A stretch of 64,000 nucleotides of DNA from a virus. The notes beneath the pieces are model-generated. The model ran no database searches and was not told where the DNA came from. It saw only the letters and a program-made list of their open reading frames with translations. Below are positions 1 to 64,000 of this stretch, in pieces; within the stretch, counting starts at the first letter, position 1, and each line of letters starts with the position of its first letter. Position numbers and translations under genes: made by a program. The stretch covers positions 248,001 to 312,000 of IMG/VR virus record IMGVR_UViG_3300014494_000005, one strand, 5' to 3'.

Positions 1-50
1 TATAGAAAGAAACAAAATTTATTCATATCCAAAAGAAAGGGGAAATTAAA

Positions 51-1142
51 GTGAAATTACTTGAAAAAGTTGATTGGAAAATATTAAATAACTATATTGA
101 TAATAGTCTCATTATAGCAAATAAACACCCAAATTATGAAATTTGGATTTTGAACTATTCAGTAAAAGCTCAATCAAAAAAATTTTGGGACGAATATACT
201 ATGTCTTGTCGTGGATTGGTTGTTGATGTTGAAGGTAATATTTTAGCACGTCCATTTATGAAATTTAAAAATTATGAAGAATATGATTCTTCTGAAATTG
301 ATTTATATATGACTCAAGAATTTGAAATATTTGAAAAAGTCGATGGTTCACCTATTATCTTATTTTACTATGCACCACGTATGGAATGGATTGTGGCAAG
401 TAGAGGTTCATTTATTTCAGAACAATGTATTGAAGCACAAAAAATGATTGATATTAACATATACGATAAATTGAATAAAAATTGTACTTTTTTATTTGAA
501 GTATTATATCCAGAAAATCGTATTGTTGTTGATTATGGTGATAGAAGAGAACTTGTATTACTTGGAAGAATTGTAACTGAAACCGGAATTGAAGCATATT
601 ATAATGAATTAGTTGCACAATATTCAAATTATTTTTCAATTGTTAAGAAATATGATATAAATAATATTAAAAATCTTAAAGATTTACAAAAACTTGAAGA
701 AGAAAATCGTGAAGGATTTGTTGTAAGATTTAAAGATGGTTTTAGAGTTAAAGTTAAGTTTGCAGAATATTGTAGATTACATGTTATTTTAACAAATGTT
801 TCAAACTTAACAATTTGGGAACATTTAATGAATAATTATGATTTTGATTCATTACTTGACAGAGTTCCAGATGAATTTTATAATTGGTTAAAGAAAACAA
901 CAAAAATTATACAAACTGATTTTAATGAAATTGAAAGATTGTCATTAAAAGAATTTGTAAGAATTTACCATGTTAATGGAATTACAAATCGTAGAGAATT
1001 TGCTATGGAAGCATTAAAGACAGAATATCGTTCAATATTGTTTAAGTTATATGACAAAAAAAACTACGATGATATTATTTGGAAACAAGTAAGACCCGTT
1101 TACAGCAAACCATTTAAAGATGGTTTTGAATATAGTGTTTAA
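51..1142 (+). CDS. RNA ligase (T4 Rnl1-like nucleotidyltransferase)
   Basis: A 363-residue ATP-dependent RNA ligase candidate. Visible: nucleotidyl-acceptor motif I EKVDGS with lysine K96, motif III around FLFEVLYPENR (148-157), motif IV EGFVVRFKDG (221-230) and motif V RVKVKFAEY (232-240), in the right order and spacing for the Rnl1/DRB0094-type families. The upstream MSCRGLVVD segment also fits Rnl1-type ligases. The start is GTG after a purine-rich AAAGGGG; the frame is closed by a TAG at 3-5. Known role of the family: sealing broken RNA, typically tRNA cut in the anticodon loop by host defence nucleases. With so many tRNAs in this window, tRNA repair is the likely job (inference). Confidence 0.85.
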   Translation: MKLLEKVDWKILNNYIDNSLIIANKHPNYEIWILNYSVKAQSKKFWDEYTMSCRGLVVDVEGNILARPFMKFKNYEEYDSSEIDLYMTQEFEIFEKVDGSPIILFYYAPRMEWIVASRGSFISEQCIEAQKMIDINIYDKLNKNCTFLFEVLYPENRIVVDYGDRRELVLLGRIVTETGIEAYYNELVAQYSNYFSIVKKYDINNIKNLKDLQKLEEENREGFVVRFKDGFRVKVKFAEYCRLHVILTNVSNLTIWEHLMNNYDFDSLLDRVPDEFYNWLKKTTKIIQTDFNEIERLSLKEFVRIYHVNGITNRREFAMEALKTEYRSILFKLYDKKNYDDIIWKQVRPVYSKPFKDGFEYSV

Positions 1143-1170
1143 AAAGCGAAGAATTTTCTTCGCTTTTTTT
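1142..1170 (+). terminator. Intrinsic terminator after RNA ligase
   Basis: Stem AAGCGAAG / CTTCGCTT with a six-base AATTTT loop, followed by a T run; begins at the RNA ligase stop codon. Confidence 0.85.
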
Positions 1171-1222
1171 GTATTTATTTGTATTTATTGTAAATGTTAT
1201 TAAGTGAATTAATCGTATAATC

Positions 1223-2271
1223 ATGAATATCATTCAAATAATTAAAGAAGAAGTTAAAAATTATTTAGCTGAATCTAAACAAACAGAACAACAAGCTATT
1301 GCTATTTTAAAAAAAATGGTATAGATGATAATAATATAAATAATTTAATAAATAAATTTCGAGGTATTGATAAGTCAAAAAATCAAATTCTTATTCCTAT
1401 TATGTCTAAAGCATATCTTGAAGTTGGTGATAGAGGATTAAATGATATATTACGTTTATTTACAACAGTATCTGAATTGCTTAATACAAATAAAATTACT
1501 ACACCACAAATATCCGATGTAGGATATATTATTAATAATAAAACATTTTCTAATTATCTAAAATTTGCTGAATTTATTCATGGATTAGAATCTATGTCTA
1601 AAGGTCTCGAACAATGGAAAGGCAAAATTAATGTAGACACCAACGAATCACCAATTTGGGAAGGTAATAACATTAAAATTTATGATGGTAATGATGTTGG
1701 TAAATGTATTCATTATACTACTGGTGCACTTACTGGACAACATTATGGTTTTTGTATTGGGCAACCAGCAAATACTATGTGGCAAAGTTATCGTGATACT
1801 AAAACAAGTACATTTTATTATGTTATTGATAGTAATCGTGATTTAAGTGACCCATTACATATTGTTGTTGTTGATGCTACTGATAGAGGAATTGAATTAA
1901 CTGATGCAAATAATACTACAGGTAATATTGAAAAATATGGTAATAAGATTCAAAGTTATTTTAAATATTTAAAAAATAAAAAAGTTCCAGTAGAAAAATT
2001 ATTTATTAATAAACCGAAAACACCTGACGAAGAGCAAGAAACCGAAAAATTAGGTACAAAAAATCAAAGTTTAGATTGGTTTAATAACCTTACATTTGAA
2101 GAAAAATCAAAATATATTGGTCGAGGACATTTACTTAGCAATGAACAATTTGAATATTTATGGCAGTATAAAAATGATAAAGGTGGTTATCATTTACTTC
2201 ATCAATATCTTGATACGGGACAACCAATGCCAGAAAAACAATTTAATGTATTAATGGGAGAAGAAATTTAA
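1223..2271 (+). CDS. Unknown protein read through a -1 frameshift at A8
   Basis: Two frames form one gene. Frame 0 starts at 1223 and encodes MNIIQIIKEEVKNYLAES..., ending at TAG 1322-1324. At 1309-1316 lies an A8 run, with heptamer A AAA AAA in phase (TTA AAA AAA ATG). A -1 slip gives TTA AAA AAA AAT GGT and enters the frame that stays open to 2271, for a product of 349 residues. The downstream part alone could start at ATG 1402 (289 residues), but the open frame continues upstream into the slip site. The N-terminus resembles the gene at 33050 (QIIKEE). The family is not recognised. Alternatives: a missing A in the assembly, transcriptional slippage, or a recent mutation. Confidence 0.7.
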
Positions 2272-2277
2272 TTTTTT

Positions 2278-3546
2278 ATGGATAAAGCACAGAAGTCACT
2301 AATTGACACATATTATCGTAAAAGGGCAATAGCTGCAAGCCAAAGTCCAAGATATAAATATTTACCATATGAATATAGTAAATATGCATTGGAAAATAAA
2401 ATTATGGATTTTAGTAAATTAAGTATTGGTGATGTTTATGAAATTTATTCTACAAATCCCGATGTTCAACAATATGTTAAACCAATAATAGATACATATA
2501 ATAAAAAAAGTACAGGATTTTTAAAAATTTTATTAAATTATGAAAATTCTGACAATTATAAAGAATTAGAAAATTTTATTACAAATAGTAATTTTTATAA
2601 AGAAAATTGTAAAGGAATTTATTTTCATAGCAATTATTTTATAATTAAAGTAGATAATAGTACTATTCTTAATATACTTAATTTAGAAGATAATTATGAT
2701 TATGTTACTGCAACTGCTAATGGATATTATAATGATAGAAATGTCGATACTGATGAATTAAATTATATGCAACGCACATTATCGAATACTAATATGTCTA
2801 AAATAAATAAAATTGCTAAAATGATGGGTGCAGATGATGAAACTATATCTGAATTTTATGAAGAAAGTAATCTTACTGATTTTTTAAATGAACACAAATT
2901 AGATGTAATTAATGATGTTTATTTATCAGAATATAGTCAATCTTTTGGTGAAGCAGAAGCAGCAGCAGCAAACGAACAATTAGAAACATTTCCATTAGTA
3001 ATTGATAATAATGAAACATCAATAGATATTAATAAAATATTGCACTATATATATAAAAATAATTTAAAAAATATTTCAACATTTGACCAATTTTTAGAAA
3101 ATTTAAAAACAAAAAATAACATTAATTATGAAAACATAAATAATGATGCATATAATCATATGGATTTAACTGAACTTAATCAAGCAATTGATGATAAATT
3201 AGTTGATATTATTAATGGATTTGATGACCCTGATAGTGATTATTATGGACTTGTTAAAGGATATACAGAATTACAAGAATATATTTCTAAATATAAATTT
3301 ACACCTGTTAATAAGAAAGGAATAATTGCTACATATAAACAACAAGATAAAACAATTAATATCACCGAATTTAAATATGACGAAAATGAAGAAGATAATA
3401 AAAAACTAAAATTTAAAATTCATTTTATTTATAATGGTGGTAAAACTCCATTTGAAAGGTCGGGTTGGATATTTGCTTCTAATTTAGGTAATTATATTAA
3501 ACAACAAGAAATTAAAATAATGAGAGAAGCAATACAAATTTCATAA
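2278..3546 (+). CDS. Unknown 422-residue protein
   Basis: Starts six bases after the preceding gene and is surely cotranscribed. Acidic, Asn/Tyr-rich, with a short Ala/Glu stretch (FGEAEAAAANEQ, near residue 222). No recognised domain, signal peptide or membrane segment. Pairing with the frameshifted gene suggests a shared function, possibly virion-associated, but nothing in the sequence proves this. Confidence 0.8.
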   Translation: MDKAQKSLIDTYYRKRAIAASQSPRYKYLPYEYSKYALENKIMDFSKLSIGDVYEIYSTNPDVQQYVKPIIDTYNKKSTGFLKILLNYENSDNYKELENFITNSNFYKENCKGIYFHSNYFIIKVDNSTILNILNLEDNYDYVTATANGYYNDRNVDTDELNYMQRTLSNTNMSKINKIAKMMGADDETISEFYEESNLTDFLNEHKLDVINDVYLSEYSQSFGEAEAAAANEQLETFPLVIDNNETSIDINKILHYIYKNNLKNISTFDQFLENLKTKNNINYENINNDAYNHMDLTELNQAIDDKLVDIINGFDDPDSDYYGLVKGYTELQEYISKYKFTPVNKKGIIATYKQQDKTINITEFKYDENEEDNKKLKFKIHFIYNGGKTPFERSGWIFASNLGNYIKQQEIKIMREAIQIS

Positions 3547-3579
3547 ATCACACATTAATTTAAAATAATTTAATTTTTT

Positions 3580-3608
3580 GTAACATTTATTTGTTTTATT
3601 CGTATTTA
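3580..3608 (+). promoter_or_regulatory. Phage-type promoter for Lys/Tyr tRNA leader
   Basis: GTAACA (3580-3585), 17-base spacer, CG then TATTTA (3603-3608). It precedes leader peptide 1 and the first tRNA block. Confidence 0.75.
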
Positions 3609-3657
3609 TGATATACATTTGCAAAAGAAATTAATAATTAAAATAAAAAATAAAGCA

Positions 3658-3750
3658 ATGTTTACATTTGGAACATATTATTACGGTAAAAAATCTTATA
3701 AGAAACAACTTATGAGAATCGGGAATGCTGTGTTCAAAATACAATGCTAA
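3658..3750 (+). CDS. Leader peptide 1 (Tyr/Lys-rich, tRNA operon attenuator)
   Basis: A 30-codon ORF with the start context AAAGCAATG that recurs throughout the phage. Residues 7-16 read YYYGKKSYKK; in total 4 Tyr and 5 Lys of 30. It lies between a phage promoter and a terminator, immediately before tRNA-Lys(TTT), tRNA-Tyr(GTA) and tRNA-Lys(CTT). Codons 20-22 (AGA ATC GGG) carry the arm GAATCGGG (3716-3723), which can pair exactly with CCCGATTC (3778-3785), part of the 5' arm of the terminator. I infer trp-type attenuation: a ribosome stalled at Tyr/Lys codons leaves the arm free, preventing the terminator and allowing the tRNAs to be transcribed. Confidence 0.65.
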   Translation: MFTFGTYYYGKKSYKKQLMRIGNAVFKIQC

Positions 3751-3803
3751 TAAATTACAAAGTATAAATAACATAAACCCGATTCGAAAGTTTCGGGTTT
3801 TTT
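3716..3803 (+). promoter_or_regulatory. Attenuator 1: antiterminator arm and terminator
   Basis: Terminator: AAACCCGA (3775-3782) with TCGGGTTT (3793-3800), then a T run. Alternative pairing: GAATCGGG (3716-3723, inside leader ORF 1) with CCCGATTC (3778-3785). The two helices are mutually exclusive because both use CCCGA. The tRNA block begins 12 bases after the T run. Confidence 0.65.
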
Positions 3804-3814
3804 GCTTTTAATAT

Positions 3815-3888
3815 GCATTCGTGGCAGAGTGGTTTATGCCCCCGCCCTTTAAGCGGTGACCACGTGGGTCCGACTCCCACCGAATGCA
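3815..3888 (+). tRNA. tRNA-Lys(TTT)
   Basis: Acceptor GCATTCG/CGAATGC; anticodon stem CCGC/GCGG; seven-base loop CCTTTAA; T arm GTGGG TCCGACT CCCAC. Anticodon TTT by structure, but position 33 is C instead of the near-universal U. CCA is not encoded. Confidence 0.8.
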
Positions 3889-3897
3889 CAAAATTTT

Positions 3898-3976
3898 GGA
3901 AGTACTGAACATAGGTGGGTTCAAGACTCTGTAAAAGTCCCGCTTCGGCATGGGGGTTCAACTCCCTCTACTTCCA
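3898..3976 (+). tRNA. tRNA-Tyr(GTA)
   Basis: Acceptor GGAAGTA/TACTTCC; D stem GAAC/GTTC; anticodon loop CTGTAAA; long variable arm CGCTTCGGCAT as in bacterial tRNA-Tyr; T arm GGGGG TTCAACT CCCTC. CCA is not encoded. Confidence 0.9.
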
Positions 3977-3981
3977 CAACA

Positions 3982-4134
3982 TGGGTAGTCTTTCGGTGTG
4001 ATGAACCGAGCCGTCAAGAAAGACGGTGCTCGAAAGGATAAGGTTAAAAAATGAAGAAATGCTACTGTACATAATAGATGCGCATAAAAGTACTAGAAAG
4101 GTCTTCGATTGGTTTGAATCCCCTACTACCCACA
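3982..4134 (+). ncRNA. Oversized tRNA-like element
   Basis: Acceptor-like ends GGGTAGT (5') and ACTACCC (3') enclose about 150 bases. Inside: hairpin TCGGT GTGATGA ACCGA, hairpin GCCGTC AAGAAA GACGGT, a weak hairpin around GTAC...GTAC, then GGTTTGAATCC resembling a poor T arm. No seven-base anticodon loop can be assigned. It sits between tRNA-Tyr and tRNA-Lys(CTT) in one transcript. It could be a tRNA with an insertion/intron, a decayed tRNA, or a regulatory RNA. Confidence 0.45.
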
Positions 4135-4138
4135 AATT

Positions 4139-4213
4139 GACTTCGTATCCGTAGAGGCATTCGGACTTGACCCTTAATCAAGGATACGTGGGTTCGACCC
4201 CCACCGGAGTCAC
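4139..4213 (+). tRNA. tRNA-Lys(CTT)
   Basis: Acceptor GACTTCG/CGGAGTC; D stem TCCG/CGGA; anticodon stem CTTGA/TCAAG around loop CCCTTAA; T arm GTGGG TTCGACC CCCAC. Anticodon CTT by structure; position 33 is C, as in the first Lys tRNA. Confidence 0.8.
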
Positions 4214-4214
4214 A

Positions 4215-4246
4215 AAACCTGTTAGAATTAACTAGCAGGTTTTTTT
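4215..4246 (+). terminator. Terminator of first tRNA block
   Basis: AAACCTGTTAG pairs with CTAGCAGGTTT and is followed by T7. Confidence 0.85.
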
Positions 4247-4304
4247 ATTTAATGTATTTATATTCCCATACTTATTATTTTTATTTGGATTAAATAAAAA
4301 TAAC

Positions 4305-4335
4305 TTGCATTTTTGATAAAAAGATGTTATATTTG
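4305..4335 (+). promoter_or_regulatory. Bacteroidota-type promoter for VWA gene
   Basis: TTG (4305-4307), 20 bases, TATATTTG (4328-4335): matches the host -33/-7 consensus TTG...TAnnTTTG. Confidence 0.7.
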
Positions 4336-4370
4336 GGATAAAATAATTTTATGCTTAAGTAATATGAAAA

Positions 4371-5180
4371 ATGGCAAACAAAAAAATTAAAAAAACAACT
4401 ACAACCACCGTCACTGAAGAAATAGTTGACGTTCCTACAAATGAAAAAACTCAAATTATCTGTATACTTGACCAAAGTGGTTCAATGTCAACGATTATAT
4501 CGGATAGTATTGGCGGATTTAATACTTTTTTAAGAAAACAAAAAGAATTAAAAGATGAGGCAACAATAACAGTTGCATTGTTTGATGATAAATACAATTT
4601 ACTTTATGACAATATTGACATAAAGAAAGCTGAAGAACTTACAAGTGAAATTTGGATTCCAAGAGGAATGACTGCTCTTTATGATGCTATTGGTAAAACA
4701 ATTAATAATGTTAGAAGTACACATACACGTCTCGGCAACGAAAAACCTTCAAAAGTTTTAGTTTGTATTGTAACTGATGGTGAAGAAAACCATAGCCGTG
4801 AATACAAACTTGATGACATTAAAACTCTTATAAAGAAATGTGAAAAAGATGATTGGAATTTTATTTATTTGGCTGCAAATCAAGATGCATTTTCTGTTGG
4901 TCAATCATTTGGTGTAAGTGCTGGAAATACTTTTACTTATATGGCAACAACTGATGGAGTAGTTAGTATGTCAAATACATTGAATAATGCATCAGTATCA
5001 TATAGAAGTATGAACACAACAGATGGTAATTTTCAAAAATTGTCAAAATCTTTAATTACTACTGATGATGAAAATAAAAAAGATGTTAAAGATAATGGGA
5101 ATTTGAGTTTATTCAGCACTGCAGATGGAAATTCAGTAACATCAACCAATACTTTAATAGTTACTAAAGACGATAAATAA
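4371..5180 (+). CDS. VWA-domain protein
   Basis: 269 residues with a von Willebrand factor A fold from about residue 25 to 200. The metal-ion-dependent adhesion site is visible: DQSGSMS near residue 32, the conserved Thr in RGMTALYDA, and the late Asp in IVTDGEENHS. Resembles TerY/YfbK-like cytoplasmic VWA proteins, which use a bound Mg2+ for protein-protein contacts. No signal peptide. A second VWA gene lies beyond the RNR gene, so the two flank RNR. Function in the phage is unknown. Confidence 0.85.
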   Translation: MANKKIKKTTTTTVTEEIVDVPTNEKTQIICILDQSGSMSTIISDSIGGFNTFLRKQKELKDEATITVALFDDKYNLLYDNIDIKKAEELTSEIWIPRGMTALYDAIGKTINNVRSTHTRLGNEKPSKVLVCIVTDGEENHSREYKLDDIKTLIKKCEKDDWNFIYLAANQDAFSVGQSFGVSAGNTFTYMATTDGVVSMSNTLNNASVSYRSMNTTDGNFQKLSKSLITTDDENKKDVKDNGNLSLFSTADGNSVTSTNTLIVTKDDK

Positions 5181-5213
5181 TTTCTGTTTTTTTGTATCTA
5201 ATTTCGTTTTATT

Positions 5214-5240
5214 TGGGGGCAAATTTGCTCCCTTTTTTTG
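5214..5240 (+). terminator. Terminator after VWA gene
   Basis: GGGGGCAAA / TTTGCTCCC (one G-T pair) followed by T7. Confidence 0.75.
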
Positions 5241-5369
5241 TTAAAAGTTTCAGTATTAAATCATTAAAAAATTTAAAAAAATAATTAATAAAAACTCATA
5301 TACACTTGTATTTATAAATGTTTTTCAATACATTTATAAAATAAAATATTATAAAAAATTATTATTCTC

Positions 5370-7919
5370 ATGATAGAAAAATCTCAAAAAGTTTATTCCA
5401 AACAAGAAGTAGAAAAAGCAACATTAAATTATTTTAAAAATGATGAACTTGCAACAGATGTATGGATACGAAAATATTGTTTAAAAGATGAAAAAAATTA
5501 TTATGAATTAACTCCAGATGATATGCATCGAAGAATTGCAAAAGAACTCGCAAGAATCGAAGCAAATTATCCAAATCCAATCAATGAAGACCAGATTTAT
5601 GAAACATTAAAAAATTTTCAAAGAATTGTTCCTCAAGGAAGTCCAATGTCAGGTATTGGTAATAATTTTCAAGTTGTATCATTATCAAATTGTTTTGTAA
5701 TTGGCAATAAAGGTGATTCTGATTCTTATGGTGGTATTTTAAAAATTGACCAAGAACAGGTTCAACTTATGAAGCGTAGGGGTGGTGTTGGACACGATTT
5801 ATCTTATATTCGACCAGCAGGTAGTCCTGTAAAAAATTCGGCAATTACTTCAACTGGTATTGTTCCTTTCATGGAAAGATATTCCAATAGTACAAGAGAA
5901 GTAGCACAAGATGGTCGCAGGGGTGCATTAATGTTAAGTGTTTCAATAAAACATCCTGATGCCGAAAAATTTATTGATGCAAAATTAACACAAGGAAAAA
6001 TTACTGGTGCAAATATTTCTGTAAAATTAACAGATGATTTTATGAATGCTGCAATACAAGGAACAACATTTATTCAACAATATCCAATTGATAATCAATC
6101 AAAATATACTAATGAAATTGATGCACAAAAACTTTGGAAAAAAATAATATATAATGCTTGGAAATCTGCTGAACCCGGAATTCTTTTTTGGGATACAGTA
6201 ATTCGTGAAAGTATTCCTGATTGTTATTCGGATTTAGGATTTAAAACTGTAAGTACAAATCCTTGTGGTGAAATACCATTATGTCCAAATGATAGTTGTC
6301 GATTATTAGCAATTAATTTATATGGTTATGTTATAAATCCATTTACAAAAGAAGCACAATTTAATTGGGAATTATTTAAACAAGATGTAATTATTGCACA
6401 AAGATATATGGATGATATCATAGATTTGGAACTTGAAAAAATTGATGCCATTTTAGAAAAAATAAAATCTGACCCAGAAGACGAATTTATTAAATTATAT
6501 GAAATAAATCTTTGGAAAGAAATTAAAGAAATGACATTTAAAGGTCGTAGAACTGGATTAGGTGTTACTGCGGAAGGTGACATGCTTGCAGCATTAGGGC
6601 TTATATATGGTACAGATACTGCAACAAATTTTAGCGAAGAAGTACATGAAACATTAAAATTAGATGCATATCGTTCATCGATAATAATGGCTAAAGAACG
6701 TGGTTGTTTTCCAATATTCTCCGCAAATCTTGAAGTGAATAATCCTTTCATTCTCCGCATAAAAAATGAAGACTTGCAACTATATGAAGATATGATTACT
6801 TATGGTCGAAGAAATATTGCTTTACTTACAATCGCACCAACAGGAACAGTATCTCTGATGACACAAACTACTTCAGGTATTGAATGTTGTTACTTACCTG
6901 TGTATATGAGAAGACGAAAAATTAATCCACAAGAAAAAGATGTTCGTATTGATTTTGTTGATAATGAAGGAATTGCATGGATGGAATATCCAGTCTTTCA
7001 TCATAAATTTGAGATATGGTTGAAAGTAAATGGATATGATGTTAATGTTGTTAAATCAATGAATAAAGAACAAATCGATGAAATTATTAAACAATCACCA
7101 TATTATAAAGCAACATCAAATGATGTTGATTGGGTTAAAAAAGTCGAAATGCAAGGTAAAATTCAAAAACAAGTAGACCATTCCATTAGTGTTACTGTAA
7201 ATCTTCCGGAAAATGTAACAGAAGAAATTGTTGCTAATGTATATGAAACTGGTTGGCGTAGTGGTTGTAAAGGAATAACTGTTTATCGTGATAAAAGTCG
7301 TAATGGGGTGTTAGTTAGTATCGAAGAAAAAAAAGAAGAATTTCATGACATACATGCAATAAAACGTCCCAAAAGATTAAAAGCCGAAATTCATCGTTTT
7401 CAAAATAATTTGGAAAAATGGATTGCAGTTGTTGGCATAAAAGATAATAGACCTTACGAAATATTCACAGGTAAATTCGAAAATGGATTAAGCAATCTCC
7501 CCAATACGGTAAAAGATTGTGAAGTGGTTAAAAATATTATTGATGGAATTGATATTGATGGAAAACCAAGTAAAATTAAAAGGTATGATATTGAATATAT
7601 TGATTTAAATGGTGTAAAACAAACACATATAGGTTTAAATCATGCATTTAATCCCGAATTTTGGAACTATGCTAAACTAATTTCTGGTATAATGCGACAT
7701 GGAATGCCAATTATTAAACAATTTGAATTAGTTGATTCACTTAATTTTAAAGAAGATTATATAAACACTTGGAAAAACGGTGTTGCACGTATTATAAAAA
7801 GATATGTTAAAGATGGTGAAAAAAGTAAAGGCAATTGTCCGGAATGTGGTGGAACTGATTTTGTATTTGCAGAAGGTTGTATTCGTTGTGTTAAATGCTC
7901 TTGGTCAAAATGTAGTTAA
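5370..7919 (+). CDS. nrdJ: Ribonucleotide reductase, class II (adenosylcobalamin-dependent)
   Basis: 849 residues. Makes deoxyribonucleotides using coenzyme B12 and needs no oxygen. Visible: LSNCFVIG and GGVGHDLSYIRPAGS in the N-terminal barrel half, QDGRRGALMLSVSIKHPDAEKF typical of the vitamin B12-dependent enzyme, the active-site loop NPCGEIPLCPNDSC holding catalytic Asn, Cys and Glu, and APTGTVSLMTQTTSGIE. The C-terminus is a zinc ribbon with a CPECGG...CIRCVKC pattern ending in CS, as in bacterial NrdJ. No small subunit is needed. The protein depends on host B12; Bacteroidota are strong B12 importers, which fits the inferred host. Confidence 0.95.
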   Translation: MIEKSQKVYSKQEVEKATLNYFKNDELATDVWIRKYCLKDEKNYYELTPDDMHRRIAKELARIEANYPNPINEDQIYETLKNFQRIVPQGSPMSGIGNNFQVVSLSNCFVIGNKGDSDSYGGILKIDQEQVQLMKRRGGVGHDLSYIRPAGSPVKNSAITSTGIVPFMERYSNSTREVAQDGRRGALMLSVSIKHPDAEKFIDAKLTQGKITGANISVKLTDDFMNAAIQGTTFIQQYPIDNQSKYTNEIDAQKLWKKIIYNAWKSAEPGILFWDTVIRESIPDCYSDLGFKTVSTNPCGEIPLCPNDSCRLLAINLYGYVINPFTKEAQFNWELFKQDVIIAQRYMDDIIDLELEKIDAILEKIKSDPEDEFIKLYEINLWKEIKEMTFKGRRTGLGVTAEGDMLAALGLIYGTDTATNFSEEVHETLKLDAYRSSIIMAKERGCFPIFSANLEVNNPFILRIKNEDLQLYEDMITYGRRNIALLTIAPTGTVSLMTQTTSGIECCYLPVYMRRRKINPQEKDVRIDFVDNEGIAWMEYPVFHHKFEIWLKVNGYDVNVVKSMNKEQIDEIIKQSPYYKATSNDVDWVKKVEMQGKIQKQVDHSISVTVNLPENVTEEIVANVYETGWRSGCKGITVYRDKSRNGVLVSIEEKKEEFHDIHAIKRPKRLKAEIHRFQNNLEKWIAVVGIKDNRPYEIFTGKFENGLSNLPNTVKDCEVVKNIIDGIDIDGKPSKIKRYDIEYIDLNGVKQTHIGLNHAFNPEFWNYAKLISGIMRHGMPIIKQFELVDSLNFKEDYINTWKNGVARIIKRYVKDGEKSKGNCPECGGTDFVFAEGCIRCVKCSWSKCS

Positions 7920-7951
7920 TTTAAAAATTATAGTATTTACGTAAAAAGTTC

Positions 7952-7981
7952 TTTGAAATTTAAAAAAATTACATATCTTTG
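7952..7981 (+). promoter_or_regulatory. Bacteroidota-type promoter
   Basis: TTTG (7952-7955), 18 bases, TATCTTTG (7974-7981), upstream of the large VWA gene. Confidence 0.65.
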
Positions 7982-8023
7982 CTTTTTATAAAAAAATAAT
8001 AAATGAAAATTTATTGAAAAAAC

Positions 8024-8052
8024 GTAACATCTATAAAAAATGTTCGTATAGA
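8024..8052 (+). promoter_or_regulatory. Phage-type promoter for large VWA gene
   Basis: GTAACA (8024-8029), 17-base spacer, CG plus TATAGA (8047-8052). A second, host-type promoter lies about 70 bases upstream, so the gene may be read at two stages. Confidence 0.75.
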
Positions 8053-8094
8053 AAATATTGTACACATAAATAACTGTAATATAAATTAAATTGT

Positions 8095-10383
8095 ATGAAA
8101 AAAAATGTAAAATTTGATGAAAACTATTATCTAACTACTCAAGAAGTTAATAGTAATGCAACTATAGAGGTTGCAAAAAAAACAAACCACATTTTCGTGG
8201 TTGACGTGTCTGGCTCAATGTCAAATGAACTCCCTCTAATCAGAACACAATTAAAAAACAAACTTTCTAATTTAATGAAGGAAGGTGATACTATTTCAAT
8301 TGTTTGGTTTTCGGGTAGTAGAGATGCTGGAATACTTAAAGAAGAAGTTGAAGTAAAGTCACTTAAAACCCTCAGTGATTTGAATGATGCTATCGATAAA
8401 TGGCTTCGTCCTGTTGGATTAACTGCTTTCTTAAAACCATTAGAATTGGTTAAGGAATTAATTGGTAGAATTAAGAAAAACAGACCTAACGGTGCATTTT
8501 CAATGATTTTTCTTACAGATGGGTGTAATAATGACTGCTCTTGGAATGAGGTTATTAAAACACTTAAATCACTTGAAAATGACATTGCATCTTCAACATT
8601 TGTTGAATATGGATTTTATGCAGATTCACGTGCATTAACTCAAATGGCATCAATGCTTGGTGGTGAAAAAATTAGTTGTGATGGTTTTATTGATTTTGAA
8701 CCAGTTTTTGACAATAAAATTTCTTCAAGTATTAAAGGTGGAAAGAAAATTGTTGTTGATATTACTGATAAATATCTTTATGATTTTGCATTTTCTGTTT
8801 CAAATGGAAGTGTATTGTTATATAATATTGTGGACAGTAAAATCATGGTTGGTTCAGATGTAAAAGAAATTTATTTCTTTAGTTCTAAAGCAATTGGTAA
8901 TGAAGAATCTGCATTAATTAATAATATTGTTCCTCAAGAACAAGTAGCTAAATTATATGCTGCAATTTATGTACTTGCCGATAAACTCATGAATGATGAT
9001 GCCGAAAAAGTTTTCTATGCTCTTGGTGACCAACATTATTATCAAATATTAGCTAATGCATTTGGAAAACAAAAACTTAATGCATTTAAAACTGCAATTA
9101 AAGAATGCGTTGCTGATGTATCAAAAAGATTTCCTAATGGTATTAGTGCTATTCAGAAAGTTTCTGATAATGCATACTGCTTGATGAATCTTATTGAAGA
9201 TTTAGGTAATACTGAAGGTTGTTTATTCTACCCAAATCATTCGGATTTTCAATATAACAGAATTGGTAGAAAAAAGATTTCTGCAGCAACTGTTCTAACA
9301 GAATCAGAAAAAAAACAACTTTCTGAAGCAAAAAATGTTGAAGATGCCAACAAACTTCTTAAAGAATTTGAAGAAAAGAAAGTTGATGTGAAATTTGTTA
9401 ATAGTAATCCTGACAGGGGTTATCCATTAACTGATTTGGTTTGGAATGAATCACGTGCAAATTTATCAGTTCGTATCTATATTGAAGGCGAAGCATTACT
9501 TCCAAAAAATAAATTTAATGTAGATAAAGTCAGTTCTTTCAAATACAATACTTTTACTCTCATAAAAGATGGTATTGTAAATGTTGATAAACTTCCAGTA
9601 AGTTATAGTAATGAATTACTTACTCTTTTGGCAGAAAATAATGTTAAATATAATTTATGGAGAAGTCCAGTACCTGTACCTCCAAATGAAGATACTAAAA
9701 TCATTATTGACCTTACTTCATTACCTCTTATTAATAGAGGTATGGTAAAATCAGTTTCTGCAACCAGTCTTGCAAAACAGGAATGGGAACTTATAAAATT
9801 ACAGGGTGATAAAAAAACATATGATTATTTTAGAAAATCATTATTTCCTAAAACCAGTAAATCATTTGTTGAATTGCTTGGTCAGGAAGCTACAGATTGG
9901 CTTAAAGAAGTAGGAATAACCGATTTTAATGGTTTTGCTCCAAAAGTAACATCTGCAGAAGCAACAGATTTTTACATGTCAGTTAATCTTGAAACCAAAA
10001 TTAAAGGTTTATCCTCACTTCCAAAAGTTGAAGATGTTATTGCTAAAATTAAAGCAAAAAAAGAATTAAAGTTGAATGAATGGGTTATGGCTGATGCTAT
10101 AAAGAAATACATGTCACAAACTGAATCTGAAATGTACTTATCTCTATCAGAAGAACAACAGAAAGGTGTGTTAAAAACTTATCTTGAAACTAAGTCAGGT
10201 ATTCTTAATAAACAAAGAAGAAAAATTTTACAAGAAATCGCAGAGATTAAATTTTCTCTCATCCTCTCAAAAAGATGGTTCGTTGAATTCAAAAGTTTTG
10301 ATGAAAATAAACTTGCTTTGAATATTGATGGTCAAGATTTGGATTTTGTTTTTGAATTAAGTGAAAAAGAAGAAAAGATTTAA
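8095..10383 (+). CDS. Large VWA-domain protein
   Basis: 762 residues. The N-terminal third is a VWA domain: MIDAS FVVDVSGSMSNE (residues 32-43), the Thr in VGLTAFLKP, and FLTDGCNND. The remaining 500 residues have no recognised domain; they are Lys/Glu-rich with several helical stretches. No membrane segment. Paired with the smaller VWA protein around the RNR gene. VWA plus a long tail is seen in chaperone-like and stress (Ter) systems, but no partner ATPase is present here, so the role stays open. Confidence 0.85.
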   Translation: MKKNVKFDENYYLTTQEVNSNATIEVAKKTNHIFVVDVSGSMSNELPLIRTQLKNKLSNLMKEGDTISIVWFSGSRDAGILKEEVEVKSLKTLSDLNDAIDKWLRPVGLTAFLKPLELVKELIGRIKKNRPNGAFSMIFLTDGCNNDCSWNEVIKTLKSLENDIASSTFVEYGFYADSRALTQMASMLGGEKISCDGFIDFEPVFDNKISSSIKGGKKIVVDITDKYLYDFAFSVSNGSVLLYNIVDSKIMVGSDVKEIYFFSSKAIGNEESALINNIVPQEQVAKLYAAIYVLADKLMNDDAEKVFYALGDQHYYQILANAFGKQKLNAFKTAIKECVADVSKRFPNGISAIQKVSDNAYCLMNLIEDLGNTEGCLFYPNHSDFQYNRIGRKKISAATVLTESEKKQLSEAKNVEDANKLLKEFEEKKVDVKFVNSNPDRGYPLTDLVWNESRANLSVRIYIEGEALLPKNKFNVDKVSSFKYNTFTLIKDGIVNVDKLPVSYSNELLTLLAENNVKYNLWRSPVPVPPNEDTKIIIDLTSLPLINRGMVKSVSATSLAKQEWELIKLQGDKKTYDYFRKSLFPKTSKSFVELLGQEATDWLKEVGITDFNGFAPKVTSAEATDFYMSVNLETKIKGLSSLPKVEDVIAKIKAKKELKLNEWVMADAIKKYMSQTESEMYLSLSEEQQKGVLKTYLETKSGILNKQRRKILQEIAEIKFSLILSKRWFVEFKSFDENKLALNIDGQDLDFVFELSEKEEKI

Positions 10384-10404
10384 AACTCTTTGAATCACAT
10401 ATTT

Positions 10405-10437
10405 AAAAACCTCAAAAATATTTTTGAGGTTTTTTTA
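10405..10437 (+). terminator. Terminator after large VWA gene
   Basis: AAAACCTCAAAA / TTTTTGAGGTTT followed by a T run. Confidence 0.85.
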
Positions 10438-10457
10438 TAAAAATAATTTAAAAATTG

Positions 10458-10499
10458 TTTGTATATATTGTAACATTTTATATCTTTGCAACGTATTTA
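10458..10499 (+). promoter_or_regulatory. Overlapping host-type and phage-type promoters
   Basis: Host-type: TTTG (10458-10461), 19 bases, TATCTTTG (10481-10488). Phage-type: GTAACA (10470-10475), 18 bases, TATTTA (10494-10499). Both read into leader peptide 2 and the main tRNA array. Confidence 0.65.
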
Positions 10500-10526
10500 G
10501 ATAAAAAGGATTTTATAATAATAAAA

Positions 10527-10655
10527 ATGATGAAAACTTTAACGACAAATATTTTTAGTTCTATATCGACCACAACAAGTCGCATAGGAAGAACTATATT
10601 CTGTTCAAATTTTATTGGCAGAAATAGTAACGTGTCGGGGATTTTGTTTTCATAA
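10527..10655 (+). CDS. Leader peptide 2 (Thr/Ser/Asn/Ile-rich, tRNA operon attenuator)
   Basis: A 42-codon ORF: 8 Ser, 7 Thr, 6 Ile, 4 Asn, 4 Phe, 3 Gly, 2 Met, 1 Cys = 35 of 42 residues. The tRNAs downstream are Thr, Thr, Cys, Asn, Ile, Ser, Ser, Phe, Gly, Met, Asn: the same eight amino acids. Tyr, Asp, Glu, Gln, Ala, His, Pro and Trp are absent from both. Codons 36-38 (GTG TCG GGG) carry the arm GTGTCGGG (10632-10639), exactly complementary to CCCGACAC (10685-10692) at the 5' side of the following terminator. Same design as leader 1; I infer attenuation that senses several charged tRNAs. Confidence 0.65.
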   Translation: MMKTLTTNIFSSISTTTSRIGRTIFCSNFIGRNSNVSGILFS

Positions 10656-10713
10656 TGAAGTTAAACAAAAAGAATCAAACCAAACCCGACACAGAAATGA
10701 GTCGGGTTTTTTT
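10632..10713 (+). promoter_or_regulatory. Attenuator 2: antiterminator arm and terminator
   Basis: Terminator AAACCCGAC (10682-10690) / GTCGGGTTT (10701-10709) plus T run. Competing helix GTGTCGGG (10632-10639) / CCCGACAC (10685-10692). tRNA-Thr starts 19 bases after the T run. Confidence 0.65.
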
Positions 10714-10731
10714 ATGCTCTTTTCATAATGT

Positions 10732-10802
10732 GCCGAAATAGTTCAATGGTAGAACATCTGCTCCGTAACCAGATAATGTTGGTTCGATTCCAGTTTTCGG
10801 CT
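10732..10802 (+). tRNA. tRNA-Thr(CGT), probable
   Basis: Acceptor GCCGAAA/TTTCGGC; D stem GTTC/GAAC; anticodon region ATCTG-CTCCGTAAC-CAGAT. If the C-C pair is counted in the stem, the loop is TCCGTAA with anticodon CGT and C at position 33. T arm GTTGG TTCGATT CCAGT. Confidence 0.7.
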
Positions 10803-10807
10803 CAATT

Positions 10808-10878
10808 GCCAATATAGTTCAGTGGTAGAACATTTGTTTGGTATACAAGGAACATCAGTTCGATTCTTATTATTGGCT
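10808..10878 (+). tRNA. tRNA-Thr(GGT)
   Basis: Acceptor GCCAATA/TATTGGC; D stem GTTC/GAAC; anticodon stem TTTGT/ACAAG with loop TTGGTAT. The T arm has one mismatch. Confidence 0.85.
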
Positions 10879-10913
10879 CAAAAAATAATGTTCTTTGACA
10901 TGTTGGAATTATT

Positions 10914-10988
10914 GTACGTGTGGTCGAGTGGTCAATGGCAACGGTCTGCAAAACCGTAAAATCGCTGGTTCAAATCCAGCCACGTACT
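10914..10988 (+). tRNA. tRNA-Cys(GCA)
   Basis: Acceptor GTACGTG/CACGTAC; anticodon stem ACGGT/ACCGT with loop CTGCAAA; T arm GCTGG TTCAAAT CCAGC. Confidence 0.9.
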
Positions 10989-10995
10989 CAATATT

Positions 10996-11068
10996 GGACT
11001 GTAAGCTGACATGGTGTAGCGGTTGTCTGTTAAACAAAGGGTCGTGGGTTCAAATCCCTCACAGTCCG
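10996..11068 (+). tRNA. tRNA-Asn(GTT)
   Basis: Acceptor GGACTGT/ACAGTCC; anticodon loop CTGTTAA on stem TTGT/ACAA; T loop TTCAAAT. Confidence 0.88.
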
Positions 11069-11133
11069 CAAAAGTATACTATATATCTTATTTTTTGTAT
11101 ATCTTAAGTATTTATAAACAAATTATAAATATT

Positions 11134-11544
11134 ATGAGAGGTAGAAAAATTAAAAAAATATGCAAAAATTGTAATAATGAATTTGAAGTACTTATGATTA
11201 AAGTAAGACAAAATAAAGGAATTTTTTGTAGTACTAATTGTTATCACGAATTTTTAAGAAAAAATAGTAATGGATATATTTTTGATACTAAATTAGCAAA
11301 TGTTTTTTATCAAAAAAAATCTAAATATGGTCTAACTAAAGAAGAATATTTAAAATTATTTGCAAACCAAAATAATAAATGTGCAATATGTGAAATATCA
11401 TTTGATAAAGTTAGAGCATGTGTTGACCATTCGCATAAAAATGGTGTAGTTAGAGGATTATTATGCGATAAATGTAATAAAGGTCTCGGTTCATTTAACG
11501 ACAACATTCCGTTGCTCAAAAAAGCAATTGAATATTTAAAATAA
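11134..11544 (+). CDS. HNH homing endonuclease, endonuclease VII type
   Basis: 136 residues. N-terminal zinc pair CKNCNNEF...FCSTNC (about 9-36); C-terminal recombination-endonuclease-VII-like HNH: CAICEISF, then CVDHSHKNGVVRGLLCDKCNKGLG, then an amphipathic helix ending NIPLLKKAIEYLK. The catalytic His pair is in DHSH. Start at ATG 11134; the frame upstream is tRNA sequence. It lies in the tRNA array between tRNA-Asn and tRNA-Ile, the typical place for a mobile intergenic (free-standing) homing endonuclease. Two close relatives lie at 53835 and 59756. Confidence 0.88.
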   Translation: MRGRKIKKICKNCNNEFEVLMIKVRQNKGIFCSTNCYHEFLRKNSNGYIFDTKLANVFYQKKSKYGLTKEEYLKLFANQNNKCAICEISFDKVRACVDHSHKNGVVRGLLCDKCNKGLGSFNDNIPLLKKAIEYLK

Positions 11545-11545
11545 T

Positions 11546-11618
11546 TGGAATATAACACAGTGGTTAGTGTGCTTTCCTGATAAGAAAGAGGTCGGTGGTT
11601 CAAATCCACCTATTCCAA
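11546..11618 (+). tRNA. tRNA-Ile(GAT)
   Basis: Acceptor TGGAATA/TATTCCA; D stem ACAC/GTGT; anticodon stem CTTTC/GAAAG with loop CTGATAA; T arm GGTGG TTCAAAT CCACC. It begins right after the HNH stop codon. Confidence 0.9.
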
Positions 11619-11628
11619 CTAAATTTCT

Positions 11629-11717
11629 GGAGAAATGGATGAGTGGATTAAATCAGTAACCTGCTAAGTTACCGTGCGGGGAAACCCGCACCGAGAGTTC
11701 GAATCTCTCTTTCTCCG
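11629..11717 (+). tRNA. tRNA-Ser(GCT)
   Basis: Acceptor GGAGAAA/TTTCTCC; anticodon stem GTAAC/GTTAC with loop CTGCTAA; long variable arm GTGCGGG/CCCGCAC, as expected for Ser. Confidence 0.92.
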
Positions 11718-11760
11718 CTTTTATTTATAATATTAATAATAATGTTTAAATATTTTTATG

Positions 11761-11845
11761 GTAGAATGGCAGAGTGGTCTATTGCACTTGTCCTGAAAAC
11801 AAGCGAGGGTAATTCCTCCGTGGGTCCAAATCCTACTTCTACCGC
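11761..11845 (+). tRNA. tRNA-Ser(TGA)
   Basis: Acceptor GGTAGAA/TTCTACC; anticodon stem CTTGT/ACAAG with loop CCTGAAA (anticodon TGA, C33); long variable arm GAGG...CCTC fits Ser. Confidence 0.88.
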
Positions 11846-11846
11846 A

Positions 11847-12093
11847 CTATGAACTGTATTGCAATTCAGTTCATAACTCACATAATACTATAAACAATTA
11901 TGTTTTGCAGAATATGATTGATGTAAAATGTGTGAATTCCAGTTGCATAAGAAGCTGTTTCTAATGTTCAGTGAAATGTTGTATTGTATTCGTGGTTGGC
12001 AACATGAAATTTAAGAAAATGTTTTGTGAGACATTCATATGCTTGTAATAGTATAGGAAAAACGTAAGTAAAAGGCTTACACTGGAACATTAT
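11847..12093 (+). ncRNA. Structured RNA candidate inside tRNA array
   Basis: About 245 bases without a usable ORF between tRNA-Ser and tRNA-Phe. Visible pairings: ATGAACTG/CAGTTCAT hairpin at the 5' end; ATACTAT with ATAGTAT about 160 bases apart; AATGTTCAGTG with CACTGGAACATT (one bulge); local hairpin GTAAG/CTTAC. The nested long-range helices suggest a folded RNA cotranscribed with the tRNAs. Class unknown. Confidence 0.4.
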
Positions 12094-12168
12094 GGAGATG
12101 TAGCTGAGTTGGTATAGCGGTGGTTTGAAGCACCACGACAATCACTGGTTCGATTCCAGTCTTCTCCA
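12094..12168 (+). tRNA. tRNA-Phe(GAA)
   Basis: Acceptor GGAGATG/CTTCTCC (one mismatch); anticodon stem GTGGT/ACCAC with loop TTGAAGC; T arm ACTGG TTCGATT CCAGT. Confidence 0.88.
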
Positions 12169-12178
12169 CAATATAATT

Positions 12179-12250
12179 GCGAAATAGGTGTTGATGGTTG
12201 CACAGGAGTCTTCCAAACTTCGGGAGTAGGTTCGAATCCTATATTTCGCT
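12179..12250 (+). tRNA. tRNA-Gly(TCC)
   Basis: Acceptor GCGAAAT/ATTTCGC; anticodon stem GGAGT/ACTTC with loop CTTCCAA; T loop TTCGAAT. Confidence 0.85.
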
Positions 12251-12257
12251 CCAAAAT

Positions 12258-12330
12258 TGACCCGTATCTTAATTGGTAGAGAAATTATCTCATAAGTAAT
12301 AGGTTGAAGGTTCGAATCCTTCCGGGTCAA
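12258..12330 (+). tRNA. tRNA-Met(CAT)
   Basis: Acceptor TGACCCG/CGGGTCA fully paired, so probably an elongator (or a lysidine-type Ile) rather than an initiator. Anticodon stem ATTAT/GTAAT, loop CTCATAA; T arm GAAGG TTCGAAT CCTTC. Confidence 0.85.
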
Positions 12331-12387
12331 CGAAATAAAAACATTTTTAATTACAAATAATTTTATTATATTTGTAAAAAATATTTT

Positions 12388-12612
12388 ATGAAAAATAAAA
12401 AAGAAAAACTTATAATTGATTTAGAAAATTTTAATGATAAAAACATTAAATTAATAAAAAAAATAAAAAATTCTAATTTTACAAATAATCACAAATATAA
12501 ACAATGTTATTTCGAATCTAATAAAATTATTGGAAATACAACAAATTGTTGTTTACCTTGCGATATTTATTGTTTCAATAGAATAAAAAATAATGCATCA
12601 TTAGCTCAGTGA
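12388..12612 (+). CDS. Small Cys-containing unknown protein ending inside a tRNA gene
   Basis: 74 residues, Lys/Asn-rich, with a late Cys cluster (NCCLPCDIYC, 53-62). The last residues and the TGA stop are encoded by the first 18 bases of tRNA-Asn that follows, so gene and tRNA overlap. TATATTTG at 12367-12374 resembles a host -7 box. Possibly the tRNA was inserted into, or recombined onto, the end of the gene. Confidence 0.5.
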   Translation: MKNKKEKLIIDLENFNDKNIKLIKKIKNSNFTNNHKYKQCYFESNKIIGNTTNCCLPCDIYCFNRIKNNASLAQ

Positions 12613-12666
12613 TAGAGCGTCACGCCGTTAACGTGGGGGTCGGTGGTTTGAATCCATCATGGTGCG
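12595..12666 (+). tRNA. tRNA-Asn(GTT), second copy
   Basis: Acceptor GCATCAT/ATGGTGC with one G-T pair; D stem GCTC/GAGC; anticodon stem TCACG/CGTGG with loop CCGTTAA (C33); T loop TTTGAAT. The sequence differs strongly from the first tRNA-Asn. Confidence 0.78.
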
Positions 12667-12737
12667 CTAATTTAAATTAAATATGTATTGTAATTCTAAA
12701 AATTTTAACTAAATTTGAAATCTAATAATTTTTAAAC

Positions 12738-12968
12738 ATGAATATAATTAATATTTTAAAGAAAATCTGGAAATCATTTTCCAATTATTTTATGGCATAT
12801 ATTATAATAATTGCAGTTATTGTTGGTTTAATAGTAAATGATTTTGCGGTTGGATTTTATACTTTTTTTGGAGAAGGAATTGTAATTTCAGTATTTATTG
12901 GTTTAAGACAATTGTATTGGTACATAACAAAAACTGGTGATTATGAAAATAAAAATACTAAAAAATAA
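12738..12968 (+). CDS. Small membrane protein
   Basis: 76 residues with two hydrophobic segments (about 18-35 and 42-58) and a charged tail. First of three genes (to 13772) that look like an envelope operon: two-pass membrane protein, unknown protein, lipoprotein. No family recognised. Confidence 0.65.
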   Translation: MNIINILKKIWKSFSNYFMAYIIIIAVIVGLIVNDFAVGFYTFFGEGIVISVFIGLRQLYWYITKTGDYENKNTKK

Positions 12969-13458
12969 ACATTATCCTTTTCCATATTTTTTTTTAGCAT
13001 TACCTGTTTGGACTGGTAAGTTTAAAGAAATTGAAAAAAATTTTATGTTTACTGAATCATGTCTTTATGATTTACAAAATAATGACCAATTTGATGTAAA
13101 TAAATTATTTGGATTTAGTATTGGTTTGCATCATAATATATCATTTAGATTTGGTTGGAGAGCATTACCAAATGAAAAAAAAATTGAAATTCTTACAGAT
13201 GAATATCATGATGGTATAAGACAAGAACAAAAATCAATAGGTAAAATAAACATTGATGTGTGGTATAAATTTCAATTAATTTATTATTGGGATAATGTTA
13301 ACGAAAAAACAATATATTATTTATATAACCCATATGAAAGCTATGGTATAACAAACAATTTTAGTATTAAAAAGAAAAGTGGTTTAGGATATACATTAGG
13401 ACTGTACTTTGGTGGTAATAAAAAAGCACCTCATGATATTATAATTTATAAAAAATAA
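12943..13458 (+). CDS. Unknown protein
   Basis: About 171 residues from ATG 12943, overlapping the preceding gene by 26 bases. Rich in aromatic residues (FRFGWRALP, YYWDNVNEKTIYYLY). It has no obvious signal sequence. Cotranscribed with neighbouring membrane and lipoprotein genes, so it may act at the envelope (inference). Confidence 0.65.
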   Translation: MKIKILKNKHYPFPYFFLALPVWTGKFKEIEKNFMFTESCLYDLQNNDQFDVNKLFGFSIGLHHNISFRFGWRALPNEKKIEILTDEYHDGIRQEQKSIGKINIDVWYKFQLIYYWDNVNEKTIYYLYNPYESYGITNNFSIKKKSGLGYTLGLYFGGNKKAPHDIIIYKK

Positions 13459-13463
13459 TTATT

Positions 13464-13772
13464 ATGAAAGCCAAATTTTTATTATTTTTTCTTATTTTTA
13501 CCTTTAACTGTTCTATTTCAAAAAATATTGATGTTTTTAATACAGTAAAAAAGGAATATGCAGGTACAGTAAGTTCTTCATTTTTTATTAAAATACCTTT
13601 TAATAATTATACATTAATTGAAACAGAAATAAGTTCAATACCAATTAGAGGTAAAATTGAAATAAAAGTGGGAACTAAATGTTATTATTATTATATTATA
13701 GATAAAAAAACTGGAAAAGAAATATTAATGGTAATTTGGGAACATGCCAAAAAAGGTTATGTTGTAATGTAA
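13464..13772 (+). CDS. Putative lipoprotein
   Basis: 102 residues. N-terminal signal MKAKFLLFFLIFTFNCS with a Cys at residue 17 suits a lipobox, though the -1 residue (Asn) is unusual. The mature part is small and beta-rich. Follows the preceding gene by five bases. Confidence 0.6.
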   Translation: MKAKFLLFFLIFTFNCSISKNIDVFNTVKKEYAGTVSSSFFIKIPFNNYTLIETEISSIPIRGKIEIKVGTKCYYYYIIDKKTGKEILMVIWEHAKKGYVVM

Positions 13773-13778
13773 ATAGAT

Positions 13779-13862
13779 GCCTTCTTCGTATAGTGGTCGA
13801 TTACACCGGATTTGTAACCCGGTTCTTAACAAGACACGTTGGTTCGAATCCAACAGAAGGCT
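13779..13862 (+). tRNA. tRNA-Thr(TGT), probable
   Basis: Acceptor GCCTTCT/AGAAGGC; anticodon region ACCGG-ATTTGTAAC-CCGGT, giving loop TTTGTAA if an A-C pair closes it. The variable region is unusually long (CTTAACAAG hairpin) for tRNA-Thr. T arm GTTGG TTCGAAT CCAAC. Confidence 0.65.
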
Positions 13863-13894
13863 CTAAATGATTGTAACGCAATAAGTTATAAATT

Positions 13895-13967
13895 GCCCCT
13901 ATAGTATAATGGATAAGTGCATAGGTCCTCTAAACCTACAGTCGTGGTTCGATTCCACGTAGGGGTA
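13895..13967 (+). tRNA. tRNA-Arg(TCT)
   Basis: Acceptor GCCCCTA/TAGGGGT; anticodon stem TAGGT/ACCTA perfect, loop CCTCTAA, so anticodon TCT with C33. T arm CGTGG TTCGATT CCACG. Confidence 0.85.
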
Positions 13968-14057
13968 CAAAATTTAATTATTTTATAACGCATAATTAAT
14001 AAATTTTAATTAATATTGTAAAATAATTTATATACATTTAAATAATAACATAAAAAA

Positions 14058-14594
14058 ATGAAGAATTTAAGAATACCTTGTAATTTTTTTGAAACAAAAG
14101 GAATTGGTCAAAGTAATGATTCAGATTATCCATCAAGCTATCATTTAGCATTAATGGATTGTGGTATAGAAACAATGAATATTATGACATATTCATCAAT
14201 TTTACCTGCAGAAGCTAGTTTAATTGAAATTCCAGATAAAAGTTGGTTTAATGATAATTTTGGAAGTGTTATGGAAAGTATAATGGCTGTTCATCATGGA
14301 ACTAGAAGTCAATTAGTTAGTGCTGGTTTATGCTATAATTGGTTATATGATTCAGAAAACAAAAAAATTGGTGGATTGGTAGTTGAAAGACATGGAAATT
14401 TTAGTAAGGAAGCAACAGAAGAAAGATTATATCAATCAATTTATGAATTAAAAAATAAATCATTTAGTCATTTTAATTGGAATGAAGATGAATTTAAAAT
14501 ATTAGTTTCATCTTTTGAAATTGATGAACAATATGGTACTGCAATGGCAGCATTATGTTTTACAAATTATTTTATTAGAGATGAAATAAATTAA
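14058..14594 (+). CDS. Pyruvoyl-dependent arginine decarboxylase
   Basis: 178 residues, the usual size of the family. Converts arginine to agmatine, the first step to putrescine in many microbes; the proenzyme self-cleaves at a Ser-Ser bond to make the pyruvoyl group. Visible: MTYSSILPAEAS (53-64) with the Ser-Ser processing site followed by the family's SILP-x-EA signature, GLVVERHGNFSKEATEE (113-129) with the catalytic Glu, and the C-terminal EQYGTAMAALCFTNYF. The protein aligns along its length with the archaeal/chlamydial enzyme as I know it. It lies among tRNA-Arg genes (TCT upstream; CCT, TCG, ACG downstream), which may be meaningful: arginine pool control or polyamine supply. Confidence 0.85.
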   Translation: MKNLRIPCNFFETKGIGQSNDSDYPSSYHLALMDCGIETMNIMTYSSILPAEASLIEIPDKSWFNDNFGSVMESIMAVHHGTRSQLVSAGLCYNWLYDSENKKIGGLVVERHGNFSKEATEERLYQSIYELKNKSFSHFNWNEDEFKILVSSFEIDEQYGTAMAALCFTNYFIRDEIN

Positions 14595-14598
14595 AAAT

Positions 14599-14745
14599 AT
14601 GAATACAGTAATTTGTCCAAAATGTAAAAATGTTATTATTGTATCAAAAGATAAAGATTTTGTTATTTGTTGTGGTGAAGTAATTTATGAAATAAATAAT
14701 GCACCTGTAGTTCAATTGGATTCGAGCATCACTTTCCTAAAGTGA
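14599..14745 (+). CDS. Mini zinc-finger protein ending inside tRNA-Arg
   Basis: 48 codons; VICPKCKNV and a second VICCGEV give a Cys4-type zinc knuckle. The last 15 codons and the TGA stop lie inside tRNA-Arg(CCT) (14701-14775). Starts four bases after the decarboxylase gene. Second case here of a small ORF running into a tRNA. Confidence 0.45.
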   Translation: MNTVICPKCKNVIIVSKDKDFVICCGEVIYEINNAPVVQLDSSITFLK

Positions 14746-14775
14746 TTGTTATGAGTTCGAATCTCATCAGGTGTA
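14701..14775 (+). tRNA. tRNA-Arg(CCT)
   Basis: Acceptor GCACCTG/CAGGTGT; D stem GTTC/GAGC; anticodon stem TCACT/AGTGA with loop TTCCTAA; T arm ATGAG TTCGAAT CTCAT. Confidence 0.9.
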
Positions 14776-14787
14776 CTAAAATAGTAT

Positions 14788-14976
14788 ATGAATAAAGAAA
14801 AAAAAGTTATATGTGTATTATGTGGTAGAGAATGGTTACCTAGAATAAAAAACTTATGTGAATGTGGTGGTTTTTGTACTTGGGGATATGAACCAAATAA
14901 ACCAGAAAGTTTTATTGTTGATGAAAATGGTATTTGGTATTTAAAACCAGTACCTGATAATATAAAAAACATATAG
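14788..14976 (+). CDS. Small zinc-binding protein
   Basis: 62 residues: VICVLCGREWLP and LCECGGFCTW give four Cys in CxxC-like pairs. One of the very few genes here ending in TAG; readthrough would add only six residues. Two bases separate it from the next start. Confidence 0.65.
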   Translation: MNKEKKVICVLCGREWLPRIKNLCECGGFCTWGYEPNKPESFIVDENGIWYLKPVPDNIKNI

Positions 14977-14978
14977 TT

Positions 14979-15191
14979 ATGGATTTTTCAAAAATGACGA
15001 TAGAACTTTATCAATCAATTTTGAATGCTCGTACAATAATTAATGAAAGTAAAAAGGGTCTTGCATTATTATTGTTGGAAATTGAAAATATTCAAAATAA
15101 TATAGAGAAAAAAAAATTAAAAAAAGAAGTTATTGATTTAATTAAAAATTTTAGTGAACGTGATGAAAATTTAAAACAATTTGAATTTTAA
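14979..15191 (+). CDS. Small helical protein
   Basis: 70 residues, charged, predicted largely helical/coiled coil (IENIQNNIEKKKLKKEVIDLIK). No family recognised. Ends three bases before tRNA-Arg(TCG). Confidence 0.6.
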   Translation: MDFSKMTIELYQSILNARTIINESKKGLALLLLEIENIQNNIEKKKLKKEVIDLIKNFSERDENLKQFEF

Positions 15192-15194
15192 TTC

Positions 15195-15266
15195 ACCTCT
15201 GTAGTTCAACGGATAGAACGGAAGTCCTCGAAACTTAGAATACGGGTTCAAATCCTGTCAGGGGTA
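15195..15266 (+). tRNA. tRNA-Arg(TCG)
   Basis: Acceptor ACCTCTG/CAGGGGT; D stem GTTC/GAAC; anticodon stem AAGT/ACTT with loop CCTCGAA (C33); T loop TTCAAAT. Confidence 0.8.
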
Positions 15267-15278
15267 CTAAATCAATAT

Positions 15279-15354
15279 ACGTCTGTATCACGCTACGCTA
15301 CGAACGTAGAGAAGTGTAATTGGAATCATGAGAGTTCGAATCTCTTCAGACGTA
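15279..15354 (+). tRNA. tRNA-Arg(ACG)-like, no normal D arm
   Basis: Acceptor ACGTCTG/CAGACGT and T arm GAGAG TTCGAAT CTCTT are sound. The only good anticodon arm is CTACG CTACGAA CGTAG (anticodon ACG, which would need A-to-I editing). Only seven bases (TATCACG) stand where the D arm should be, and about 20 bases follow the anticodon arm. Either a decayed tRNA or an unusual D-armless one. Confidence 0.5.
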
Positions 15355-15394
15355 CTTTTTTACGTTTCGAACGTATTTATTTTAAAAGTTCGAT

Positions 15395-16060
15395 ATGATA
15401 AAATATGAAGAAAATAAATTACGTAAAATTGTAAATGAATGTTCATTATATAGAGAAGTATTATTAAAATTTGAAAGAAATGATTCAGGTGCTGCATATA
15501 AAACACTACATAGAAGAATAAAAGAATGGAAAATAGATACATCGCATTTTTTAAGTCAAAGTGAAATAATGAAGAATAAAATAAGCAATGGCTTATATCC
15601 AAAAAAAACTAATAATGAATTGTTTTCCATTAATAACATTACAAGGCATGTAATAAAACGTAGAATAATTGAAGAAAATTTAATTGAATATAAATGTATT
15701 TTTTGTGGTCAAAATGAATGGTGGTATGGTAAAAAAATATCCTTAATTTTAGACCACATTAATGGAATACATAATGATAATAGATTAGAAAATTTAAGAT
15801 TTTTATGTCCAAATTGTAATGCTACATTAGAAACGCATTGTAAAGGTAGTAAAGGTTTAATACCAAAAATAAAAAAAGAACGAAAATATTCGCCTCATAT
15901 TAATCAAAGAAAAGTTAAAGAAAGACCGTCATATGAACAACTTCAACGAGAAATTAAAAAATTAGGTTATGTTGGAACTGGAAAAAAATATGACGTAAGT
16001 GATAATGCAATAAGAAGATGGATAAAATTATACGAAAAAATTAAAATAAACCAAATTTAA
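15395..16060 (+). CDS. HNH endonuclease with helix-turn-helix ends
   Basis: 221 residues. The central HNH core has CIFCGQNEWW (about 101-110), LILDHINGIHNDNRLENLRFLCPNCNA with the His-Asn motif, and a final Cys pair. The N-terminal part (IVNECSLYREVLLKFER...) and the C-terminal LGYVGTGKKYDVSDNAIRRWIKLY both look like DNA-binding helices; this arrangement is common in phage HNH homing endonucleases. Follows the tRNA-Arg pair. Confidence 0.85.
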   Translation: MIKYEENKLRKIVNECSLYREVLLKFERNDSGAAYKTLHRRIKEWKIDTSHFLSQSEIMKNKISNGLYPKKTNNELFSINNITRHVIKRRIIEENLIEYKCIFCGQNEWWYGKKISLILDHINGIHNDNRLENLRFLCPNCNATLETHCKGSKGLIPKIKKERKYSPHINQRKVKERPSYEQLQREIKKLGYVGTGKKYDVSDNAIRRWIKLYEKIKINQI

Positions 16061-16063
16061 AAT

Positions 16064-16720
16064 ATGAACACAAATATTATTCTAACTCCTCAATTAACAT
16101 CAATGTTAGATATTTTAAGAACAATTGATTTTGCAATTAAGCATATTGAAGAAAATAAACTTTTTGTTAATATTCATTTATTTGAATCACAAGAATTATT
16201 TGTAGAATCTCTTTTACAATTTAATTTAACTAATGATGGTATTGGTGTTGCTGTAGGTAAAACTTTTTTAAACGGAGATAGAATTCATATTTATTTAAAT
16301 TTAAATGCTTTTCCATTTAAATTTATAATATTTCATGAAATAGGACATGCTTTTTTACTTACTCATTATCCCAATAAACAACCTGATAAATCATTACATC
16401 AACAAATTAGAATTATTGGAGAAGAATTGTTTTGTGATTTATATGCTTTAAAATTATTAAACGATAAAAATATTAGTAAAGAAATTATGAATAATCATTG
16501 TAATAATTATTATGATTATTTAAAAGATAATTTATCACCATTTAAAATAAATGGGTCATTGTTAAGAATATGTAATATTGCTAATTATTTTCCAGAACTT
16601 AATAATGAATTGAGTACTATGAATCAAACAAATAATATTTATTGTTTACTAAATGAAAAAAATTTAAATTTCAATAAATTAGATGAAGCAATTATAAAAT
16701 TTTTTGACTATAAAATTTAA
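16064..16720 (+). CDS. Putative zinc metallopeptidase (HEIGH)
   Basis: 218 residues. HEIGHAFLLTHY (about 92-103) is an HExxH zinc site; GEELFCDLYALKLL about 30 residues on supplies the third ligand as in ImmA/IrrE-like (M78) enzymes. No signal peptide, so intracellular. ImmA-like proteases cleave repressors or cofactors; no target is evident here. Confidence 0.65.
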   Translation: MNTNIILTPQLTSMLDILRTIDFAIKHIEENKLFVNIHLFESQELFVESLLQFNLTNDGIGVAVGKTFLNGDRIHIYLNLNAFPFKFIIFHEIGHAFLLTHYPNKQPDKSLHQQIRIIGEELFCDLYALKLLNDKNISKEIMNNHCNNYYDYLKDNLSPFKINGSLLRICNIANYFPELNNELSTMNQTNNIYCLLNEKNLNFNKLDEAIIKFFDYKI

Positions 16721-16777
16721 TGTGATATGAAAACTGTACGTATTAATTCTCCGTAGTTTAGGCAATTAGCTTGAATT

Positions 16778-16984
16778 ATGGTTATGGAAAATTCCAATTT
16801 TAGTCCGAAACAACCAGCTAAATACTGGTTGGTAGAGTTCACCCTTACGAGTGGTGAAGTACTACAGTTTTATGTTAAAACAAAAACTCAATTTGATGCT
16901 TATGAAAAAGCAGATAGTTATAAGTATTTTGCAAATAACAAAAAATTATTTGATTTATTAAAAACATTTAGGCTTATGCCTTAA
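16778..16984 (+). CDS. Unknown small protein
   Basis: 68 residues; YWLVEFTLTSGEVLQFYVKTKTQFDAYEKADSY looks like a small alpha-beta fold. Alternative start at ATG 16784. Followed by a hairpin GCAGGG/CCCTGC and tRNA-Gly. Confidence 0.6.
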   Translation: MVMENSNFSPKQPAKYWLVEFTLTSGEVLQFYVKTKTQFDAYEKADSYKYFANNKKLFDLLKTFRLMP

Positions 16985-17014
16985 TGTAAAATGCAGGGTA
17001 ATGCCCTGCAACAT

Positions 17015-17087
17015 GCGAGATTAGCTCAGTTGGTAGAGCGTCTGTTTACCAAACAGAAAGTCGTGAGTCCGAACCCCATATCTCGCT
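17015..17087 (+). tRNA. tRNA-Gly(ACC)
   Basis: Acceptor GCGAGAT/ATCTCGC; D stem GCTC/GAGC; anticodon stem TCTGT/ACAGA, loop TTACCAA, so anticodon ACC. A34 in a Gly tRNA is very rare in bacteria (GCC is normal). U73 fits Gly identity. Confidence 0.85.
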
Positions 17088-17163
17088 CAAATCATAAAAT
17101 AAATAAATTTTTATTATAATATCAATTATTATTTATATCTTTACACATTAAAATAATAAACAT

Positions 17164-17433
17164 ATGCAAGCTAATGATTTAATCAACGGATTATTTGAAT
17201 GTTGTTCAGGATTTTTTTGTTGGATAAACATATATAGATTGGTAAAAGATAAATGTTTAAAAGGAGTTTCTTGGATTCCATTATCATTTTTTACTCTTTG
17301 GGGTTTTTGGAATTTATATTATTATCCAAGTTTGCATCAAATGCTAAGTTTTCTTGGTGGTCTATCAATTGTCTTTGCTAATATTGTATGGCTATCATTA
17401 GTATTTTATTATAAATTTAGAACAAAAAAATAA
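17164..17433 (+). CDS. PQ-loop/SemiSWEET-like small membrane protein
   Basis: 89 residues with three hydrophobic segments (about 8-24, 38-52, 60-82). KGVSWIPLSFFTLWGFWNLYYYPSL resembles phage small membrane proteins related to the PQ-loop family; the substrate is unknown. Its last codons form the 5' strand of P1 of the RNase P RNA that follows. Confidence 0.65.
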   Translation: MQANDLINGLFECCSGFFCWINIYRLVKDKCLKGVSWIPLSFFTLWGFWNLYYYPSLHQMLSFLGGLSIVFANIVWLSLVFYYKFRTKK

Positions 17434-17710
17434 CACAGAGGATTCATCGCTGTACTTTTTAAAGTATAGAGGAAGTTCAGAACTCAACTGCATAAAACAG
17501 GAGACTTAAATTGTCGTTATTACTGTTGAATGAGCAAGCCATACAGACTTAGACGGATTGCAGGTCTATAATAGTCGGGTTGGTGCACCTGAAAGGGATT
17601 TACTTGTTAAAGTAAATAGACAAATGATGAAATAATTGTTTTTTCTTTTATTTAATATGAAATAAAAGAACAATTAAACAGAATTCTGGCTACGCTCATG
17701 TTATTTTTTA
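17424..17710 (+). ncRNA. rnpB: RNase P RNA
   Basis: Catalytic RNA that trims tRNA 5' ends. Visible elements in order: P1 AAAAAATAACA (17425-17435) with TGTTATTTTTT (17699-17709); P2 TTCATC (17443-17448) with GATGAA (17626-17631); P3 hairpin TACTT/AAGTA; conserved GAGGAAGTTCAGAAC; P4 AGT[T]CAGAA (17474-17482) with TTCTGGCT (17684-17691), eight pairs plus the conserved bulged U; the segment AAATAGACAAATGATGAAA matching the TAGATGAATGA region; a P19 hairpin (about 17634-17675) between P2 and P4; and the 3' motif AACAGAATTCTGGCT matching ACAGAACCCGGCUU. At about 287 nt it is shorter than host RNAs (350-400), with a reduced specificity domain. No protein subunit gene was seen. It lies among tRNA genes lacking CCA. 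Confidence 0.8.
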
Positions 17711-17719
17711 TTTCATATT

Positions 17720-17748
17720 GTAACATTCTTAAATAATTTTCGTATAAT
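17720..17748 (+). promoter_or_regulatory. Phage-type promoter for bL12 operon
   Basis: GTAACA (17720-17725), 17 bases, CG plus TATAAT (17743-17748); immediately follows the RNase P RNA. Confidence 0.8.
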
Positions 17749-17800
17749 TATTAAAATAATTAAATTAATATTATTATATTTACCCAAAATTTAAAATAAA

Positions 17801-18178
17801 ATGGTAACAAATCCGAAATTATTCGAAATTGCTGATACATTATCGAAATTAACTGTATTAGAAGCAAAAGAATTACTTAATATTCTTGAAAATGATTATG
17901 GTATCAAACCAGAAGATACTAGTATTTTAATGTTCACACCAATAATTGAAACAAATGTAATAGAACAAACTGAATTCAATGTTTATTTGAAAGAAATTGG
18001 TGGACAAAAACTACAAATTATTAAAAAAGTAAAAGAACTTCTTAATTTGGAACTTAAAACAGCAAAAGAATTAGTTGATTCTGCACCATGTACTTTATGT
18101 GAAAAAACTTCAAAAATCAATGCTCAAACTTTCAAATCTGAATTAGAAAATTTTGGTGCTATAATTGAAATAAAATAA
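17801..18178 (+). CDS. rplL: Ribosomal protein bL12 (L7/L12) homologue
   Basis: 125 residues, full length for bL12. N-terminal dimerisation part LSKLTVLEAKELLNILEND (15-33), a short hinge, then the C-terminal factor-binding domain TEFNVYLKEIGGQKLQIIKKVKELLNLELKTAKELVDSAP...LENFGAIIEIK, matching the cellular pattern FDVVLKEAGANKVAVIKAVR...GLKEAKDLVESAP...LEEAGAKVEVK. bL12 forms the ribosomal stalk that recruits elongation factors. Two Cys (SAPCTLCEK) are atypical. Viral bL12 genes are known but uncommon. Its stop overlaps the next start (TAATG). Confidence 0.88.
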   Translation: MVTNPKLFEIADTLSKLTVLEAKELLNILENDYGIKPEDTSILMFTPIIETNVIEQTEFNVYLKEIGGQKLQIIKKVKELLNLELKTAKELVDSAPCTLCEKTSKINAQTFKSELENFGAIIEIK

Positions 18179-18495
18179 TGGCAAATGAATTATGGGAAAT
18201 ATTAGTACCTGCTTCTAACAATAAAGACCAGAAGTTTACTTATGAACATCATAAAGAATGGGATGCATTTGTGAAAAAAATCACAGGTGGTGTAACTATT
18301 ATGAAAACAGCAAAAGGTGAATGGGTAAGTCCACATGGTAGAATTTATGTAGATAGAATGATACCATGTAGAATTGTCTGTACCGAAGAACAAATAAATG
18401 AAATTATTGATTTTACTCTCGAACATTACAATCAAGAAGCAGTATTAGCTTATAGAATTTCAACAAATGTAATTTTACGACATAAAAATAAATAA
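18178..18495 (+). CDS. Conserved unknown protein
   Basis: 105 residues: NELWEILVPASNN, HHKEWDAFVKKITGGVTIMKTAKGEWVSP and RMIPCRIVCTEEQINEIIDFTLEHYNQEAVLAY follow a pattern I recognise from uncharacterised bacterial and phage proteins of this length. Translationally coupled to bL12. Function unknown. Confidence 0.75.
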   Translation: MANELWEILVPASNNKDQKFTYEHHKEWDAFVKKITGGVTIMKTAKGEWVSPHGRIYVDRMIPCRIVCTEEQINEIIDFTLEHYNQEAVLAYRISTNVILRHKNK

Positions 18496-18497
18496 CA

Positions 18498-19346
18498 ATG
18501 ATATCAGAAAGAAGTGCAAAAGAAGGTCTAACCAAAGAATTAGAAATATTTGATTATTTTGAAATAGACAAAAATTTACCAAAACATAAAAAAATTGACG
18601 ATAATGATATATATGGTAAAAATAGTGTAATGGTAGGTAGTGGAGAATGGGGGGCAGTGCCATCAAATAATTGGAATAATAATAAAATAACGTTAAGAAC
18701 ACGAATTGCAAATTGGTTGCTTAGAAAATCCCCCAAACATAAAAAAAGCATGACAGTTATTGAGTTCTTTACTGGACTTACCAAATCTTATGAAGAACTT
18801 TCACCAATTGGAGAAATTGCTGAACATTATGAAAATGCACTAAAACAAGCCACAACAATGGGTCAGATTTCATTAGTTGAAAGTCTAAAAAATATTATTG
18901 ATGTTGCAAGAGGTGAAGCATATCTTATTGTAATGGGATTAAAAAAATACGTTACAGAAAAACAAGTTATTGATTTTTATGAAAAAGTTGGCAGAGATAA
19001 AAATCTTAAATTAACTTGGATTAAAAATTTTGGAAGAATTATTCCTGAAAATGTATATAAAATCAAATCAGATATTGATGAAAGGAAAATTTTTGATAAT
19101 TATGTTATTTTACATTATGACCCTAAAGATAATGGTCAAAAATTAACCAAAAAAGAAATTGAAAAGAAAAAAGACCCAATTCTTTTTGGGGTAATGAAAG
19201 AAAGTAGGAAACTTTATTATATTGCTGATTGGAAAGATGAATATTGTGATTTAACATTAGAAGAAATGTTTAAAACATTAAAAGGCAAAGTATTACAAAT
19301 AAATAATAATACAGTAAAAACATTTATTGATAAAACAAAAGCATAA
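18498..19346 (+). CDS. Unknown 282-residue protein
   Basis: Two bases after the previous gene, so part of the bL12 operon. The middle (IGEIAEHYENALKQATTMGQISLVESLKNII) is helical; a Gly/Trp-rich segment lies near residue 45. No recognised motif or membrane segment. Confidence 0.75.
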   Translation: MISERSAKEGLTKELEIFDYFEIDKNLPKHKKIDDNDIYGKNSVMVGSGEWGAVPSNNWNNNKITLRTRIANWLLRKSPKHKKSMTVIEFFTGLTKSYEELSPIGEIAEHYENALKQATTMGQISLVESLKNIIDVARGEAYLIVMGLKKYVTEKQVIDFYEKVGRDKNLKLTWIKNFGRIIPENVYKIKSDIDERKIFDNYVILHYDPKDNGQKLTKKEIEKKKDPILFGVMKESRKLYYIADWKDEYCDLTLEEMFKTLKGKVLQINNNTVKTFIDKTKA

Positions 19347-19390
19347 ATTAATATTATAATATATTTTGTATTTATGTACAAAAATATATT

Positions 19391-19591
19391 ATGTGGGAAT
19401 ATAATAGAATTTCAATAAAATTTTTAGTGTGTCGTGACTTAATTGATAAATTAAATGAATTAGGTTCTAAGGGTTGGGAAGTAATTTATTATAATGAAAT
19501 TCAACCAAATGTTTTAGGTGGTTATTATAATACAAATATTTTTTTAAAAAGAAATTCAGATGGGAATAAGAAAAGCAATAACAATATATGA
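19391..19591 (+). CDS. Small protein with GWEVIYY motif
   Basis: 66 residues. LIDKLNELGSKGWEVIYYNEI resembles DUF4177-like small proteins, and is paralogous to the gene at 32632 (LITDGWEIIYYDEE). Function unknown. Confidence 0.65.
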   Translation: MWEYNRISIKFLVCRDLIDKLNELGSKGWEVIYYNEIQPNVLGGYYNTNIFLKRNSDGNKKSNNNI

Positions 19592-19604
19592 TGAGGATAG
19601 TTCC

Positions 19605-19772
19605 ATGACACTATTTAAACCATTCTCTGAAGAATATAAAAATCAACTACTTGTTATTTACGAAGATGCCTATGGTGAGGCAGTATTAGAAATTAAATCA
19701 ATAAAAGATATTCAAAAAAATTTTGGTGGTTCTGATGAAGAATTCAATGAAATATTAACGCAACTGTCATAA
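19605..19772 (+). CDS. Small unknown protein
   Basis: 55 residues from ATG 19605 (MTLFKPFSEEYK); an earlier in-frame ATG at 19560 would overlap the previous gene by 32 bases. Acidic; no known motif. Confidence 0.55.
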   Translation: MTLFKPFSEEYKNQLLVIYEDAYGEAVLEIKSIKDIQKNFGGSDEEFNEILTQLS

Positions 19773-19788
19773 AATTCCAACATGTTTT

Positions 19789-19817
19789 GTAACATTTTCA
19801 TATATAATTCGTATATA
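19789..19817 (+). promoter_or_regulatory. Phage-type promoter
   Basis: GTAACA (19789-19794), 17 bases, CG plus TATATA (19812-19817); reads into the gene at 19835. Confidence 0.78.
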
Positions 19818-19834
19818 TATTCAAATAAGAAATT

Positions 19835-20080
19835 ATGAAAAAAGAAATAAAAGTCGAAATCACTGAGGTCTTTATGGCGAAAGCTGGAAGAGGTGATAAA
19901 GGTTTTGATAGATGTTTCTACGGTACAATCGTAAGAAAAAGAGATGAAAACAACAATCCTGTTGTTTATGGTAAAATCAAAGTTAATGATGGTTTTGTAA
20001 TTGCTATGGCTGAAAATCAATGGGAACTTGGCGAAAAATTAGACCAACTAGTATTATATGTACTTAATTATTGCGAATAA
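19835..20080 (+). CDS. Small unknown protein
   Basis: 81 residues, KVEITEVFMAKAGRGDKGFDRCFYG then a beta-rich core and an acidic helix. Own phage-type promoter with about 17 bases of leader. No family recognised. Confidence 0.7.
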   Translation: MKKEIKVEITEVFMAKAGRGDKGFDRCFYGTIVRKRDENNNPVVYGKIKVNDGFVIAMAENQWELGEKLDQLVLYVLNYCE

Positions 20081-20115
20081 AAATAAAAAATTTATAAATA
20101 ATGCCAGAATGATTC

Positions 20116-20385
20116 ATGAAAGACTTTGAATTACTTAAACGAACATATCCTGTTTCTAAATGTGAACGTTTTTGTGATGGTTATGAATTTATAATGAAAA
20201 ATAGTACTTCTAAAGAACGTAAAGAATGGAATATTAATGAAAAAGAATTACAACAAGTAATTAAAGAAGGTGAAAAATACATATATCAAGTAGCAAAAGA
20301 AGGAAAAGAATTTAAAGTTATGTGTTTATGTTTTAATAATTATGAAATAATTAGAAAAAATATATTTAAATTTGATGATGATTAA
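20116..20385 (+). CDS. Small unknown protein
   Basis: 89 residues, mixed charge (KNSTSKERKEWNINEKELQQVI). Ends one base before the suppressor tRNA, so the tRNA is probably cotranscribed from the promoter at 19789. Confidence 0.65.
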   Translation: MKDFELLKRTYPVSKCERFCDGYEFIMKNSTSKERKEWNINEKELQQVIKEGEKYIYQVAKEGKEFKVMCLCFNNYEIIRKNIFKFDDD

Positions 20386-20386
20386 T

Positions 20387-20462
20387 GATTCTGTAGCTGA
20401 GTTGGTTATAGCGATGTTCTCTAAAAACATGTCATTCGTGGGTTCGAATCCCACCGGAATCA
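20387..20462 (+). tRNA. Amber suppressor tRNA (anticodon CTA)
   Basis: Acceptor GATTCTG/CGGAATC; D arm GCTG...AGC; anticodon stem ATGTT/AACAT perfect, loop CTCTAAA with T33, anticodon CTA; T arm GTGGG TTCGAAT CCCAC perfect. No shift of the stem gives another anticodon. It would read UAG. The amino acid it carries cannot be told from sequence alone; there is no long variable arm, so Ser, Leu and T4-type Tyr identity are less likely. The PTH2 gene about 1 kb downstream has an in-frame TAG. Confidence 0.88.
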
Positions 20463-20562
20463 TAAAAAATAAATATTAAAATAGTTGCAGATTCAAAAAT
20501 TATGATTAATTTTGTTCCCTCAAAGTATTTATATTTTTAATAATACTGTTTACTATATTAAT

Positions 20563-20659
20563 ACGCAATGTAATTACAACGGTGGCAATATGAAAAGTTG
20601 GCTTTGTAGTCACTTTCAATTTACCACAACAGTTTGATAGCCAATTTTTTATATTGCGT
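20563..20659 (+). ncRNA. Structured RNA with 18-bp helix
   Basis: 20586-20603 pairs with 20639-20656 over 18 bases with only two G-U wobbles, around a 35-base loop. ACGCAAT (20563-20569) can instead pair with ATTGCGT (20653-20659), so two folds compete. It lies in a 260-base gap with no ORF between the suppressor tRNA and the gene at 20723. Could be a switch controlling the downstream operon (20723, 20971, PTH2) or an sRNA. Confidence 0.5.
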
Positions 20660-20722
20660 GTTAGGCACAGTACGGTAAAATTAAGACAAAACTTGATTAA
20701 TTGAAATTTATAAAATAAAAAA

Positions 20723-20962
20723 ATGGAAATAGAAGATTATTTAGTAATACATCTTGGTGAAGGTAAATTTCAGGTAAAGATGGAAAATGGCGAAATTAAA
20801 GAAGCTGGTTCAAACTTATGTGGTATGATTAGATACACATATTTTGAAGATTATACTTTACCTGAAATTGGATGGCAAGTTACAAGAAAACAATTGTATG
20901 AAAATTATATACCAAAATTACAACAAGACATATTAAAAAATAAAATTAAATCAAATAAATAA
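20723..20962 (+). CDS. Small unknown protein
   Basis: 79 residues; LGEGKFQVKMENGEIKEAGSNLCGMIRYTYF suggests a small beta barrel followed by a helix. First gene after the structured RNA. No family recognised. Confidence 0.65.
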   Translation: MEIEDYLVIHLGEGKFQVKMENGEIKEAGSNLCGMIRYTYFEDYTLPEIGWQVTRKQLYENYIPKLQQDILKNKIKSNK

Positions 20963-20970
20963 TTTTAATT

Positions 20971-21372
20971 ATGGAAAATAAAGTTCAAAATTTAATAATA
21001 AACGAAGAAAATAATATTAAATTTAATCTCTTACAAAAAGAATTAAATGATAAATTAGTAATAAACGAAGAAAATGTCTCAATTGCTCAAAAAAATTTTA
21101 AAAAAGATTCATTTACACAAACAATTAATTTTAAAAAATTAGATGATTATTTTGAAGAAATAATAGGTGAAATTAATCCAATCATTGAAAATGATAAATT
21201 AATTATTGCACATACAGTAATTGCTAAATATAAAAATAAAACGTATATATTAGATAATACGTATAACAATATTAATGAGATTACCAAACATTTGAACTTG
21301 GGAAATGAGGTAATATTATATGCTCCCAAAATGGATGATAATGGTATAATATATGCCTCAATATTGCTGTGA
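20971..21372 (+). CDS. Unknown protein
   Basis: 133 residues, acidic, Asn/Lys-rich; repeats the phrase INEEN near residues 11 and 32. Its end overlaps a strong hairpin (CAATATTGC / GCAGTATTG, 21358-21381) without a T run, located just before the PTH2 gene. Confidence 0.6.
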   Translation: MENKVQNLIINEENNIKFNLLQKELNDKLVINEENVSIAQKNFKKDSFTQTINFKKLDDYFEEIIGEINPIIENDKLIIAHTVIAKYKNKTYILDNTYNNINEITKHLNLGNEVILYAPKMDDNGIIYASILL

Positions 21373-21419
21373 TGCAGTATTGTGGCTAACTAGAAAATAA
21401 AAATTAAAAAACAAAAGTC

Positions 21420-21752
21420 ATGAAATTGTAGATAAAATTAGTTACAGTAACAAGAAAAGACTTAAAAAACGGTCAACAACTTGTACAATCAGCACATTCT
21501 TTAGCAGAATTTGCACATCAATTTCCTAATCATTTCAAAGATTGGAAACAAAATTCTAATTACATTATTTCATTATCGGTCGATAATGAAGAAAAACTTC
21601 AAAGATTATATTACAAATTGCAAGACAATGGTGCTAATGTTGTGGCATTTACCGAACCTGACATTAATGACCAATTGACTTCTATTTGCTATTACGGTAC
21701 GCCCGAAATGCGAAAATTAACAGAAAAATTAGACTTAGCATTAAACAATTAA
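21420..21752 (+). CDS. Peptidyl-tRNA hydrolase 2 family, in-frame TAG at codon 4
   Basis: The frame from ATG 21420 reads ATG AAA TTG TAG ATA AAA TTA GTT and then stays open to TAA at 21752. The body KLVTVTRKDLKNGQQLVQSAHSLAEFAHQF with a later FTEPDINDQLTSI matches small PTH2-type proteins (R/KxDLxxG...QxxHA signature), which free tRNA from stalled peptidyl-tRNA. 106 residues follow the TAG. Explanations: UAG decoded by the CTA tRNA encoded upstream; initiation at ATA (21432), where homologues normally have ATG; or a damaged gene. The downstream frame is intact, which argues against long-standing decay. Confidence 0.75.
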
Positions 21753-21849
21753 AGCTATGAAACATACATAGGTAGCTAGAGCACCATAATAAATTTATAA
21801 GTCAAGTATCTTTTTTTATAATTAAAGTATTTATTATTAAATTATAATT

Positions 21850-22602
21850 ATGATAAATAAACTAAATTTAAAAGAAGGTGCTTATTATATAGGTACTTGC
21901 AGAAATACTAATATAGCTAAATGGTTTAATGGAAATTTTATATTTATAAATTTTTTTTATAAAGAACCATATGTTGAAACAATACAATATTTTGGAGACG
22001 TTAAAGAATCTAATATAGATGGATTTATCCCAATACAAGAAATTGTAATTAATTTTAATAATATTAGTACGGAAAAAAATAAACAAGACTATAAAAATTA
22101 TGCAAGAAAAATATATCTTAATTTAAATAATGAAGATATTAATGGTGAAATTTGGAAACCCATTCTGAATTATAATGAAATGTATTATGTTTCTAATTTA
22201 GGTAGAATTAAAAAACGTAATGGAAATAAAATAATGAAACAAAATTTTTCACGTGATTATTTAGTTGTTGGATTAACAAATAATAATAATCATATACGTA
22301 AAACATATAGAGTACATAGATTAGTAGCAATAACATTTAAAAATAATAGCGATATTGCACTTGAAGTTAATCATATTAATGGTATTAAAACCGATAATCG
22401 GGATATTAATCTGGAATGGATTAAACATTCTGAAAATTCAAAACATACCTATACTTCAGGAAATAAAATTAAAAAATTAACACCAAATATGATTGTAGAA
22501 ATCAAAAAAATGTTAAATAATGGATGTGTTCAAAAAGAAATCGCAAGTAAATTTAATGTAAGCCGTAGTACAATTTCTGAGATTAACACCAATAAAAAAT
22601 AG
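21850..22602 (+). CDS. Homing endonuclease, NUMOD4-HNH type
   Basis: 250 residues. NUMOD4-like GEIWKPILNYNEMYYVSNLGRIKK (about 99-122), HNH core YRVHRLVAITFKNNSDIALEVNHINGIKTDNRDINLEWI, and a C-terminal helix-turn-helix KEIASKFNVSRSTISEI for target binding. The N-terminal 95 residues are unfamiliar. Ends in TAG, unlike most genes here. Probably a mobile gene. Confidence 0.88.
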   Translation: MINKLNLKEGAYYIGTCRNTNIAKWFNGNFIFINFFYKEPYVETIQYFGDVKESNIDGFIPIQEIVINFNNISTEKNKQDYKNYARKIYLNLNNEDINGEIWKPILNYNEMYYVSNLGRIKKRNGNKIMKQNFSRDYLVVGLTNNNNHIRKTYRVHRLVAITFKNNSDIALEVNHINGIKTDNRDINLEWIKHSENSKHTYTSGNKIKKLTPNMIVEIKKMLNNGCVQKEIASKFNVSRSTISEINTNKK

Positions 22603-22642
22603 GTAAATATAAATAAATAATTAAATTTTAATAATCATTATT

Positions 22643-22975
22643 ATGGAAACAATTATAAAAATCAATATCTTAAAAATGAAAGAAGATATTAAAGCAAAAG
22701 TTGAATTACAAAAATTCTATAAAAATCAAAGAAAAACAGTAAAAATTGTTGGTGAAAGAAAAATGCCAGCAAGCGAAGCATGGTATAAACATTATACTAA
22801 TAGAGAAGATTTACGAATCTTATATGCTGCTTATGGTATTGCCAGAGGTAAAAGTTTTTCTCAGATTGAAAATCATTATCCTGAAGATAATCATCCACTT
22901 CAGAAATATCAAAAAGCAATTGATAGAATTTTAGAACCGTATATGTACTTGGAAGAAGTTCCAGTATTGGAATAA
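22643..22975 (+). CDS. Conserved phage protein of unknown function
   Basis: 110 residues; KIVGERKMPASEAWYKHYTNREDLRILYAAYGIARGKSFSQIE is a pattern I associate with uncharacterised proteins of large phages. Closed by a strong terminator. Confidence 0.7.
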   Translation: METIIKINILKMKEDIKAKVELQKFYKNQRKTVKIVGERKMPASEAWYKHYTNREDLRILYAAYGIARGKSFSQIENHYPEDNHPLQKYQKAIDRILEPYMYLEEVPVLE

Positions 22976-22978
22976 AAA

Positions 22979-23006
22979 TAAAAAAGGAGCTAGTCTCCTT
23001 TTTTTC
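22979..23006 (+). terminator. Intrinsic terminator
   Basis: AAAGGAG / CTCCTTT with CTAGT loop and T7. Confidence 0.85.
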
Positions 23007-23037
23007 TTGCATCTAATCGAATTATTATGTAGATTTA
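23007..23037 (+). promoter_or_regulatory. Bacteroidota-type promoter
   Basis: TTG (23007-23009), 20 bases, TAGATTTA (23030-23037), directly after the terminator; drives the 23070-25326 group. Confidence 0.6.
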
Positions 23038-23069
23038 CACAAAAATAACTTTATGTTAATTATGAAAAT

Positions 23070-23396
23070 ATGCCAGAAAATAATAAATCTACAAATGAAA
23101 TTATTCCAGAAAGTACTGAATTATCAAAAGAAATAACACCAACTTCATTAGCACAAGAAATTGAAAGTGGTGAAGAACCAGTATTTGAAAATCCTCTTCC
23201 AGAAGAAGAAAAAAAAGAACTTACCGAAGAAGAAAAACGTGAACTTTATATCAATCAATTAAAAGAAGTACGTGTAAGATTTCATCCAATTAAACATAAA
23301 GGTAATATTACCACAAATCAATTTCCTATTTCTTACAAAAAAGAACGTAGACGAAAAAATAAAATACAGCAACAATCTCGCAAAGGAAATCGTTAA
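23070..23396 (+). CDS. Acidic unknown protein with basic tail
   Basis: 108 residues. Very acidic first 70 (EEEKKELTEEEKRELY) and a strongly basic end (YKKERRRKNKIQQQSRKGNR), suggesting a disordered linker or nucleic-acid contact. No family recognised. Confidence 0.65.
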   Translation: MPENNKSTNEIIPESTELSKEITPTSLAQEIESGEEPVFENPLPEEEKKELTEEEKRELYINQLKEVRVRFHPIKHKGNITTNQFPISYKKERRRKNKIQQQSRKGNR

Positions 23397-23407
23397 TAAA
23401 TAAAAAT

Positions 23408-24025
23408 ATGAATGTAAATTATTGTCATACAGTCCCTAATAGTCATTTTTGGGCAAGTCTTAGTGGTGTTTTATGGTCATTAAAAGATAAAAAATGCCGT
23501 GAAAGTAGTGGTGTTTTAACCAGTAGTAAAGAACATATACTTATTGGTATTAAAAATATTATAAAAAACGGATATAAACTTAAAAAAATTAATGACAATA
23601 AAATAAAATCATTAGAATATTTTACCAGTGTTCCAGAAATTATTGAATATATGGAATCTAACGAATATAATGGCGAAAAATTTATTCAATTATTAGAAAA
23701 TACATTAAATAATGGATTTGATATATCCAATGGGTTAAAAATGGAAAGACATGATGTTTATAAATGTATTGATAGTGAAAGAAAATATCAAGACATGCGT
23801 TGGAATACAGACTTAAGAGAAGACCAAATTCCAGATGAAGATAAACCAGTTGCTGAATGGCTTAATTATATTGAATATCATTTAAGTAAAGCAAAAAATG
23901 AGAATTATCATTTAAATAAAGAAAGTGCACTCGATGAATTACGTAAAGTTGCTGCACTTGCAGTACGTGCAATGGAAATTCATGGATGCCCTGAAAGGCA
24001 AATTAATCCTGAAGTACAAATATAA
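23408..24025 (+). CDS. MazG-like phage protein
   Basis: 205 residues. The C-terminal part DVYKCIDSERKYQDMRW...VAEWLNYIEYHLSKAKN...ALDELRKVAALAVRAMEIHGCPER has the ExxYQxxRW and RKVxALxVxxMExHG signatures of a phage family related to MazG NTP pyrophosphatases. The first 115 residues are not recognised. Sits next to a dATP/dGTP pyrophosphohydrolase fusion, suggesting nucleotide pool control. Confidence 0.65.
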   Translation: MNVNYCHTVPNSHFWASLSGVLWSLKDKKCRESSGVLTSSKEHILIGIKNIIKNGYKLKKINDNKIKSLEYFTSVPEIIEYMESNEYNGEKFIQLLENTLNNGFDISNGLKMERHDVYKCIDSERKYQDMRWNTDLREDQIPDEDKPVAEWLNYIEYHLSKAKNENYHLNKESALDELRKVAALAVRAMEIHGCPERQINPEVQI

Positions 24026-24026
24026 T

Positions 24027-24395
24027 ATGGATAATATCGAAGTTATTGACCTTAATAATACATATTGGGATAGGTTAAAAGGATTTGCTACAGAATTACG
24101 TATTGATGCTCGTTGGATATTACGTAATAATGATACAAAAAAACCATACGGTTCATTAAGAATTGCATCACATCCAGATTTACCACCGGGATACTTACGT
24201 GCAATATTCACTTATGTTACAAAAATTAAACCAAAAAATAAGGAAGAAAAAATGAAAACCGTTGAGGATTTTCAAATGAAAATCACAGAATTAGAAGTTT
24301 ATTCAATTAGTGATGAGATTAAAACAGAACAAAAAAAATATGAAGCACCATATAAAGAACTTGAAGGTATGTTTGGTGTAAAAATATTTGAATAA
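24027..24395 (+). CDS. Unknown protein
   Basis: 122 residues from ATG 24027, right after the previous stop; earlier in-frame codons overlap the MazG-like gene. Contains RIASHPDLPPGYLRAIFTYV and a charged C-terminal coil. No family recognised. Confidence 0.65.
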   Translation: MDNIEVIDLNNTYWDRLKGFATELRIDARWILRNNDTKKPYGSLRIASHPDLPPGYLRAIFTYVTKIKPKNKEEKMKTVEDFQMKITELEVYSISDEIKTEQKKYEAPYKELEGMFGVKIFE

Positions 24396-24426
24396 TAAAA
24401 ATAATTACAATAAAATAATTTATATT

Positions 24427-25326
24427 ATGGGAAAAGAAAATACAAACATAGTAGAAGAAATAATTATGGAAAAACAAGAAAAAAAAGAAAAAGATATTAC
24501 TGCAACCACTGGTAAAGGTGGTGGTCTTAGATTTAACAAAGGAAAATTAAGATTTGATTTAGTTGAACCTCATGCATTTGAAGATTTTGTTCAAGTACTT
24601 ACTGATGGTGCTAATAAATATTTTGATAGAAATTGGGAAAACGGTCTTACATGGACATCTGTTCTGGCTTCACTTAAAAGACATATACAAGCAATAGAAA
24701 AAGGTGAAGATTATGACCCGGAAAGCGGACGTTTACATATTTCACATGCAGCTTGTAATGTACATTTTATTAATGCATTTTATTATATATTTCCACAAGG
24801 TGATGATAGACCAAAAAGATATCTCAAACTTCCAAAAATTGGTTTAGATGTTGATGGAATTCTTGCTGATTGGACAGGTGCATGGCATAAAAAATTTCCT
24901 CAAATGACAGCTACTCCAAATTCATGGTACTTTGATAGAAATGTTACTCAAAGATTTGAAGCAATGCGTAAAGCTGGAACTCTTGATGAATTCTATCTTA
25001 ATATAGAACCATTAATAAAACCAGAAGATTTACCATTTGAACCATCTTGTTACATTACTTCAAGACCAGTAACAAAAGAAATTACAGAACAATGGTTAGA
25101 CAAACACAATTTTCCCGGAAAAAAAGTAATTAGTCTTGACCTTAAACAAAGTAAAGTAGATGCAGCAAAAGAAGCAGGTGTTGAAATATTCATAGATGAT
25201 TGTTATGAAAATTTTTTAGAACTTAATAATCATGGAGTCTTTACATACTTATACACAGCACCTTGGAATATGAGATATAATATTGGTCATATGCGTCTAA
25301 ACACCTTAAAAATATACCATTGCTGA
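24427..25326 (+). CDS. dATP/dGTP pyrophosphohydrolase-like domain fused to HAD phosphatase
   Basis: 299 residues from ATG 24427. N-terminal domain (about 25-120): GGLRFNKGKLRFDLVEP, YGANKYF-type segment GANKYFDRNWENGLTW, SLKRHIQAIEKGED, and HISHAACNVHFI, matching the phage dATP/dGTP diphosphohydrolase N-terminal family (formerly DUF5664) related to MazZ. C-terminal domain (about 137-299): IGLDVDGILADWTGAW is HAD motif I (DxDG), CYITSRPVT motif II, and EIFIDDCYENF motif IV, as in 5'(3')-deoxyribonucleotidases. Together the product could strip a (d)NTP to (d)NMP and then to a nucleoside (inference). Confidence 0.8.
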   Translation: MGKENTNIVEEIIMEKQEKKEKDITATTGKGGGLRFNKGKLRFDLVEPHAFEDFVQVLTDGANKYFDRNWENGLTWTSVLASLKRHIQAIEKGEDYDPESGRLHISHAACNVHFINAFYYIFPQGDDRPKRYLKLPKIGLDVDGILADWTGAWHKKFPQMTATPNSWYFDRNVTQRFEAMRKAGTLDEFYLNIEPLIKPEDLPFEPSCYITSRPVTKEITEQWLDKHNFPGKKVISLDLKQSKVDAAKEAGVEIFIDDCYENFLELNNHGVFTYLYTAPWNMRYNIGHMRLNTLKIYHC

Positions 25327-25416
25327 AATAAAAAAATTTTAATGTTATTGAAATAACTTTTGTTTTTGAGTATTTATAAATAACAAAATAACATTTAAAT
25401 CATTAAATTTAAAGCA

Positions 25417-25896
25417 ATGAGTAATATCATATCAGATATTGTCGAAGATATTAATTTAAAACCAAATAAATCTAAACTCGTTTTAAAATGGGTCATTAGA
25501 TGTAGTATCGGTTTAATTTGTGCAGCATTTATTATTGGACAAGTTAAATCAAGTCATATTAATAAATTAGATAAAATTCAAAATAGTATTGATGATAATA
25601 CAGCAGCAATAAATAATTTAAATCAACAAATGATTACTGGTTTCAATAATGCTAATTTAAGAATTGATAAAATTTATGATGATGGATTTAATATGTTTAA
25701 TGATTTTCAAATTTACAATAAAAAACAACTTGAAATAATTATCGAATATGGACAAACAAATAAAGAATTGGTAATGAAAATGTTAGATGTTAATTCAATG
25801 GAAAAGACAAAAAATATGGAAATAAATTTACAACAGAAAAAAAAAGAAAATAGTACTTATTCTATTGGTGTAAAACCAGTAGAAGATAAAAAATAA
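25417..25896 (+). CDS. Membrane-anchored coiled-coil protein
   Basis: 159 residues: one membrane segment (WVIRCSIGLICAAFIIG, about 25-41), then a long coiled coil (LDKIQNSIDDNTAAINNLNQQ) and a charged tail. Could be a spanin-like or other phage envelope protein, but no partner gene is evident. Confidence 0.65.
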   Translation: MSNIISDIVEDINLKPNKSKLVLKWVIRCSIGLICAAFIIGQVKSSHINKLDKIQNSIDDNTAAINNLNQQMITGFNNANLRIDKIYDDGFNMFNDFQIYNKKQLEIIIEYGQTNKELVMKMLDVNSMEKTKNMEINLQQKKKENSTYSIGVKPVEDKK

Positions 25897-25905
25897 TCTG
25901 ATTTC

Positions 25906-26229
25906 ATGGGGCGAATATATCCAAAAAAGTATAGCAAAGAAGAATTCAGGAAATTTCTTGAAAAAAACAATGTGAGTGAAACTATTATCAATAAATTTAA
26001 TGAATTGCCAGAAAAAATCGAACGCAATAAAGATAAATATGAATTATATATCAATTCAACTTGGTATAATGTTGGTAATACTTTTTATAGTTTTGAATTA
26101 AATTATTATTCTGAGGAACTTATCGAATATCTTTTTAATTCAAAAGTGTTTAATGATATTGAACTTAGTATAAATAATTTAATTTGTGAATTAAAAAATT
26201 CGAAAATTATTATTGGCAATTGTAGATGA
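25906..26229 (+). CDS. Unknown protein
   Basis: 107 residues, charged, helical with an aromatic middle (INSTWYNVGNTFYSFELNYY). Stop codon overlaps the start of the phosphoesterase (ATGA), so the two are translationally coupled. Confidence 0.65.
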   Translation: MGRIYPKKYSKEEFRKFLEKNNVSETIINKFNELPEKIERNKDKYELYINSTWYNVGNTFYSFELNYYSEELIEYLFNSKVFNDIELSINNLICELKNSKIIIGNCR

Positions 26230-26858
26230 TGAAACTTTGTATAATTTCTGATACACATGGAAAACATAATCAATTAGTATTGCCTAATGCTGATTGTATT
26301 ATTCATTGTGGTGATAGTACTTCTGTTGGAAAAGAACATGAAATTCATAATTTTTTTAAATGGTTTTCAAGTCTCAACCAATACGTATATAAAATTCTTA
26401 TTGCTGGTAATCATGACTGGTTATTCGAAAGAAATAGACTATTAGCATTGACTCATAAACCAAAGAATGTAATTTATTTACAAGATGGCGAAATTGTTAT
26501 TGATGGTATTAAATTTTATGGAACACCAGTACAAAAACCTTTCTATGATTGGGCATTTAATCGCCCAGAAGCAAAACTTGCACAACATTGGATGGCAATT
26601 CCTGATGATACTGATGTATTAATAACACATAGTCCACCATTTATGATAATGGATTATGCACCACATAGCATGCAACATGAAGGTTCACCAAGTCTCTATA
26701 AAGAAGTACTTGAACGTATTAAACCTAAAATTCATTGTTTTGGTCATTTACATAGTGGATACGGTATAAAAGTAATTGAAAATACTACATTTATAAATGC
26801 CAGTAATCTTGATGAAGATTATAATTGTATAAACGCACCAATTATAATTGAAATTTAA
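26226..26858 (+). CDS. Calcineurin-like metallophosphoesterase
   Basis: 210 residues with the full metal site: SDTHGKH (DxH), IIHCGDSTS (GD), IAGNHDW (GNHD), THSPP, and CFGHLHSGYG (GHxH). Closest in layout to the MPPED1/2-type phosphodiesterases. Substrate cannot be deduced; a cyclic nucleotide or a nucleic acid end is possible. Confidence 0.88.
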   Translation: MMKLCIISDTHGKHNQLVLPNADCIIHCGDSTSVGKEHEIHNFFKWFSSLNQYVYKILIAGNHDWLFERNRLLALTHKPKNVIYLQDGEIVIDGIKFYGTPVQKPFYDWAFNRPEAKLAQHWMAIPDDTDVLITHSPPFMIMDYAPHSMQHEGSPSLYKEVLERIKPKIHCFGHLHSGYGIKVIENTTFINASNLDEDYNCINAPIIIEI

Positions 26859-26935
26859 ATTTCAATATATTTGACTTTTGCCTGATATTATTCTATTTAT
26901 GGGTAAAAATTATTTTATTAAAAAATATTATATAT

Positions 26936-27259
26936 ATGGATATCAATGAATTATTAGAAAAGTTACAAGAAAGATTTTTACCTGAAGACTTAAAAGGTGA
27001 ATTTACGGCACATGGTAATTGTATTATTTGGGAATATAATCTCGATAATGATGTTGAAGAAATTGAAGCACCTAATGCTGATAGTGATGAACTTGAATTT
27101 GATTTTGAATCATCAAGTTCTGAAGAATTATTACATGAAGCATATAATAAAGACCATGAACTACTTGAAATATTTCTTGATGAAATAGATGAATTTAATA
27201 ATTGGACTCTTTCTGACCCAGAAATTAATGAAAATGTAATATCTTTTAAAATATTTTAA
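26936..27259 (+). CDS. Acidic unknown protein
   Basis: 107 residues, about a quarter Asp/Glu (FDFESSSSEELLHEAYNKDHELLEIFLDEIDE). Highly acidic small phage proteins often mimic DNA to block host enzymes, but no fold is recognised. Confidence 0.65.
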   Translation: MDINELLEKLQERFLPEDLKGEFTAHGNCIIWEYNLDNDVEEIEAPNADSDELEFDFESSSSEELLHEAYNKDHELLEIFLDEIDEFNNWTLSDPEINENVISFKIF

Positions 27260-27264
27260 ACAAA

Positions 27265-28254
27265 TTATGCCCATTTCCATTTAAAACCTTGTGAGGTTTT
27301 AAATTTATTGTTACAACAGCCATAAATAGTTTTTGTAAAGAACTTCATATTTTTTAGTTCTTTAGGATTATACGTTCCCAACAATTCATTATTTATATTA
27401 TACATTTCAATTTTTTTATGTTCAATTTGGTAATTTCCTTTGGCATTATTTTCACAATATGGTTTTATTTGTAATGTAACATCTTCTTTTTTGAAAAACC
27501 ACATAAAATTTTTAAATTTATAATATTGTTGTTGTTTCATATTATTTCTACAACATTTTAAAATAGCACCACTAGAATAACCAATTTTATGTAATTCATT
27601 AATGTTATTCCATTTTTTTATGTAATTACTATTTAAATCATATTGAAAAATTGGTTTAAATTTATCATTAAGCTCAACAATATCACCAATAGACTCCCCA
27701 TTATGATATTTCCAAAAATAGTTTTCAATTTTTCTTCGACCAAAACTTTTACATGCTCTATGTATGTGACTAATAGATAAATATGGATATTTAATTGATA
27801 AATCAATTGTGTTTTCAAATATTTCTAAAATAATACCATTATTATTGTATTTAACAATGCTTTGTTTATTAGAAAGCATATTAATTCTTTTTTTACGAGT
27901 ATATTTTATACCTGAACCACCTTCTCCTCCATCAGTTAAATTTGATAATGAACCTAATTTTAAATCACGTCTACCTATTTTATGAATATAATATTTTTCT
28001 AACCTGAATGCACTATATTCACTCATATTTTCATATAATTTAACAACAATAGGATTTTTATTATTCGCCTTAATTTTATCTATTATTCTTTGTTTTAATT
28101 TATTTCGTTTATCAATAACATTTAAATGTACACTACATCTAATATCCTTACCTTTACCAACATAAAATGGTTCATAATTAAAATTAAATTTACCAACATT
28201 AAATTCTCCTGCTTTTAGTGGATTTAAATAAACATATACGTAATAATTAAACAT
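27265..28254 (-). CDS. GIY-YIG homing endonuclease
   Basis: 329 residues. N-terminal GIY-YIG nuclease: YVYVYLNPLKAG, PFYVGKGKDIRCSVHL with the catalytic Arg region, and EKYYIHKIGR with the metal-binding Glu. C-terminal part has NUMOD-like repeats (IVKYNNNGIILEIFENTIDLS; IFQYDLNSNYIKKWNNI) that bind DNA. Opposite orientation to its neighbours, as expected for an inserted mobile gene. Confidence 0.88.
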   Translation of the reverse strand: MFNYYVYVYLNPLKAGEFNVGKFNFNYEPFYVGKGKDIRCSVHLNVIDKRNKLKQRIIDKIKANNKNPIVVKLYENMSEYSAFRLEKYYIHKIGRRDLKLGSLSNLTDGGEGGSGIKYTRKKRINMLSNKQSIVKYNNNGIILEIFENTIDLSIKYPYLSISHIHRACKSFGRRKIENYFWKYHNGESIGDIVELNDKFKPIFQYDLNSNYIKKWNNINELHKIGYSSGAILKCCRNNMKQQQYYKFKNFMWFFKKEDVTLQIKPYCENNAKGNYQIEHKKIEMYNINNELLGTYNPKELKNMKFFTKTIYGCCNNKFKTSQGFKWKWA

Positions 28255-28318
28255 AATAATTTACTTTCATATAAATACTGTTTCCCATGAAATTTTTTTA
28301 AGAATTTACTGTTTATTT

Positions 28319-28347
28319 GTAACAAATAGTTATATTTGTCGTATAAT
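28319..28347 (+). promoter_or_regulatory. Phage-type promoter
   Basis: GTAACA (28319-28324), 17 bases including TATATTTG, then CG plus TATAAT (28342-28347); drives the nucleotidyltransferase pair. Confidence 0.8.
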
Positions 28348-28368
28348 ATTTAAATAATAAATAATCAA

Positions 28369-29370
28369 ATGGGAGGACATGCATTAAAAAACACATTTAC
28401 TGAAAGAAAAAATACTGAAGAATTTTTAAGAATTGGTAAAATTATTCAAGATAAAGTTTTAAATGATGTTGCAATTGAAACAACAATCTTAAAATGCTAT
28501 TATACTAAACCAGACCACGGAGACTTGGACTTATTATTGAAAATAAGTATTAATAATAACATTAATTTAAGAGATTATATACAACATTCTTTCAAACCAA
28601 ACGAAATTATTAGTAATGGTGGAGTATTTTCATTTAATTATCAAGACTTTCAAATTGATTTTATTCCAATAAACGAAAAGAATTGGAATATTGCGCAGAC
28701 GTACGGATTTTTTGACCCCCTTGGTAATATTATGGGTAAAACCTTTCATAAATTTGGTTTATCTTATGGATGGGAAGGTCTTATTTATAAATTTAGAAAT
28801 TTCAATGGTTCAAATTCACGAGATATTTTGCTTACTAATGACGCTAAAAAAATTTTTGATTTTGGCGGATATGATTATGATAGATACTTAAATGGTTTTG
28901 AAACTCTTGAAGATATTTTTAAGTTTTGCATTAATGGTAAATATTTTGATTCTGAAATGTTTAAAATGGAAAATCTTAAAAGTATTGACAGAAAAAGAAA
29001 TCGTAAACGTGGTTCATATCATTTATTTTTGAATTACTTGAAAGATAATGGCATTTATAATAAATATAATTTTAATCCCAATAAAGAGACATATTTACCA
29101 ATAATTAATCAATATTTTCCTGAAGCAAAATTTTCTGAACAACTCTATGAATTACAAAAAATTGATGCTAAAAATAAAATTATTTCTCAAAAATTTAATG
29201 GTGATTTAGTTATGTCTTGGCTTCCCGACCTTAAAGGTAAAGAATTAGGAAATGCAATATCAAAATTTAAAAATTCATTAAATTTTAGATATGAAGATTT
29301 TATTTTATATGGCAGTTATGATGAAATTTATAATTATTTTATGAAAGTTTATGACGAAGAAAATAGGTAA
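28369..29370 (+). CDS. Nucleotidyltransferase-superfamily protein
   Basis: 333 residues, Pol-beta-like nucleotidyltransferase signs: MGGHAL at the start, PDHGDLDLLL (two metal-binding Asp), and FQIDFIPI (third Asp). The C-terminal LPDLKGKELGNAISKFK recalls the helical end of tRNA nucleotidyltransferases. I recognise the overall pattern from an uncharacterised conserved family. Because the tRNAs here do not encode CCA, a role in tRNA end repair is attractive but unproven. Confidence 0.6.
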   Translation: MGGHALKNTFTERKNTEEFLRIGKIIQDKVLNDVAIETTILKCYYTKPDHGDLDLLLKISINNNINLRDYIQHSFKPNEIISNGGVFSFNYQDFQIDFIPINEKNWNIAQTYGFFDPLGNIMGKTFHKFGLSYGWEGLIYKFRNFNGSNSRDILLTNDAKKIFDFGGYDYDRYLNGFETLEDIFKFCINGKYFDSEMFKMENLKSIDRKRNRKRGSYHLFLNYLKDNGIYNKYNFNPNKETYLPIINQYFPEAKFSEQLYELQKIDAKNKIISQKFNGDLVMSWLPDLKGKELGNAISKFKNSLNFRYEDFILYGSYDEIYNYFMKVYDEENR

Positions 29371-30229
29371 AAATAATATATTAAAATTAGGAAGTAAAAA
29401 TCTTAATTCTGAAAATTGGAAAGTTTATCATCCAAATGGAAAACATATGTTTACTTGTGGCGAAAAAAAAGTTTATTGGTATTTAGAAAGAACTTTGGCA
29501 AAAATTATTGGAGATAAAAAAATTCAATTAAATTTTATACCAAAAGGTAATGGTTTTGAAGATTATGAAGATTTTGGTCGTGGGATAAGAGAAACTAGAT
29601 GTGTTGTTACTGGACGTGAAGATGGGTTACAAAGACATCACATTGTACCTTATTGTTATAGAACATATTTTCCAGAGGAATTCAAATCTAAAAATCACCA
29701 CGATGTTGTTTTAATTAATAATGAAATACATGGAGAATATGAATTACTTGCAAATCTATATAAAGATGATATTGCGCATGCGTTTGGCGTTAAAACAATT
29801 AATGAATTTAATGTAGAATATACCACAAAATTACGTGAAATTGGTAAAGAAAATGCAATAATAATACATGCAATAAATTCAATATTTAAATGTTATGGAA
29901 GAATGCCATATAAAATAAAACTCGAAAAATTACATTTTATATCCAAAAAAACAAATATACCATATAATGTAATTAAAGACTTTACGTACATTCAAATGTA
30001 TAAGCTGTATCTTTTATTAAAACAACGACATATCGATGAAATTTATGCATTTAAAGAAGAAAATAGACATTTATATGACCACGGTTATCATGTTGTACAA
30101 AAACTCGATACTGAAGAAAAAATAATGGAATTTGTTAAACTCTGGAGAAATCATTTTATTGATACCATGCAACCCAAATATATGCCCAATGGTTGGTCAA
30201 TTGATTTTAGAATTAAAACAAAAATATAA
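29351..30229 (+). CDS. HNH-like nuclease candidate
   Basis: 292 residues; overlaps the previous gene by 20 bases. RCVVTGREDGLQRHHIVPYCYRTYFPE is an HNH-type half with the His-His pair, followed by LINNEIHGEYE, which supplies the last His. Only one Cys is kept, so no zinc knuckle. The rest is helical. Cotranscription with a nucleotidyltransferase suggests RNA or DNA end processing (inference). Confidence 0.6.
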   Translation: MTKKIGKNNILKLGSKNLNSENWKVYHPNGKHMFTCGEKKVYWYLERTLAKIIGDKKIQLNFIPKGNGFEDYEDFGRGIRETRCVVTGREDGLQRHHIVPYCYRTYFPEEFKSKNHHDVVLINNEIHGEYELLANLYKDDIAHAFGVKTINEFNVEYTTKLREIGKENAIIIHAINSIFKCYGRMPYKIKLEKLHFISKKTNIPYNVIKDFTYIQMYKLYLLLKQRHIDEIYAFKEENRHLYDHGYHVVQKLDTEEKIMEFVKLWRNHFIDTMQPKYMPNGWSIDFRIKTKI

Positions 30230-30234
30230 AACCC

Positions 30235-30265
30235 TTGCATATTTAAATATTAATCATTAATATTG
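30235..30265 (+). promoter_or_regulatory. Bacteroidota-type promoter
   Basis: TTG (30235-30237), 20 bases, TAATATTG (30258-30265), 20 bases before the gene at 30286. Confidence 0.5.
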
Positions 30266-30285
30266 CCTTATAAATTAAATATAAA

Positions 30286-30741
30286 ATGAAACTTTACAAA
30301 GCATTAAAATTAAGAAAAGGTTTGATTGGTGAAATTACCAAACTCAAACAACAAATAAAAGAAAAAAATTCATATTTGGAAGGTTCAGTAAATGCAGAAA
30401 AGTATAATGTAGAAAAAATCTACAATACTCTTTTGAAAAAAATCGATGAACTTACTGGATTAAAATTTGCCATTAATGCAGCAAATGTCGAGATTCAATC
30501 TAAAATTTATGTGCTTTCTGAAAATAAAGCACTTATAGCATTTTGGAATGAAGTATCAGTTGCTGAAGGCACTCAAGTATCTGGTTATAGTGAAATAATT
30601 AAAAATTATAAAGTTCAGTTTGATGAAGAAAAACGAAATAGTATCATTACTGAACTTCAAAAAAGAGTTGATGCTCTACAAGAAGAAATTGATAATTATA
30701 ATTATACCACAGATATTCCTTGGGATTCTCCTGAAGAATAA
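30286..30741 (+). CDS. DIP1984-like coiled-coil protein
   Basis: 151 residues, helical coiled coil. MKLYKALKLRKGLIGEITKLKQQI at the start and the end pattern ALQEEIDNYNYTTDIPW match the DIP1984 family as I know it (leading KLxxAL and final LDxxIQxxNWxxxL). Function of that family is unknown. Confidence 0.6.
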   Translation: MKLYKALKLRKGLIGEITKLKQQIKEKNSYLEGSVNAEKYNVEKIYNTLLKKIDELTGLKFAINAANVEIQSKIYVLSENKALIAFWNEVSVAEGTQVSGYSEIIKNYKVQFDEEKRNSIITELQKRVDALQEEIDNYNYTTDIPWDSPEE

Positions 30742-30749
30742 ATGAAACT

Positions 30750-30926
30750 GAAGTGCTGCGTTGAGTAACATTAGTATAATGAAACTTATGATACATTGGT
30801 AAATGATAGCGATTAGAATGTTAAAAATTCCTAAATTCACCACGAATAAAGTCTTAAGAATCAAATATTAAAACTCAACAACCTCATTAATTACTTTTGC
30901 TAAAGGCGCACACTTCTTTTATTATT
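30750..30926 (+). ncRNA. Structured RNA candidate closed by long-range helix
   Basis: GAAGTG(C)TGCG (30750-30760) pairs with CGCACACTTC (30907-30916), stacked with TTGAG/CTCAA further in, followed by TTTTATTATT. About 175 bases, no ORF. The closing helix plus T-rich end suggests an independent small RNA or a leader of the IMPDH/GMP reductase gene at 30935. Confidence 0.45.
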
Positions 30927-30934
30927 AATGCTTT

Positions 30935-32002
30935 ATGAAAGACTTAACACCTCAATTTGATTTTGACGACATTCTTATTGTACCTAAATCAGTAACTGAT
31001 ATAACAAGTCGTTATAAAGATATTACACTACCATATAAATTACCATTATTTACTGCACCAATGGATACTGTTGTGAATCTTGATAATATGAATATTTTTA
31101 AACAAAATAAAATTAATATTACACTGCCAAGAACAATTCAATACGAAAAATTTCTTGTTCGTGAAATACTTAATAATAAAACAACTGATGATAATGTATT
31201 TGTAAGTATGGGATTTGCAGACCTTGATAAGTATGAATTAAATTCTTATCGAGATTTTCATCTTAAAGCACATGTTCTTATTGATGTTGCAAATGGTCAT
31301 ATAAAAAAAATTATTAATTATTGTAAAGATATTAAATGCCATAGACCTGATATTACAATTATGGTTGGTAATATTGCTAATCCTGAAACATATCGTTGGT
31401 ATGCAGAAAATAATTGTGTTGATTATATTCGAGTTGGTATTGGAAATGGCGGTGGTTGTTTAACTACAAAACAAAGTGGTGTTGGTCATCCAATGGCATC
31501 ATTAATTCATGCAGTTCGTCAAGAAAAATTAATATGTAAATATGACTGTAATTTTAAAACACCTGCCATTGTTGCAGACGGTGGTATGAAAAATTATTCA
31601 GATATTATTAAAGCACTTGCATTAGGTGCAGATTATGTTATGCTTGGTTCTATCTTTAATAAAGCATTTGAAAGTTGTGCTGATAATTATTTATACGGTA
31701 TAAAATTGAATAATAATGTTGCTAGATATCTCTTTACCAAAGGTTATCCAATAAAAAAATATTTTAGAGGTATGAGTACAAAAGAAGCACAAAAAGCAAT
31801 GGGTAAAACTAAATTCAAAACATCTGAAGGTGTTGTCAGATTTAGAAAAGTGGAATACTTTTTGCAAGGATGGATTGAAAACTTTGAACATTATCTAAGA
31901 AATGCTATGAGTTATTCAAATGCAAAAACATTAGAAGAATTTATTGGCAAAGTTGAGATTTGTCAGATTACAAAGAATGCTTATGATAGATTTAACAAAT
32001 AA
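30935..32002 (+). CDS. IMP dehydrogenase / GMP reductase family
   Basis: 355 residues, TIM barrel without CBS domains, so closer in build to GMP reductase. Visible: FDFDDILIVPK, LFTAPMDTV, the catalytic loop GIGNGGGCLTTKQSGVG with the active Cys, and PAIVADGGMKNYSDIIKALALGADYVMLGS. GMP reductase turns GMP into IMP; IMPDH does the oxidative step towards GMP. Loop residues TTKQSGVG favour the reductase (TTRKKTGVG) slightly. With the nearby dNTP hydrolases it points to purine pool remodelling. Confidence 0.85.
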   Translation: MKDLTPQFDFDDILIVPKSVTDITSRYKDITLPYKLPLFTAPMDTVVNLDNMNIFKQNKINITLPRTIQYEKFLVREILNNKTTDDNVFVSMGFADLDKYELNSYRDFHLKAHVLIDVANGHIKKIINYCKDIKCHRPDITIMVGNIANPETYRWYAENNCVDYIRVGIGNGGGCLTTKQSGVGHPMASLIHAVRQEKLICKYDCNFKTPAIVADGGMKNYSDIIKALALGADYVMLGSIFNKAFESCADNYLYGIKLNNNVARYLFTKGYPIKKYFRGMSTKEAQKAMGKTKFKTSEGVVRFRKVEYFLQGWIENFEHYLRNAMSYSNAKTLEEFIGKVEICQITKNAYDRFNK

Positions 32003-32351
32003 AAACATAGATGAAATTAATGCTCTTATACAAAAATATGCATCAGTATTAGAATTAATCAAACCAGAAACACAACCATATTTAGCATATATTATTGAAA
32101 TAGCTTATAATTATCTTCAAGAAAAATATAAAGACTTACATAAAAATTGGAAATCTTGGATAATTGTCATACTAAAAAATCAATTTGATGATATTAATAA
32201 TGATAAAGATATATTAAAAAATATTGATAAATTTATAAATTATTACAATTCCGATTATCAAAAATATTGTGAAGATGTTATTAGTGTCAGTGAATTTGAT
32301 AGAGACCACGGATTTGTTCATAATTATTTAAATAAAAAAATCGGTAGTTAG
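31983..32351 (+). CDS. Unknown helical protein
   Basis: 122 residues from ATG 31983, overlapping the previous gene by 20 bases. Helical (NIDEINALIQKYASVLELI). Its TAG stop lies inside the loop of the terminator that follows. Confidence 0.6.
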   Translation: MIDLTNKNIDEINALIQKYASVLELIKPETQPYLAYIIEIAYNYLQEKYKDLHKNWKSWIIVILKNQFDDINNDKDILKNIDKFINYYNSDYQKYCEDVISVSEFDRDHGFVHNYLNKKIGS

Positions 32352-32372
32352 ACTACCGATTTAAATTTTTTA
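32337..32372. terminator. Bidirectional terminator
   Basis: AAATCGGTAG / CTACCGATTT around loop TTAGA, A-run before and T-run after; separates the converging genes 31983 (+) and 32370 (-). Confidence 0.85.
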
Positions 32373-32534
32373 TTCCGTTTCTAATTCTTCTAATTCCGTT
32401 TCATATTTAAGTTTTAAAATCTTAAGATTATCAATTTTTTTATCAGAAATTTTATGTTCCTGAAATTGCTCAATTTTTTTTTGAAGGTCTGCGATTTTAT
32501 ATTCTAAAATCTGAATGTCTCTTTCTTTGCTCAT
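32370..32534 (-). CDS. Small coiled-coil protein
   Basis: 54 residues, starting MSKERDIQILEYKIADLQ and ending ELEELETE; a leucine-heptad coiled coil throughout. Single gene on the minus strand. Confidence 0.6.
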   Translation of the reverse strand: MSKERDIQILEYKIADLQKKIEQFQEHKISDKKIDNLKILKLKYETELEELETE

Positions 32535-32583
32535 TGTAGTATGATTTAAGATTAAATTAATTTTAATATAAATACTAAAATTA

Positions 32584-32614
32584 TTGCTTTTTAATCATGT
32601 TTATGTTATATTTG
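32584..32614 (+). promoter_or_regulatory. Bacteroidota-type promoter
   Basis: TTG (32584-32586), 20 bases, TATATTTG (32607-32614). Confidence 0.65.
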
Positions 32615-32631
32615 CTTAATATTTATTAATT

Positions 32632-32835
32632 TTGGACAAATCTATTATAAGATATAAAAGATTCAGCGAAACATTTACAGACGATAATTTATTACAAAAA
32701 TTTTTTGATACATTAATTACCGATGGTTGGGAAATTATATATTATGACGAAGAAAAAGATTTAAATTTAAATGATGGTAGCAGTGCATTAAAAATTGTTA
32801 TTGTTGCTTGTAAAAAACAAAGTAATTTAATATGA
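32632..32835 (+). CDS. Small protein with GWEIIYY motif
   Basis: 67 residues, TTG start 17 bases after the promoter's -7 box. FFDTLITDGWEIIYYDEEK is paralogous to the gene at 19391. Stop overlaps the next start (ATGA). Confidence 0.65.
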   Translation: MDKSIIRYKRFSETFTDDNLLQKFFDTLITDGWEIIYYDEEKDLNLNDGSSALKIVIVACKKQSNLI

Positions 32836-33005
32836 GTAGAGATTCAGGATATTTAGTAAAAACCAAAACAGGCAAAAGGGGTAGAACATATCATCGTGAA
32901 GGTTTGGTAAATAAGAAAATAGTTGTTCATGTCGAAATTGATGGTAAAGAAGTTAAAATACTTTGCGACCCTAAAACTATTGAAATCATAGGATATACCG
33001 ATTAA
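32832..33005 (+). CDS. Small unknown protein
   Basis: 57 residues, MSRDSGYLVKTKTGKRGR..., basic start and beta-rich end (VHVEIDGKEVKILCDP). Coupled to the previous gene. Confidence 0.6.
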   Translation: MSRDSGYLVKTKTGKRGRTYHREGLVNKKIVVHVEIDGKEVKILCDPKTIEIIGYTD

Positions 33006-33049
33006 AAAATTTTTTTCGTATTATTTGGTATTTATTAGAAATATTTCTA

Positions 33050-33604
33050 ATGAAATCTGTACTCCAAATAATTAAGGAAGAAATTAGTAATTTTTATTCT
33101 GATTGGCAAATAGGTGATAATTCTAGCATGGCAGATAAATATTATGAAAAAAACTTAGGCATTTCTACAAAAAAACCACAAGAATCAAAAATTGATGCAG
33201 AACTTATTGGATATGTTACTAAATTAGTAAATACGCCATTAAAAAAACCAATTTCCATATACAAAAATCCAAAAAATCTTAATGATTTTGAAAATGATGC
33301 TCGTGGTGTTTTATTAAATAATGGTGATTTGTATTTAGCAACATCACGTAGTGCATTACATGATAATATGTTAGACTTATTAACAGAAAAGGGTATTATT
33401 CCATATCAATCAAAATTTGATTATAGTATAAAATATCCAGAACAATTTGTAGCAGTACAAAGAGCATTAAATTCAACTACTTTTGCACAATCATCAGCAT
33501 ATAATACTTTTCCATTATATTATGAAGAAATATTTGATATAGCAAATAAAAAACAACCATATCATTTTAAAGAGCTTCCAATGCACGAAGGGGATGAATA
33601 TTAA
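33050..33604 (+). CDS. Unknown protein with QIIKEE N-terminus
   Basis: 184 residues. Starts MKSVLQIIKEEISNFY, strikingly like the frameshifted gene at 1223 (MNIIQIIKEEVKNYL), while the rest is unrelated. A shared short N-terminal helix in otherwise different proteins resembles a targeting peptide such as the capsid-targeting leaders of T4-like phages (inference). No other motif. Confidence 0.65.
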   Translation: MKSVLQIIKEEISNFYSDWQIGDNSSMADKYYEKNLGISTKKPQESKIDAELIGYVTKLVNTPLKKPISIYKNPKNLNDFENDARGVLLNNGDLYLATSRSALHDNMLDLLTEKGIIPYQSKFDYSIKYPEQFVAVQRALNSTTFAQSSAYNTFPLYYEEIFDIANKKQPYHFKELPMHEGDEY

Positions 33605-33644
33605 ATCAGAATCTAATTTATTCTAATTACTTCTAATTTTTGTT

Positions 33645-34397
33645 TTATAATTTATCAAATTCAGGTATCCAACATTTAGGAAGTCTTTTAAATCTAAAAG
33701 TTTTTTCATTGATTTCTTGTTCGGTAAGATTATCATTACCGCCAGAATATGGTCTTACTTTATATTTCCAATCTTTATGACTTTTAGATGGTGAAAAAAT
33801 ACTAACATTTTCTTTCCAAAAATCCCACATTCCTCTTGAACGACCATGATACCACATTGATGCATAATAAAAATAATGAGTATAATGTTTTTTCAGATAT
33901 TCATCAACTTCACCACGATAACCTTCAAGAACAAAATTACCATGATTTTTTGAATAAACAAAACATAATGTTCTCGCACCTTTATACCATTCAGGTCTAC
34001 CTGATGCTTCTACTTTAATGACAGGATATTTTTTATTGAAAACCGCCTTCTCTTTTTTTGCTTGTCTTTGATTATAAATTTTTAATGCTTCATCTCTGTA
34101 TTGTTGATAATCTGAAAGATTTGTAATTCTATTTTTTTCTTCCGTGATGAGATTCTTTTTAAATCTTAATCCCAACTTTTCCTGAAAAATTTCAAATGCA
34201 AGTGTTTCAATTTCTTGATTCTTTTGTTCTTCAATTGAATTTATTTCTTTACCATTTGAATCTATGGGTTTGGATAATAATGAACTTGGTCTATCATTAC
34301 AAACAACATATTTTCCACATAATTCACAATTACCTACAGATTTACACATTGTTTCTGGATAATCATTCTTTTTTGCGCAATCATTACAATAGAACAT
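33645..34397 (-). CDS. Zinc-finger protein of unknown function
   Basis: 250 residues. N-terminal Cys cluster CNDCAKKN...CKSVGNCELCGKYVVC (4-32) suits one or two zinc sites; the C-terminal half is aromatic and basic (HYTHYFYYASMWYHGRSRGMWDFWKEN). Last gene of a leftward operon starting at about 34830. Confidence 0.7.
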   Translation of the reverse strand: MFYCNDCAKKNDYPETMCKSVGNCELCGKYVVCNDRPSSLLSKPIDSNGKEINSIEEQKNQEIETLAFEIFQEKLGLRFKKNLITEEKNRITNLSDYQQYRDEALKIYNQRQAKKEKAVFNKKYPVIKVEASGRPEWYKGARTLCFVYSKNHGNFVLEGYRGEVDEYLKKHYTHYFYYASMWYHGRSRGMWDFWKENVSIFSPSKSHKDWKYKVRPYSGGNDNLTEQEINEKTFRFKRLPKCWIPEFDKL

Positions 34398-34412
34398 AGT
34401 ATTAATTTTTAT

Positions 34413-34550
34413 TTAATCGTCTTCTTCTGATGCTTTAATGGCTTTTAAATTACCACCATCATAATCTTCTTTTTTCATTGCTTTTTTAACTTTACGAACA
34501 ATTTTTTGTTCTTCAGTTTCATCATCATCATATTTTCCGTACCAAGGCAT
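34413..34550 (-). CDS. Small charged protein
   Basis: 45 residues, starting MPWYGKYDDDETEEQ, then a basic helix and an acidic end. Between the structured leader RNA and the zinc-finger gene. Confidence 0.55.
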   Translation of the reverse strand: MPWYGKYDDDETEEQKIVRKVKKAMKKEDYDGGNLKAIKASEEDD

Positions 34551-34564
34551 AATTATAATATTTA

Positions 34565-34694
34565 AAAAGTTTAGGAAGGTGTCGGGCATATCGGGAAGTT
34601 ATGCTTTTATAATTTTTACCCAGACCCAGACACCTTCGGGTTATGTTATGCGTATTATATTTGAACCACTCATCTGCCGAAGCAGAACCTAAAC
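34565..34694 (-). ncRNA. Structured leader region on minus strand
   Basis: Read on the minus strand: hairpin TCTGC TTCG GCAGA, then GAAGGTGTC...GACACCTTC (nine pairs) enclosing about 45 bases. No ORF. Lies between the tRNA-like element and the gene at 34413, in one transcript. Confidence 0.4.
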
Positions 34695-34696
34695 AG

Positions 34697-34795
34697 TTGT
34701 GGTGTTGGTAGGAATTGAACCCACGTAAGTAATGCTGTACTTCGTTTGCACTTCACAGACAGAATGCAGAACCAACATCTGCAACAACACCAAAT
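34697..34795 (-). ncRNA. tRNA-like element, long-variable-arm type
   Basis: Minus strand: acceptor GGTGTTG/CAACACC, D arm GCAG-loop-CTGC, T arm GTGGG TTCAATT CCTAC, variable hairpin AAGTA/TACTT, 3' ACA. The anticodon arm cannot be folded with a seven-base loop, so no anticodon can be named. It starts right after a phage promoter and seems to be the first product of a leftward transcript. A tRNA with an insertion or a tRNA mimic. Confidence 0.5.
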
Positions 34796-34803
34796 TATAT
34801 GCA

Positions 34804-34832
34804 ATTATACGAATAATAATTTAAATTGTTAC
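34804..34832 (-). promoter_or_regulatory. Phage-type promoter, leftward
   Basis: Minus strand GTAACA/TATAAT with 17-base spacer (TGTTAC at 34827-34832, ATTATA at 34804-34809). Confidence 0.8.
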
Positions 34833-34838
34833 AAAAAA

Positions 34839-35183
34839 TCAAGATTTTATTAAATTAATTGCAAAATGTCTGTTATCTAAATCATTAACACATTTGCATT
34901 CATTTATTTGAACATTATAATCATTATTTATATTAAAAAACAATATAGCAATATTTTCTGGAAGTCCATTTGGATAAGGTGTTGCAACACTAAAATATAT
35001 TCTATTTTGTTTTAATATACTATCAGTTATTTTAAATTTTTCATCTTCCATTAATTCCATTGCCAATGACAATTGTTCATATAACTGAATTTCATCTTTA
35101 CTGACATTACATTTAATTGCTGAATCAATATCTAATATTCTTCTAACACTAATATCATCATTCTCTTCTTCCAAATCATACAT
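34839..35183 (-). CDS. Unknown protein
   Basis: 114 residues, acidic N-terminus and a beta-rich centre (RIYFSVATPYPNGLPENIAILFF). No family recognised. Ends just before the leftward promoter. Confidence 0.65.
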   Translation of the reverse strand: MYDLEEENDDISVRRILDIDSAIKCNVSKDEIQLYEQLSLAMELMEDEKFKITDSILKQNRIYFSVATPYPNGLPENIAILFFNINNDYNVQINECKCVNDLDNRHFAINLIKS

Positions 35184-35299
35184 ATAATCAAGAATTGATA
35201 GTACGAAATTAGTATAAAAATTTAAGATTTACAAGTCTTTTGGAATAATCTGAATATCAGAGTATTTATATTTACTGTAATTCAGATACATAAATATAA

Positions 35300-35587
35300 A
35301 TGCTTATGACTGAAGTAAAACGTAAAGATATTAAGGATAGTTTTATTCTATTTTTTTCTCAAATGTTATCATTTGCTATTATTACCATAAACTATCGAGC
35401 AATTGCACAAGCAAATTATTTATGGTCAATTTTATCAGACATAATTGTTGCAGGTTTATCTTATTTTGTTGTTAGAAGAATAGCAAAATCTAAAGATAGT
35501 AAGTTACAATGGTTTGGTTTTACTATTGGAAGTGCAATTGGAACTTGTATTGGTATTTTTATTTCTTTATTATTATTAGGTTCGTAA
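35300..35587 (+). CDS. Small membrane protein
   Basis: 95 residues with three hydrophobic segments (about 12-28, 38-56, 72-92) and a basic linker VVRRIAKSKDSK. A pattern seen in uncharacterised phage membrane proteins. Abuts the converging gene at 35588. Confidence 0.65.
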   Translation: MLMTEVKRKDIKDSFILFFSQMLSFAIITINYRAIAQANYLWSILSDIIVAGLSYFVVRRIAKSKDSKLQWFGFTIGSAIGTCIGIFISLLLLGS

Positions 35588-36019
35588 TTAACTAAAAAGT
35601 TTATCTGATATAGTATGTACTGCAGAACCTAATTCCAATCCAATAAAAATTATAATTATTGTATGTAATGTCGTTATATTTGTCAATACTTGTGTTTGTC
35701 CTTTAAAAGCACATATAGTGAATGGTATTGCACTAATATAAAGAATTCTTATAATAGTACCAATAATTAATCCATGTGTAAAAATACTACGATGTTCAAA
35801 CATTAATTGATATGGTATCCATATCATTTTCAGTACCCACCAACGATTGTATGGTCTACTATCAATATCTAAATCACCATTGAACATTAAAGAAGAAAAT
35901 AAAAACAATCCAAATATAATTGCAGTTATTTTTATATCTTTTGTTAGATAATACGTTACACCCGCAACAACTGGTGCAGTTACTGCAGTAATAATGTCAT
36001 GTGTTCTTCCGTTTGGCAT
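35588..36019 (-). CDS. DUF2227-like membrane protein
   Basis: 143 residues. MPNGRTHDIITAVTAPVVAG, FNGDLDIDSRPYNRWW, FEHRSIFTHGLIIG and GLELGSAVHTISD carry the spaced His/Asp residues of DUF2227 (putative metal-binding membrane hydrolase related to YdjM). Three to four membrane segments. Has its own phage-type promoter. Confidence 0.8.
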   Translation of the reverse strand: MPNGRTHDIITAVTAPVVAGVTYYLTKDIKITAIIFGLFLFSSLMFNGDLDIDSRPYNRWWVLKMIWIPYQLMFEHRSIFTHGLIIGTIIRILYISAIPFTICAFKGQTQVLTNITTLHTIIIIFIGLELGSAVHTISDKLFS

Positions 36020-36043
36020 ATTTTTAATTTTATTATTTGAATG

Positions 36044-36072
36044 ATTATACGAATTTCATTAGAAAATGTTAC
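36044..36072 (-). promoter_or_regulatory. Phage-type promoter, leftward
   Basis: TGTTAC (36067-36072) and ATTATA (36044-36049): minus-strand GTAACA-N17-TATAAT for the DUF2227-like gene. Confidence 0.8.
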
Positions 36073-36098
36073 AAAATTTTAAGTATTTATAAAAAAAT

Positions 36099-37010
36099 AT
36101 GATTATGAATAACAATTTTTATCCCGTACTAATAAAGAATAATGGTGACATTATTCATAATATATTTGCAACATCGCATAAAGATTTGATTAGCAAATAT
36201 ATTACTTCTGAAGATGAAATGAATAAAACATTCTTCAGAGCAATGTTTAGTCCTAAAGACGGTCATAGACTTGATGACATTGATAATTACAATATAATTA
36301 TTAGTGAAAGTTATATTCCTGAATGGTTTGTTGGCGAACTTGCAATAAATATAAATGAAAAACTTAAAACAATTATTGGTAATATGATTGTTAAAAATCA
36401 CAGACAGTTATTACTTCATGAAGGTGCAATTCTTGTTGGTACATCAGTAATTGATGAAATTAAACATTCAATTGTATTTGCTATGTATGATAATTCAAAA
36501 ATCAAATCATTAGATAATAATTCTGAAGTACTATATATGACTGATGATAGTAGTATTGATGAAATGCATGATAGTACAAAAGTTGAAGAATTACTTGGAT
36601 TTGCTAAAATAAGAGAAATGCATAATTATAGCAAAATTATAAAAATGTGGGGTAGAGCAAAAATTGGTATTATGTATGATAATTCACATATTGTAACATT
36701 AAAAGGTGATGCAAATATACTTGAAATGCACGATATGTCTCAAGCAAACAGACTTAAACACATGAGCAAAGTAGATGAAATGCACGGTCATTCAGTAATA
36801 GAAGAAATGTGGGATTGGACTGTTGTTGAAAAAATGTTTGATTATAGCCGTATTCTTTATATGGATGAAGAAAGTAAAGTACTCGAAATGTATAATGATT
36901 CAATGATTGATGATATGTGTGGTAATGCAGTTGTTGAAAAATTATATGAAAATTCTTTGGTTCGTAAATTACATGATGCTGCACAAATATTACAAAAAGA
37001 ACTTGAATAA
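36099..37010 (+). CDS. Repeat protein, probable beta-solenoid
   Basis: 303 residues. From about residue 110 the chain is built of 9-11-residue repeats of the type EMHD-x-S-x-V/I-x-x-L (DEMHDSTKVEELLG; DEMHGHSVIEEMWD; EKMFDYSRILYMD; EKLYENSLVRKL). Regular spacing with hydrophobic i/i+2 residues suggests a right-handed beta-helix. Its TAA overlaps the next ATG. Function unknown. Confidence 0.7.
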   Translation: MIMNNNFYPVLIKNNGDIIHNIFATSHKDLISKYITSEDEMNKTFFRAMFSPKDGHRLDDIDNYNIIISESYIPEWFVGELAININEKLKTIIGNMIVKNHRQLLLHEGAILVGTSVIDEIKHSIVFAMYDNSKIKSLDNNSEVLYMTDDSSIDEMHDSTKVEELLGFAKIREMHNYSKIIKMWGRAKIGIMYDNSHIVTLKGDANILEMHDMSQANRLKHMSKVDEMHGHSVIEEMWDWTVVEKMFDYSRILYMDEESKVLEMYNDSMIDDMCGNAVVEKLYENSLVRKLHDAAQILQKELE

Positions 37011-37456
37011 TGGAGAATTTTAGTAAAAGGTCAATTAAAGCAATACTTGATAATGATGCTGCATATGCAATATTAGATAATACTGAAGCAGGTGGAAGTA
37101 CTTGGTGCGCAGGTGGATGCGCAATACTTGCATATGCACTTAATATCGCCTTTGGACTTCCTATTTATGTAATATATGATTATGACCTTAAACAAATTGA
37201 CCATTTTGGAGTTAAAACTAAAAATAACACATTTATTGATTGTGATGGTGAACAAAGAGAATGGCTGAGAAATTTCAAAAGAAAAGAATTATATATGCAT
37301 CCAAATAAAAAAATAGGAATTCTACCATATACTCAGAATTTACATAATCTTGATATTGTTATTGATATGAAAGCTAGTAAAAAACTTGCAGCATTATTCA
37401 AACCACAACCAGTTGCAGTAAGTAATCAAACCTTACACGAAGGTTTATTTATTTAA
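37010..37456 (+). CDS. Possible papain-like cysteine protease fold
   Basis: 148 residues. GGSTWCAGGCAILAYALN (28-45) followed by IDHFGVK and FIDCDGE gives a Cys-His-Asp order typical of papain/transglutaminase-like folds in phage proteins. Coupled to the repeat protein upstream. Activity not certain. Confidence 0.5.
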   Translation: MENFSKRSIKAILDNDAAYAILDNTEAGGSTWCAGGCAILAYALNIAFGLPIYVIYDYDLKQIDHFGVKTKNNTFIDCDGEQREWLRNFKRKELYMHPNKKIGILPYTQNLHNLDIVIDMKASKKLAALFKPQPVAVSNQTLHEGLFI

Positions 37457-37465
37457 ATATTTTCC

Positions 37466-37496
37466 TTGTATTTCTAATTAATATCAACTATATTTG
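37466..37496 (+). promoter_or_regulatory. Bacteroidota-type promoter
   Basis: TTG (37466-37468), 20 bases, TATATTTG (37489-37496), upstream of 37515. Confidence 0.65.
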
Positions 37497-37514
37497 TTGC
37501 TAATTATTTATATT

Positions 37515-37928
37515 ATGTTAGTAAATTTAGAACATCATTTTACCAATAGAGGTTGGTATTCTGATATACATCCATTTATTTTCATTAGACTTGAAGGTGG
37601 TTTTGAAGCATTTTCAGGTAAAGCAAGTGAAACTTGGGAATATAGATGGATAATTAATATTCCAGAAGATGAAGATTTAGGAATACCTGCTGTATTAGTT
37701 AAAGGTAATGTTCATGAAACTCTTGATAGTCTTGCAGAAAGAACTTTAGAAAAATTTATAATCGAAGAAGAAAAACAAAAAAATAAACCACAAGAAATTA
37801 AAGAAATTCTTGTAGGTGATTTTGTAGATTGGAATCAATATAATCTGGATGAACTTTGTGAATATCTTGATGAAAAATATAGATATAATAGTAGTGGTGA
37901 AGCACTGGCAATATTCAAATTAATTTAA
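37515..37928 (+). CDS. Unknown protein
   Basis: 137 residues from ATG 37515, 18 bases after the promoter -7 box. RGWYSDIHPFIFIRLEGGFEAFSGKASETWEYRW at the start, acidic helical end. No family recognised. Confidence 0.65.
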   Translation: MLVNLEHHFTNRGWYSDIHPFIFIRLEGGFEAFSGKASETWEYRWIINIPEDEDLGIPAVLVKGNVHETLDSLAERTLEKFIIEEEKQKNKPQEIKEILVGDFVDWNQYNLDELCEYLDEKYRYNSSGEALAIFKLI

Positions 37929-38034
37929 TTTTATAATAAAAATAAAAAGAAATCATCAAATAAAAAAATAAAAGATATTACAAAAAATAAATTATCTCAA
38001 TATCGAAAAGGTAGTAAAATTAATAAAAATATTC

Positions 38035-38385
38035 ATGACAAATCTTAGAAAATCAATCTATTTTTTACAACAAACACTAAGAAAAGATTATAAAGACGAT
38101 AAGGATTTATTAGAAGCACTTGATATATTATATGTTGTTGAAAAAAGACCCAAAACATTACTTAAACTTGAAAAAATTGCCAGTACTTATCACGATAAAG
38201 ATATCTTTGCGGGAGTTACTGTATCAAGAGATTGTCCTATTTGTGAAAAACATATACTTAATTCAGTATGTATTGAATCAGATATATTGGATTATTCAAA
38301 AGATTTGTACATTTGTACAGAATGCTATATGAAATTACATATGATTTGGAAAGATAAAACCCCAAAAAAAATCTGTCCGGTATGA
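38035..38385 (+). CDS. Small zinc-binding protein
   Basis: 116 residues. C-terminal DCPICEKHILNSVC...YICTECYMKLH has two CxxC pairs suited to zinc. First of a run of ten tightly coupled small genes (to 40216), several of which bind zinc. Confidence 0.65.
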   Translation: MTNLRKSIYFLQQTLRKDYKDDKDLLEALDILYVVEKRPKTLLKLEKIASTYHDKDIFAGVTVSRDCPICEKHILNSVCIESDILDYSKDLYICTECYMKLHMIWKDKTPKKICPV

Positions 38386-38606
38386 AAATAATTAAATTAG
38401 ATGAAAAAAATCCATACACAGAAATATTGTATGAAAAACTTAATAACTTCTTGTATTTTGGTTATGAATATTTACCAATAATATTTCTAAAATCAGTTTA
38501 TCTGGATGGTGAGAAATTACAATTACCACGTTGGATAACCAAAAGATATTTGGATAGTATTGATGAAGGAACACAAAAATTAATGCAAGAATTAAATTGG
38601 GAATAA
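38382..38606 (+). CDS. Small unknown protein
   Basis: 74 residues; overlaps the previous gene by four bases (ATGA). Contains YEKLNNFLYFGYEYLPIIFLK. No family recognised. Confidence 0.6.
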   Translation: MKIIKLDEKNPYTEILYEKLNNFLYFGYEYLPIIFLKSVYLDGEKLQLPRWITKRYLDSIDEGTQKLMQELNWE

Positions 38607-38608
38607 TT

Positions 38609-38866
38609 ATGAAAATATTAATTGATGAATTATTAAAATCTGATAGTACACAAGAACAAGCAACAGTGATTATTGATGGCAAAAAATTGCAGGGTTATCA
38701 AATCGCCAAACCATTAAACTATGAAAAAGAATACTGTACTTTTATGGAAAGACTAAAAGCAGCATTACTTGTATTTAAATGTAAAGCAATTGCTGTACAA
38801 TATTTTAGAGATTTAACTGAAGAAGAAAAATTTAAATATGTAAAAAATAAAATAAAAAATGAGTAA
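38609..38866 (+). CDS. Small unknown protein
   Basis: 85 residues from ATG 38609. VIIDGKKLQGYQIAKPLNYEKEYCTFMERLKAAL; overlaps the next gene by eight bases. Confidence 0.6.
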   Translation: MKILIDELLKSDSTQEQATVIIDGKKLQGYQIAKPLNYEKEYCTFMERLKAALLVFKCKAIAVQYFRDLTEEEKFKYVKNKIKNE

Positions 38867-39188
38867 ATTAGGATTAGCAAATAAACTATTTTTTCAATGG
38901 TTGTTTATAAGACTTACAAAAAATACCGATAGACAGGTTTTTAGTTATAATCCTATTAGTTATGATATAATGCCTTATGGAATTGCTTCACAAGGTATTG
39001 GTGAAGTAAGAGTTACCGAATGGTATAGTATCCAATATTGGATGTTACCTCTTACTGGCTGGAAATGTAATTATATCTATTTGGGTAAAAAAAGTCCAAG
39101 ATATTGGCAAATAACAAAGAAAAAAATAATAAATAGTAATGTTATTAATAGTAAACCTAGAAGTAAATTTTTTAAATATATAAAATGA
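38859..39188 (+). CDS. Unknown protein
   Basis: 109 residues, aromatic and basic (WMLPLTGWKCNYIYLGKKSPRYW). No family recognised; stop overlaps the next start. Confidence 0.6.
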   Translation: MSKLGLANKLFFQWLFIRLTKNTDRQVFSYNPISYDIMPYGIASQGIGEVRVTEWYSIQYWMLPLTGWKCNYIYLGKKSPRYWQITKKKIINSNVINSKPRSKFFKYIK

Positions 39189-39358
39189 AAATAGATGGAG
39201 TAGAATTAAAAGAAGATGATATGATTGTTATTTTAAATCAACCAAATATTTTAGGTAAAACAATTTTTAGTTTTTTATATAAGTTTTTATTAAAAAGACG
39301 TAGACAGACTGAAAATGGTATATATGTCGTAACTAAAATAGGAAATAATGATAACTAA
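39185..39358 (+). CDS. Small unknown protein
   Basis: 57 residues: acidic start MKIDGVELKEDDM, hydrophobic middle IFSFLYKFLL, basic KRRRQ. Overlaps genes on both sides. Confidence 0.55.
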   Translation: MKIDGVELKEDDMIVILNQPNILGKTIFSFLYKFLLKRRRQTENGIYVVTKIGNNDN

Positions 39359-39584
39359 ACAAGAAGTACGAACATTTAGAATTGATAAAAAATGTCCGAA
39401 GTGTGATATAGGTAATATGATTGCAACAGGTACTCGCTATACTACAAATGTAACTCAAGTTCAACATAGATGTAATAATTGCAGTCATGAATGTAGTTAT
39501 ATCAATCAATCATATCCATTGTATAGCCATGAAAATATTGGTGAAATAACATTATTAATAGATGATACTGAAGAAGTACAATAA
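39348..39584 (+). CDS. Zinc-ribbon protein
   Basis: 78 residues. FRIDKKCPKCDIGNMIATG...HRCNNCSHEC is a zinc ribbon. Paralogous to the next gene. Confidence 0.7.
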   Translation: MITKQEVRTFRIDKKCPKCDIGNMIATGTRYTTNVTQVQHRCNNCSHECSYINQSYPLYSHENIGEITLLIDDTEEVQ

Positions 39585-39586
39585 TT

Positions 39587-39829
39587 ATGGAAGTAAAAAA
39601 TGAAGTTAAAACAATAAGAGTGGATTTCTTGTGTCCTAAATGTGAAAAAGGTTTTCTTAGACCTACTGGAAATGTCTTAACAACTTATCCAGCACAATAT
39701 CCACCACAATATCCACATAAATGTAATAATCCTGATTGTGATTATGTACAAACTTTTGGTAATGTATATCCGTATGTAATACATGAACCTATTAATTTAC
39801 TTACATTATTAGGAAAAAAATATGGTTAA
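39587..39829 (+). CDS. Zinc-ribbon protein, paralogue
   Basis: 80 residues. IRVDFLCPKCEKGFLRPTG...HKCNNPDCDYVQ repeats the ribbon of the previous gene, so the two are a tandem duplication. Confidence 0.7.
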   Translation: MEVKNEVKTIRVDFLCPKCEKGFLRPTGNVLTTYPAQYPPQYPHKCNNPDCDYVQTFGNVYPYVIHEPINLLTLLGKKYG

Positions 39830-39986
39830 TCTCAAAAGAATAGAAAGATTTCAAAAAGGTATTGAACTATTTGGATATGATTCGGATTTTCGTAAAGAAA
39901 TTGAAAATCTAATGAATGAAGTTCCTATTGATAGACAAAAACTTGATGATTGCTTTGACAAATACAATATTTCAAAAGAAAAATAA
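39822..39986 (+). CDS. Small helical protein
   Basis: 54 residues, starting MVNLKRIERFQKGIELFGY. Overlaps the ribbon gene by eight bases. Confidence 0.55.
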   Translation: MVNLKRIERFQKGIELFGYDSDFRKEIENLMNEVPIDRQKLDDCFDKYNISKEK

Positions 39987-39988
39987 TA

Positions 39989-40216
39989 ATGGATAATTTA
40001 AATATTGAATGTGAATATTATCCCTGTCATAAAAAAATGGAAGATTGTACTTTCTGTTATTGTCCTTTCTATCCATGTTATAATCAAGATTATGGAAAAT
40101 TTATAAGAATTAAGAAAAAAAGAGTCTGGGATTGTAGTAATTGTACTTGGATTCATGAAAGCGAAACCGTGGATTGTATTTATGAATTTATAAAACAAAA
40201 ATTTAACCTACCTTAA
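39989..40216 (+). CDS. Cysteine-rich small domain protein
   Basis: 75 residues with ECEYYPCHKKMEDCTFCYCPFYPC...DCSNCTWIHES, matching the cysteine-rich small domain known from cobalamin-salvage and threonine-phosphate decarboxylase fusions (pattern CEYFPCH...CxFCFCPLYPC...DCSNCxxPH). The window also has a B12-dependent ribonucleotide reductase, so a link to cobalamin is possible but inferred. Confidence 0.75.
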   Translation: MDNLNIECEYYPCHKKMEDCTFCYCPFYPCYNQDYGKFIRIKKKRVWDCSNCTWIHESETVDCIYEFIKQKFNLP

Positions 40217-40317
40217 TATAATGATTGTTATGATTCGAAACAATGAGGTCCGATTCCGTTTGATTCCTAATAAGGTTATATAATATTTCAATAGTCTATA
40301 TATTATAGAAAATAAAT

Positions 40318-41073
40318 ATGAATAATAAATATATAATTATTATATTGTTATTTGTGTTGCAAATATTATCAGCACAACAACTAAATTATAAACATGGTAA
40401 ACCAACTACTAAAGGTATTTGTGAATATGTTGATAATAATATTGATAGTATTATAATTGAATTTGAGAAATTTGTTGATGATAGTATCTATAATGTCTAT
40501 ATTGCAACCGATGACCTTAGTGAATATTATGAAAGAGATGGTTTGGAATTAGGAGAATTTAATGCACCTAATTCAATTGTCATTACTAATCAAATAATAT
40601 TTTTTGATTATGAATTAAAATACTTATCATGGTGGAAAAAAATTAATATCAGCGAATCTAATCAATTTGTAAAAGCAACTATTTTGCATGAACTTATGCA
40701 TGATTATTTTTATATTGTAATACAGAAAACAAAAAAATTACAATCAATACAATTGGACTATCTGAATGGTATTCATATGTGTCCTATTAATAGTGGTGCA
40801 GTTTTTATTGAAGAAGGTATTTGTGAATATCTTGTGGAAAAAATGGGTCAAATGATATGTGATGATGATTATAAAAATTATAATAACGATTCTATATCAA
40901 AATATTTTAATACTTATTATGTCAAATATCATATGAGTAGATTGTTTGTAAAACCAATTGTTGATAAATTTGGTTTTGGAAAAGCAATTGAAGTCCTTGT
41001 TACTAATAAACCACCAAGTATTGATGAAATCCAATATCCGAATAAGTTCTATAATAGATTAAAAATTTTTTAA
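40318..41073 (+). CDS. Secreted zinc metallopeptidase candidate
   Basis: 251 residues. Signal peptide MNNKYIIIILLFVLQILSAQ with a plausible cut after LSA. HELMHDYFY (about 122-130) is an HExxH zinc site; EEGICEYLVEKMG about 40 residues later gives a candidate third ligand. Probably acts in the periplasm or outside the cell. Substrate unknown. Confidence 0.7.
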   Translation: MNNKYIIIILLFVLQILSAQQLNYKHGKPTTKGICEYVDNNIDSIIIEFEKFVDDSIYNVYIATDDLSEYYERDGLELGEFNAPNSIVITNQIIFFDYELKYLSWWKKINISESNQFVKATILHELMHDYFYIVIQKTKKLQSIQLDYLNGIHMCPINSGAVFIEEGICEYLVEKMGQMICDDDYKNYNNDSISKYFNTYYVKYHMSRLFVKPIVDKFGFGKAIEVLVTNKPPSIDEIQYPNKFYNRLKIF

Positions 41074-41360
41074 TTATAAAAAAATTTTTTATAGAATTTT
41101 TTATGGTTTTGTTTTTGGTTAAGTATCTATATATCAGGAATTTTATTAATATTTTTTTAAAATAATTAAATATTTATAGAATTATTTTAACCTATGTGAA
41201 GATAGTCGTGTAGCACCCCCACCGTCCAGAGGGGGTGTAAACAGGGGGTTATAGGAGGGGGGGATACGGGGGTATATAGGTAGGGGTTAGTTTAGACAGG
41301 TTCTAAATAGTAAAGTAATTATAAAAAGAGGGATGAAATTTACACCCCCCTTTAGTTTTC
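41074..41360. other. Intergenic region with G-rich tract
   Basis: No gene seen. CACCCCC (41214-41220) pairs with GGGGGTG (41231-41237); beyond it, G5, G7, G5 and G4 runs follow to 41286 at short intervals, able to form G-quadruplexes. The region lies between the end of the rightward set and the leftward cassettes, so it is a boundary between genome segments. Confidence 0.6.
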
Positions 41361-41882
41361 TTATACTATTTCGTAAGTAGTGCCACGAACTTTTAGGCGT
41401 TTAATGTTTTCGACCGCAATTTCTCTATGATAAACTGGTTTATCAACACCCTGATATTTGGCAGGGTCAGATTGTGGAAAATACATCTTAATTAGTGCAT
41501 TTGGAATAAGGTTAAGCACTGAATCAAAGTGAAACGACCTAAAAGTTTGTTGTGCCTTATATGTAAGGTAAAACGTTCCTTTTTCAATATGTTTACTTAA
41601 AGCTGTGCTAATACGTTTACCTTTGCCGTTCCATAAAGGTTGGCTTAAAAATTCTCTTTCTTTACCTTCTCTTTCAAGTTCGTTATTAACAGCATTTTCG
41701 TATTTATAACCAATCATGCAGCCAACATTTGCAATTTTAGTAACATTGCCAAAACGCTGTTTACCTTCTTTTGTTAATTTAGGTTCAGTAACATACTGAA
41801 TTGAAGCAGGTTGCGCACCATAGCTCCAATTAGCAAGCATTACAATTAACTGATTTACTGTTATTTTTTTAGTTATTCTCAT
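41361..41882 (-). CDS. Unknown phage protein
   Basis: 173 residues, basic. MRITKKITVNQLIVMLANWSYGAQPASIQY... with KGKRISTALSKHIEKGTFYLTYKAQQTFRSFHF. No family recognised. Own leftward phage promoter. Confidence 0.75.
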   Translation of the reverse strand: MRITKKITVNQLIVMLANWSYGAQPASIQYVTEPKLTKEGKQRFGNVTKIANVGCMIGYKYENAVNNELEREGKEREFLSQPLWNGKGKRISTALSKHIEKGTFYLTYKAQQTFRSFHFDSVLNLIPNALIKMYFPQSDPAKYQGVDKPVYHREIAVENIKRLKVRGTTYEIV

Positions 41883-41912
41883 TTTGTTTTATGTTTAATT
41901 GGTTTATGAATG

Positions 41913-41941
41913 AGTATACGTACAATGTTGAAAATAGTTAC
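41913..41941 (-). promoter_or_regulatory. Phage-type promoter, leftward
   Basis: Minus-strand GTAACT-N17-TATACT, then CATTCATAAACC before the gene at 41882. Confidence 0.8.
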
Positions 41942-41956
41942 AGTTATTATTTAAAA

Positions 41957-42229
41957 TTAAAAATTATTTGTTTTATTATGTTCAATTAGTTCACTATCTT
42001 GTGAACCATTTTTGACCATTAAATCAAATTTAATTTTTGCTTTATCGAATGTTTTATATAAACCATTTGAACAAAAAGGGTTTTTAGTAGTTTCGTACAC
42101 AGCATAAGAAATTCCATTTTTGTAAGGTTTATTTAATCTTATTAGATTAACAAAACTACCATTTTTGAAATTTGCATATTCAATAAGAGGGCTATTAAAT
42201 ACCCTTCGGGGCAATATTAAGTAACTCAT
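41957..42229 (-). CDS. Small unknown protein
   Basis: 90 residues, MSYLILPRRVFNSPLIEYANFKNGS..., basic start and acidic end. Single-gene cassette. Confidence 0.65.
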   Translation of the reverse strand: MSYLILPRRVFNSPLIEYANFKNGSFVNLIRLNKPYKNGISYAVYETTKNPFCSNGLYKTFDKAKIKFDLMVKNGSQDSELIEHNKTNNF

Positions 42230-42260
42230 ATTTTTTTATTATTGGTTTATAATTATAAAG

Positions 42261-42306
42261 AGTATACGTAAGAAATAAAAAAAGGTTGCAATTTCTCACA
42301 ACCTTT
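42261..42306 (-). promoter_or_regulatory. Fused terminator/promoter, leftward
   Basis: Minus strand: AAAGGTTGTGAGAAATTGCAACCTTT hairpin with T run ends gene 42325; its 3' arm GCAACC (42284-42289) is the -35 element of GCAACC-N17-TATACT (42261-42266) for gene 41957. Confidence 0.75.
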
Positions 42307-42324
42307 TTAACATTGTCTTATTGT

Positions 42325-42843
42325 TTACAGGTATTTATAAAATTCTGAATCTACTTTTATAGTTTCTCTTACTGTTTCCAATTTTTCTTTTAACTCGTGA
42401 TATTTGTTAAGTTTTGCCTGTTCTTCATCAAAGTCAAGTACTTTGGTTAAATCTTTGGTTAGGTTATCAAAATCAGTCAAGTTTTTTAGGGTAGTATTAT
42501 CCATTTCACCCAAGTAAATACTTTTTTCAAAATACTGGCAGTAATATGTTTTATCTTCATATTTACCACCATTGAAACAAAGTTTAAAATTCAAACAAAT
42601 TGAATAATTACTTATACTGAAATAACAACCCTGATTAGAAGCAAAATCATTATCAGTTAATTTGCAAACATTTGCATTGAAATTAAGAAAATCAATAATA
42701 AATTTTGCACTTTTACCGTTCAGTGTATTGATTTTCTTACCTATGAATTTTTCTAACTGTGGATAGATATGAATTAACTGTTCTAATACTATACGATTTA
42801 ACTCATTCTTCCCATGTATTTCTAATTTTAAGTTGGTTTTCAT
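42325..42843 (-). CDS. Unknown protein
   Basis: 172 residues, central Cys/Phe-rich part (CYFSISNYSICLNFKLCFNGG) and C-terminal coiled coil. No family recognised. Own leftward promoter. Confidence 0.7.
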   Translation of the reverse strand: MKTNLKLEIHGKNELNRIVLEQLIHIYPQLEKFIGKKINTLNGKSAKFIIDFLNFNANVCKLTDNDFASNQGCYFSISNYSICLNFKLCFNGGKYEDKTYYCQYFEKSIYLGEMDNTTLKNLTDFDNLTKDLTKVLDFDEEQAKLNKYHELKEKLETVRETIKVDSEFYKYL

Positions 42844-42872
42844 TGCTTTATTGTTTTTATTGGTTTATAAAG

Positions 42873-42901
42873 AGTATACGTACAATATAGAAAATAGTTA
42901 C
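42873..42901 (-). promoter_or_regulatory. Phage-type promoter, leftward
   Basis: Minus-strand GTAACT-N17-TATACT for gene 42325. Confidence 0.8.
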
Positions 42902-42905
42902 AATT

Positions 42906-43103
42906 TTACCTTGAATCAGTGAAATAATGACCTTGATTATTATAACCAGAAGATTCACAACCCCTTATGGTTGTTTTTAAATGATAAGAAAGACTGTGAC
43001 AAAAATGAACAAAATTGTTCCAATTTAATTCACATACCGAGTATTGTGGTTCTTTATCCCAATTTATGGCATTTGTACCGACTGTATAGTAATATGTTTT
43101 CAT
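42906..43103 (-). CDS. Small unknown protein
   Basis: 65 residues, aromatic (MKTYYYTVGTNAINWDKEPQYS). Single-gene cassette. Confidence 0.6.
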   Translation of the reverse strand: MKTYYYTVGTNAINWDKEPQYSVCELNWNNFVHFCHSLSYHLKTTIRGCESSGYNNQGHYFTDSR

Positions 43104-43131
43104 TTGCTTTATTGTTTTTGGTTTATGTATA

Positions 43132-43181
43132 GTTTAACGTAAGAAATAAAAAAAGGTTACAATTTCTTATAACCTTTTTTA
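43132..43181 (-). promoter_or_regulatory. Fused terminator/promoter, leftward
   Basis: Minus strand: AAAGGTTATAAGAAATTGTAACCTTT terminator of gene 43186; its 3' arm GTAACC is the -35 of GTAACC-N17-TTAAAC for gene 42906. Confidence 0.7.
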
Positions 43182-43185
43182 CTTA

Positions 43186-43386
43186 TTATCTTTGTTTGAA
43201 TTTACCGTCATCAATCCAGATAATTAAATGGTCATCTGTTGGGACTAACATAATATGATAACCTTTAGATAAGATTATTTCTATAATGATATTACGCATA
43301 TCAACTGAATAGTCAAATTCTGTATTTCTTTCGTATGGCAGGTCATCAAATTTAGTACGCCAATATGATACAATTATTTTTTTCAT
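43186..43386 (-). CDS. Small unknown protein
   Basis: 66 residues, SYWRTKFDDLPYERNTEFDYS then a beta-rich end. First gene of the leftward set. Confidence 0.6.
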   Translation of the reverse strand: MKKIIVSYWRTKFDDLPYERNTEFDYSVDMRNIIIEIILSKGYHIMLVPTDDHLIIWIDDGKFKQR

Positions 43387-43416
43387 TTTCTTTTTGTTTT
43401 TATTGGTTTATGTATG

Positions 43417-43445
43417 GTTTAACGTAAGAAATTAAAAAAGGTTAC
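43417..43445 (-). promoter_or_regulatory. Divergent promoter, leftward half
   Basis: Minus-strand GTAACC-N17-TTAAAC; starts the leftward cassette series. Confidence 0.7.
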
Positions 43446-43499
43446 ATTTGCCAGTAAATATAATATTATGGTAAATGTTCTAAAATATATTTATTTTTT

Positions 43500-43528
43500 G
43501 TAACCTTTTTAAATAAAATACGTTAAAT
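43500..43528 (+). promoter_or_regulatory. Divergent promoter, rightward half
   Basis: GTAACC (43500-43505), 17 bases, CG plus TTAAAT (43523-43528); starts the rightward cassettes 55 bases from its leftward partner. Confidence 0.7.
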
Positions 43529-43578
43529 ACTATATATTTCACAAAATTTTATTTATTCATTAAAAACCAAAAAGCAAA

Positions 43579-44247
43579 ATGAAAAGAACTAAAAGTGAAT
43601 TATTGAGTAACACTAAAGACGTAAAAAACTCAAAGTTTATTGATAACAATACATTAAGTATTGAATATCAAAATGGAATCAAAGCAATACGCTTGCATAA
43701 TACTGATATTGTCACAATAAAAGACAATATGTATATTCTTAATTCTGGTGGCTGGCGTACACCAACAACTAAAGACAGAATTAACAAATATTCACCTGCC
43801 AGAATCAGTCAAAACAACGGTCAATGGTTTATTAAAGGCTTTTTATTTTACGATGGAATTGAAATTAATCAATCCGGTGACATTGTTTCCAAAAAACTTG
43901 AATCTGACAATGATAAAGTTAATAAGATGAAAAAGAAAATTTCAGATTATTGTAATCTTGTTACTAAAGAAAATCTGCCTTTACCTTCCTCTGGTGACTG
44001 TTGGGATTGTGCATTTATTTCAAAAGATGGTAAAACAATGGGAGAACTTTCAAATAGCACTCATTTATTAAATCATCTTGACGAAAAGTATTTGCATGGT
44101 AGTATTTTAGTTAATGCAATGAGAGAAACCGGATATAATGACCAGCAAATCGGTTTTCATTACTCAGCAAAATTGTATACTACTTTTAGACGTGCATTAA
44201 GAAAGTATTTGCAAAAAAGATTAATTGCTAACATAGCAATAAGATAA
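43579..44247 (+). CDS. Conserved phage protein of unknown function
   Basis: 222 residues. NGIKAIRLHNTDIVTIKDNMYILNSGGWRTPTTKDRINKY is a segment I recognise from uncharacterised phage and plasmid proteins. The middle SSGDCWDCAFISKDG has two Cys. The C-terminus is basic and helical. First gene of the rightward cassettes. Confidence 0.75.
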   Translation: MKRTKSELLSNTKDVKNSKFIDNNTLSIEYQNGIKAIRLHNTDIVTIKDNMYILNSGGWRTPTTKDRINKYSPARISQNNGQWFIKGFLFYDGIEINQSGDIVSKKLESDNDKVNKMKKKISDYCNLVTKENLPLPSSGDCWDCAFISKDGKTMGELSNSTHLLNHLDEKYLHGSILVNAMRETGYNDQQIGFHYSAKLYTTFRRALRKYLQKRLIANIAIR

Positions 44248-44265
44248 TGTCCAATGTACATAATA

Positions 44266-44311
44266 AAAGGTTACAATAAAATGTAACCTTTTATATTTTT
44301 TTACGTTTAAC
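44266..44311 (+). promoter_or_regulatory. Fused terminator/promoter
   Basis: Hairpin AAAAGGTTACA / TGTAACCTTTT; its GTAACC (44283-44288) is also the -35, 17 bases before TTTAAC (44306-44311). Confidence 0.75.
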
Positions 44312-44339
44312 TATTATAAACCAATAAAAACAAAGCAAA

Positions 44340-44552
44340 ATGGAAGTACCTAATATTATTACTGGAATTGACTGGAAGTTATTAAGAAAACAAAAAAGAT
44401 TATTACTTCAAGTCATAAATAATGATAATGTAAATTTTAAAGAAAAGGAAGCATTAGAAGGTATTTTAAATCTTATTGATGCAATACAGGATTATGCTGT
44501 TGATGATGCACAAATAGTCACAGAAATTGAGGTTTTCGGTAAGTTAAAATAA
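44340..44552 (+). CDS. Small helical protein
   Basis: 70 residues, WKLLRKQKRLLLQVINNDNVNFKEKEALEGILNLIDAIQD: a helical bundle pattern. Immediately before the sigma factor. Confidence 0.65.
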   Translation: MEVPNIITGIDWKLLRKQKRLLLQVINNDNVNFKEKEALEGILNLIDAIQDYAVDDAQIVTEIEVFGKLK

Positions 44553-44627
44553 TACTAATAAAATCATAATAACTATTTTCGTTCAATGTACGTAAACGAA
44601 TTATTATAAACCAAAAAACACAAAGTA

Positions 44628-45194
44628 ATGATAAATTTTGAAACAATTTACAATGAGAACTATAATAATGTATTGAATTACATTAATAGTAAGATTAAAG
44701 ACAGATTAACAGCCGAAGACCTAACTGCAGAAGTGTTTGAAAAAGTGTACAAACATTTAGAAAGTGGTATTTCAGGTGCTTTTAATTCTGAAAAAGCAAA
44801 ATTCAATACTTGGTTAATGGCAATTACTAATAATCATCTTATTGACCATTTTCGCAAAACTGCAAATGATAACCGGGTTCAGAATGTCAGTGATTTTGTT
44901 AATGAAGAGGGTGATGAAATATTTCAATTTGTTGGTAGTAAAGACAGCGAAACCGATTTTGATATTAATGAAATTGAGCTTAAAAACAGACTTGACAAAG
45001 CATTTGATTCATTAAAACCTAAATACAAAAGGGTTGCTGAATTATATTTCCGTAAGGAAATGAAATACATTGAAATTGCTGAAATGTGCCAGATTCCAAT
45101 AGGTACGGTTAAAGCTACAATAATGAGATGCAGGGAGATGTTACAAGCAGAATTAAAGAGTTTGCACAATGTTCGTAAAGTAGTAATGGCATAA
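44628..45194 (+). CDS. ECF-type RNA polymerase sigma factor
   Basis: 188 residues. Region 2: TIYNENYNNVLNYINSKI, AEDLTAEVFEKVYKHL, NTWLMAITNNHLIDHFRK (about 60-77). Region 4: AFDSLKPKYKRVAELYFRKEMKYIEIAEMCQIPIGTVKATIMRCREML (124-171) with a clear helix-turn-helix. No region 1 or 3, so group IV (ECF). Such a factor would redirect host RNA polymerase; the phage-type GTAAC-N17-TATAAT promoters are candidate targets (inference), and its own promoter is a weak member (ATAACT, 18 bases, TAAACG near 44569-44598). Confidence 0.9.
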   Translation: MINFETIYNENYNNVLNYINSKIKDRLTAEDLTAEVFEKVYKHLESGISGAFNSEKAKFNTWLMAITNNHLIDHFRKTANDNRVQNVSDFVNEEGDEIFQFVGSKDSETDFDINEIELKNRLDKAFDSLKPKYKRVAELYFRKEMKYIEIAEMCQIPIGTVKATIMRCREMLQAELKSLHNVRKVVMA

Positions 45195-45195
45195 T

Positions 45196-45224
45196 GTAAC
45201 CTTTTAGGGTAATGTACGTATACT
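45196..45224 (+). promoter_or_regulatory. Phage-type promoter
   Basis: GTAACC-N17-TATACT, starting in the stop region of the sigma gene; drives 45254 and 45486. Confidence 0.8.
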
Positions 45225-45253
45225 TATTATAAACCAATAAAAACAATAAAGCA

Positions 45254-45436
45254 ATGGAACGTAAAAATTGGATTGTTCGTTATTATGACAAAAAAGATGT
45301 TTTAATTAGTTCACATATAATTAAAGACAGAACCGACCACGAAGCCGAAAATGAAGCAATGGCAGATATGCCAGATAATTGTGATGATTGGTCAATGATT
45401 TCAGAAGAAGAAAATAAAAAATTGAGACCCAAATAA
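45254..45436 (+). CDS. Small unknown protein
   Basis: 60 residues, WIVRYYDKKDVLISSHIIKDRTDHEAENEAM; small alpha-beta protein. No family recognised. Confidence 0.65.
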   Translation: MERKNWIVRYYDKKDVLISSHIIKDRTDHEAENEAMADMPDNCDDWSMISEEENKKLRPK

Positions 45437-45485
45437 CAATTGTTCAATGTACATAAGTTACAAAACCAAAATAAACAATAAAGCA

Positions 45486-45671
45486 ATGCCAAATAAAAAT
45501 GTTGTTAACGTATATCAAAAACCATTAACCAATGAAGATTTTGAAGGACAAGCAGCTTTGATAAAGAAAGAAGATAATGTACAATCAAAACAACCCGGAT
45601 ATGAATATTGGTATGTACGTTTTCTTGATGAAGAAGCAAAAGTATTGAGATTAGTTAATATGAATTGTTAA
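45486..45671 (+). CDS. Small unknown protein
   Basis: 61 residues from ATG 45486 with the usual AAAGCAATG context; the earlier in-frame ATG lies in spacer DNA. No promoter seen between it and the previous gene, so the two share a transcript. Confidence 0.6.
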   Translation: MPNKNVVNVYQKPLTNEDFEGQAALIKKEDNVQSKQPGYEYWYVRFLDEEAKVLRLVNMNC

Positions 45672-45691
45672 ACCGGGTCAATGTACATAAT

Positions 45692-45737
45692 AAAGGGTTG
45701 CTAATAATGCAACCTTTTTTAATTTACTGCGTATACT
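45692..45737 (+). promoter_or_regulatory. Fused terminator/promoter
   Basis: GGTTGC TAATAAT GCAACC T6 terminator; GCAACC (45709-45714) also serves as -35, 17 bases from TATACT (45732-45737). Confidence 0.8.
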
Positions 45738-45764
45738 CACTATAAACCAATAAACAATAAAGTT

Positions 45765-46010
45765 ATGACGACAAAAACAGCAGTAAGACCTTTGTACGAA
45801 ATTGCAGAGGAAATCCGTAAAGATTGGAAACCTGTAAACTATGCAGCTAAACCATATCTTGAAGCAATGTACAGCTTAAACAAAATTACTGACAATTACA
45901 TTATGGATACTGGTAAAAGCATTGTAGCATATTTCCTTTGTAATGCAAGTTCTTGGAGAGGTGACGTTGCCAAACGTGTCAAAGCTGAATTGAATAAAAT
46001 GATTAAGTAA
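45765..46010 (+). CDS. Small unknown protein
   Basis: 81 residues, PLYEIAEEIRKDWKPVNYAAKPYLEAMYSLNKITDNYIMDTGKSIVAYFLCNASSWRG: a pattern common in phage and plasmid small proteins of unknown role. Confidence 0.7.
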   Translation: MTTKTAVRPLYEIAEEIRKDWKPVNYAAKPYLEAMYSLNKITDNYIMDTGKSIVAYFLCNASSWRGDVAKRVKAELNKMIK

Positions 46011-46028
46011 TTAATCGATGTACAATAA

Positions 46029-46072
46029 AAGAGGTTGCTAAATGCAACCTTTTTTATTTTATTGCGTATACT
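46029..46072 (+). promoter_or_regulatory. Fused terminator/promoter
   Basis: GAGGTTGC TAAAT GCAACC T6; GCAACC (46044-46049) then 17 bases and TATACT (46067-46072). Confidence 0.8.
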
Positions 46073-46099
46073 CATTCATAAACCAAAAACACAATTACA

Positions 46100-46588
46100 A
46101 TGAAAATAATTAACGGTAATTTTAAAGAAATTGATTATCCGGTTGGTGACCATATTCAAGAAAATATTCCCATTATTAATAATATGGGTATTAGAATTAA
46201 ATCTATTTTAATTGAAAAGAAATTAGAAAGTGATGACCAAATTAATCTAATTTGTAGTGGTAGTTCTGGTGCTATTATATCTTCAATTATAGCAACAATT
46301 CTTTATAAAGATTTTAAAGATGTTAATATTCGTCATATAAAAAAAGACGGTGAAAGTAGTCATGCAGCAGATAATTATAAATCTCATTTTTATAGTAGTT
46401 ATTTTAATGGCTTTAATATTATAGTTGACGATTTTATTTGTAGTGGTGACACAATGAAACGTATCTTTAGTAAAATACGTGACGATATTCAAATTGATAT
46501 AATTGCTATTAGTAAAATTAATAATGGTTGTGAAAAAGTTATTAATTTTTTTAAAGAACAAAAAGTTAAGATATTATTAAGAGATTAA
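46100..46588 (+). CDS. Phosphoribosyltransferase-like protein, copy 1
   Basis: 162 residues, type I PRTase fold: INLICSGSSGAIISSIIATIL and the PRPP-binding loop FNIIVDDFICSGDTMKRIF (acidic pair DD, then SGDT). Members bind PRPP in nucleotide salvage or act as regulators. Tandem paralogue follows. The hood is too divergent to name a base. Confidence 0.75.
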   Translation: MKIINGNFKEIDYPVGDHIQENIPIINNMGIRIKSILIEKKLESDDQINLICSGSSGAIISSIIATILYKDFKDVNIRHIKKDGESSHAADNYKSHFYSSYFNGFNIIVDDFICSGDTMKRIFSKIRDDIQIDIIAISKINNGCEKVINFFKEQKVKILLRD

Positions 46589-46589
46589 T

Positions 46590-46618
46590 GTAACCTTTCT
46601 AACTAAAGTCCGTATACT
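46590..46618 (+). promoter_or_regulatory. Phage-type promoter
   Basis: GTAACC-N17-TATACT between the two PRTase-like genes. Confidence 0.8.
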
Positions 46619-46647
46619 CATATATAAACCAAAAAAACAATAAAGCA

Positions 46648-47124
46648 ATGAAAACAATACACGCAGATTTTACAACAATAAAATATCCTGTTGGTGACTA
46701 TATTCAATACAATATTCCAATTATTAAGTATATGGGAGATAAAATCAAATTAATTCTAATTGAAAAGAAATTAAATACCGATGCACAAATTAATTTGATT
46801 TGTAGTGGTTCATCTGGTGCTATTATTGCTTCAATTATTGCAACAATTCTTTATGATAAATTTGAAAAGGTATGTATTCGTTACATAAAAAAAGATGGTG
46901 AAAATAGTCATGGATTTAGTTATATGTGTAGTGAATGGTTTAAAGGTTTTAATATTATTGTTGATGATTTTATTACTACTGGTGCAACAATGAAATATAT
47001 TTTTAATAAAATCAATAATAATACTAAAGTTGATTTAATTGCTGTTAGCGAAATTGATTGTGATTGGCTTAATAGTATTAATTATCTTAGAAAAAAGAAA
47101 GTTGGAATTTTATTAACTAAATAG
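46648..47124 (+). CDS. Phosphoribosyltransferase-like protein, copy 2
   Basis: 158 residues; same layout as copy 1 with a more canonical PRPP loop FNIIVDDFITTGATMKYIF. Ends TAG directly followed by TAA, so a double stop protects against UAG readthrough. Confidence 0.78.
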   Translation: MKTIHADFTTIKYPVGDYIQYNIPIIKYMGDKIKLILIEKKLNTDAQINLICSGSSGAIIASIIATILYDKFEKVCIRYIKKDGENSHGFSYMCSEWFKGFNIIVDDFITTGATMKYIFNKINNNTKVDLIAVSEIDCDWLNSINYLRKKKVGILLTK

Positions 47125-47152
47125 TAACTTTTTTACTTAATGTCCGTATACT
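47124..47152 (+). promoter_or_regulatory. Phage-type promoter
   Basis: GTAACT-N17-TATACT; -35 overlaps the double stop of the PRTase copy 2. Confidence 0.8.
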
Positions 47153-47180
47153 CATTATAAACCAATAAAAACAAAAAGCG

Positions 47181-47534
47181 ATGAATCAAATTAATGAAAA
47201 AATTGATTATCAGAAAATCACAAAGAGTTGCAGAAATCTGAATGTAAAAGAACTTATGCAATTACTTCATATTAACGTTTCGATTTTCTGGTCATGGGGT
47301 GCTCATGCCTTCATAGTTGACGACAAACGCAATACCAGAATGTTTAGAATGGCTGTGCAAGGAAATCATCATAACGGTCATGTATATATCTTTGTAAATG
47401 GTTTGGATTTATTTGATGTTTATCTAACCACATTGCAGGGAACTATTAAGGACAAAATTGAAGGATTGTACTTTGACCAATTAGTTGAATGGATTGACGA
47501 GAAAATTGAAAAAATTCCTGCTTATTCACATTAA
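47181..47534 (+). CDS. Conserved small protein
   Basis: 117 residues, LHINVSIFWSWGAHAFIVDDKRNTRMFRMAVQGNHHNGHVYIFVNGLDLFDVYL: recurring in mobile-element and phage genomes; function unknown. Confidence 0.7.
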   Translation: MNQINEKIDYQKITKSCRNLNVKELMQLLHINVSIFWSWGAHAFIVDDKRNTRMFRMAVQGNHHNGHVYIFVNGLDLFDVYLTTLQGTIKDKIEGLYFDQLVEWIDEKIEKIPAYSH

Positions 47535-47537
47535 GAA

Positions 47538-47565
47538 ATAAGGGACAGATTGTCCCTTTTTTTGT
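47538..47565 (+). terminator. Intrinsic terminator
   Basis: AGGGACA GAT TGTCCCT followed by T6. Confidence 0.85.
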
Positions 47566-47575
47566 CCCTTATAAT

Positions 47576-47604
47576 GTAACTTTTTTATTTAAAATTCGTA
47601 TACA
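47576..47604 (+). promoter_or_regulatory. Phage-type promoter
   Basis: GTAACT-N17-TATACA. Confidence 0.78.
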
Positions 47605-47624
47605 ATTATATAAAAACAAAAGCA

Positions 47625-47843
47625 ATGTTAAAACCAATTGACATAGGAACGTTAATAAGAACGCCAGTTAGTGAATTACAAAAACACGTAGTTGAATTAT
47701 TTCATAATACCGATGAATATAAAACCGAAGTTATTATAAATGGTGGTGAGATATTATATTCACCTTGTGGAATGTTCATTTATCTTTATAATGAAAATCT
47801 GGATACATTAAATTGGATGTTAGAACTTGGTATATTAAATTAA
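47625..47843 (+). CDS. Small unknown protein
   Basis: 72 residues, IGTLIRTPVSELQKHVVELFHNTDEYKTEVIINGGEILYSP. Single cassette. Confidence 0.65.
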   Translation: MLKPIDIGTLIRTPVSELQKHVVELFHNTDEYKTEVIINGGEILYSPCGMFIYLYNENLDTLNWMLELGILN

Positions 47844-47846
47844 ACT

Positions 47847-47875
47847 GTAACATTTTTGTATATTGTCCGTATAAT
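47847..47875 (+). promoter_or_regulatory. Phage-type promoter
   Basis: GTAACA-N17-TATAAT. Confidence 0.8.
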
Positions 47876-47893
47876 AAACTAAAACCAAAAGCA

Positions 47894-48262
47894 ATGGAAA
47901 AAATAGAAATTACAATCAGTCAGGAATTAACTCCGCAAGATATCAATGATATTGTTAGTACAGCATTAGAAGGTGGTATTAATTACTGGTGCGGTGGAGC
48001 AATTATTAAAGATGTACCCGCAAAAGCAGAAGGAAAATATGATTTTGCAAGTGATGTTATTTCAGTTGGTGGAACGCTTGAATTATACGATGCAGAAAGT
48101 CCTGACAGATGGGAACTAAATCTTGAAAAATTATTAAATGGAATTAAAATGCATTGTACAAAAATTGGTAAAACTCCATTAGAACTAATGGATGATTATG
48201 ATGCCTGTGATGCTGATTGCATTGTACAATATGCAGTAATGGGAGAAATAGTATTTGGCTAA
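47894..48262 (+). CDS. Conserved phage protein
   Basis: 122 residues from ATG 47894. ITISQELTPQDINDIVSTALEGGINYWCGGA... and YDACDADCIVQYAVMGEIVFG follow a pattern frequent in uncharacterised phage and plasmid proteins (GIxYW near the start, DADxIxQxAxFGEIVYG at the end). Confidence 0.75.
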   Translation: MEKIEITISQELTPQDINDIVSTALEGGINYWCGGAIIKDVPAKAEGKYDFASDVISVGGTLELYDAESPDRWELNLEKLLNGIKMHCTKIGKTPLELMDDYDACDADCIVQYAVMGEIVFG

Positions 48263-48306
48263 AAATATAATCATTAGTTTTGTTTCATTGTCTTTATATT
48301 GGTTTG

Positions 48307-48347
48307 CCCCTGTGCTTCATTTAACCAGAATGACACAGGGGTTTTTT
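48307..48347. terminator. Terminator between converging genes
   Basis: CCCCTGTG (48307-48314) with CACAGGGG (48334-48341) and T6. Confidence 0.85.
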
Positions 48348-48675
48348 ATGCTTCATATTTTAAGATATAATTTTGTATTTCGTGGTTACTTAAATGTACA
48401 GTTTTTTGTTTGTGTTTACTGTCATTAATAATTGTAATGATAAATTCGTTCTTCAATGTACTATAAGTAATTTTTAGTATCCTATCATACCAAAAATTAA
48501 AGTTTTCGATATTGTACTTAATATCTAAAACTGTGCTAATCATAGTTTTTAGTTCGTTCATCATAGTATAGTGTTTGTTCATTACATAATTACTACATTT
48601 CGTCACAAATTCCAAATAAAAGTAGATGATAGAAATCATCATTTTATATGTTTCTTTAGCTATAATAATGTACAA
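48346..48675 (-). CDS. Unknown protein
   Basis: 109 residues, lone minus-strand gene among rightward cassettes; helical with aromatic residues (MMISIIYFYLEFVTKCSNYVM). No family recognised, and the coding assignment is less certain than for its neighbours. Confidence 0.5.
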   Translation of the reverse strand: MYIIIAKETYKMMISIIYFYLEFVTKCSNYVMNKHYTMMNELKTMISTVLDIKYNIENFNFWYDRILKITYSTLKNEFIITIINDSKHKQKTVHLSNHEIQNYILKYEA

Positions 48676-48692
48676 GTTTTATTTAAAATAAC

Positions 48693-48721
48693 GTAACCTT
48701 TTTAATTAAAAACCGTATATA
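48693..48721 (+). promoter_or_regulatory. Phage-type promoter
   Basis: GTAACC-N17-TATATA. Confidence 0.78.
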
Positions 48722-48747
48722 CTAATGTACTAAAAATAAAACATATT

Positions 48748-49056
48748 ATGGAAAATCTAAATGAAAAACAACAATTAATTTCTTTATGTTATAAAGAAGT
48801 TAAACCAAATAATTTTGTTAAAACAATTGGTTTTCATTTACTTCATTATAATATGGAAACTAAAAAATGGAGTAATTATTTTTTAGGTAAAAATGACCAA
48901 ATTTGTATATGGCAGACTGTTAAATATGAACAAACAGAATTTAGTACTTTATCTGCATTTCTTAGATACACAGAATGTTTTACAAAAACTACATTTTATA
49001 ATACAGATACAGATTTTTCTATTTTAACACTTCTTGAAGTTTTTTCTAATATGTAA
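48748..49056 (+). CDS. Unknown protein
   Basis: 102 residues, starting MENLNEKQQLISLCYKEV, Phe/Thr-rich end. Single cassette; no family recognised. Confidence 0.65.
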   Translation: MENLNEKQQLISLCYKEVKPNNFVKTIGFHLLHYNMETKKWSNYFLGKNDQICIWQTVKYEQTEFSTLSAFLRYTECFTKTTFYNTDTDFSILTLLEVFSNM

Positions 49057-49059
49057 ATT

Positions 49060-49088
49060 GTAACCTTTTTAAATAAAATCCGTATTAT
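49060..49088 (+). promoter_or_regulatory. Phage-type promoter
   Basis: GTAACC-N17-TATTAT. Confidence 0.8.
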
Positions 49089-49116
49089 CTACATAAACCA
49101 ATAAAAACAGAAAGCA

Positions 49117-49677
49117 ATGGAAGCAGTTAAAACAATTCAGTACAAAAATCACATTATTAATATCATTCCAGATGAATTTTATAATAGTGATACTATGCTT
49201 GGCGAAGATGAAGAAGTATTTTTGCTTTATTATCACAGGGACTTCTACATTAAAAAAGATGGTTTTCCTGAACCTAAATCAAATGAAGATATTAAAGCAT
49301 TGAAAAAAGATTATTTCTTATTTATTGTCTATGCTTATATTCATTCAGGCGTTTCATTATCACTTGGCAATGATACATATCCTTTCAATGACCAGTGGGA
49401 CGTTTCAAATTGTGGTTATGTTTTAATTAAAAAAGATTCTGGTATTGATAAACCCAGAGAAGCAGCACAATCATTGATTGATGAATATAATGATGTATTG
49501 TCCGGCAATGTTTATGGTTATCAAGTTACTTTTAATGATGAAGTAACTGATAGCTGTTGGGGTTTTGTTGGTGATATTGACAAGTCTGGCATTATTGATG
49601 AAGCAAAAGGAATTATTGATTATAATGTTGAACACAATAAGGAAAAATTTGCTGAACAATTGACATTGGAATTATAA
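49117..49677 (+). CDS. Conserved phage/plasmid protein
   Basis: 186 residues. IHSGVSLSLGNDTYPFNDQWDVSNCGYVLIKKD...AAQSLIDEYNDVLSGNVYGYQV...DSCWGFVGD matches a family I know from phages and conjugative elements of unknown role. Acidic. Confidence 0.75.
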   Translation: MEAVKTIQYKNHIINIIPDEFYNSDTMLGEDEEVFLLYYHRDFYIKKDGFPEPKSNEDIKALKKDYFLFIVYAYIHSGVSLSLGNDTYPFNDQWDVSNCGYVLIKKDSGIDKPREAAQSLIDEYNDVLSGNVYGYQVTFNDEVTDSCWGFVGDIDKSGIIDEAKGIIDYNVEHNKEKFAEQLTLEL

Positions 49678-49701
49678 AACAACATTGTTCAATGTACATA
49701 A

Positions 49702-49746
49702 AAGAGGTTGCTATAATGCAACCTTTTTAATTAAAATCCGTATACT
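49702..49746 (+). promoter_or_regulatory. Fused terminator/promoter
   Basis: AGAGGTTGC TATAAT GCAACC T5; GCAACC (49718-49723), 17 bases, TATACT (49741-49746). Confidence 0.8.
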
Positions 49747-49776
49747 ATTATTATAAACCAAATAAAACAAAACAAA

Positions 49777-50115
49777 ATGGAAAAGATAATAACTAATAAA
49801 ATTTTGACAATAAAGGCATACATAGCATTTGCTGAATTTGTTGCAAAACCTGAAAATCTAAATTCATTAATAACCAAATTGGAATTAATTGAAAAAGAAA
49901 TTAAACGAGGTAAAAATACCGATAAAGGTTTATGGTTTAGATTTTTTAAAGGTGATACTGCAGCCACAACAATTGATAATTTGAAAGATACATTTGAAAT
50001 CGAAACGCCAATGTACATAAGTAGTACTTCAACAGCCAAAAAAAATAAAGAATATATGATTGAAAATATTTGTATTGCTTTAAATGAAGTATCTTTACAA
50101 TTATATTATTCATAA
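49777..50115 (+). CDS. Unknown protein
   Basis: 112 residues, basic helical N-terminal half. No family recognised. Single cassette. Confidence 0.65.
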   Translation: MEKIITNKILTIKAYIAFAEFVAKPENLNSLITKLELIEKEIKRGKNTDKGLWFRFFKGDTAATTIDNLKDTFEIETPMYISSTSTAKKNKEYMIENICIALNEVSLQLYYS

Positions 50116-50118
50116 ATC

Positions 50119-50147
50119 GTAACTATTTTAAATAAAATCCGTATACT
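50119..50147 (+). promoter_or_regulatory. Phage-type promoter
   Basis: GTAACT-N17-TATACT. Confidence 0.8.
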
Positions 50148-50192
50148 CATTATAATTAAGTTACAAGTATAAACCAATAAAAACAAAAAGCA

Positions 50193-50726
50193 ATGGGACA
50201 ATATTACAAACCAGTGAATTTAGACAAAAAGAAATTTGTTTATTCACACGACTACGGAAACGGTCTTAAATTAATGGAACATTCTTGGATTGACAATGAT
50301 TTTGTTGCAATAGTTGAAAACCTTATTAAAAAAGGTGGCGACTGGTACGGCAATAGAATTGTTTGGGCAGGTGACTACGCTGAAAATGAACCAAAAAGAG
50401 AACACAATCTTTATCACATTGTTGGTGAAAATAAAATCACTCCCAATACAAAAAGAAATCCAAAACTCCGGTATTTAAAAAACTTAGATACAAAAGAATT
50501 TGTCAATCTCAGCAAAGTACCTGTAAGTGACGTTTATAACAATTTTAAATTCAGGATTCACCCTCTACCATTATTAACTTGTGAAGGTAACGGACAAGGT
50601 GGTGGCGATTACTTTGGCGAAGATAAAAACAAATTGATTGGAAAATGGGCAAGAAACAGGGTTACAATACAATCACATAAACCCAAAGATGGAATTGAAA
50701 TTGTTTTTGATTTGATTGAAAAATAA
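50193..50726 (+). CDS. Conserved phage protein
   Basis: 177 residues. MGQYYKPVNLDKKKFVYSHDYGNGLKLMEHSWIDNDFV...GDWYGNRIVWAGDYAENEP is a pattern I recognise from uncharacterised phage and plasmid proteins (GQYY start, WxGxRVVWAGDYA). Function unknown. Confidence 0.78.
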   Translation: MGQYYKPVNLDKKKFVYSHDYGNGLKLMEHSWIDNDFVAIVENLIKKGGDWYGNRIVWAGDYAENEPKREHNLYHIVGENKITPNTKRNPKLRYLKNLDTKEFVNLSKVPVSDVYNNFKFRIHPLPLLTCEGNGQGGGDYFGEDKNKLIGKWARNRVTIQSHKPKDGIEIVFDLIEK

Positions 50727-50747
50727 TCATTGTTCAATGTACATAAA

Positions 50748-50778
50748 AAGAGGTTGCTAATAATGCAACCTTTTTTAT
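50748..50778 (+). terminator. Intrinsic terminator
   Basis: AGAGGTTGC TAATAAT GCAACC T6. Confidence 0.85.
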
Positions 50779-50799
50779 TTAAAATATATTCGTATATTT

Positions 50800-50828
50800 G
50801 TAACTATTTTATTTAAGATTCGTATATA
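50800..50828 (+). promoter_or_regulatory. Phage-type promoter for DUF932 gene
   Basis: GTAACT-N17-TATATA. Confidence 0.78.
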
Positions 50829-50854
50829 CTAATATAAACTAAATAATAAAAATC

Positions 50855-51751
50855 ATGAGCAGACGAGTTAAAAAAACCAAAGTAGGTGCAACAGTTTGTA
50901 CCATTGGCGACCTTCAATTTGATGTTGAAATTCGCAACGAAACAATGACATGTAATAAAGAATATAGCCGTAAGGTTATAGGACAAATTAATGGCAGTGA
51001 TTTTCTTTTAAATCAGTGTTCAGACATTTACACCTTGGTGAAAAATACTGACATATTCCCAAACATTGAAAAGGTGTTAAATGATAATAATATCAAATTC
51101 AGTGTAACATATTCTCACATTAACAACGTCAGATTTTATGCTGACTATATCATTGAAGACCAACGTTATTCTTATCACATGAATGGCACAACCGATTATG
51201 TTAAACCAATGTTAAGAGTTCAACATTCTTACAATGGATTAACTAAATACAGAATTGTTTTCGGTTATTACCGCCTTGTTTGTACCAATGGAGCTACTAT
51301 TCCAGTAGAACAAATGAAAAATTTCAATCTTTGTATTGTTGGAAAACATACTTTATCAATTGAACGTAGCTTTAATGAACTTGATAAAATGTTGAAGAAC
51401 TTTGCTGTCAATGCAAAACAGATAACCGAAGAAATAACTGCAAAGTACGAGTTACTTGGTGGTCGTATGGTTACCAAACTTGAAGACCGGGTAAAAGAAG
51501 TATTGAACGCTGTTAAAATACCAATAGTTGATAATTCAAAGTTTAGTACATTGAATTACATTATAGGTAAAGCAAAAAATGAAGCAGATGACAGCGTTGG
51601 AAATCTTGGCTATCATGGAGTAGTAAACGATTTTCTTGTGTATAATGCAATTAATCAATACTTAAATGATAATAGTCGTAATATTGCCGTTCCTGAAAAA
51701 CGTATGGAAACAGATTCAAAAGTATTTGAATATATGCTTGAAAATGCTTAA
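50855..51751 (+). CDS. DUF932 phage/plasmid-type protein
   Basis: 298 residues. RFYADYIIEDQRYSYHMNGTTDYVKPMLRVQHSYNGLTKYRIVFGYYRLVCTNGATIP carries the DUF932 core (variants of SYDGS and RLVCxNG). The family is widespread in phages and conjugative elements; no biochemical role is established. Confidence 0.85.
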   Translation: MSRRVKKTKVGATVCTIGDLQFDVEIRNETMTCNKEYSRKVIGQINGSDFLLNQCSDIYTLVKNTDIFPNIEKVLNDNNIKFSVTYSHINNVRFYADYIIEDQRYSYHMNGTTDYVKPMLRVQHSYNGLTKYRIVFGYYRLVCTNGATIPVEQMKNFNLCIVGKHTLSIERSFNELDKMLKNFAVNAKQITEEITAKYELLGGRMVTKLEDRVKEVLNAVKIPIVDNSKFSTLNYIIGKAKNEADDSVGNLGYHGVVNDFLVYNAINQYLNDNSRNIAVPEKRMETDSKVFEYMLENA

Positions 51752-51765
51752 GCAATGTACAAAAA

Positions 51766-51810
51766 AAAATGACCTTGTATTGTAACAAATGCAGGGTTTT
51801 TTCGTATAAT
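51766..51810 (+). promoter_or_regulatory. Fused terminator/promoter
   Basis: Hairpin CCTTG-TATT / AATG-CAGGG with T6; its loop region carries GTAACA (51782-51787), 17 bases from TATAAT (51805-51810). Confidence 0.7.
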
Positions 51811-51827
51811 AATTATAAAACAAAATA

Positions 51828-52001
51828 ATGGATAAAGAACTTGATGCACTTATGTTTGCAGTAAATGAGAAAGCAAATAAATCGAATGAAATTATGAATC
51901 AAAGTACTAGTGACATTGAAGAATATAATTTTCATAAAGGTCAGTTTCAAGCATATTCAGAAGTTTACACTATGCTCGATAATATTAGGCAATCTTTGTA
52001 A
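51828..52001 (+). CDS. Small helical protein
   Basis: 57 residues, starting MDKELDALMFAVNEKANKSN. Its stop lies inside the -35 element of the next promoter. Confidence 0.65.
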   Translation: MDKELDALMFAVNEKANKSNEIMNQSTSDIEEYNFHKGQFQAYSEVYTMLDNIRQSL

Positions 52002-52026
52002 CATATTGTCCAGAATTTCGTATAAT
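51998..52026 (+). promoter_or_regulatory. Phage-type promoter
   Basis: GTAACA-N17-TATAAT; overlaps the TAA of the gene at 51828. Confidence 0.8.
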
Positions 52027-52055
52027 TATTATAAACCAATTAAAAAAATAAAGCT

Positions 52056-52313
52056 ATGTTACTACAAACCGAAGACAATAAAAAAATGTACTTAGTTCAA
52101 TTAACCGATTTTAATGGAAATGAAATTGGATTGTACTTAGTTCCTGAGAATGTACCGCAAACTCAATTTGAAGAAGAAATTGAAAAGTATGGTGACCAAA
52201 GTGAATTTGATGAAAACAACGAATTGGGTGTTGTAAGAGTTTTCGCAGAAGAAAGTATTTTGAGTGTTGTAAGAATTTTCGCAGAAGAAAGTATTGTTGA
52301 TGTTGATTTTTAA
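52056..52313 (+). CDS. Small acidic protein with internal repeat
   Basis: 85 residues. The end contains a 12-residue tandem repeat: VVRVFAEESILS then VVRIFAEESIVD. No family recognised. Confidence 0.65.
   Translation: MLLQTEDNKKMYLVQLTDFNGNEIGLYLVPENVPQTQFEEEIEKYGDQSEFDENNELGVVRVFAEESILSVVRIFAEESIVDVDF
52228..52299 (+). repeat. 36-bp tandem repeat, two copies
   Basis: Two copies of a unit starting GTGTTGTAAGAGTTTTCGCA with few differences, in frame within the gene at 52056; a recent duplication. Confidence 0.8.
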
Positions 52314-52325
52314 AACATAAAGCAA

Positions 52326-52597
52326 ATGAAAAAAGGTTTTAAAATAGGTGACAAAGTATATTGGAGACTAATGATGGTAATATTATAAGCAGATGGTCAA
52401 GTAATAGAGACGATGGTAAAGATACTGTCTTTCTTGAACTTAATTTAAAACGAGAATTTAAAATTGATAGTATATTATTATTTCTTGGTAACTATAAACA
52501 AACGTATAATCTGTATATATCATCTGCAGATACAAGCAATATGATATTAATAGGTAGTGAAAAACATACTCCAATTCCTGTGTATATAAAACATTAA
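52326..52597 (+). pseudogene. Fragment of an F5/8 type C (discoidin-like) domain, broken start
   Basis: ATG 52326 gives KGFKIGDKVYW then runs into a stop after 20 codons. In another frame, TTG 52361 opens 78 residues: DGNIISRWSSNRDDGKD, FLELNLKREFKIDSILLF and YNLYISSADTSNMILIG match the core of F5/8 type C / CBM32 domains (DGN-x-x-TRW, DLG-x-x-x-x-ID, Y-x-I-x-VS). The first third of the domain is missing. A +1 base at the junction would fuse the two frames, so this may be a frameshifted or truncated gene. Confidence 0.55.
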
Positions 52598-52603
52598 AAA
52601 ACA

Positions 52604-52942
52604 ATGGATGATATTAATGATTTTCTTGAAAACGAAAAAAATAATTTAGCTTCCAGTATTCAAAAATTTCTTGACTACAAATATAGAGACACAGTAAAAA
52701 AAGAAATTGGTGATAGAATTAATGTAGTTGATTTTTCAAGTGTAACTCATGTAAACGGTGATGAACTTGAACCCGAAGAATATGATACAGATGATAATAT
52801 ACAAACATTTATGGTTATCGAAACTAATCAAAAATATCAATTCCGGTCTTGTCATAAAACATATTCTCAAAACTTAATTATTGTTAATCTTAAAGATAAA
52901 AAACAATATAGAGTTAATTCTAGTCATGTAAAACTATTATGA
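52604..52942 (+). CDS. Acidic unknown protein
   Basis: 112 residues; acidic helical start, beta-rich end (QKYQFRSCHKTYSQNLIIVNLKDKKQYRVNS). No family recognised. Confidence 0.65.
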   Translation: MDDINDFLENEKNNLASSIQKFLDYKYRDTVKKEIGDRINVVDFSSVTHVNGDELEPEEYDTDDNIQTFMVIETNQKYQFRSCHKTYSQNLIIVNLKDKKQYRVNSSHVKLL

Positions 52943-52943
52943 T

Positions 52944-53264
52944 ATGAACAAAAGAAATGCTATTATAGGTATCAAAGATATCATTAAGAAATATGGTGAA
53001 ACTACCTCAATATATCTTAAGCTCAAAATTGAAGATAAACCTTGCTTAAGTTTAATTGTTAAAGGTAAAGAAATAAAATGTATATTTGTCGAATTGTATA
53101 ATAAAGATAGTGTTACTGCTATTACCAATATTAATGGTTATTTTAAAGAAAGTAATATTATTCCTTATGAAAATATTCCTGAACCAATATTAAATCAAAT
53201 ACTGAAACTATTAAAACATTACGAAAAAAGAAAAGTAGGAAATAAATACTTTGATATTTTGTAA
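52944..53264 (+). CDS. Unknown protein
   Basis: 106 residues, one base after the previous stop, so cotranscribed. Basic; ends in the promoter -35 that follows. Confidence 0.65.
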   Translation: MNKRNAIIGIKDIIKKYGETTSIYLKLKIEDKPCLSLIVKGKEIKCIFVELYNKDSVTAITNINGYFKESNIIPYENIPEPILNQILKLLKHYEKRKVGNKYFDIL

Positions 53265-53289
53265 CATTTTTAATTAAAATCCGTATAAT
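53261..53289 (+). promoter_or_regulatory. Phage-type promoter for sRNA 1
   Basis: GTAACA-N17-TATAAT; no ORF follows for more than 100 bases on this strand. Confidence 0.8.
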
Positions 53290-53296
53290 CATATAT

Positions 53297-53390
53297 AACA
53301 TTTAAATAACTGATAGTTGTAACTGGAAACAGGGACCGAGTAGACCGAAGAGTGCACTGAACTCAGATGTTAGAATCGTTCTAAATAATA
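53297..53390 (+). ncRNA. Small structured RNA, family copy 1
   Basis: Transcript expected from the promoter at 53261. Shares with copies 2 and 3 the order GTTGTAAC..., (A)GTAGAC..., and a terminal palindrome TTAGAATCGTTCTAA followed by ATAAT. Internal pairings such as CTGAACTCAG and AGTGCACT. No coding potential. Confidence 0.6.
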
Positions 53391-53431
53391 ATTGTCGAAA
53401 ATGTTTAATATGTAGACAATTAAAGAAATAA

Positions 53432-53692
53432 TTATATATTTTTTCTAATATTTATATGATTTAATACTTCTATTAATAAAGGATGTTTATAATTTATAAT
53501 ATATGGTTTATCTCGTAAATAATTAACATCAACTATTGGTGCACCATATTCATTATCAGTTTCAAATGGAATGTTTTCTTTTTTTAATAACTCAATATAT
53601 CCCTTTTGTTGTTCAAGTAATGCTAATTCTAATTCATTTCCAATTTTAACTAAATCTGCATAATAATCAAAATCAATACTATATTGTTTCAT
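53432..53692 (-). CDS. Small unknown protein
   Basis: 86 residues, starting MKQYSIDFDYYADLVKIG; helical with acidic middle. No family recognised. Confidence 0.6.
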   Translation of the reverse strand: MKQYSIDFDYYADLVKIGNELELALLEQQKGYIELLKKENIPFETDNEYGAPIVDVNYLRDKPYIINYKHPLLIEVLNHINIRKNI

Positions 53693-53834
53693 ATTTTTAT
53701 ATTTTAAGTAAAGATAAATACTTTAAATATAAAATCCTATTCTTTTTTCTTTTTATTTTATTCTATTTGCATTGTACTATATATTGTGTAGTAATATGAA
53801 AATATTTACTATTTTTGTATTAAAATAATAATGT

Positions 53835-54344
53835 ATGAGTATTGAAAATAAAAATGAAAAGCGTAGACAATATTATGCTAAAAATAAAGAAAAAATAATT
53901 AAACAAGGAAAACAATGGCGTATTAATAATAAAGAAAAGGTTAAAAATAATAAAAGACGATATTATTTAAAAAATAGAGAAAAAATTAAACAACAATGGA
54001 TTGATAATAAAGAAATTCATAAAGAATATTATCTTAAATATTGGGACAGATATAAACAATATCGTATTGATAATAAAAAGAAAATAAAAGAAAGTGCAGT
54101 AAATAGAATTTATAAAATAACACCAGAAAAACAAAACGAATTATATGTTAAACAAAATGGTTGTTGTGCTATATGTGGTATACCAGAAGATAAATTAAAC
54201 TATTTTTTATCTATTGACCATAATCATAAAACTAAAAAAGTAAGAGGATTGTTATGTCATACTTGTAATAGAGGCATTGGATTACTTAAAGATAATATTA
54301 ATATATTACAAAAAGCAATTGATTATATAAAAAATAGTAAATAA
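53835..54344 (+). CDS. HNH homing endonuclease, endonuclease VII type
   Basis: 169 residues. N-terminal half is made of basic repeats of the type YxxNKEKIKxxxRxW (about 10-95); C-terminal HNH: CCAICGIPEDKL, SIDHNHKTKKVRGLLCHTCNRGIG, and final helix NINILQKAIDYIKNSK. Paralogue of 11134 and 59756. Confidence 0.88.
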   Translation: MSIENKNEKRRQYYAKNKEKIIKQGKQWRINNKEKVKNNKRRYYLKNREKIKQQWIDNKEIHKEYYLKYWDRYKQYRIDNKKKIKESAVNRIYKITPEKQNELYVKQNGCCAICGIPEDKLNYFLSIDHNHKTKKVRGLLCHTCNRGIGLLKDNINILQKAIDYIKNSK

Positions 54345-54346
54345 TT

Positions 54347-54375
54347 GTAACATTTTTGGTTTAAATCCGTAATAT
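54347..54375 (+). promoter_or_regulatory. Phage-type promoter for GP88 gene
   Basis: GTAACA-N17-TAATAT. Confidence 0.75.
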
Positions 54376-54402
54376 AACACATAAACCAAAAAACATACAC
54401 AA

Positions 54403-55230
54403 ATGAAATTCACTACAATTGCTCAAACAAAAACAGACACGGGCTTGTCTTATCTTGGTTCTGTTAACAAGAGTGCTAAACTTGCTAAGAACGGCAAAAT
54501 TTCGCACCAATATACATATAGTATCTATTTAGCACCTGCTAATATTTCTGGCTATAATGTATGCAGTCATAGTACGCCTGAATGTAGACTAAATTGTTTA
54601 CATACTTCGGGGCGAAATGGTATGGAAATTCTATCAGGTGTTAAGACAATGACAAATGATTGCCGTATTAAGAAAACCAAATTATTTTATGAACAACCTG
54701 AATATTTTATGCAATGGTTAATTGCTGAATTAGAACGGTATCAAAATAAAGCAAAAAAAGACGGTTATGGATTTAGTGTAAGGCTTAATTGTACTTCGGA
54801 TATAAACTGGCAAACAGTTTTGATAAATAGCAAAAATCTGTTTGAATTGTACCCGGACGTGGTTTTTTATGATTATACAAAAAACCCTGCTAAATTCATC
54901 AATAAGCCCAAAAATTATCATCTAACATTTTCATTTACCGGACGTAATGAAATATCATGTAAAGCATTACTTCAAAAAGGATTTAATATTGCAACAATAT
55001 TTGATATAAAGAATGAAACAGAGTTGCCAAAAACATTTATGGGTTTTCCTGTTATTAATGGAGACAAAACCGATTATAGAGTTAATGACCCTAAAGGTAT
55101 TATCGTTGGATTGAAATTTAAGAGAATTGCTAACCAAAAAGCAGAAAAGGATTGTTTTGTAGTTAATCCAACAACAGATGAACGTTGTCAGAATGTCAAT
55201 GTACATGAAAATGAATTGACATTAGTTTAA
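54403..55230 (+). CDS. GP88 family protein
   Basis: 275 residues. LSYLGSVNKSAKLAKNGKISHQYTYSIYLAPANISGYNVCSHSTPECRLNCLHTSGR (with its Cys set) is the hallmark of the phage Gene Product 88 domain, with later RLNCTSDINW and VFYDYTKNP and a final ERCQNVNVHE. The Cys pattern hints at an iron-sulphur or zinc site. The role is not established. Confidence 0.88.
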   Translation: MKFTTIAQTKTDTGLSYLGSVNKSAKLAKNGKISHQYTYSIYLAPANISGYNVCSHSTPECRLNCLHTSGRNGMEILSGVKTMTNDCRIKKTKLFYEQPEYFMQWLIAELERYQNKAKKDGYGFSVRLNCTSDINWQTVLINSKNLFELYPDVVFYDYTKNPAKFINKPKNYHLTFSFTGRNEISCKALLQKGFNIATIFDIKNETELPKTFMGFPVINGDKTDYRVNDPKGIIVGLKFKRIANQKAEKDCFVVNPTTDERCQNVNVHENELTLV

Positions 55231-55245
55231 AATATATTATCTTTG
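55216..55245 (+). promoter_or_regulatory. Bacteroidota-type promoter
   Basis: TTG (55216-55218), 19 bases, TATCTTTG (55238-55245). Confidence 0.6.
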
Positions 55246-55262
55246 TAGTTTATTTTTATAAA

Positions 55263-55463
55263 ATGGCAAACAAAGAGTATAACAAACAATGGTATATTGC
55301 AAATAAAGAACATATTAAACAATATAGGATTAATAATTCAGAAAAGATTAAAAATTATATGAAGGATTATTCTGAAAGGAATAAAGAAGCAATAAAATTA
55401 AAAAGAAAGAAATATATTAAAGCAAATAAAGAAAAAATAAAAATACAACAATGGAAAACTTAA
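55263..55463 (+). CDS. Basic repeat protein, probable remnant of HNH endonuclease
   Basis: 66 residues made of repeats YNKQWYIANKEHIKQYR... KNYMKDYSERNKEAIKLKRKKYIKANKEKIK, the same unit as the N-terminal half of the HNH gene at 53835, but with no HNH core. Likely a truncated homing endonuclease or a free DNA-binding module. Confidence 0.6.
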   Translation: MANKEYNKQWYIANKEHIKQYRINNSEKIKNYMKDYSERNKEAIKLKRKKYIKANKEKIKIQQWKT

Positions 55464-55777
55464 AACTGTCTTTAGTTAAAACTGTAGAATATAATTTAAA
55501 ACCCTTTGGTAAGTTCTTAATTAAATGGAACTGTGGCGAAAAATCAAAACAAAATCCAAACATAATACCATTTAGTGAACTTCATTTTGATTATAATACT
55601 GGTATGCCATATACTAAAGAACAATACAAAGATATTGTTAAGTATATGAAGGCAAACAAAACTGATATACTAACCGAAAATGGTAAGTATTATACAATAT
55701 TAAGTGAAAATCTGGTTGAATGTAAACACGGTAAATTAATTGATTATCGAAATAAATTAGAACTTCAAAATGTTTAA
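55451..55777 (+). CDS. Unknown protein
   Basis: 108 residues; overlaps the previous gene by 13 bases. LIKWNCGEKSKQNPNIIPFSELHFDYNTGMPYTKEQYKDIVKYMK. No family recognised. Confidence 0.65.
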   Translation: MENLKLSLVKTVEYNLKPFGKFLIKWNCGEKSKQNPNIIPFSELHFDYNTGMPYTKEQYKDIVKYMKANKTDILTENGKYYTILSENLVECKHGKLIDYRNKLELQNV

Positions 55778-55796
55778 CCAATAAAAATATAAAGCA

Positions 55797-56330
55797 ATGA
55801 AAGAGCCAAAAATAACATTTAAAAATGTAAAGACTTTTCGAGGTATGGAAGGAATTGGATTAAACGCTGATATCTATATTAATGGTGTTAAATGTATATT
55901 TGTAATTGATGAAGCTAATGGTGGTGAATATAATTACGAAAATTATGAATATAACAATCCAAAAGCTGAACAGGTAAGAGCAAACATTAAATTAATGGAC
56001 AATTATATTGCCAGTCTACCTGCAAAAATTTGTACTGATTTTGGTAAATCAATAAGTATTAAAGTTGATAGAGATACTTATATTAATGATAAATTACTTG
56101 AAATTGAAGAACAAAAAGCTGATAAGAAAATGCAGAAGTTATTTAAAACAGGTATAGTATTTGGTGTACCAAATAGCGGTAAATATCAATACCTGAACTT
56201 CAAACGTCCATTGTCCGAAATAATGTCAATGATTGTACAGAGACAAATTAATATTGTTAAGAAAGAGTATTGTAAAAATGGTGAACAAATTCTTAACACC
56301 AACCTTGCTAAACTCGGATTAATTGTTTAA
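55797..56330 (+). CDS. Unknown protein
   Basis: 177 residues. ITFKNVKTFRGMEGIGLNADIYINGVKCIFVIDEANGGEYNY at the start; basic C-terminus. A pattern seen in other uncharacterised phage/plasmid proteins. Confidence 0.7.
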   Translation: MKEPKITFKNVKTFRGMEGIGLNADIYINGVKCIFVIDEANGGEYNYENYEYNNPKAEQVRANIKLMDNYIASLPAKICTDFGKSISIKVDRDTYINDKLLEIEEQKADKKMQKLFKTGIVFGVPNSGKYQYLNFKRPLSEIMSMIVQRQINIVKKEYCKNGEQILNTNLAKLGLIV

Positions 56331-56366
56331 TATTGTACAAATGTTTAACCAATAAATAATATAATT

Positions 56367-56483
56367 ATGATGTCAATGTTAGCAATTGCAATAATTGCTT
56401 GGTGGCATATATGTCTACCATTATCAATAATATTAATTGCATTTTGTATTCTAATAATAGTTGTTAATGCAATAGATTATTAA
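56367..56483 (+). CDS. Single-pass membrane micropeptide
   Basis: 38 residues, almost entirely hydrophobic (AIIAWWHICLPLSIILIAF). Start ATG 56367 (or 56370). Confidence 0.5.
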   Translation: MMSMLAIAIIAWWHICLPLSIILIAFCILIIVVNAIDY

Positions 56484-56538
56484 CACTAATGTCCGCAAGT
56501 TGTGCGGTGAATAATAATTATAATGTCCGCATAATTTT

Positions 56539-56567
56539 GTAACAATTTAAACCAATGTACGTATATC
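56539..56567 (+). promoter_or_regulatory. Phage-type promoter
   Basis: GTAACA-N17-TATATC. Confidence 0.75.
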
Positions 56568-56591
56568 AATGTACACAAAAACATAAACACA

Positions 56592-57053
56592 ATGGGAAAA
56601 GTAAAAGAAAAACAAGTACTTATTGATGCAGTCATTGCTGACCTTAAGAAAGATTTTGAAGCAGGTGACTACACGGTATTGGAAGAACTATTGTTCATGA
56701 TACCAAATGAGAACCTCATTCATTCTCTACCAGAAGAAGACTGGAAAGAATATGAGAATGTACAAGAAAACGTACATGAGAATGTACAAAATGATAATGA
56801 TTACTTTCTTGGTATTGAAACCTATGACCCAAGAAATTTTAGTGATGAAGAAGTTCGGGAGTTTAAAGAAAAATGGGGTCAATCACACGGAGAACTCTGT
56901 GCTGAACTTGGTTATGATGAAGTCGATACTTCTGAGCTTATTATGATTGATTTCTTCTGGATTGAAGCAGATAAAAAATGGTATAATATTGCTGCCTCAA
57001 TGTACACCGATAGAGAACAAGAAATTGCTAATTACTTAAGACTTGGTAAATAA
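56592..57053 (+). CDS. Conserved unknown acidic protein
   Basis: 153 residues. VLIDAVIADLKKDFEAGDYTVLEELLFMIPNENLIHSLPEEDW is a start I recognise from phage/plasmid small proteins (ExxLxxIPxxxLxxxLPEExW). Residues 59-67 repeat ENVQ-ENVH-ENVQ, written in DNA as three GTACA-containing units. Confidence 0.7.
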   Translation: MGKVKEKQVLIDAVIADLKKDFEAGDYTVLEELLFMIPNENLIHSLPEEDWKEYENVQENVHENVQNDNDYFLGIETYDPRNFSDEEVREFKEKWGQSHGELCAELGYDEVDTSELIMIDFFWIEADKKWYNIAASMYTDREQEIANYLRLGK

Positions 57054-57072
57054 TAATTAAAAACTTTATAAT

Positions 57073-57240
57073 ATGAATACATATCTTATTCTTTCATTTA
57101 TTTTATTCCTGATATTAGGAATATGTTGGACTAAAAGTAATTTCCTAAACCTTATAGTTAAAATTCTCTTATTTGGTATGGGAATTGTTGGACTTTTCTT
57201 GTGGTTACAATTAAATGGCTACATTATAAAGATACATTAA
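57073..57240 (+). CDS. Small membrane protein
   Basis: 55 residues, two hydrophobic segments (YLILSFILFLILGICW; ILLFGMGIVGLFLWL). No family recognised. Confidence 0.55.
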   Translation: MNTYLILSFILFLILGICWTKSNFLNLIVKILLFGMGIVGLFLWLQLNGYIIKIH

Positions 57241-57252
57241 TATACTAATAGA

Positions 57253-57345
57253 ATGTCCGTTCCATATTGTACAATAGGTATAATATTATTAATACTGTTT
57301 TGTATTGTACATGAAACATATTTAAAATATAAAAAGAAACACTAA
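57253..57345 (+). CDS. Membrane micropeptide
   Basis: 30 residues, YCTIGIILLILFCIVHETY then KYKKKH: single-pass segment with a basic tail. Its stop lies in the terminator that follows. Confidence 0.45.
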   Translation: MSVPYCTIGIILLILFCIVHETYLKYKKKH

Positions 57346-57373
57346 CCTTTTGTATTTATACAAAAGGTTTTTT
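57344..57373 (+). terminator. Intrinsic terminator
   Basis: AACCTTTTGTA / TACAAAAGGTT with T run, ending at the ATG of the GNAT gene, which therefore needs readthrough or an internal promoter. Confidence 0.8.
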
Positions 57374-57745
57374 ATGAATGTACTAAACCAGAATGTACTT
57401 GATAACTATGTTTCTTATTTAAAAAATAATAAATATAAGAATGTACTGCAGGAATTAAAACTTGATTATGATAGTGAAAATGGTACTGATTTCATCTTCC
57501 TGCTTTTAATTAAAATCAAACGACATGAACATAATAAAGGTTGGGGTTCAAAAGTTCTTAAAGATATTGTACAAGTAGCTAATAAATATAATGTACAAGT
57601 CAGACTTTGGATAACAGCTATCTATGGAATGAATTTAAATAGATTAATGAAATTCTATATGAAACAAGGTTTTGTCTTAGACCACGATGATTATATGATA
57701 TACACACCAAAAAAAATTAGAAAAAATTGTAACAAATTAGAATAA
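57374..57745 (+). CDS. GNAT-fold acetyltransferase-like protein
   Basis: 123 residues from ATG 57374. NKGWGSKVLKDIVQVANKYNVQVRLWI is the acetyl-CoA-binding motif A region (xGxGS-xxL) and LMKFYMKQGFVLDHDDYMIYTP the motif B end, typical of small N-acetyltransferases. The target is unknown; phage GNATs can modify host RNA polymerase or toxins. Confidence 0.7.
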   Translation: MNVLNQNVLDNYVSYLKNNKYKNVLQELKLDYDSENGTDFIFLLLIKIKRHEHNKGWGSKVLKDIVQVANKYNVQVRLWITAIYGMNLNRLMKFYMKQGFVLDHDDYMIYTPKKIRKNCNKLE

Positions 57746-57757
57746 TATTCGTATCAT
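57729..57757 (+). promoter_or_regulatory. Phage-type promoter
   Basis: GTAACA-N17-TATCAT, inside the end of the GNAT gene. Confidence 0.7.
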
Positions 57758-57778
57758 TGTACATAAATTAGAAAAAAT

Positions 57779-57982
57779 ATGACAACAACATTAACAATAA
57801 TCTTATACATATTTCTTTATCTTATTGTTGGAAGAATATATACTAATCTCATGAAAAGTGATGAGTATGAAAATGCAGTTATTACTATCTTCTATCCAAT
57901 AATAATCGTATGGAAAATTGCAATGAGTATTGCTGATAATATAACAAACATTTTATTTAAAAAAAGTTCTAAAGATATTTAA
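57779..57982 (+). CDS. Small membrane protein
   Basis: 67 residues with two hydrophobic segments (LTIILYIFLYLIVGRIY; AVITIFYPIIIVWKIAM). No family recognised. Confidence 0.6.
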   Translation: MTTTLTIILYIFLYLIVGRIYTNLMKSDEYENAVITIFYPIIIVWKIAMSIADNITNILFKKSSKDI

Positions 57983-57990
57983 GAAACAAA

Positions 57991-58268
57991 ATGCCAACCG
58001 TAGTCTGACTGAAAATGATTTACTATAGCTAAGTTGTCAAGTAAGTAGATGGTAGTCTTCGGACGGGAATTGAACTGTATTGTGGAGTAACGCACTCCAA
58101 AAGAGTAAGGCAGCTTAACGAACTGCATACAGTGATGATATTCTTACGGCAATGGTTATTCGATGAGTGAGTTGCTACACTCCAAATTGCAATCGAGTAG
58201 AAAAACCCCTGTTATTCCCTGAAACTGCACTTAGTACAGATATAAAAAGGAATTGCGGGGGTTTTTCC
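57991..58268. ncRNA. Structured RNA candidate with terminator
   Basis: No ORF. CTGTAT (58075-58080) pairs with ATACAG (58127-58132) around two hairpins, GGAGT AACGC ACTCC and GCAG...CTGC, making a multibranch fold; AAAAACCCC (58201-58209) pairs with GGGGGTTTTT (58257-58266) as a final terminator-like stem. AATTGAAC at 58069-58076 looks like a T loop read from the minus strand, but no complete tRNA can be built. Confidence 0.45.
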
Positions 58269-58289
58269 TTTTAAAATACTTGATAAATT

Positions 58290-58397
58290 CAAAAAGTTGT
58301 TGTAGCTTTACAGCAGCTTTTTGTTTTTAGTGTTGTTCAAACCACCTGCTTTTATTTCATCTTTCATAAGTTAATTATTTTGCAGGTGGTTTTTTTA
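58290..58397 (+). terminator. Two consecutive terminators
   Basis: AAAGTTGTTGTA / TACAGCAGCTTT plus T run, then AACCACCTGC (58340-58349) / GCAGGTGGTT (58382-58391) plus T7. Confidence 0.75.
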
Positions 58398-58406
58398 TTT
58401 AATATT

Positions 58407-58435
58407 GTAACATTTTTAATTAAAATCCGTATAAT
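58407..58435 (+). promoter_or_regulatory. Phage-type promoter for sRNA 2
   Basis: GTAACA-N17-TATAAT, identical in core to the promoters of sRNA 1 and 3. Confidence 0.8.
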
Positions 58436-58441
58436 ATATTA

Positions 58442-58525
58442 ATAAAAGGGTTGACATACCATTGTATGTTGAGAGAGTAGACTTCAACCTACCTATAACT
58501 CTGTTGTTAGAATCATTCTAAATAA
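58442..58525 (+). ncRNA. Small structured RNA, family copy 2
   Basis: Contains hairpin ACATAC CATT GTATGT, GAGAGTAGAC, and the terminal palindrome TTAGAATCATTCTAA (58507-58521). No ORF. Confidence 0.6.
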
Positions 58526-58535
58526 TATAATATTT

Positions 58536-58564
58536 GTAACATTTCCTGAAGATATCCGTATTAT
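58536..58564 (+). promoter_or_regulatory. Phage-type promoter
   Basis: GTAACA-N17-TATTAT, directly after sRNA 2; drives gene 58580. Confidence 0.78.
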
Positions 58565-58579
58565 AAAGAAAACACAATT

Positions 58580-59599
58580 ATGGAAAAATTACCCACATTA
58601 CATTTTCTACCATTAAATCAAGACCAGAAAGATTTGATTATTTCAATTATAAATCATTTTGGTACTGCTCAACATCCGATTTGCAATAATACTACTATAG
58701 ATGGTTTTATGGTCTCTTATTTGAAAGAGATTATTAATAGTAAGAAATTCAAAAAATCAATAAGTAATTTATCTGAAAACGGTAAAAGAATTTTAGCTGA
58801 AATTGAAGAAATAATATATCTTAACCAAAAAAACACAATGAAAACAAAAACAAATTGGTCATCTCCAAAAACAAATATCTTTGCTGGTATAAATGACTTG
58901 CGCAAATGCTTTGCCAGTGGTTATAAAGCCAGACTGGTCAGAGCACGTAATGAAGACTGTCAGCATCCTATTACGGAAAAAGCATATCCTAATGACTTCA
59001 GAAGCTACGAATTCTCTATAGGTTATATCAGTAATGTAAATAAAATAAAGTCTGAAGAAATAATGTATAATGAATTCGAAAAAAGTCTCAGTCTTAATTA
59101 TATCAATTGTTATGGAACTACTGAAGCAAAAAATCGATATTACCAAACTGGTATATTAAGTAAAGACAATTTTCATACACAGGGTTGTTCTCATCTGGTA
59201 CATGTAGATGACTATATTAAATTCCTTGAAAAATCAGGAGACCTTGACCGTGCACAAATGTACAAGAAACAATATAGAATACCTGAATATGGAAATACTG
59301 CACACTTCTTCGATTTCTATAGATTAAAAAATGGTTATCATGATTGGAATGTGAAAAAATTTAAACGTAAACTCTGGGTTGTTGAAATGCTTAATGAGAA
59401 AGAACCTCAACCCCAGATTTCTATAATGATGAAAACAATAATTAAAATTATTAATGTACTGGTATATCCTCTGAAATACATTCCCCAGAGGTCAGTACTG
59501 CGTATGAAAGAATATAATGTTCATACATTCAGAGTTGGAGATGTAACAAATGGGTTCTGTGTTGAATTCCATATACCAAAGAAGTTCAGTTTTAAATAA
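58580..59599 (+). CDS. Unknown 339-residue protein
   Basis: MEKLPTLHFLPLNQDQKDLIISIINHFG... with a central segment GILSKDNFHTQGCSHLVHVDDYIKFLEKSGDLDRAQMYKKQYRI. A second in-frame ATG at 58838 (MKTKTNWSSPKTNIF) might be an internal start. No family recognised. Confidence 0.75.
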   Translation: MEKLPTLHFLPLNQDQKDLIISIINHFGTAQHPICNNTTIDGFMVSYLKEIINSKKFKKSISNLSENGKRILAEIEEIIYLNQKNTMKTKTNWSSPKTNIFAGINDLRKCFASGYKARLVRARNEDCQHPITEKAYPNDFRSYEFSIGYISNVNKIKSEEIMYNEFEKSLSLNYINCYGTTEAKNRYYQTGILSKDNFHTQGCSHLVHVDDYIKFLEKSGDLDRAQMYKKQYRIPEYGNTAHFFDFYRLKNGYHDWNVKKFKRKLWVVEMLNEKEPQPQISIMMKTIIKIINVLVYPLKYIPQRSVLRMKEYNVHTFRVGDVTNGFCVEFHIPKKFSFK

Positions 59600-59684
59600 A
59601 AATATTTTTCGCTCCGTTCTTGGAGCAACATTGTGTTTTGGTTTTTTTGGTTGATGTTTAATGGAGTTGTGACCCATTAAGCTG

Positions 59685-59716
59685 CCTCAGTGAAATTATA
59701 TTCACTGAGGTTTTTT
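59685..59716 (+). terminator. Intrinsic terminator
   Basis: CCTCAGTGAA ATTATA TTCACTGAGG T6. Confidence 0.9.
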
Positions 59717-59755
59717 ATAAAAATCTTTGTATTTATATGAAATTAATAGATTTTT

Positions 59756-60133
59756 ATGAGAACAAAAGAAGAAATATTAGAATATAATAAACAATATAAA
59801 TTAAGAAATAAAGATAAGGTTGCAAAACATTGCGCAAAATATTATCAATTACATAAAAAAGAAATAAGTAAACGTTCAAGAATTGCTACAATAAAAGAAC
59901 ATGGATTAACATTAGACCAATATGATGTTATTTTTAATAAACAGAATGGTAAATGTGTTATTTGTGGCAGACATCAAAGTGAATTAAAATTAACATTAGC
60001 TGTTGACCATGACCATATATCTGGTAAAGTAAGAGGATTATTATGTAATACCTGTAATCGTGGTATTGGTTATCTTCATGATGATATTAATTTATTAGAA
60101 AAAGCAATTCAATATATAAAAACTAATCGTTGA
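59756..60133 (+). CDS. HNH homing endonuclease, endonuclease VII type
   Basis: 125 residues: basic N-terminus YKLRNKDKVAKHCAKYYQLHKKE, then CVICGRHQSELK, AVDHDHISGKVRGLLCNTCNRGIGYLHDD and a closing helix. Third member of this family in the window. Between a terminator and an sRNA promoter. Confidence 0.88.
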   Translation: MRTKEEILEYNKQYKLRNKDKVAKHCAKYYQLHKKEISKRSRIATIKEHGLTLDQYDVIFNKQNGKCVICGRHQSELKLTLAVDHDHISGKVRGLLCNTCNRGIGYLHDDINLLEKAIQYIKTNR

Positions 60134-60137
60134 TTTT

Positions 60138-60166
60138 GTAACATTTTTAATTAAAATCCGTATAAT
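60138..60166 (+). promoter_or_regulatory. Phage-type promoter for sRNA 3
   Basis: GTAACA-N17-TATAAT. Confidence 0.8.
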
Positions 60167-60172
60167 ATATAA

Positions 60173-60256
60173 TAATAGTTGTAACAGGATTGTACGCCTG
60201 AGACCAAGTATACTGATTAGTGCCTTTATGAATGTACGTAGAATCATTCTATATAA
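60173..60256 (+). ncRNA. Small structured RNA, family copy 3
   Basis: Starts near GTTGTAACAGG, contains GAGACCAAGTATACTG, ends in the palindrome TAGAATCATTCTA (60239-60251). No ORF. Confidence 0.6.
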
Positions 60257-60332
60257 TGTACATGAATAGATTGTCCATGAATGATTGTACACTTAAGCCA
60301 TTGTACGACCATAATGTAAATTATATCAACTA

Positions 60333-60878
60333 TTATTGATTGATGAATTGTTCATTCTTTTTCTTTACAGTAATTTCATATCCAAGAACATTTAACACTT
60401 TTTTAATATTATAAAATCTTGCTTTTTTATTACCATTTTCAATCATACTTAAAGTAGGTCTACTAATTTTTGCCATTTTACATATATCTTCCTGACGAAG
60501 ATTTTGATAATTTCTACTTTCTTTAATTGTTTTACTAATTATTTGTATATCTGCATCTTCAAATATATATTCTTTTTTACTTATAATATTATCTGCATGA
60601 TTATGTGCAACATTTAATAAATAACATCCCTCATCTATTGATTTTTTTATCCATTCTTTTTCTTTTTCATCAAGATTATTTTCATCACATTCTTCCAGTA
60701 TTTTAATAACTGGTTTATATCCTAATATTTTTAATTGGAAAACCCATTCATTAATTTTTTCAGAATGTGATTCAGTCATGTGTTGCTTGGGTCTTATCAT
60801 ATATTTACTACTCTTTCCTATATAATGTAAATTATTTGTAAAGGGACAATAAAGACCATAAATTAAATTTTTATTCAT
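60333..60878 (-). CDS. GIY-YIG domain fused to XRE-type helix-turn-helix
   Basis: 181 residues. N-terminal GIY-YIG: IYGLYCPFTNNLHYIGKSSKYMIRPKQHM with the catalytic Arg; KEWIKKSIDEG follows. C-terminal lambda-repressor-like HTH: NLRQEDICKMAKISRPTLSMIENGNKKARFYNIKKVLNVLGYEITV. A homing nuclease that may repress itself, or a regulator derived from one. Confidence 0.85.
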   Translation of the reverse strand: MNKNLIYGLYCPFTNNLHYIGKSSKYMIRPKQHMTESHSEKINEWVFQLKILGYKPVIKILEECDENNLDEKEKEWIKKSIDEGCYLLNVAHNHADNIISKKEYIFEDADIQIISKTIKESRNYQNLRQEDICKMAKISRPTLSMIENGNKKARFYNIKKVLNVLGYEITVKKKNEQFINQ

Positions 60879-61208
60879 ATTAATATTTTAATATAAATAC
60901 TGCCGTAAAATATATTTTCTATTTGTAAAGTATAGTTTACATTATAAAATATTATAATTTATTATAAATCAGGTTTTGGTAAAAATTAATGAGGGTCGAA
61001 CGATGGTTGCGTGGGACATACAAAACTACCATTATTATATACTTTTCCTACCACATTTTCCCATTTTCTCCCACAATCTACCACAGCAATTTATTAGTCA
61101 TTGTTTAACATCTTAATAATCAATACTGCTAAATCTCAATAAAAACGCTTAAAATAGCAACATTAAAATAATTAAAGTACGTATAACTCCAAGTTATTGT
61201 ACATATAT
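60879..61208. other. 330-base intergenic region
   Basis: No gene or clear hairpin. A run of pyrimidine-rich words (TTTTCC, CCACATTTTCCC, TTCTCCCAC, CTACCAC) occupies 61045-61090. It could hold upstream control for the gene at 60878 (minus). I see no phage-type promoter in either orientation. Confidence 0.5.
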
Positions 61209-61460
61209 TTAAAACACATAAAATTCCGGCAAAATACCTAAATAATAATATTTACCATTCACAATAGAAACAGTCATATAATAAAACATATCATCTTTTT
61301 CATATTCTGCTTCTCCACACTGAATAAAACCATTTAAATTACATTTAGGTACAACAATACTGCCTATAGATAAATATAATTCTTCATCAATTTGACAAGG
61401 TTCTATTAGGTATTCATTTAAATTCAATTTAGATTTTTCCCATGCTTTAAATTTTTTCAT
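61209..61460 (-). CDS. Small unknown protein
   Basis: 83 residues, acidic/aromatic (EYEKDDMFYYMTVSIVNGKYYYLGILPEF). Last gene of a leftward operon of eight; overlaps the previous gene by 14 bases. Confidence 0.65.
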   Translation of the reverse strand: MKKFKAWEKSKLNLNEYLIEPCQIDEELYLSIGSIVVPKCNLNGFIQCGEAEYEKDDMFYYMTVSIVNGKYYYLGILPEFYVF

Positions 61461-61854
61461 AATTTACTTTTTTCAAAAACATTTTAAACTTTTTACCACC
61501 AGACTTAAATTCAACATAACTATTTTCAGCAGGTAACATTTCCAATACAAATTTATCATTATTACCATTTATTACTTTAATTGCTTCAAGGGGTTCATCA
61601 TCATCGAATTGAATAAATAATTTCAGTTCTTTATTCTCTTTGATTTCAAAAAATTCTTCAAGACCATCAATATTAAAAATATGTTCTTCATTTTCATCAT
61701 TAAGAATAGTTATACTACCATATTTGACATCTATTGGATGATAATTTTTATCAATAGTTAATGTAGGTCTGTTATCTTTTAACATTCTGCATTCATCAAT
61801 AGCGATTAATGAATACTTATTCCAGTCAACATTTATAATATCAGTTGTTTTCAT
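61447..61854 (-). CDS. Unknown acidic protein
   Basis: 135 residues, beta-rich with acidic loops (FIQFDDDEPLEAIKVINGNNDK). No family recognised. Confidence 0.65.
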   Translation of the reverse strand: MKTTDIINVDWNKYSLIAIDECRMLKDNRPTLTIDKNYHPIDVKYGSITILNDENEEHIFNIDGLEEFFEIKENKELKLFIQFDDDEPLEAIKVINGNNDKFVLEMLPAENSYVEFKSGGKKFKMFLKKVNYEKI

Positions 61855-62195
61855 TATTTAATTTTTTTAAAGATTGTTTCTTTATTTGTCACCAATAATC
61901 TTTCGTTAATACATTTAATTTGCCATTCATTATTTAATATTTCTATTTCATTTTCCAATATTTTTATTTTTTCCAGATATTCAATACCAAAATACCAACA
62001 TTTAGAGCAATAGACGGTTCTACAATCACCACCATTATATTCTTCATGTGCAACACAATTATTACATAAGTCTTTACCACACATTTCACATTTTGCATTG
62101 GAACAAGCCATACTATTTTTTATTTCAATTCCGCAGTCATCGCAATGTTTATGATAGACTATAATTTCTTTTGTACTTTTTTCTTCTTTTATCAT
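61854..62195 (-). CDS. Cys-rich zinc protein
   Basis: 113 residues. YHKHCDDCGIEIKNSMACSNAKCEMCGKDLCNNCVAHEEYNGGDCRTVYCSKCW has ten or more Cys/His in CxxC pairs like a B-box/RING-type zinc fold, then a coiled coil. Stop/start overlap with the next gene (TAATG). Confidence 0.75.
   Translation of the reverse strand: MIKEEKSTKEIIVYHKHCDDCGIEIKNSMACSNAKCEMCGKDLCNNCVAHEEYNGGDCRTVYCSKCWYFGIEYLEKIKILENEIEILNNEWQIKCINERLLVTNKETIFKKIK
62117..62154. repeat. 38-bp dispersed repeat, copy A
   Basis: 37 of 38 bases identical to 62595-62632. Here it encodes the HKHCDDCGIEIK part of the zinc protein. Confidence 0.85.
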
Positions 62196-62201
62196 AATTA
62201 T

Positions 62202-62564
62202 TTAATCAATTTTAATATTCTTTTTTTCTGCAAGTTTTCTCAATACTTTGGCTCTATAACGATATGCACTTAAGAGTTCTTCAGGAGTACTGGCAGAACC
62301 TATTTTTAGATATGATTTTGAAATTTTTTTGTTATAATCAACACAACCGCCTTCTTTTTCATAAACGCATTTAAAACATACTGTATCTACTTTAAGGCAT
62401 AGTGTACATTTTTTTACATGGCCATAACCAGTTAATCTTGTTTTTAATAAAGAAAATACAAAATACTTTTTCTTTTTTTCTAAAATTTCTTTCAGAGTAA
62501 TAGTTTCATATCTATGAATTAGATTAATAAATTCATCAATATTTTCAGCATTATTATTTTTCAT
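62202..62564 (-). CDS. Cys-containing unknown protein
   Basis: 120 residues. HVKKCTLCLKVDTVCFKCVYEKEGGCVDY gives a zinc-type Cys cluster; helical ends. Between the zinc protein and the small membrane protein. Confidence 0.65.
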   Translation of the reverse strand: MKNNNAENIDEFINLIHRYETITLKEILEKKKKYFVFSLLKTRLTGYGHVKKCTLCLKVDTVCFKCVYEKEGGCVDYNKKISKSYLKIGSASTPEELLSAYRYRAKVLRKLAEKKNIKID

Positions 62565-62594
62565 AAGTTTTAATTAAATAAAATAGTATATTTA

Positions 62595-62632
62595 TTTTTA
62601 TTTCAATTCCACAGTCATCGCAATGTTTATGA
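62595..62632. repeat. 38-bp dispersed repeat, copy B
   Basis: Second copy, read in a different frame, where it supplies the last residues (INIAMTVELK) and the stop of the membrane protein gene at 62598. Confidence 0.85.
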
Positions 62633-62801
62633 AAAGAATTACAATAATAACAATACCAATTACATACACAGAAATTATATCAACATTATTTCTTAAATAT
62701 TTTTTATATTTCTTTGTAGGTAATTTAAAATGCCAGAGGATATACAATACATAAAGTATTGCAATACCAATCCAACCGAAAAATCTAACTAAGTATTTCA
62801 T
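62598..62801 (-). CDS. Small membrane protein with replaced C-terminus
   Basis: 67 residues, two hydrophobic segments (FFGWIGIAILYVLYILW; VYVIGIVIIVILFINI). The end is encoded by repeat copy B and so may be a recombination product. Confidence 0.6.
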   Translation of the reverse strand: MKYLVRFFGWIGIAILYVLYILWHFKLPTKKYKKYLRNNVDIISVYVIGIVIIVILFINIAMTVELK

Positions 62802-62812
62802 AATATCTGTTT

Positions 62813-63253
62813 TTATTCGTGAAATATATATTGAAAATTTTCTTTATAATCTCGTTTATCAGCACGTTCTTTTACAAGCGATGGATTATTTAATGACATA
62901 TAATATTCATTTTTTCCTAATCCAACTATGTGTGCAGTTAAATCCCAAAATCCATCATCACCAGTTCCCCATTGTATTGTAATTGATGTTAATTTATCAA
63001 CCAAAATACTTCTTTTATTTTTTACAAACTCTTTAAGTTGTCTTATTTGTTCTGGTGAATAATTATTTTTTAGCCATTCACCTTTTTCTTTATATGAATA
63101 TCCACCAACAGAGTTCCATTGTAATTTATTAATCATTTCCCAATATACGTCTTCATTTTCAGACATAATTACATTTTCTGATTGTTGTAATTGTTCAACA
63201 TAATCTTGAATTGTTTTAACTGCTTTTAAAAAATCTTCTTTGTATAAAATCAT
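62813..63253 (-). CDS. Unknown protein
   Basis: 146 residues. TIQWGTGDDGFWDLTAHIVGLGKNEYYMSLNN in the C-terminal half, helical N-terminus. No family recognised. Confidence 0.65.
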   Translation of the reverse strand: MILYKEDFLKAVKTIQDYVEQLQQSENVIMSENEDVYWEMINKLQWNSVGGYSYKEKGEWLKNNYSPEQIRQLKEFVKNKRSILVDKLTSITIQWGTGDDGFWDLTAHIVGLGKNEYYMSLNNPSLVKERADKRDYKENFQYIFHE

Positions 63254-63331
63254 AGAATTGTATTATTAATAATATTATTTTTATGTAAATCTATCACCTC
63301 TCGGCAATCTTTTTTTCTTCTTTAATTATAA

Positions 63332-63676
63332 TTAATCTTTATTTAATACTGCAATATTTTTATTAAATCCCTCTTGTTGTTCTTTAAAATACTGTTCCCA
63401 TGTTATACCGCATAGTCTCTGGTATTCTCTTGTATTTTCAATTAATTCTTTTTTTGTTTTTCCCGAAGCAATAACACGTTCTTCCACGTAATTAAAATCA
63501 ATTCTTTCACCATCTTGATTAGTCCATTGATTTTGTTTATCATCTGCTGTATTGCGATTAAAACCAATAATTAAATACATTTTACCTTTTTCTAAAGGTT
63601 TACTTATTCTTGCAGTATCACATTTAACTATTTCTCTGCAGTCCTGAATAAGTTTATCGTAGTTAATTTCTTTCAT
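63332..63676 (-). CDS. Unknown protein
   Basis: 114 residues; basic centre, C-terminal helix EYQRLCGITWEQYFKEQQEGF. Overlaps the upstream gene by four bases (ATGA). Confidence 0.65.
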   Translation of the reverse strand: MKEINYDKLIQDCREIVKCDTARISKPLEKGKMYLIIGFNRNTADDKQNQWTNQDGERIDFNYVEERVIASGKTKKELIENTREYQRLCGITWEQYFKEQQEGFNKNIAVLNKD

Positions 63677-63915
63677 GTTGTTATCACTTTAAATTTATTA
63701 TAATCCTGAATTACTTTATCAATAAATTCAGCTTTTTCTTTATTAGTACCTTTAACATTTAATATTAAATCTTTTGCAAATATTAACGATTTTTTTGCAT
63801 GAAAAACTGCAGTATTAAAATCTGATTCATCTCTTAAACCACCAATTATATGTTCTTCCAATAATAAATTGGCGCAATAATTTATGTGATAATCTTTTAT
63901 AATTTTCTTATTCAT
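63673..63915 (-). CDS. Small helical protein
   Basis: 80 residues, helical (FHAKKSLIFAKDLILNVKGTNKEKAEFIDKVI). Upstream-most complete gene of the leftward operon. Confidence 0.65.
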   Translation of the reverse strand: MNKKIIKDYHINYCANLLLEEHIIGGLRDESDFNTAVFHAKKSLIFAKDLILNVKGTNKEKAEFIDKVIQDYNKFKVITT

Positions 63916-63921
63916 GATTTA

Positions 63922-63987
63922 TTAATTTTTTAATATATATTCTTTTAAATATTTTGGATTTTTTTGCCATTTATTTCCAATCTTCAT
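63922..63987 (-). CDS. Small ORF at window edge, possibly partial
   Basis: 21 codons, starting MKIGNKWQKNPKYLKEY. An in-frame TAG lies two codons upstream of the ATG, so it could be the end of a longer gene if UAG is decoded. Window edge prevents a decision. Confidence 0.3.
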   Translation of the reverse strand: MKIGNKWQKNPKYLKEYILKN

Positions 63988-64000
63988 TAACTACTTTGTA

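Follow-up and report, generated by a model that had tools for sequence, protein, structure and literature searches.

Leader peptides matched to their downstream tRNA genes as probable ribosome-mediated attenuators of tRNA arrays in huge Bacteroidota phages

The tRNA arrays of the phage analyzed here (a 349 kb record, of which a stretch of 64,000 nucleotides forms the window) very likely each sit behind a ribosome-mediated transcription attenuator, and a tRNA cluster of this kind is probably switched on by ribosomes that stall for lack of its own tRNAs. The underlying observation, that the composition of a short leader ORF corresponds to the tRNA genes of the array behind it, was confirmed, and the attenuator interpretation is supported and far more general than first proposed. 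Four such leader-terminator-tRNA array elements are present in this phage, two of them beyond the window, with leaders grouped as Lys/Tyr; Ser/Thr/Ile/Asn/Phe/Cys/Gly/Met/Arg; Asp/Glu/Val/Leu/Ala/Trp; and Pro/His/Gln. Jointly the four leaders cover all 20 amino acids, and the array of each has tRNAs for the same amino acids. At the sequence level, support comes from the leader-array match, from RNA arms whose pairings exclude each other, from where the matching codons lie, and from the in-frame N/S and the promoter box. The first element in the window comprises:

3614-3621, + strand: -7 promoter box TACATTTG upstream of leader 1
3658-3750, + strand: leader ORF 1, MFTFGTYYYGKKSYKKQLMRIGNAVFKIQC, control codons Tyr and Lys
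3716-3723, + strand: arm 2 of attenuator 1, GAATCGGG
3775-3803, + strand: terminator 1, with arm 3 CCCGATTC at 3778-3785, arm 4 TCGGG and a T tract
3815-3889, + strand: tRNA-Lys(UUU), array 1
3898-3977, + strand: tRNA-Tyr(GUA), array 1
4139-4213, + strand: tRNA-Lys(CUU), array 1
4214-4243, + strand: terminator immediately 3' of the final tRNA in array 1

The second comprises:

10481-10488, + strand: -7 promoter box TATCTTTG (TAnnTTTG, Bacteroidota-type) upstream of leader 2
10527-10655, + strand: leader ORF 2, 42 codons, 42 aa, translation MMKTLTTNIFSSISTTTSRIGRTIFCSNFIGRNSNVSGILFS, control codons Ser, Thr, Ile, Asn, Phe, Cys, Gly, Met and Arg
10632-10639, + strand: arm 2 (antiterminator 5' arm) GTGTCGGG, within leader ORF 2
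10682-10713, + strand: intrinsic terminator of leader 2 (z -3.5)
10685-10692, + strand: arm 3 of this terminator, CCCGACAC
10701-10706, + strand: arm 4 of this terminator, GTCGGG, with the T tract at 10707-10713
10732-10803, + strand: tRNA-Thr(CGU), first of array 2
10808-10879, + strand: tRNA-Thr(GGU), array 2
10914-10989, + strand: tRNA-Cys(GCA), array 2
10996-11068, + strand: tRNA-Asn(GUU), array 2 (Infernal, 51.1 bits; missed by ARAGORN)
11546-11619, + strand: tRNA-Ile(GAU), array 2
11629-11718, + strand: tRNA-Ser(GCU), array 2
11760-11845, + strand: tRNA-Ser(UGA), array 2
12094-12169, + strand: tRNA-Phe(GAA), array 2
12179-12253, + strand: tRNA-Gly(UCC), array 2
12258-12331, + strand: tRNA-Met(CAU), array 2
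12595-12667, + strand: tRNA-Asn(GUU), array 2
13779-13863, + strand: tRNA-Thr(UGU), probably still array 2
13895-13968, + strand: tRNA-Arg(UCU), probably still array 2
14701-14776, + strand: tRNA-Arg(CCU), probably still array 2
15195-15267, + strand: tRNA-Arg(UCG), probably still array 2

The composition of leader 2 given in the initial annotation was borne out (8 Ser, 7 Thr, 6 Ile, 4 Asn, 4 Phe, 3 Gly, 2 Met and 1 Cys, i.e. 35 of the 42 codons), as were its placement of the two arms and its list of the tRNAs in array 2, inclusive of the first tRNA-Asn. The array probably goes beyond position 12666, where that list stopped, with Thr(UGU), Arg(UCU), Arg(CCU) and Arg(UCG), and ends at 15267; because it thus extends to Arg tRNAs and the leader also has 3 Arg, the matches rise to 38 of 42 codons. 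In leader 2, 90% of the non-start codons match the array; for short ORFs taken from the same loci (n=17,170) the figure is 48±14% (p=0.0015).

Relabelling of amino acids across the four leaders jointly gave an observed score of 72/122 against a mean of 32.0 (sd 7.2) and a maximum of 65 in 100,000 trials (p<=1e-5), which agrees with the original judgement that chance was unlikely. The same p<=1e-5 was obtained in each of ten phage records, in each of which the true leader-array pairing was also the best among all permutations; permutation testing, as originally suggested, gave significance for all phage records to which it was applied. Of 271 amino acids represented by a tRNA in an array, 269 are also present in the leader, whereas random ORFs of the same length reach a mean coverage of 72% and a maximum of 80%. 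The proposed rule that a leader samples the tRNAs it controls hence stands, though "sample" is too weak a word, nearly every amino acid of an array being present. The two shortfalls are Gln in L106 and leader 1 of L067, downstream of which ARAGORN calls only a Leu tRNA in a stretch with an apparent missed tRNA-Tyr. In a set of eight phage genomes with 22 leaders, coverage was 109/109, and no array permutation matched the observed score. Synonymous codons in the leaders numbered 42 versus 34.6 expected (p=0.003). Chance composition was considered as a candidate explanation and ruled out by ORF, relabelling, swap and shuffle tests.

Scanning of stretches around tRNAs recovered 64 distinct leaders in relatives, and among loci fetched by leader sequence alone 28 of 28 had tRNAs for the predicted amino acids downstream. 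As had been anticipated for homologous leaders, these track their tRNA sets, including in lineages where the arrays are regrouped and the leaders changed. Arrays with other groupings also occur in Lak phage A1 and in two huge-phage records from public data, of 635 and 462 kb, and regrouped arrays with correspondingly altered leaders were found in L104, G013, LR745206 (five leaders), LR756500 (two) and Lak-A1 (two). Leader-peptide searches of an annotated phage collection detected no relatives, and distant cases were therefore reached via the adjacent ribonucleotide reductase and tRNA positions. A strict scan of the stretches near the reductase in LR745206 and LR756500 gave no match, so that their leaders were identified by inspection and relaxed thresholds on tRNA clusters, with the choice of ORF partly by judgement. 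Arms are weak in some distant records (L156 and Lak leader B), that of L068 leader 2 is spurious, and start codons are ambiguous in a few leaders. A scan of bacterial genomes with leader 1 found none.

An antiterminator arm of 7 or more nt lies in a short ORF at 62 of 84 pre-array terminators as opposed to 0 of 224 other terminators, and no such attenuator was seen in the tRNA regions of T4 and T5, taken as negative controls. Complementarity is kept across 40 different pairs of arm sequences; between the close relatives L113 and L145 an arm change is compensated in arms 2, 3 and 4. The 2:3 antiterminator has a median of -14.6 kcal/mol. TAnnTTTG, a consensus taken from PMC9723704, occurs within 110 nt upstream of 57 of the 64 leaders versus 94 of 1188 random windows. 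At the attenuators Rfam covariance models gave no cut-off-level match other than tRNA. Points against the attenuator reading are the length of the arrays, which span several kb, include other ORFs and are presumed to be covered by one transcript, the weak arms in some distant records and, as set out below, the lack of a consistent arm 1 and the position of the stop codon in the Lys/Tyr leader class.

In the model proposed here, the translation, stalling, termination and readthrough of which we infer from sequence, RNA polymerase would start at the Bacteroidota-type promoter and a ribosome would translate the 20-45-codon leader, built of codons for the amino acids of the downstream tRNAs. With charged tRNAs plentiful, the ribosome would move on across arm 2, which lies close to the ORF's 3' end, and the covered arm could not pair with arm 3, so that the 3:4 terminator would fold and the array stay silent. 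Were any one of the sampled charged tRNAs scarce, the ribosome would stall upstream of arm 2, the 2:3 antiterminator would form and RNA polymerase would read into the tRNA genes. The array would thus be turned on by a shortage of the tRNAs that it encodes and off by their sufficiency, as a multi-input OR gate with negative feedback, the likely benefit being a tRNA supply when host tRNAs fall short, e.g. on antiphage tRNase cleavage or under heavy phage translation. Folding with the ribosome footprint masked is consistent with this, arm 2:3 pairing remaining high for stalls at the control codons, and in all four leader classes N/S is lower for frame 0 than for either of the other two frames, a pattern suggestive of translation.

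The same switch might alternatively respond, like those of biosynthetic operons, to a lack of amino acids or to poorly charged tRNA rather than to loss of tRNA molecules. Low charging would act identically, since an attenuating ribosome senses charged tRNA only. However, what is regulated is tRNA, and more of it would not remedy an amino acid shortage; moreover, the division of amino acids among leaders follows the tRNA genes of the arrays and not biosynthetic families, with groupings such as Pro/His/Gln or, in LR745206, His/Phe/Trp/Lys; this makes starvation a possible but unlikely signal. Still less probable is that the leader is a general sensor of translation capacity or timing, with any ribosome slowdown or absence of translation giving readthrough and composition being secondary. 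A protector arm 1 typifies classical attenuators and is not taken as required of the whole family; a general arm 1:arm 2 hairpin as in trp was looked for and rejected, with no consistent pairing found (best 1:2 duplex -6.3 versus -5.2 kcal/mol for shuffled sequences). The default without leader translation would consequently be ON, as a general sensor predicts, yet such a sensor would need neither a composition following each array nor matched codons that end about four codons before arm 2, where their share drops from 79-80% at codons -8 to -4 to 27% (expected 24%) at -3 to -1 and 28% inside arm 2.

This last boundary also bears on an opposite polarity, in which efficient leader translation would give readthrough and stalling termination. 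A ribosome that has reached the stop codon would mask arm 2 in this phage's leaders 2, 3 and 4 but not in leader 1, which speaks for the reversed polarity; in the Lys/Tyr class 24 nt separate arm 2 from the stop codon downstream of it, so that a ribosome waiting there would leave the arm bare, and the OFF state would hinge on the timing of a moving ribosome. Nevertheless, the control codons end at the point from which a stalled ribosome would start to cover arm 2, a placement sensible only if stalling leaves that arm free, and in 64 of 64 leaders 19 nt or more lie between the stop codon and arm 3, so that arm 3 stays accessible; we regard the reversed polarity as very improbable. It is scarcely credible that the leader merely encodes some small protein of the usual kind or is an ORF present by chance before a tRNA array. 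Although leader sequences are conserved inside the main clade, other lineages keep the composition rule with no leader relatives detectable in the phage collection, the arrangement is found at none of the 224 control terminators, and relabelling gave p<=1e-5.

Why phages carry tRNAs and when these are expressed has been debated for more than 50 years (PMC10264068). A leader that lists its tRNAs reveals the presumed trigger, a shortage of those charged tRNAs, so that simple reporters would suffice for a direct test of the depletion-response idea; it also provides a self-annotating signature for metagenomic tRNA operons, and Bacteroidota would gain from it a source of natural translation sensors with multiple inputs. 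A wider proposition, which we hold to be evenly balanced, is that huge Bacteroidota phages conduct a genome-wide tRNA census, whereby multi-input leader-peptide switches jointly monitor all 20 amino acids and turn on precisely that tRNA operon whose members are failing, in effect an adaptive counter to tRNA-cleaving or tRNA-depleting host defences.

These elements would extend textbook amino-acid-operon attenuation to tRNA genes and to phages, and no published precedent was found within the literature searched. They resemble the trp, his, thr, phe, leu and ilv leaders of Escherichia coli in their short ORF rich in regulatory codons, in the opposition of a 2:3 antiterminator to a 3:4 intrinsic terminator and in the expectation that a stall turns the operon on. 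Among these, the leaders of ilv and thr respond to several amino acids; the phage leaders, in contrast, sample 2-13 each, are phage-encoded, lack a consistent arm 1, control tRNA genes instead of biosynthesis and follow the gene content of their arrays in composition. The pheST leader of E. coli, which attenuates a tRNA-synthetase operon, is likewise an attenuator on a tRNA-charging component, but is chromosomal, has a protein-coding target and concerns one amino acid. T-box riboswitches similarly couple tRNA status to terminator control, but bind uncharged tRNA directly, whereas in the phage elements a translated ORF is proposed to do the sensing; Rfam covariance models for the T-box, specifier loop and Stem I gave no T-box match. 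Candidate leader-peptide attenuators preceding amino acid operons in Flavobacterium psychrophilum share the host phylum, promoter box type and mode of attenuation, but their targets are chromosomal amino acid biosynthesis genes (PMC9723704). The T4 and T5 clusters are comparable as phage arrays that possibly replace depleted host tRNAs; phage tRNAs counter tRNA-cleaving defences (PMC10264068, PMC11555353), and a strong promoter serves the T5-type phages (PMC11555353).

Leader 2 was initially annotated as a peptide whose composition mirrors the downstream tRNAs, and a recount agrees that 35 of its 42 codons specify Ser, Thr, Ile, Asn, Phe, Gly, Met or Cys. The tRNAs listed with it (Thr, Thr, Cys, Asn, Ile, Ser, Ser, Phe, Gly, Met, Asn) were all recovered by ARAGORN and Infernal combined, which also gave Thr, Arg, Arg and Arg after them, a probable extension of array 2; therefore the 3 Arg codons of the leader match too. 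The two proposed arms proved exactly complementary.

Features of the window and its parent record (window positions unless prefixed)
10527-10655, leader ORF 2, 42 codons
10632-10639, GTGTCGGG, antiterminator 5' arm within the ORF (arm 2)
10685-10692, CCCGACAC, 5' arm of the intrinsic terminator of array 2 (arm 3)
11134-11544, Endonuclease VII family gene (PF02945), within array 2
15395-16060, HNH-like gene, directly after array 2
3982-4134, tRNA-like ends (TGGGTAGTC...CCTACTACCCA) separated by a long insert, in array 1 after tRNA-Tyr and before tRNA-Lys
5370-7919, ribonucleotide reductase gene, between attenuated arrays 1 and 2
4371-5180 (match below the Pfam cut-off) and 8095-10383, VWA-domain proteins on either side of the reductase gene
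20386-20463, CUA-anticodon tRNA (ARAGORN: Pyl), potential amber suppressor
34699-34791 (-), isolated tRNA-His
L113:10963-11445, isolated tRNAs Leu, Leu
L113:10011-10373 (= G000:244010-244372, outside the window), the phage's own tmRNA (Rfam RF00023, 68.6 bits), between tRNA arrays

The two endonuclease-like genes at array 2 are likely mobile, and the interrupted tRNA-like element of array 1 is possibly an intron-bearing or a degenerate tRNA. The CUA-anticodon tRNA is also found in relatives L066, L104, L116, L121, L128 and Lak-A1 (L169); TAG ends only 3/56 long ORFs in the window. The isolated His and Leu, Leu tRNAs had no leader attenuator in our scan and would serve as unregulated controls in the same genome. 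As tmRNA is a ribosome-rescue RNA, its proximity to stall-based switches may be relevant.

The parent viral record (348,923 bp; window = G000:248001-312000) carries comparable elements at its other arrays. Leader 1 (MFTFGTYYYGKKSYKKQLMRIGNAVFKIQC) precedes Lys, Tyr and Lys tRNAs. Leader 3 (MMKKVLDILVSEMAVVLLWADAEDTLYSVG), reached outside the window through DNA similarity to the promoter of leader 2, precedes Asp, Glu, Val, Leu, Leu, Leu and Trp (ARAGORN), with an extra tRNA from Infernal (L003:1188-1271), read as Glu(UUC), and an Ala(UGC) tRNA identified by eye, which ARAGORN calls in many relatives. Leader 4 (MKNLIHIQPQPQQHPQMSEWGNYA), found by fetching the remaining tRNA regions, precedes Pro, His and Gln. 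All four elements have an arm 2 inside the ORF and a terminator with a pairing 5' arm, and together the leaders cover all 20 amino acids nearly without overlap.

In 79 viral loci of relatives, anchored on the adjacent ribonucleotide reductase and supplemented with stretches of the same records around their tRNAs, an automated scan recovered 64 distinct leaders; it asked for a terminator, an exact complement upstream of it, a short ORF starting with ATG and a downstream tRNA, and made no use of amino-acid information. Those of the main clade form four homologous classes. The initial annotation had further proposed as a general rule that a leader samples the tRNAs it controls, and a search of other huge phages bears this out: divergent lineages group their array tRNAs differently and have leaders that differ to match, as in L104 (MKNLIKITRITRKRRTTSSNGFIV before Thr/Arg/Ile; MKLVNLNNNFCNLNSNSISGSNFFGSCHKKSGYSLDITVS before Asn/Phe/Ile/Ser/Gly/Leu/Cys) and G013 (MKNFRTNTATVATTTAPVGGRPVRLRSDVLYLI before Pro/Gly/Val/Thr/Arg). 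Independent public genomes agree, with five more leaders in LR745206 (634,780 bp), two in LR756500 (462,018 bp), and in Prevotella phage Lak-A1 one listed below and an additional leader of broad composition ahead of a broad array.

Leaders and arrays in public genomes
LR745206, PVNPQPQDQDP, Pro/Asp/Gln
LR745206, HKNFSKSHKWF, His/Phe/Trp/Lys
LR745206, SKSSSRSSS, Arg/Ser
LR745206, SYESYYEE, Glu/Tyr
LR745206, TTMNLNMTMNLTLNVVNITLCNIR, Asn/Arg/Leu/Val/Ile/Thr/Met
LR756500, LSTYPLGQAQTLGTPPITG, Ala/Leu/Pro/Tyr/Gln/Gly/Thr
LR756500, VHIIHIWEHLLEEV, His/Glu/Val/Trp/Leu
Lak-A1, GMHPVCGMVHMFPCGGGRPM, His/Pro/Arg/Gly/Cys/Met

The T4 and T5 tRNA regions display no comparable leader arrangement, and a search of bacterial genomes with the leader-1 sequence recovered no relative.

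Statistically, the match holds in tests of the kind envisaged in the initial annotation. Against 17,170 short ORFs of the same loci single leaders mostly give p 0.0007-0.05, the weaker values arising mainly from truncated arrays, and amino-acid relabelling gives p<=1e-5 for all ten phage records in one set, in 10/10 of which the true leader-array pairing beats all other permutations. The same relabelling gives 5e-6 for LR745206, 1.5e-4 for LR756500 and 3.7e-4 for Lak-A1. Amino acids with an array tRNA are found in the leader in 269/271 cases, against a mean of 72% (maximum 80%) for random same-length ORFs and 69% for shuffled leaders. Leaders within a class are homologous and their sequences not independent, which the regrouped lineages address through the relabelling and through 22 leaders from eight phage genomes: here presence is 109/109, and the mean z of the composition score is 2.80, against 1.34 for the best of 200,000 array permutations. 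Prospectively, 28/28 loci fetched via leader sequence alone have downstream tRNAs for the predicted amino acids.

The arms show a comparably constrained anatomy. An arm 2 of 7+ nt with a short ORF accompanies 62/84 terminators opening a tRNA array vs 0/224 terminators far from tRNAs; complementarity is retained across 40 different arm 2/arm 3 sequences, and the closely related L113 and L145 differ by an arm change that is compensated three ways. The median span from arm 2 to arm 3 is 46 nt, the stop codon always lies at least 19 nt from arm 3, and antiterminator and terminator are balanced (-14.6 vs -15.7 kcal/mol). In all leader classes the reading frame has a lower N/S than the other frames. 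Synonymous codons number 42 vs 34.6 predicted from phage codon usage (p=0.003), as if individual isoacceptors were sampled. The most telling result, which was unsought, is the position of matched codons (those for amino acids with a tRNA in the array): they make up 79-80% at codons -8 to -4 ahead of arm 2, 27% at -3 to -1 (expected 24%) and 28% inside it. A ribosome with its A site ~12 nt upstream would only just clear arm 2, and a nearer one would mask it; the same pattern emerges for the leaders of the window's phage when they are folded with the ribosome footprint masked.

Class-3 leaders also contain a small inverted repeat, GTAATA..TATTAC, spanning the stop codon, and a conserved ACCTCCTTTCT motif between arms 2 and 3 (L003:934-945; alignment A1), which we take to resemble the anti-Shine-Dalgarno tail of 16S rRNA. 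Class-4 leaders have a further short ORF, out of frame with the first (MGKLCLNFSKEVLG, L113:4229-4273), that begins within arm 2; it is seen again in several relatives and may simply result from similarity within the class.

From the observed correspondence, arms and geometry we infer translation of the leaders, stalling and regulated termination. A ribosome stalled at any sampled codon would leave arm 2 free to form the antiterminator and turn the array on; smooth translation would cover arm 2, allowing the terminator to form and turn the array off. Leader 1 is a weak point, as its stop codon is too distant from arm 2 for masking by a terminating ribosome, and no general arm 1 was found across leaders. 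The signal would be a shortage of tRNA, not of amino acid, since the regulated product is tRNA; this fits the reported offsetting of host tRNA depletion by phage tRNAs (PMC10264068, PMC11555353).

Among known systems, a T-box identity was rejected, the Rfam search of the leaders giving no T-box. Huge phages are reported to encode up to 67 tRNAs per genome, the largest having Bacteroidetes hosts, in a paper that does not mention attenuation (PMC7162821). A literature search found no earlier report of tRNA-array attenuators, and a precedent may exist in subscription papers, most of which lay outside it. Amino-acid operons of Flavobacterium have been inferred to use leader-peptide attenuation (PMC9723704), and the mechanism is therefore plausible in this host phylum. 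The proposed working is that of ribosome-mediated transcription attenuation, most of whose tested defining features are present in the phage elements; they are new in having tRNA arrays as their target and huge phages as their carrier, in the sampling of multiple amino acids and in the tracking of array content by leader content.
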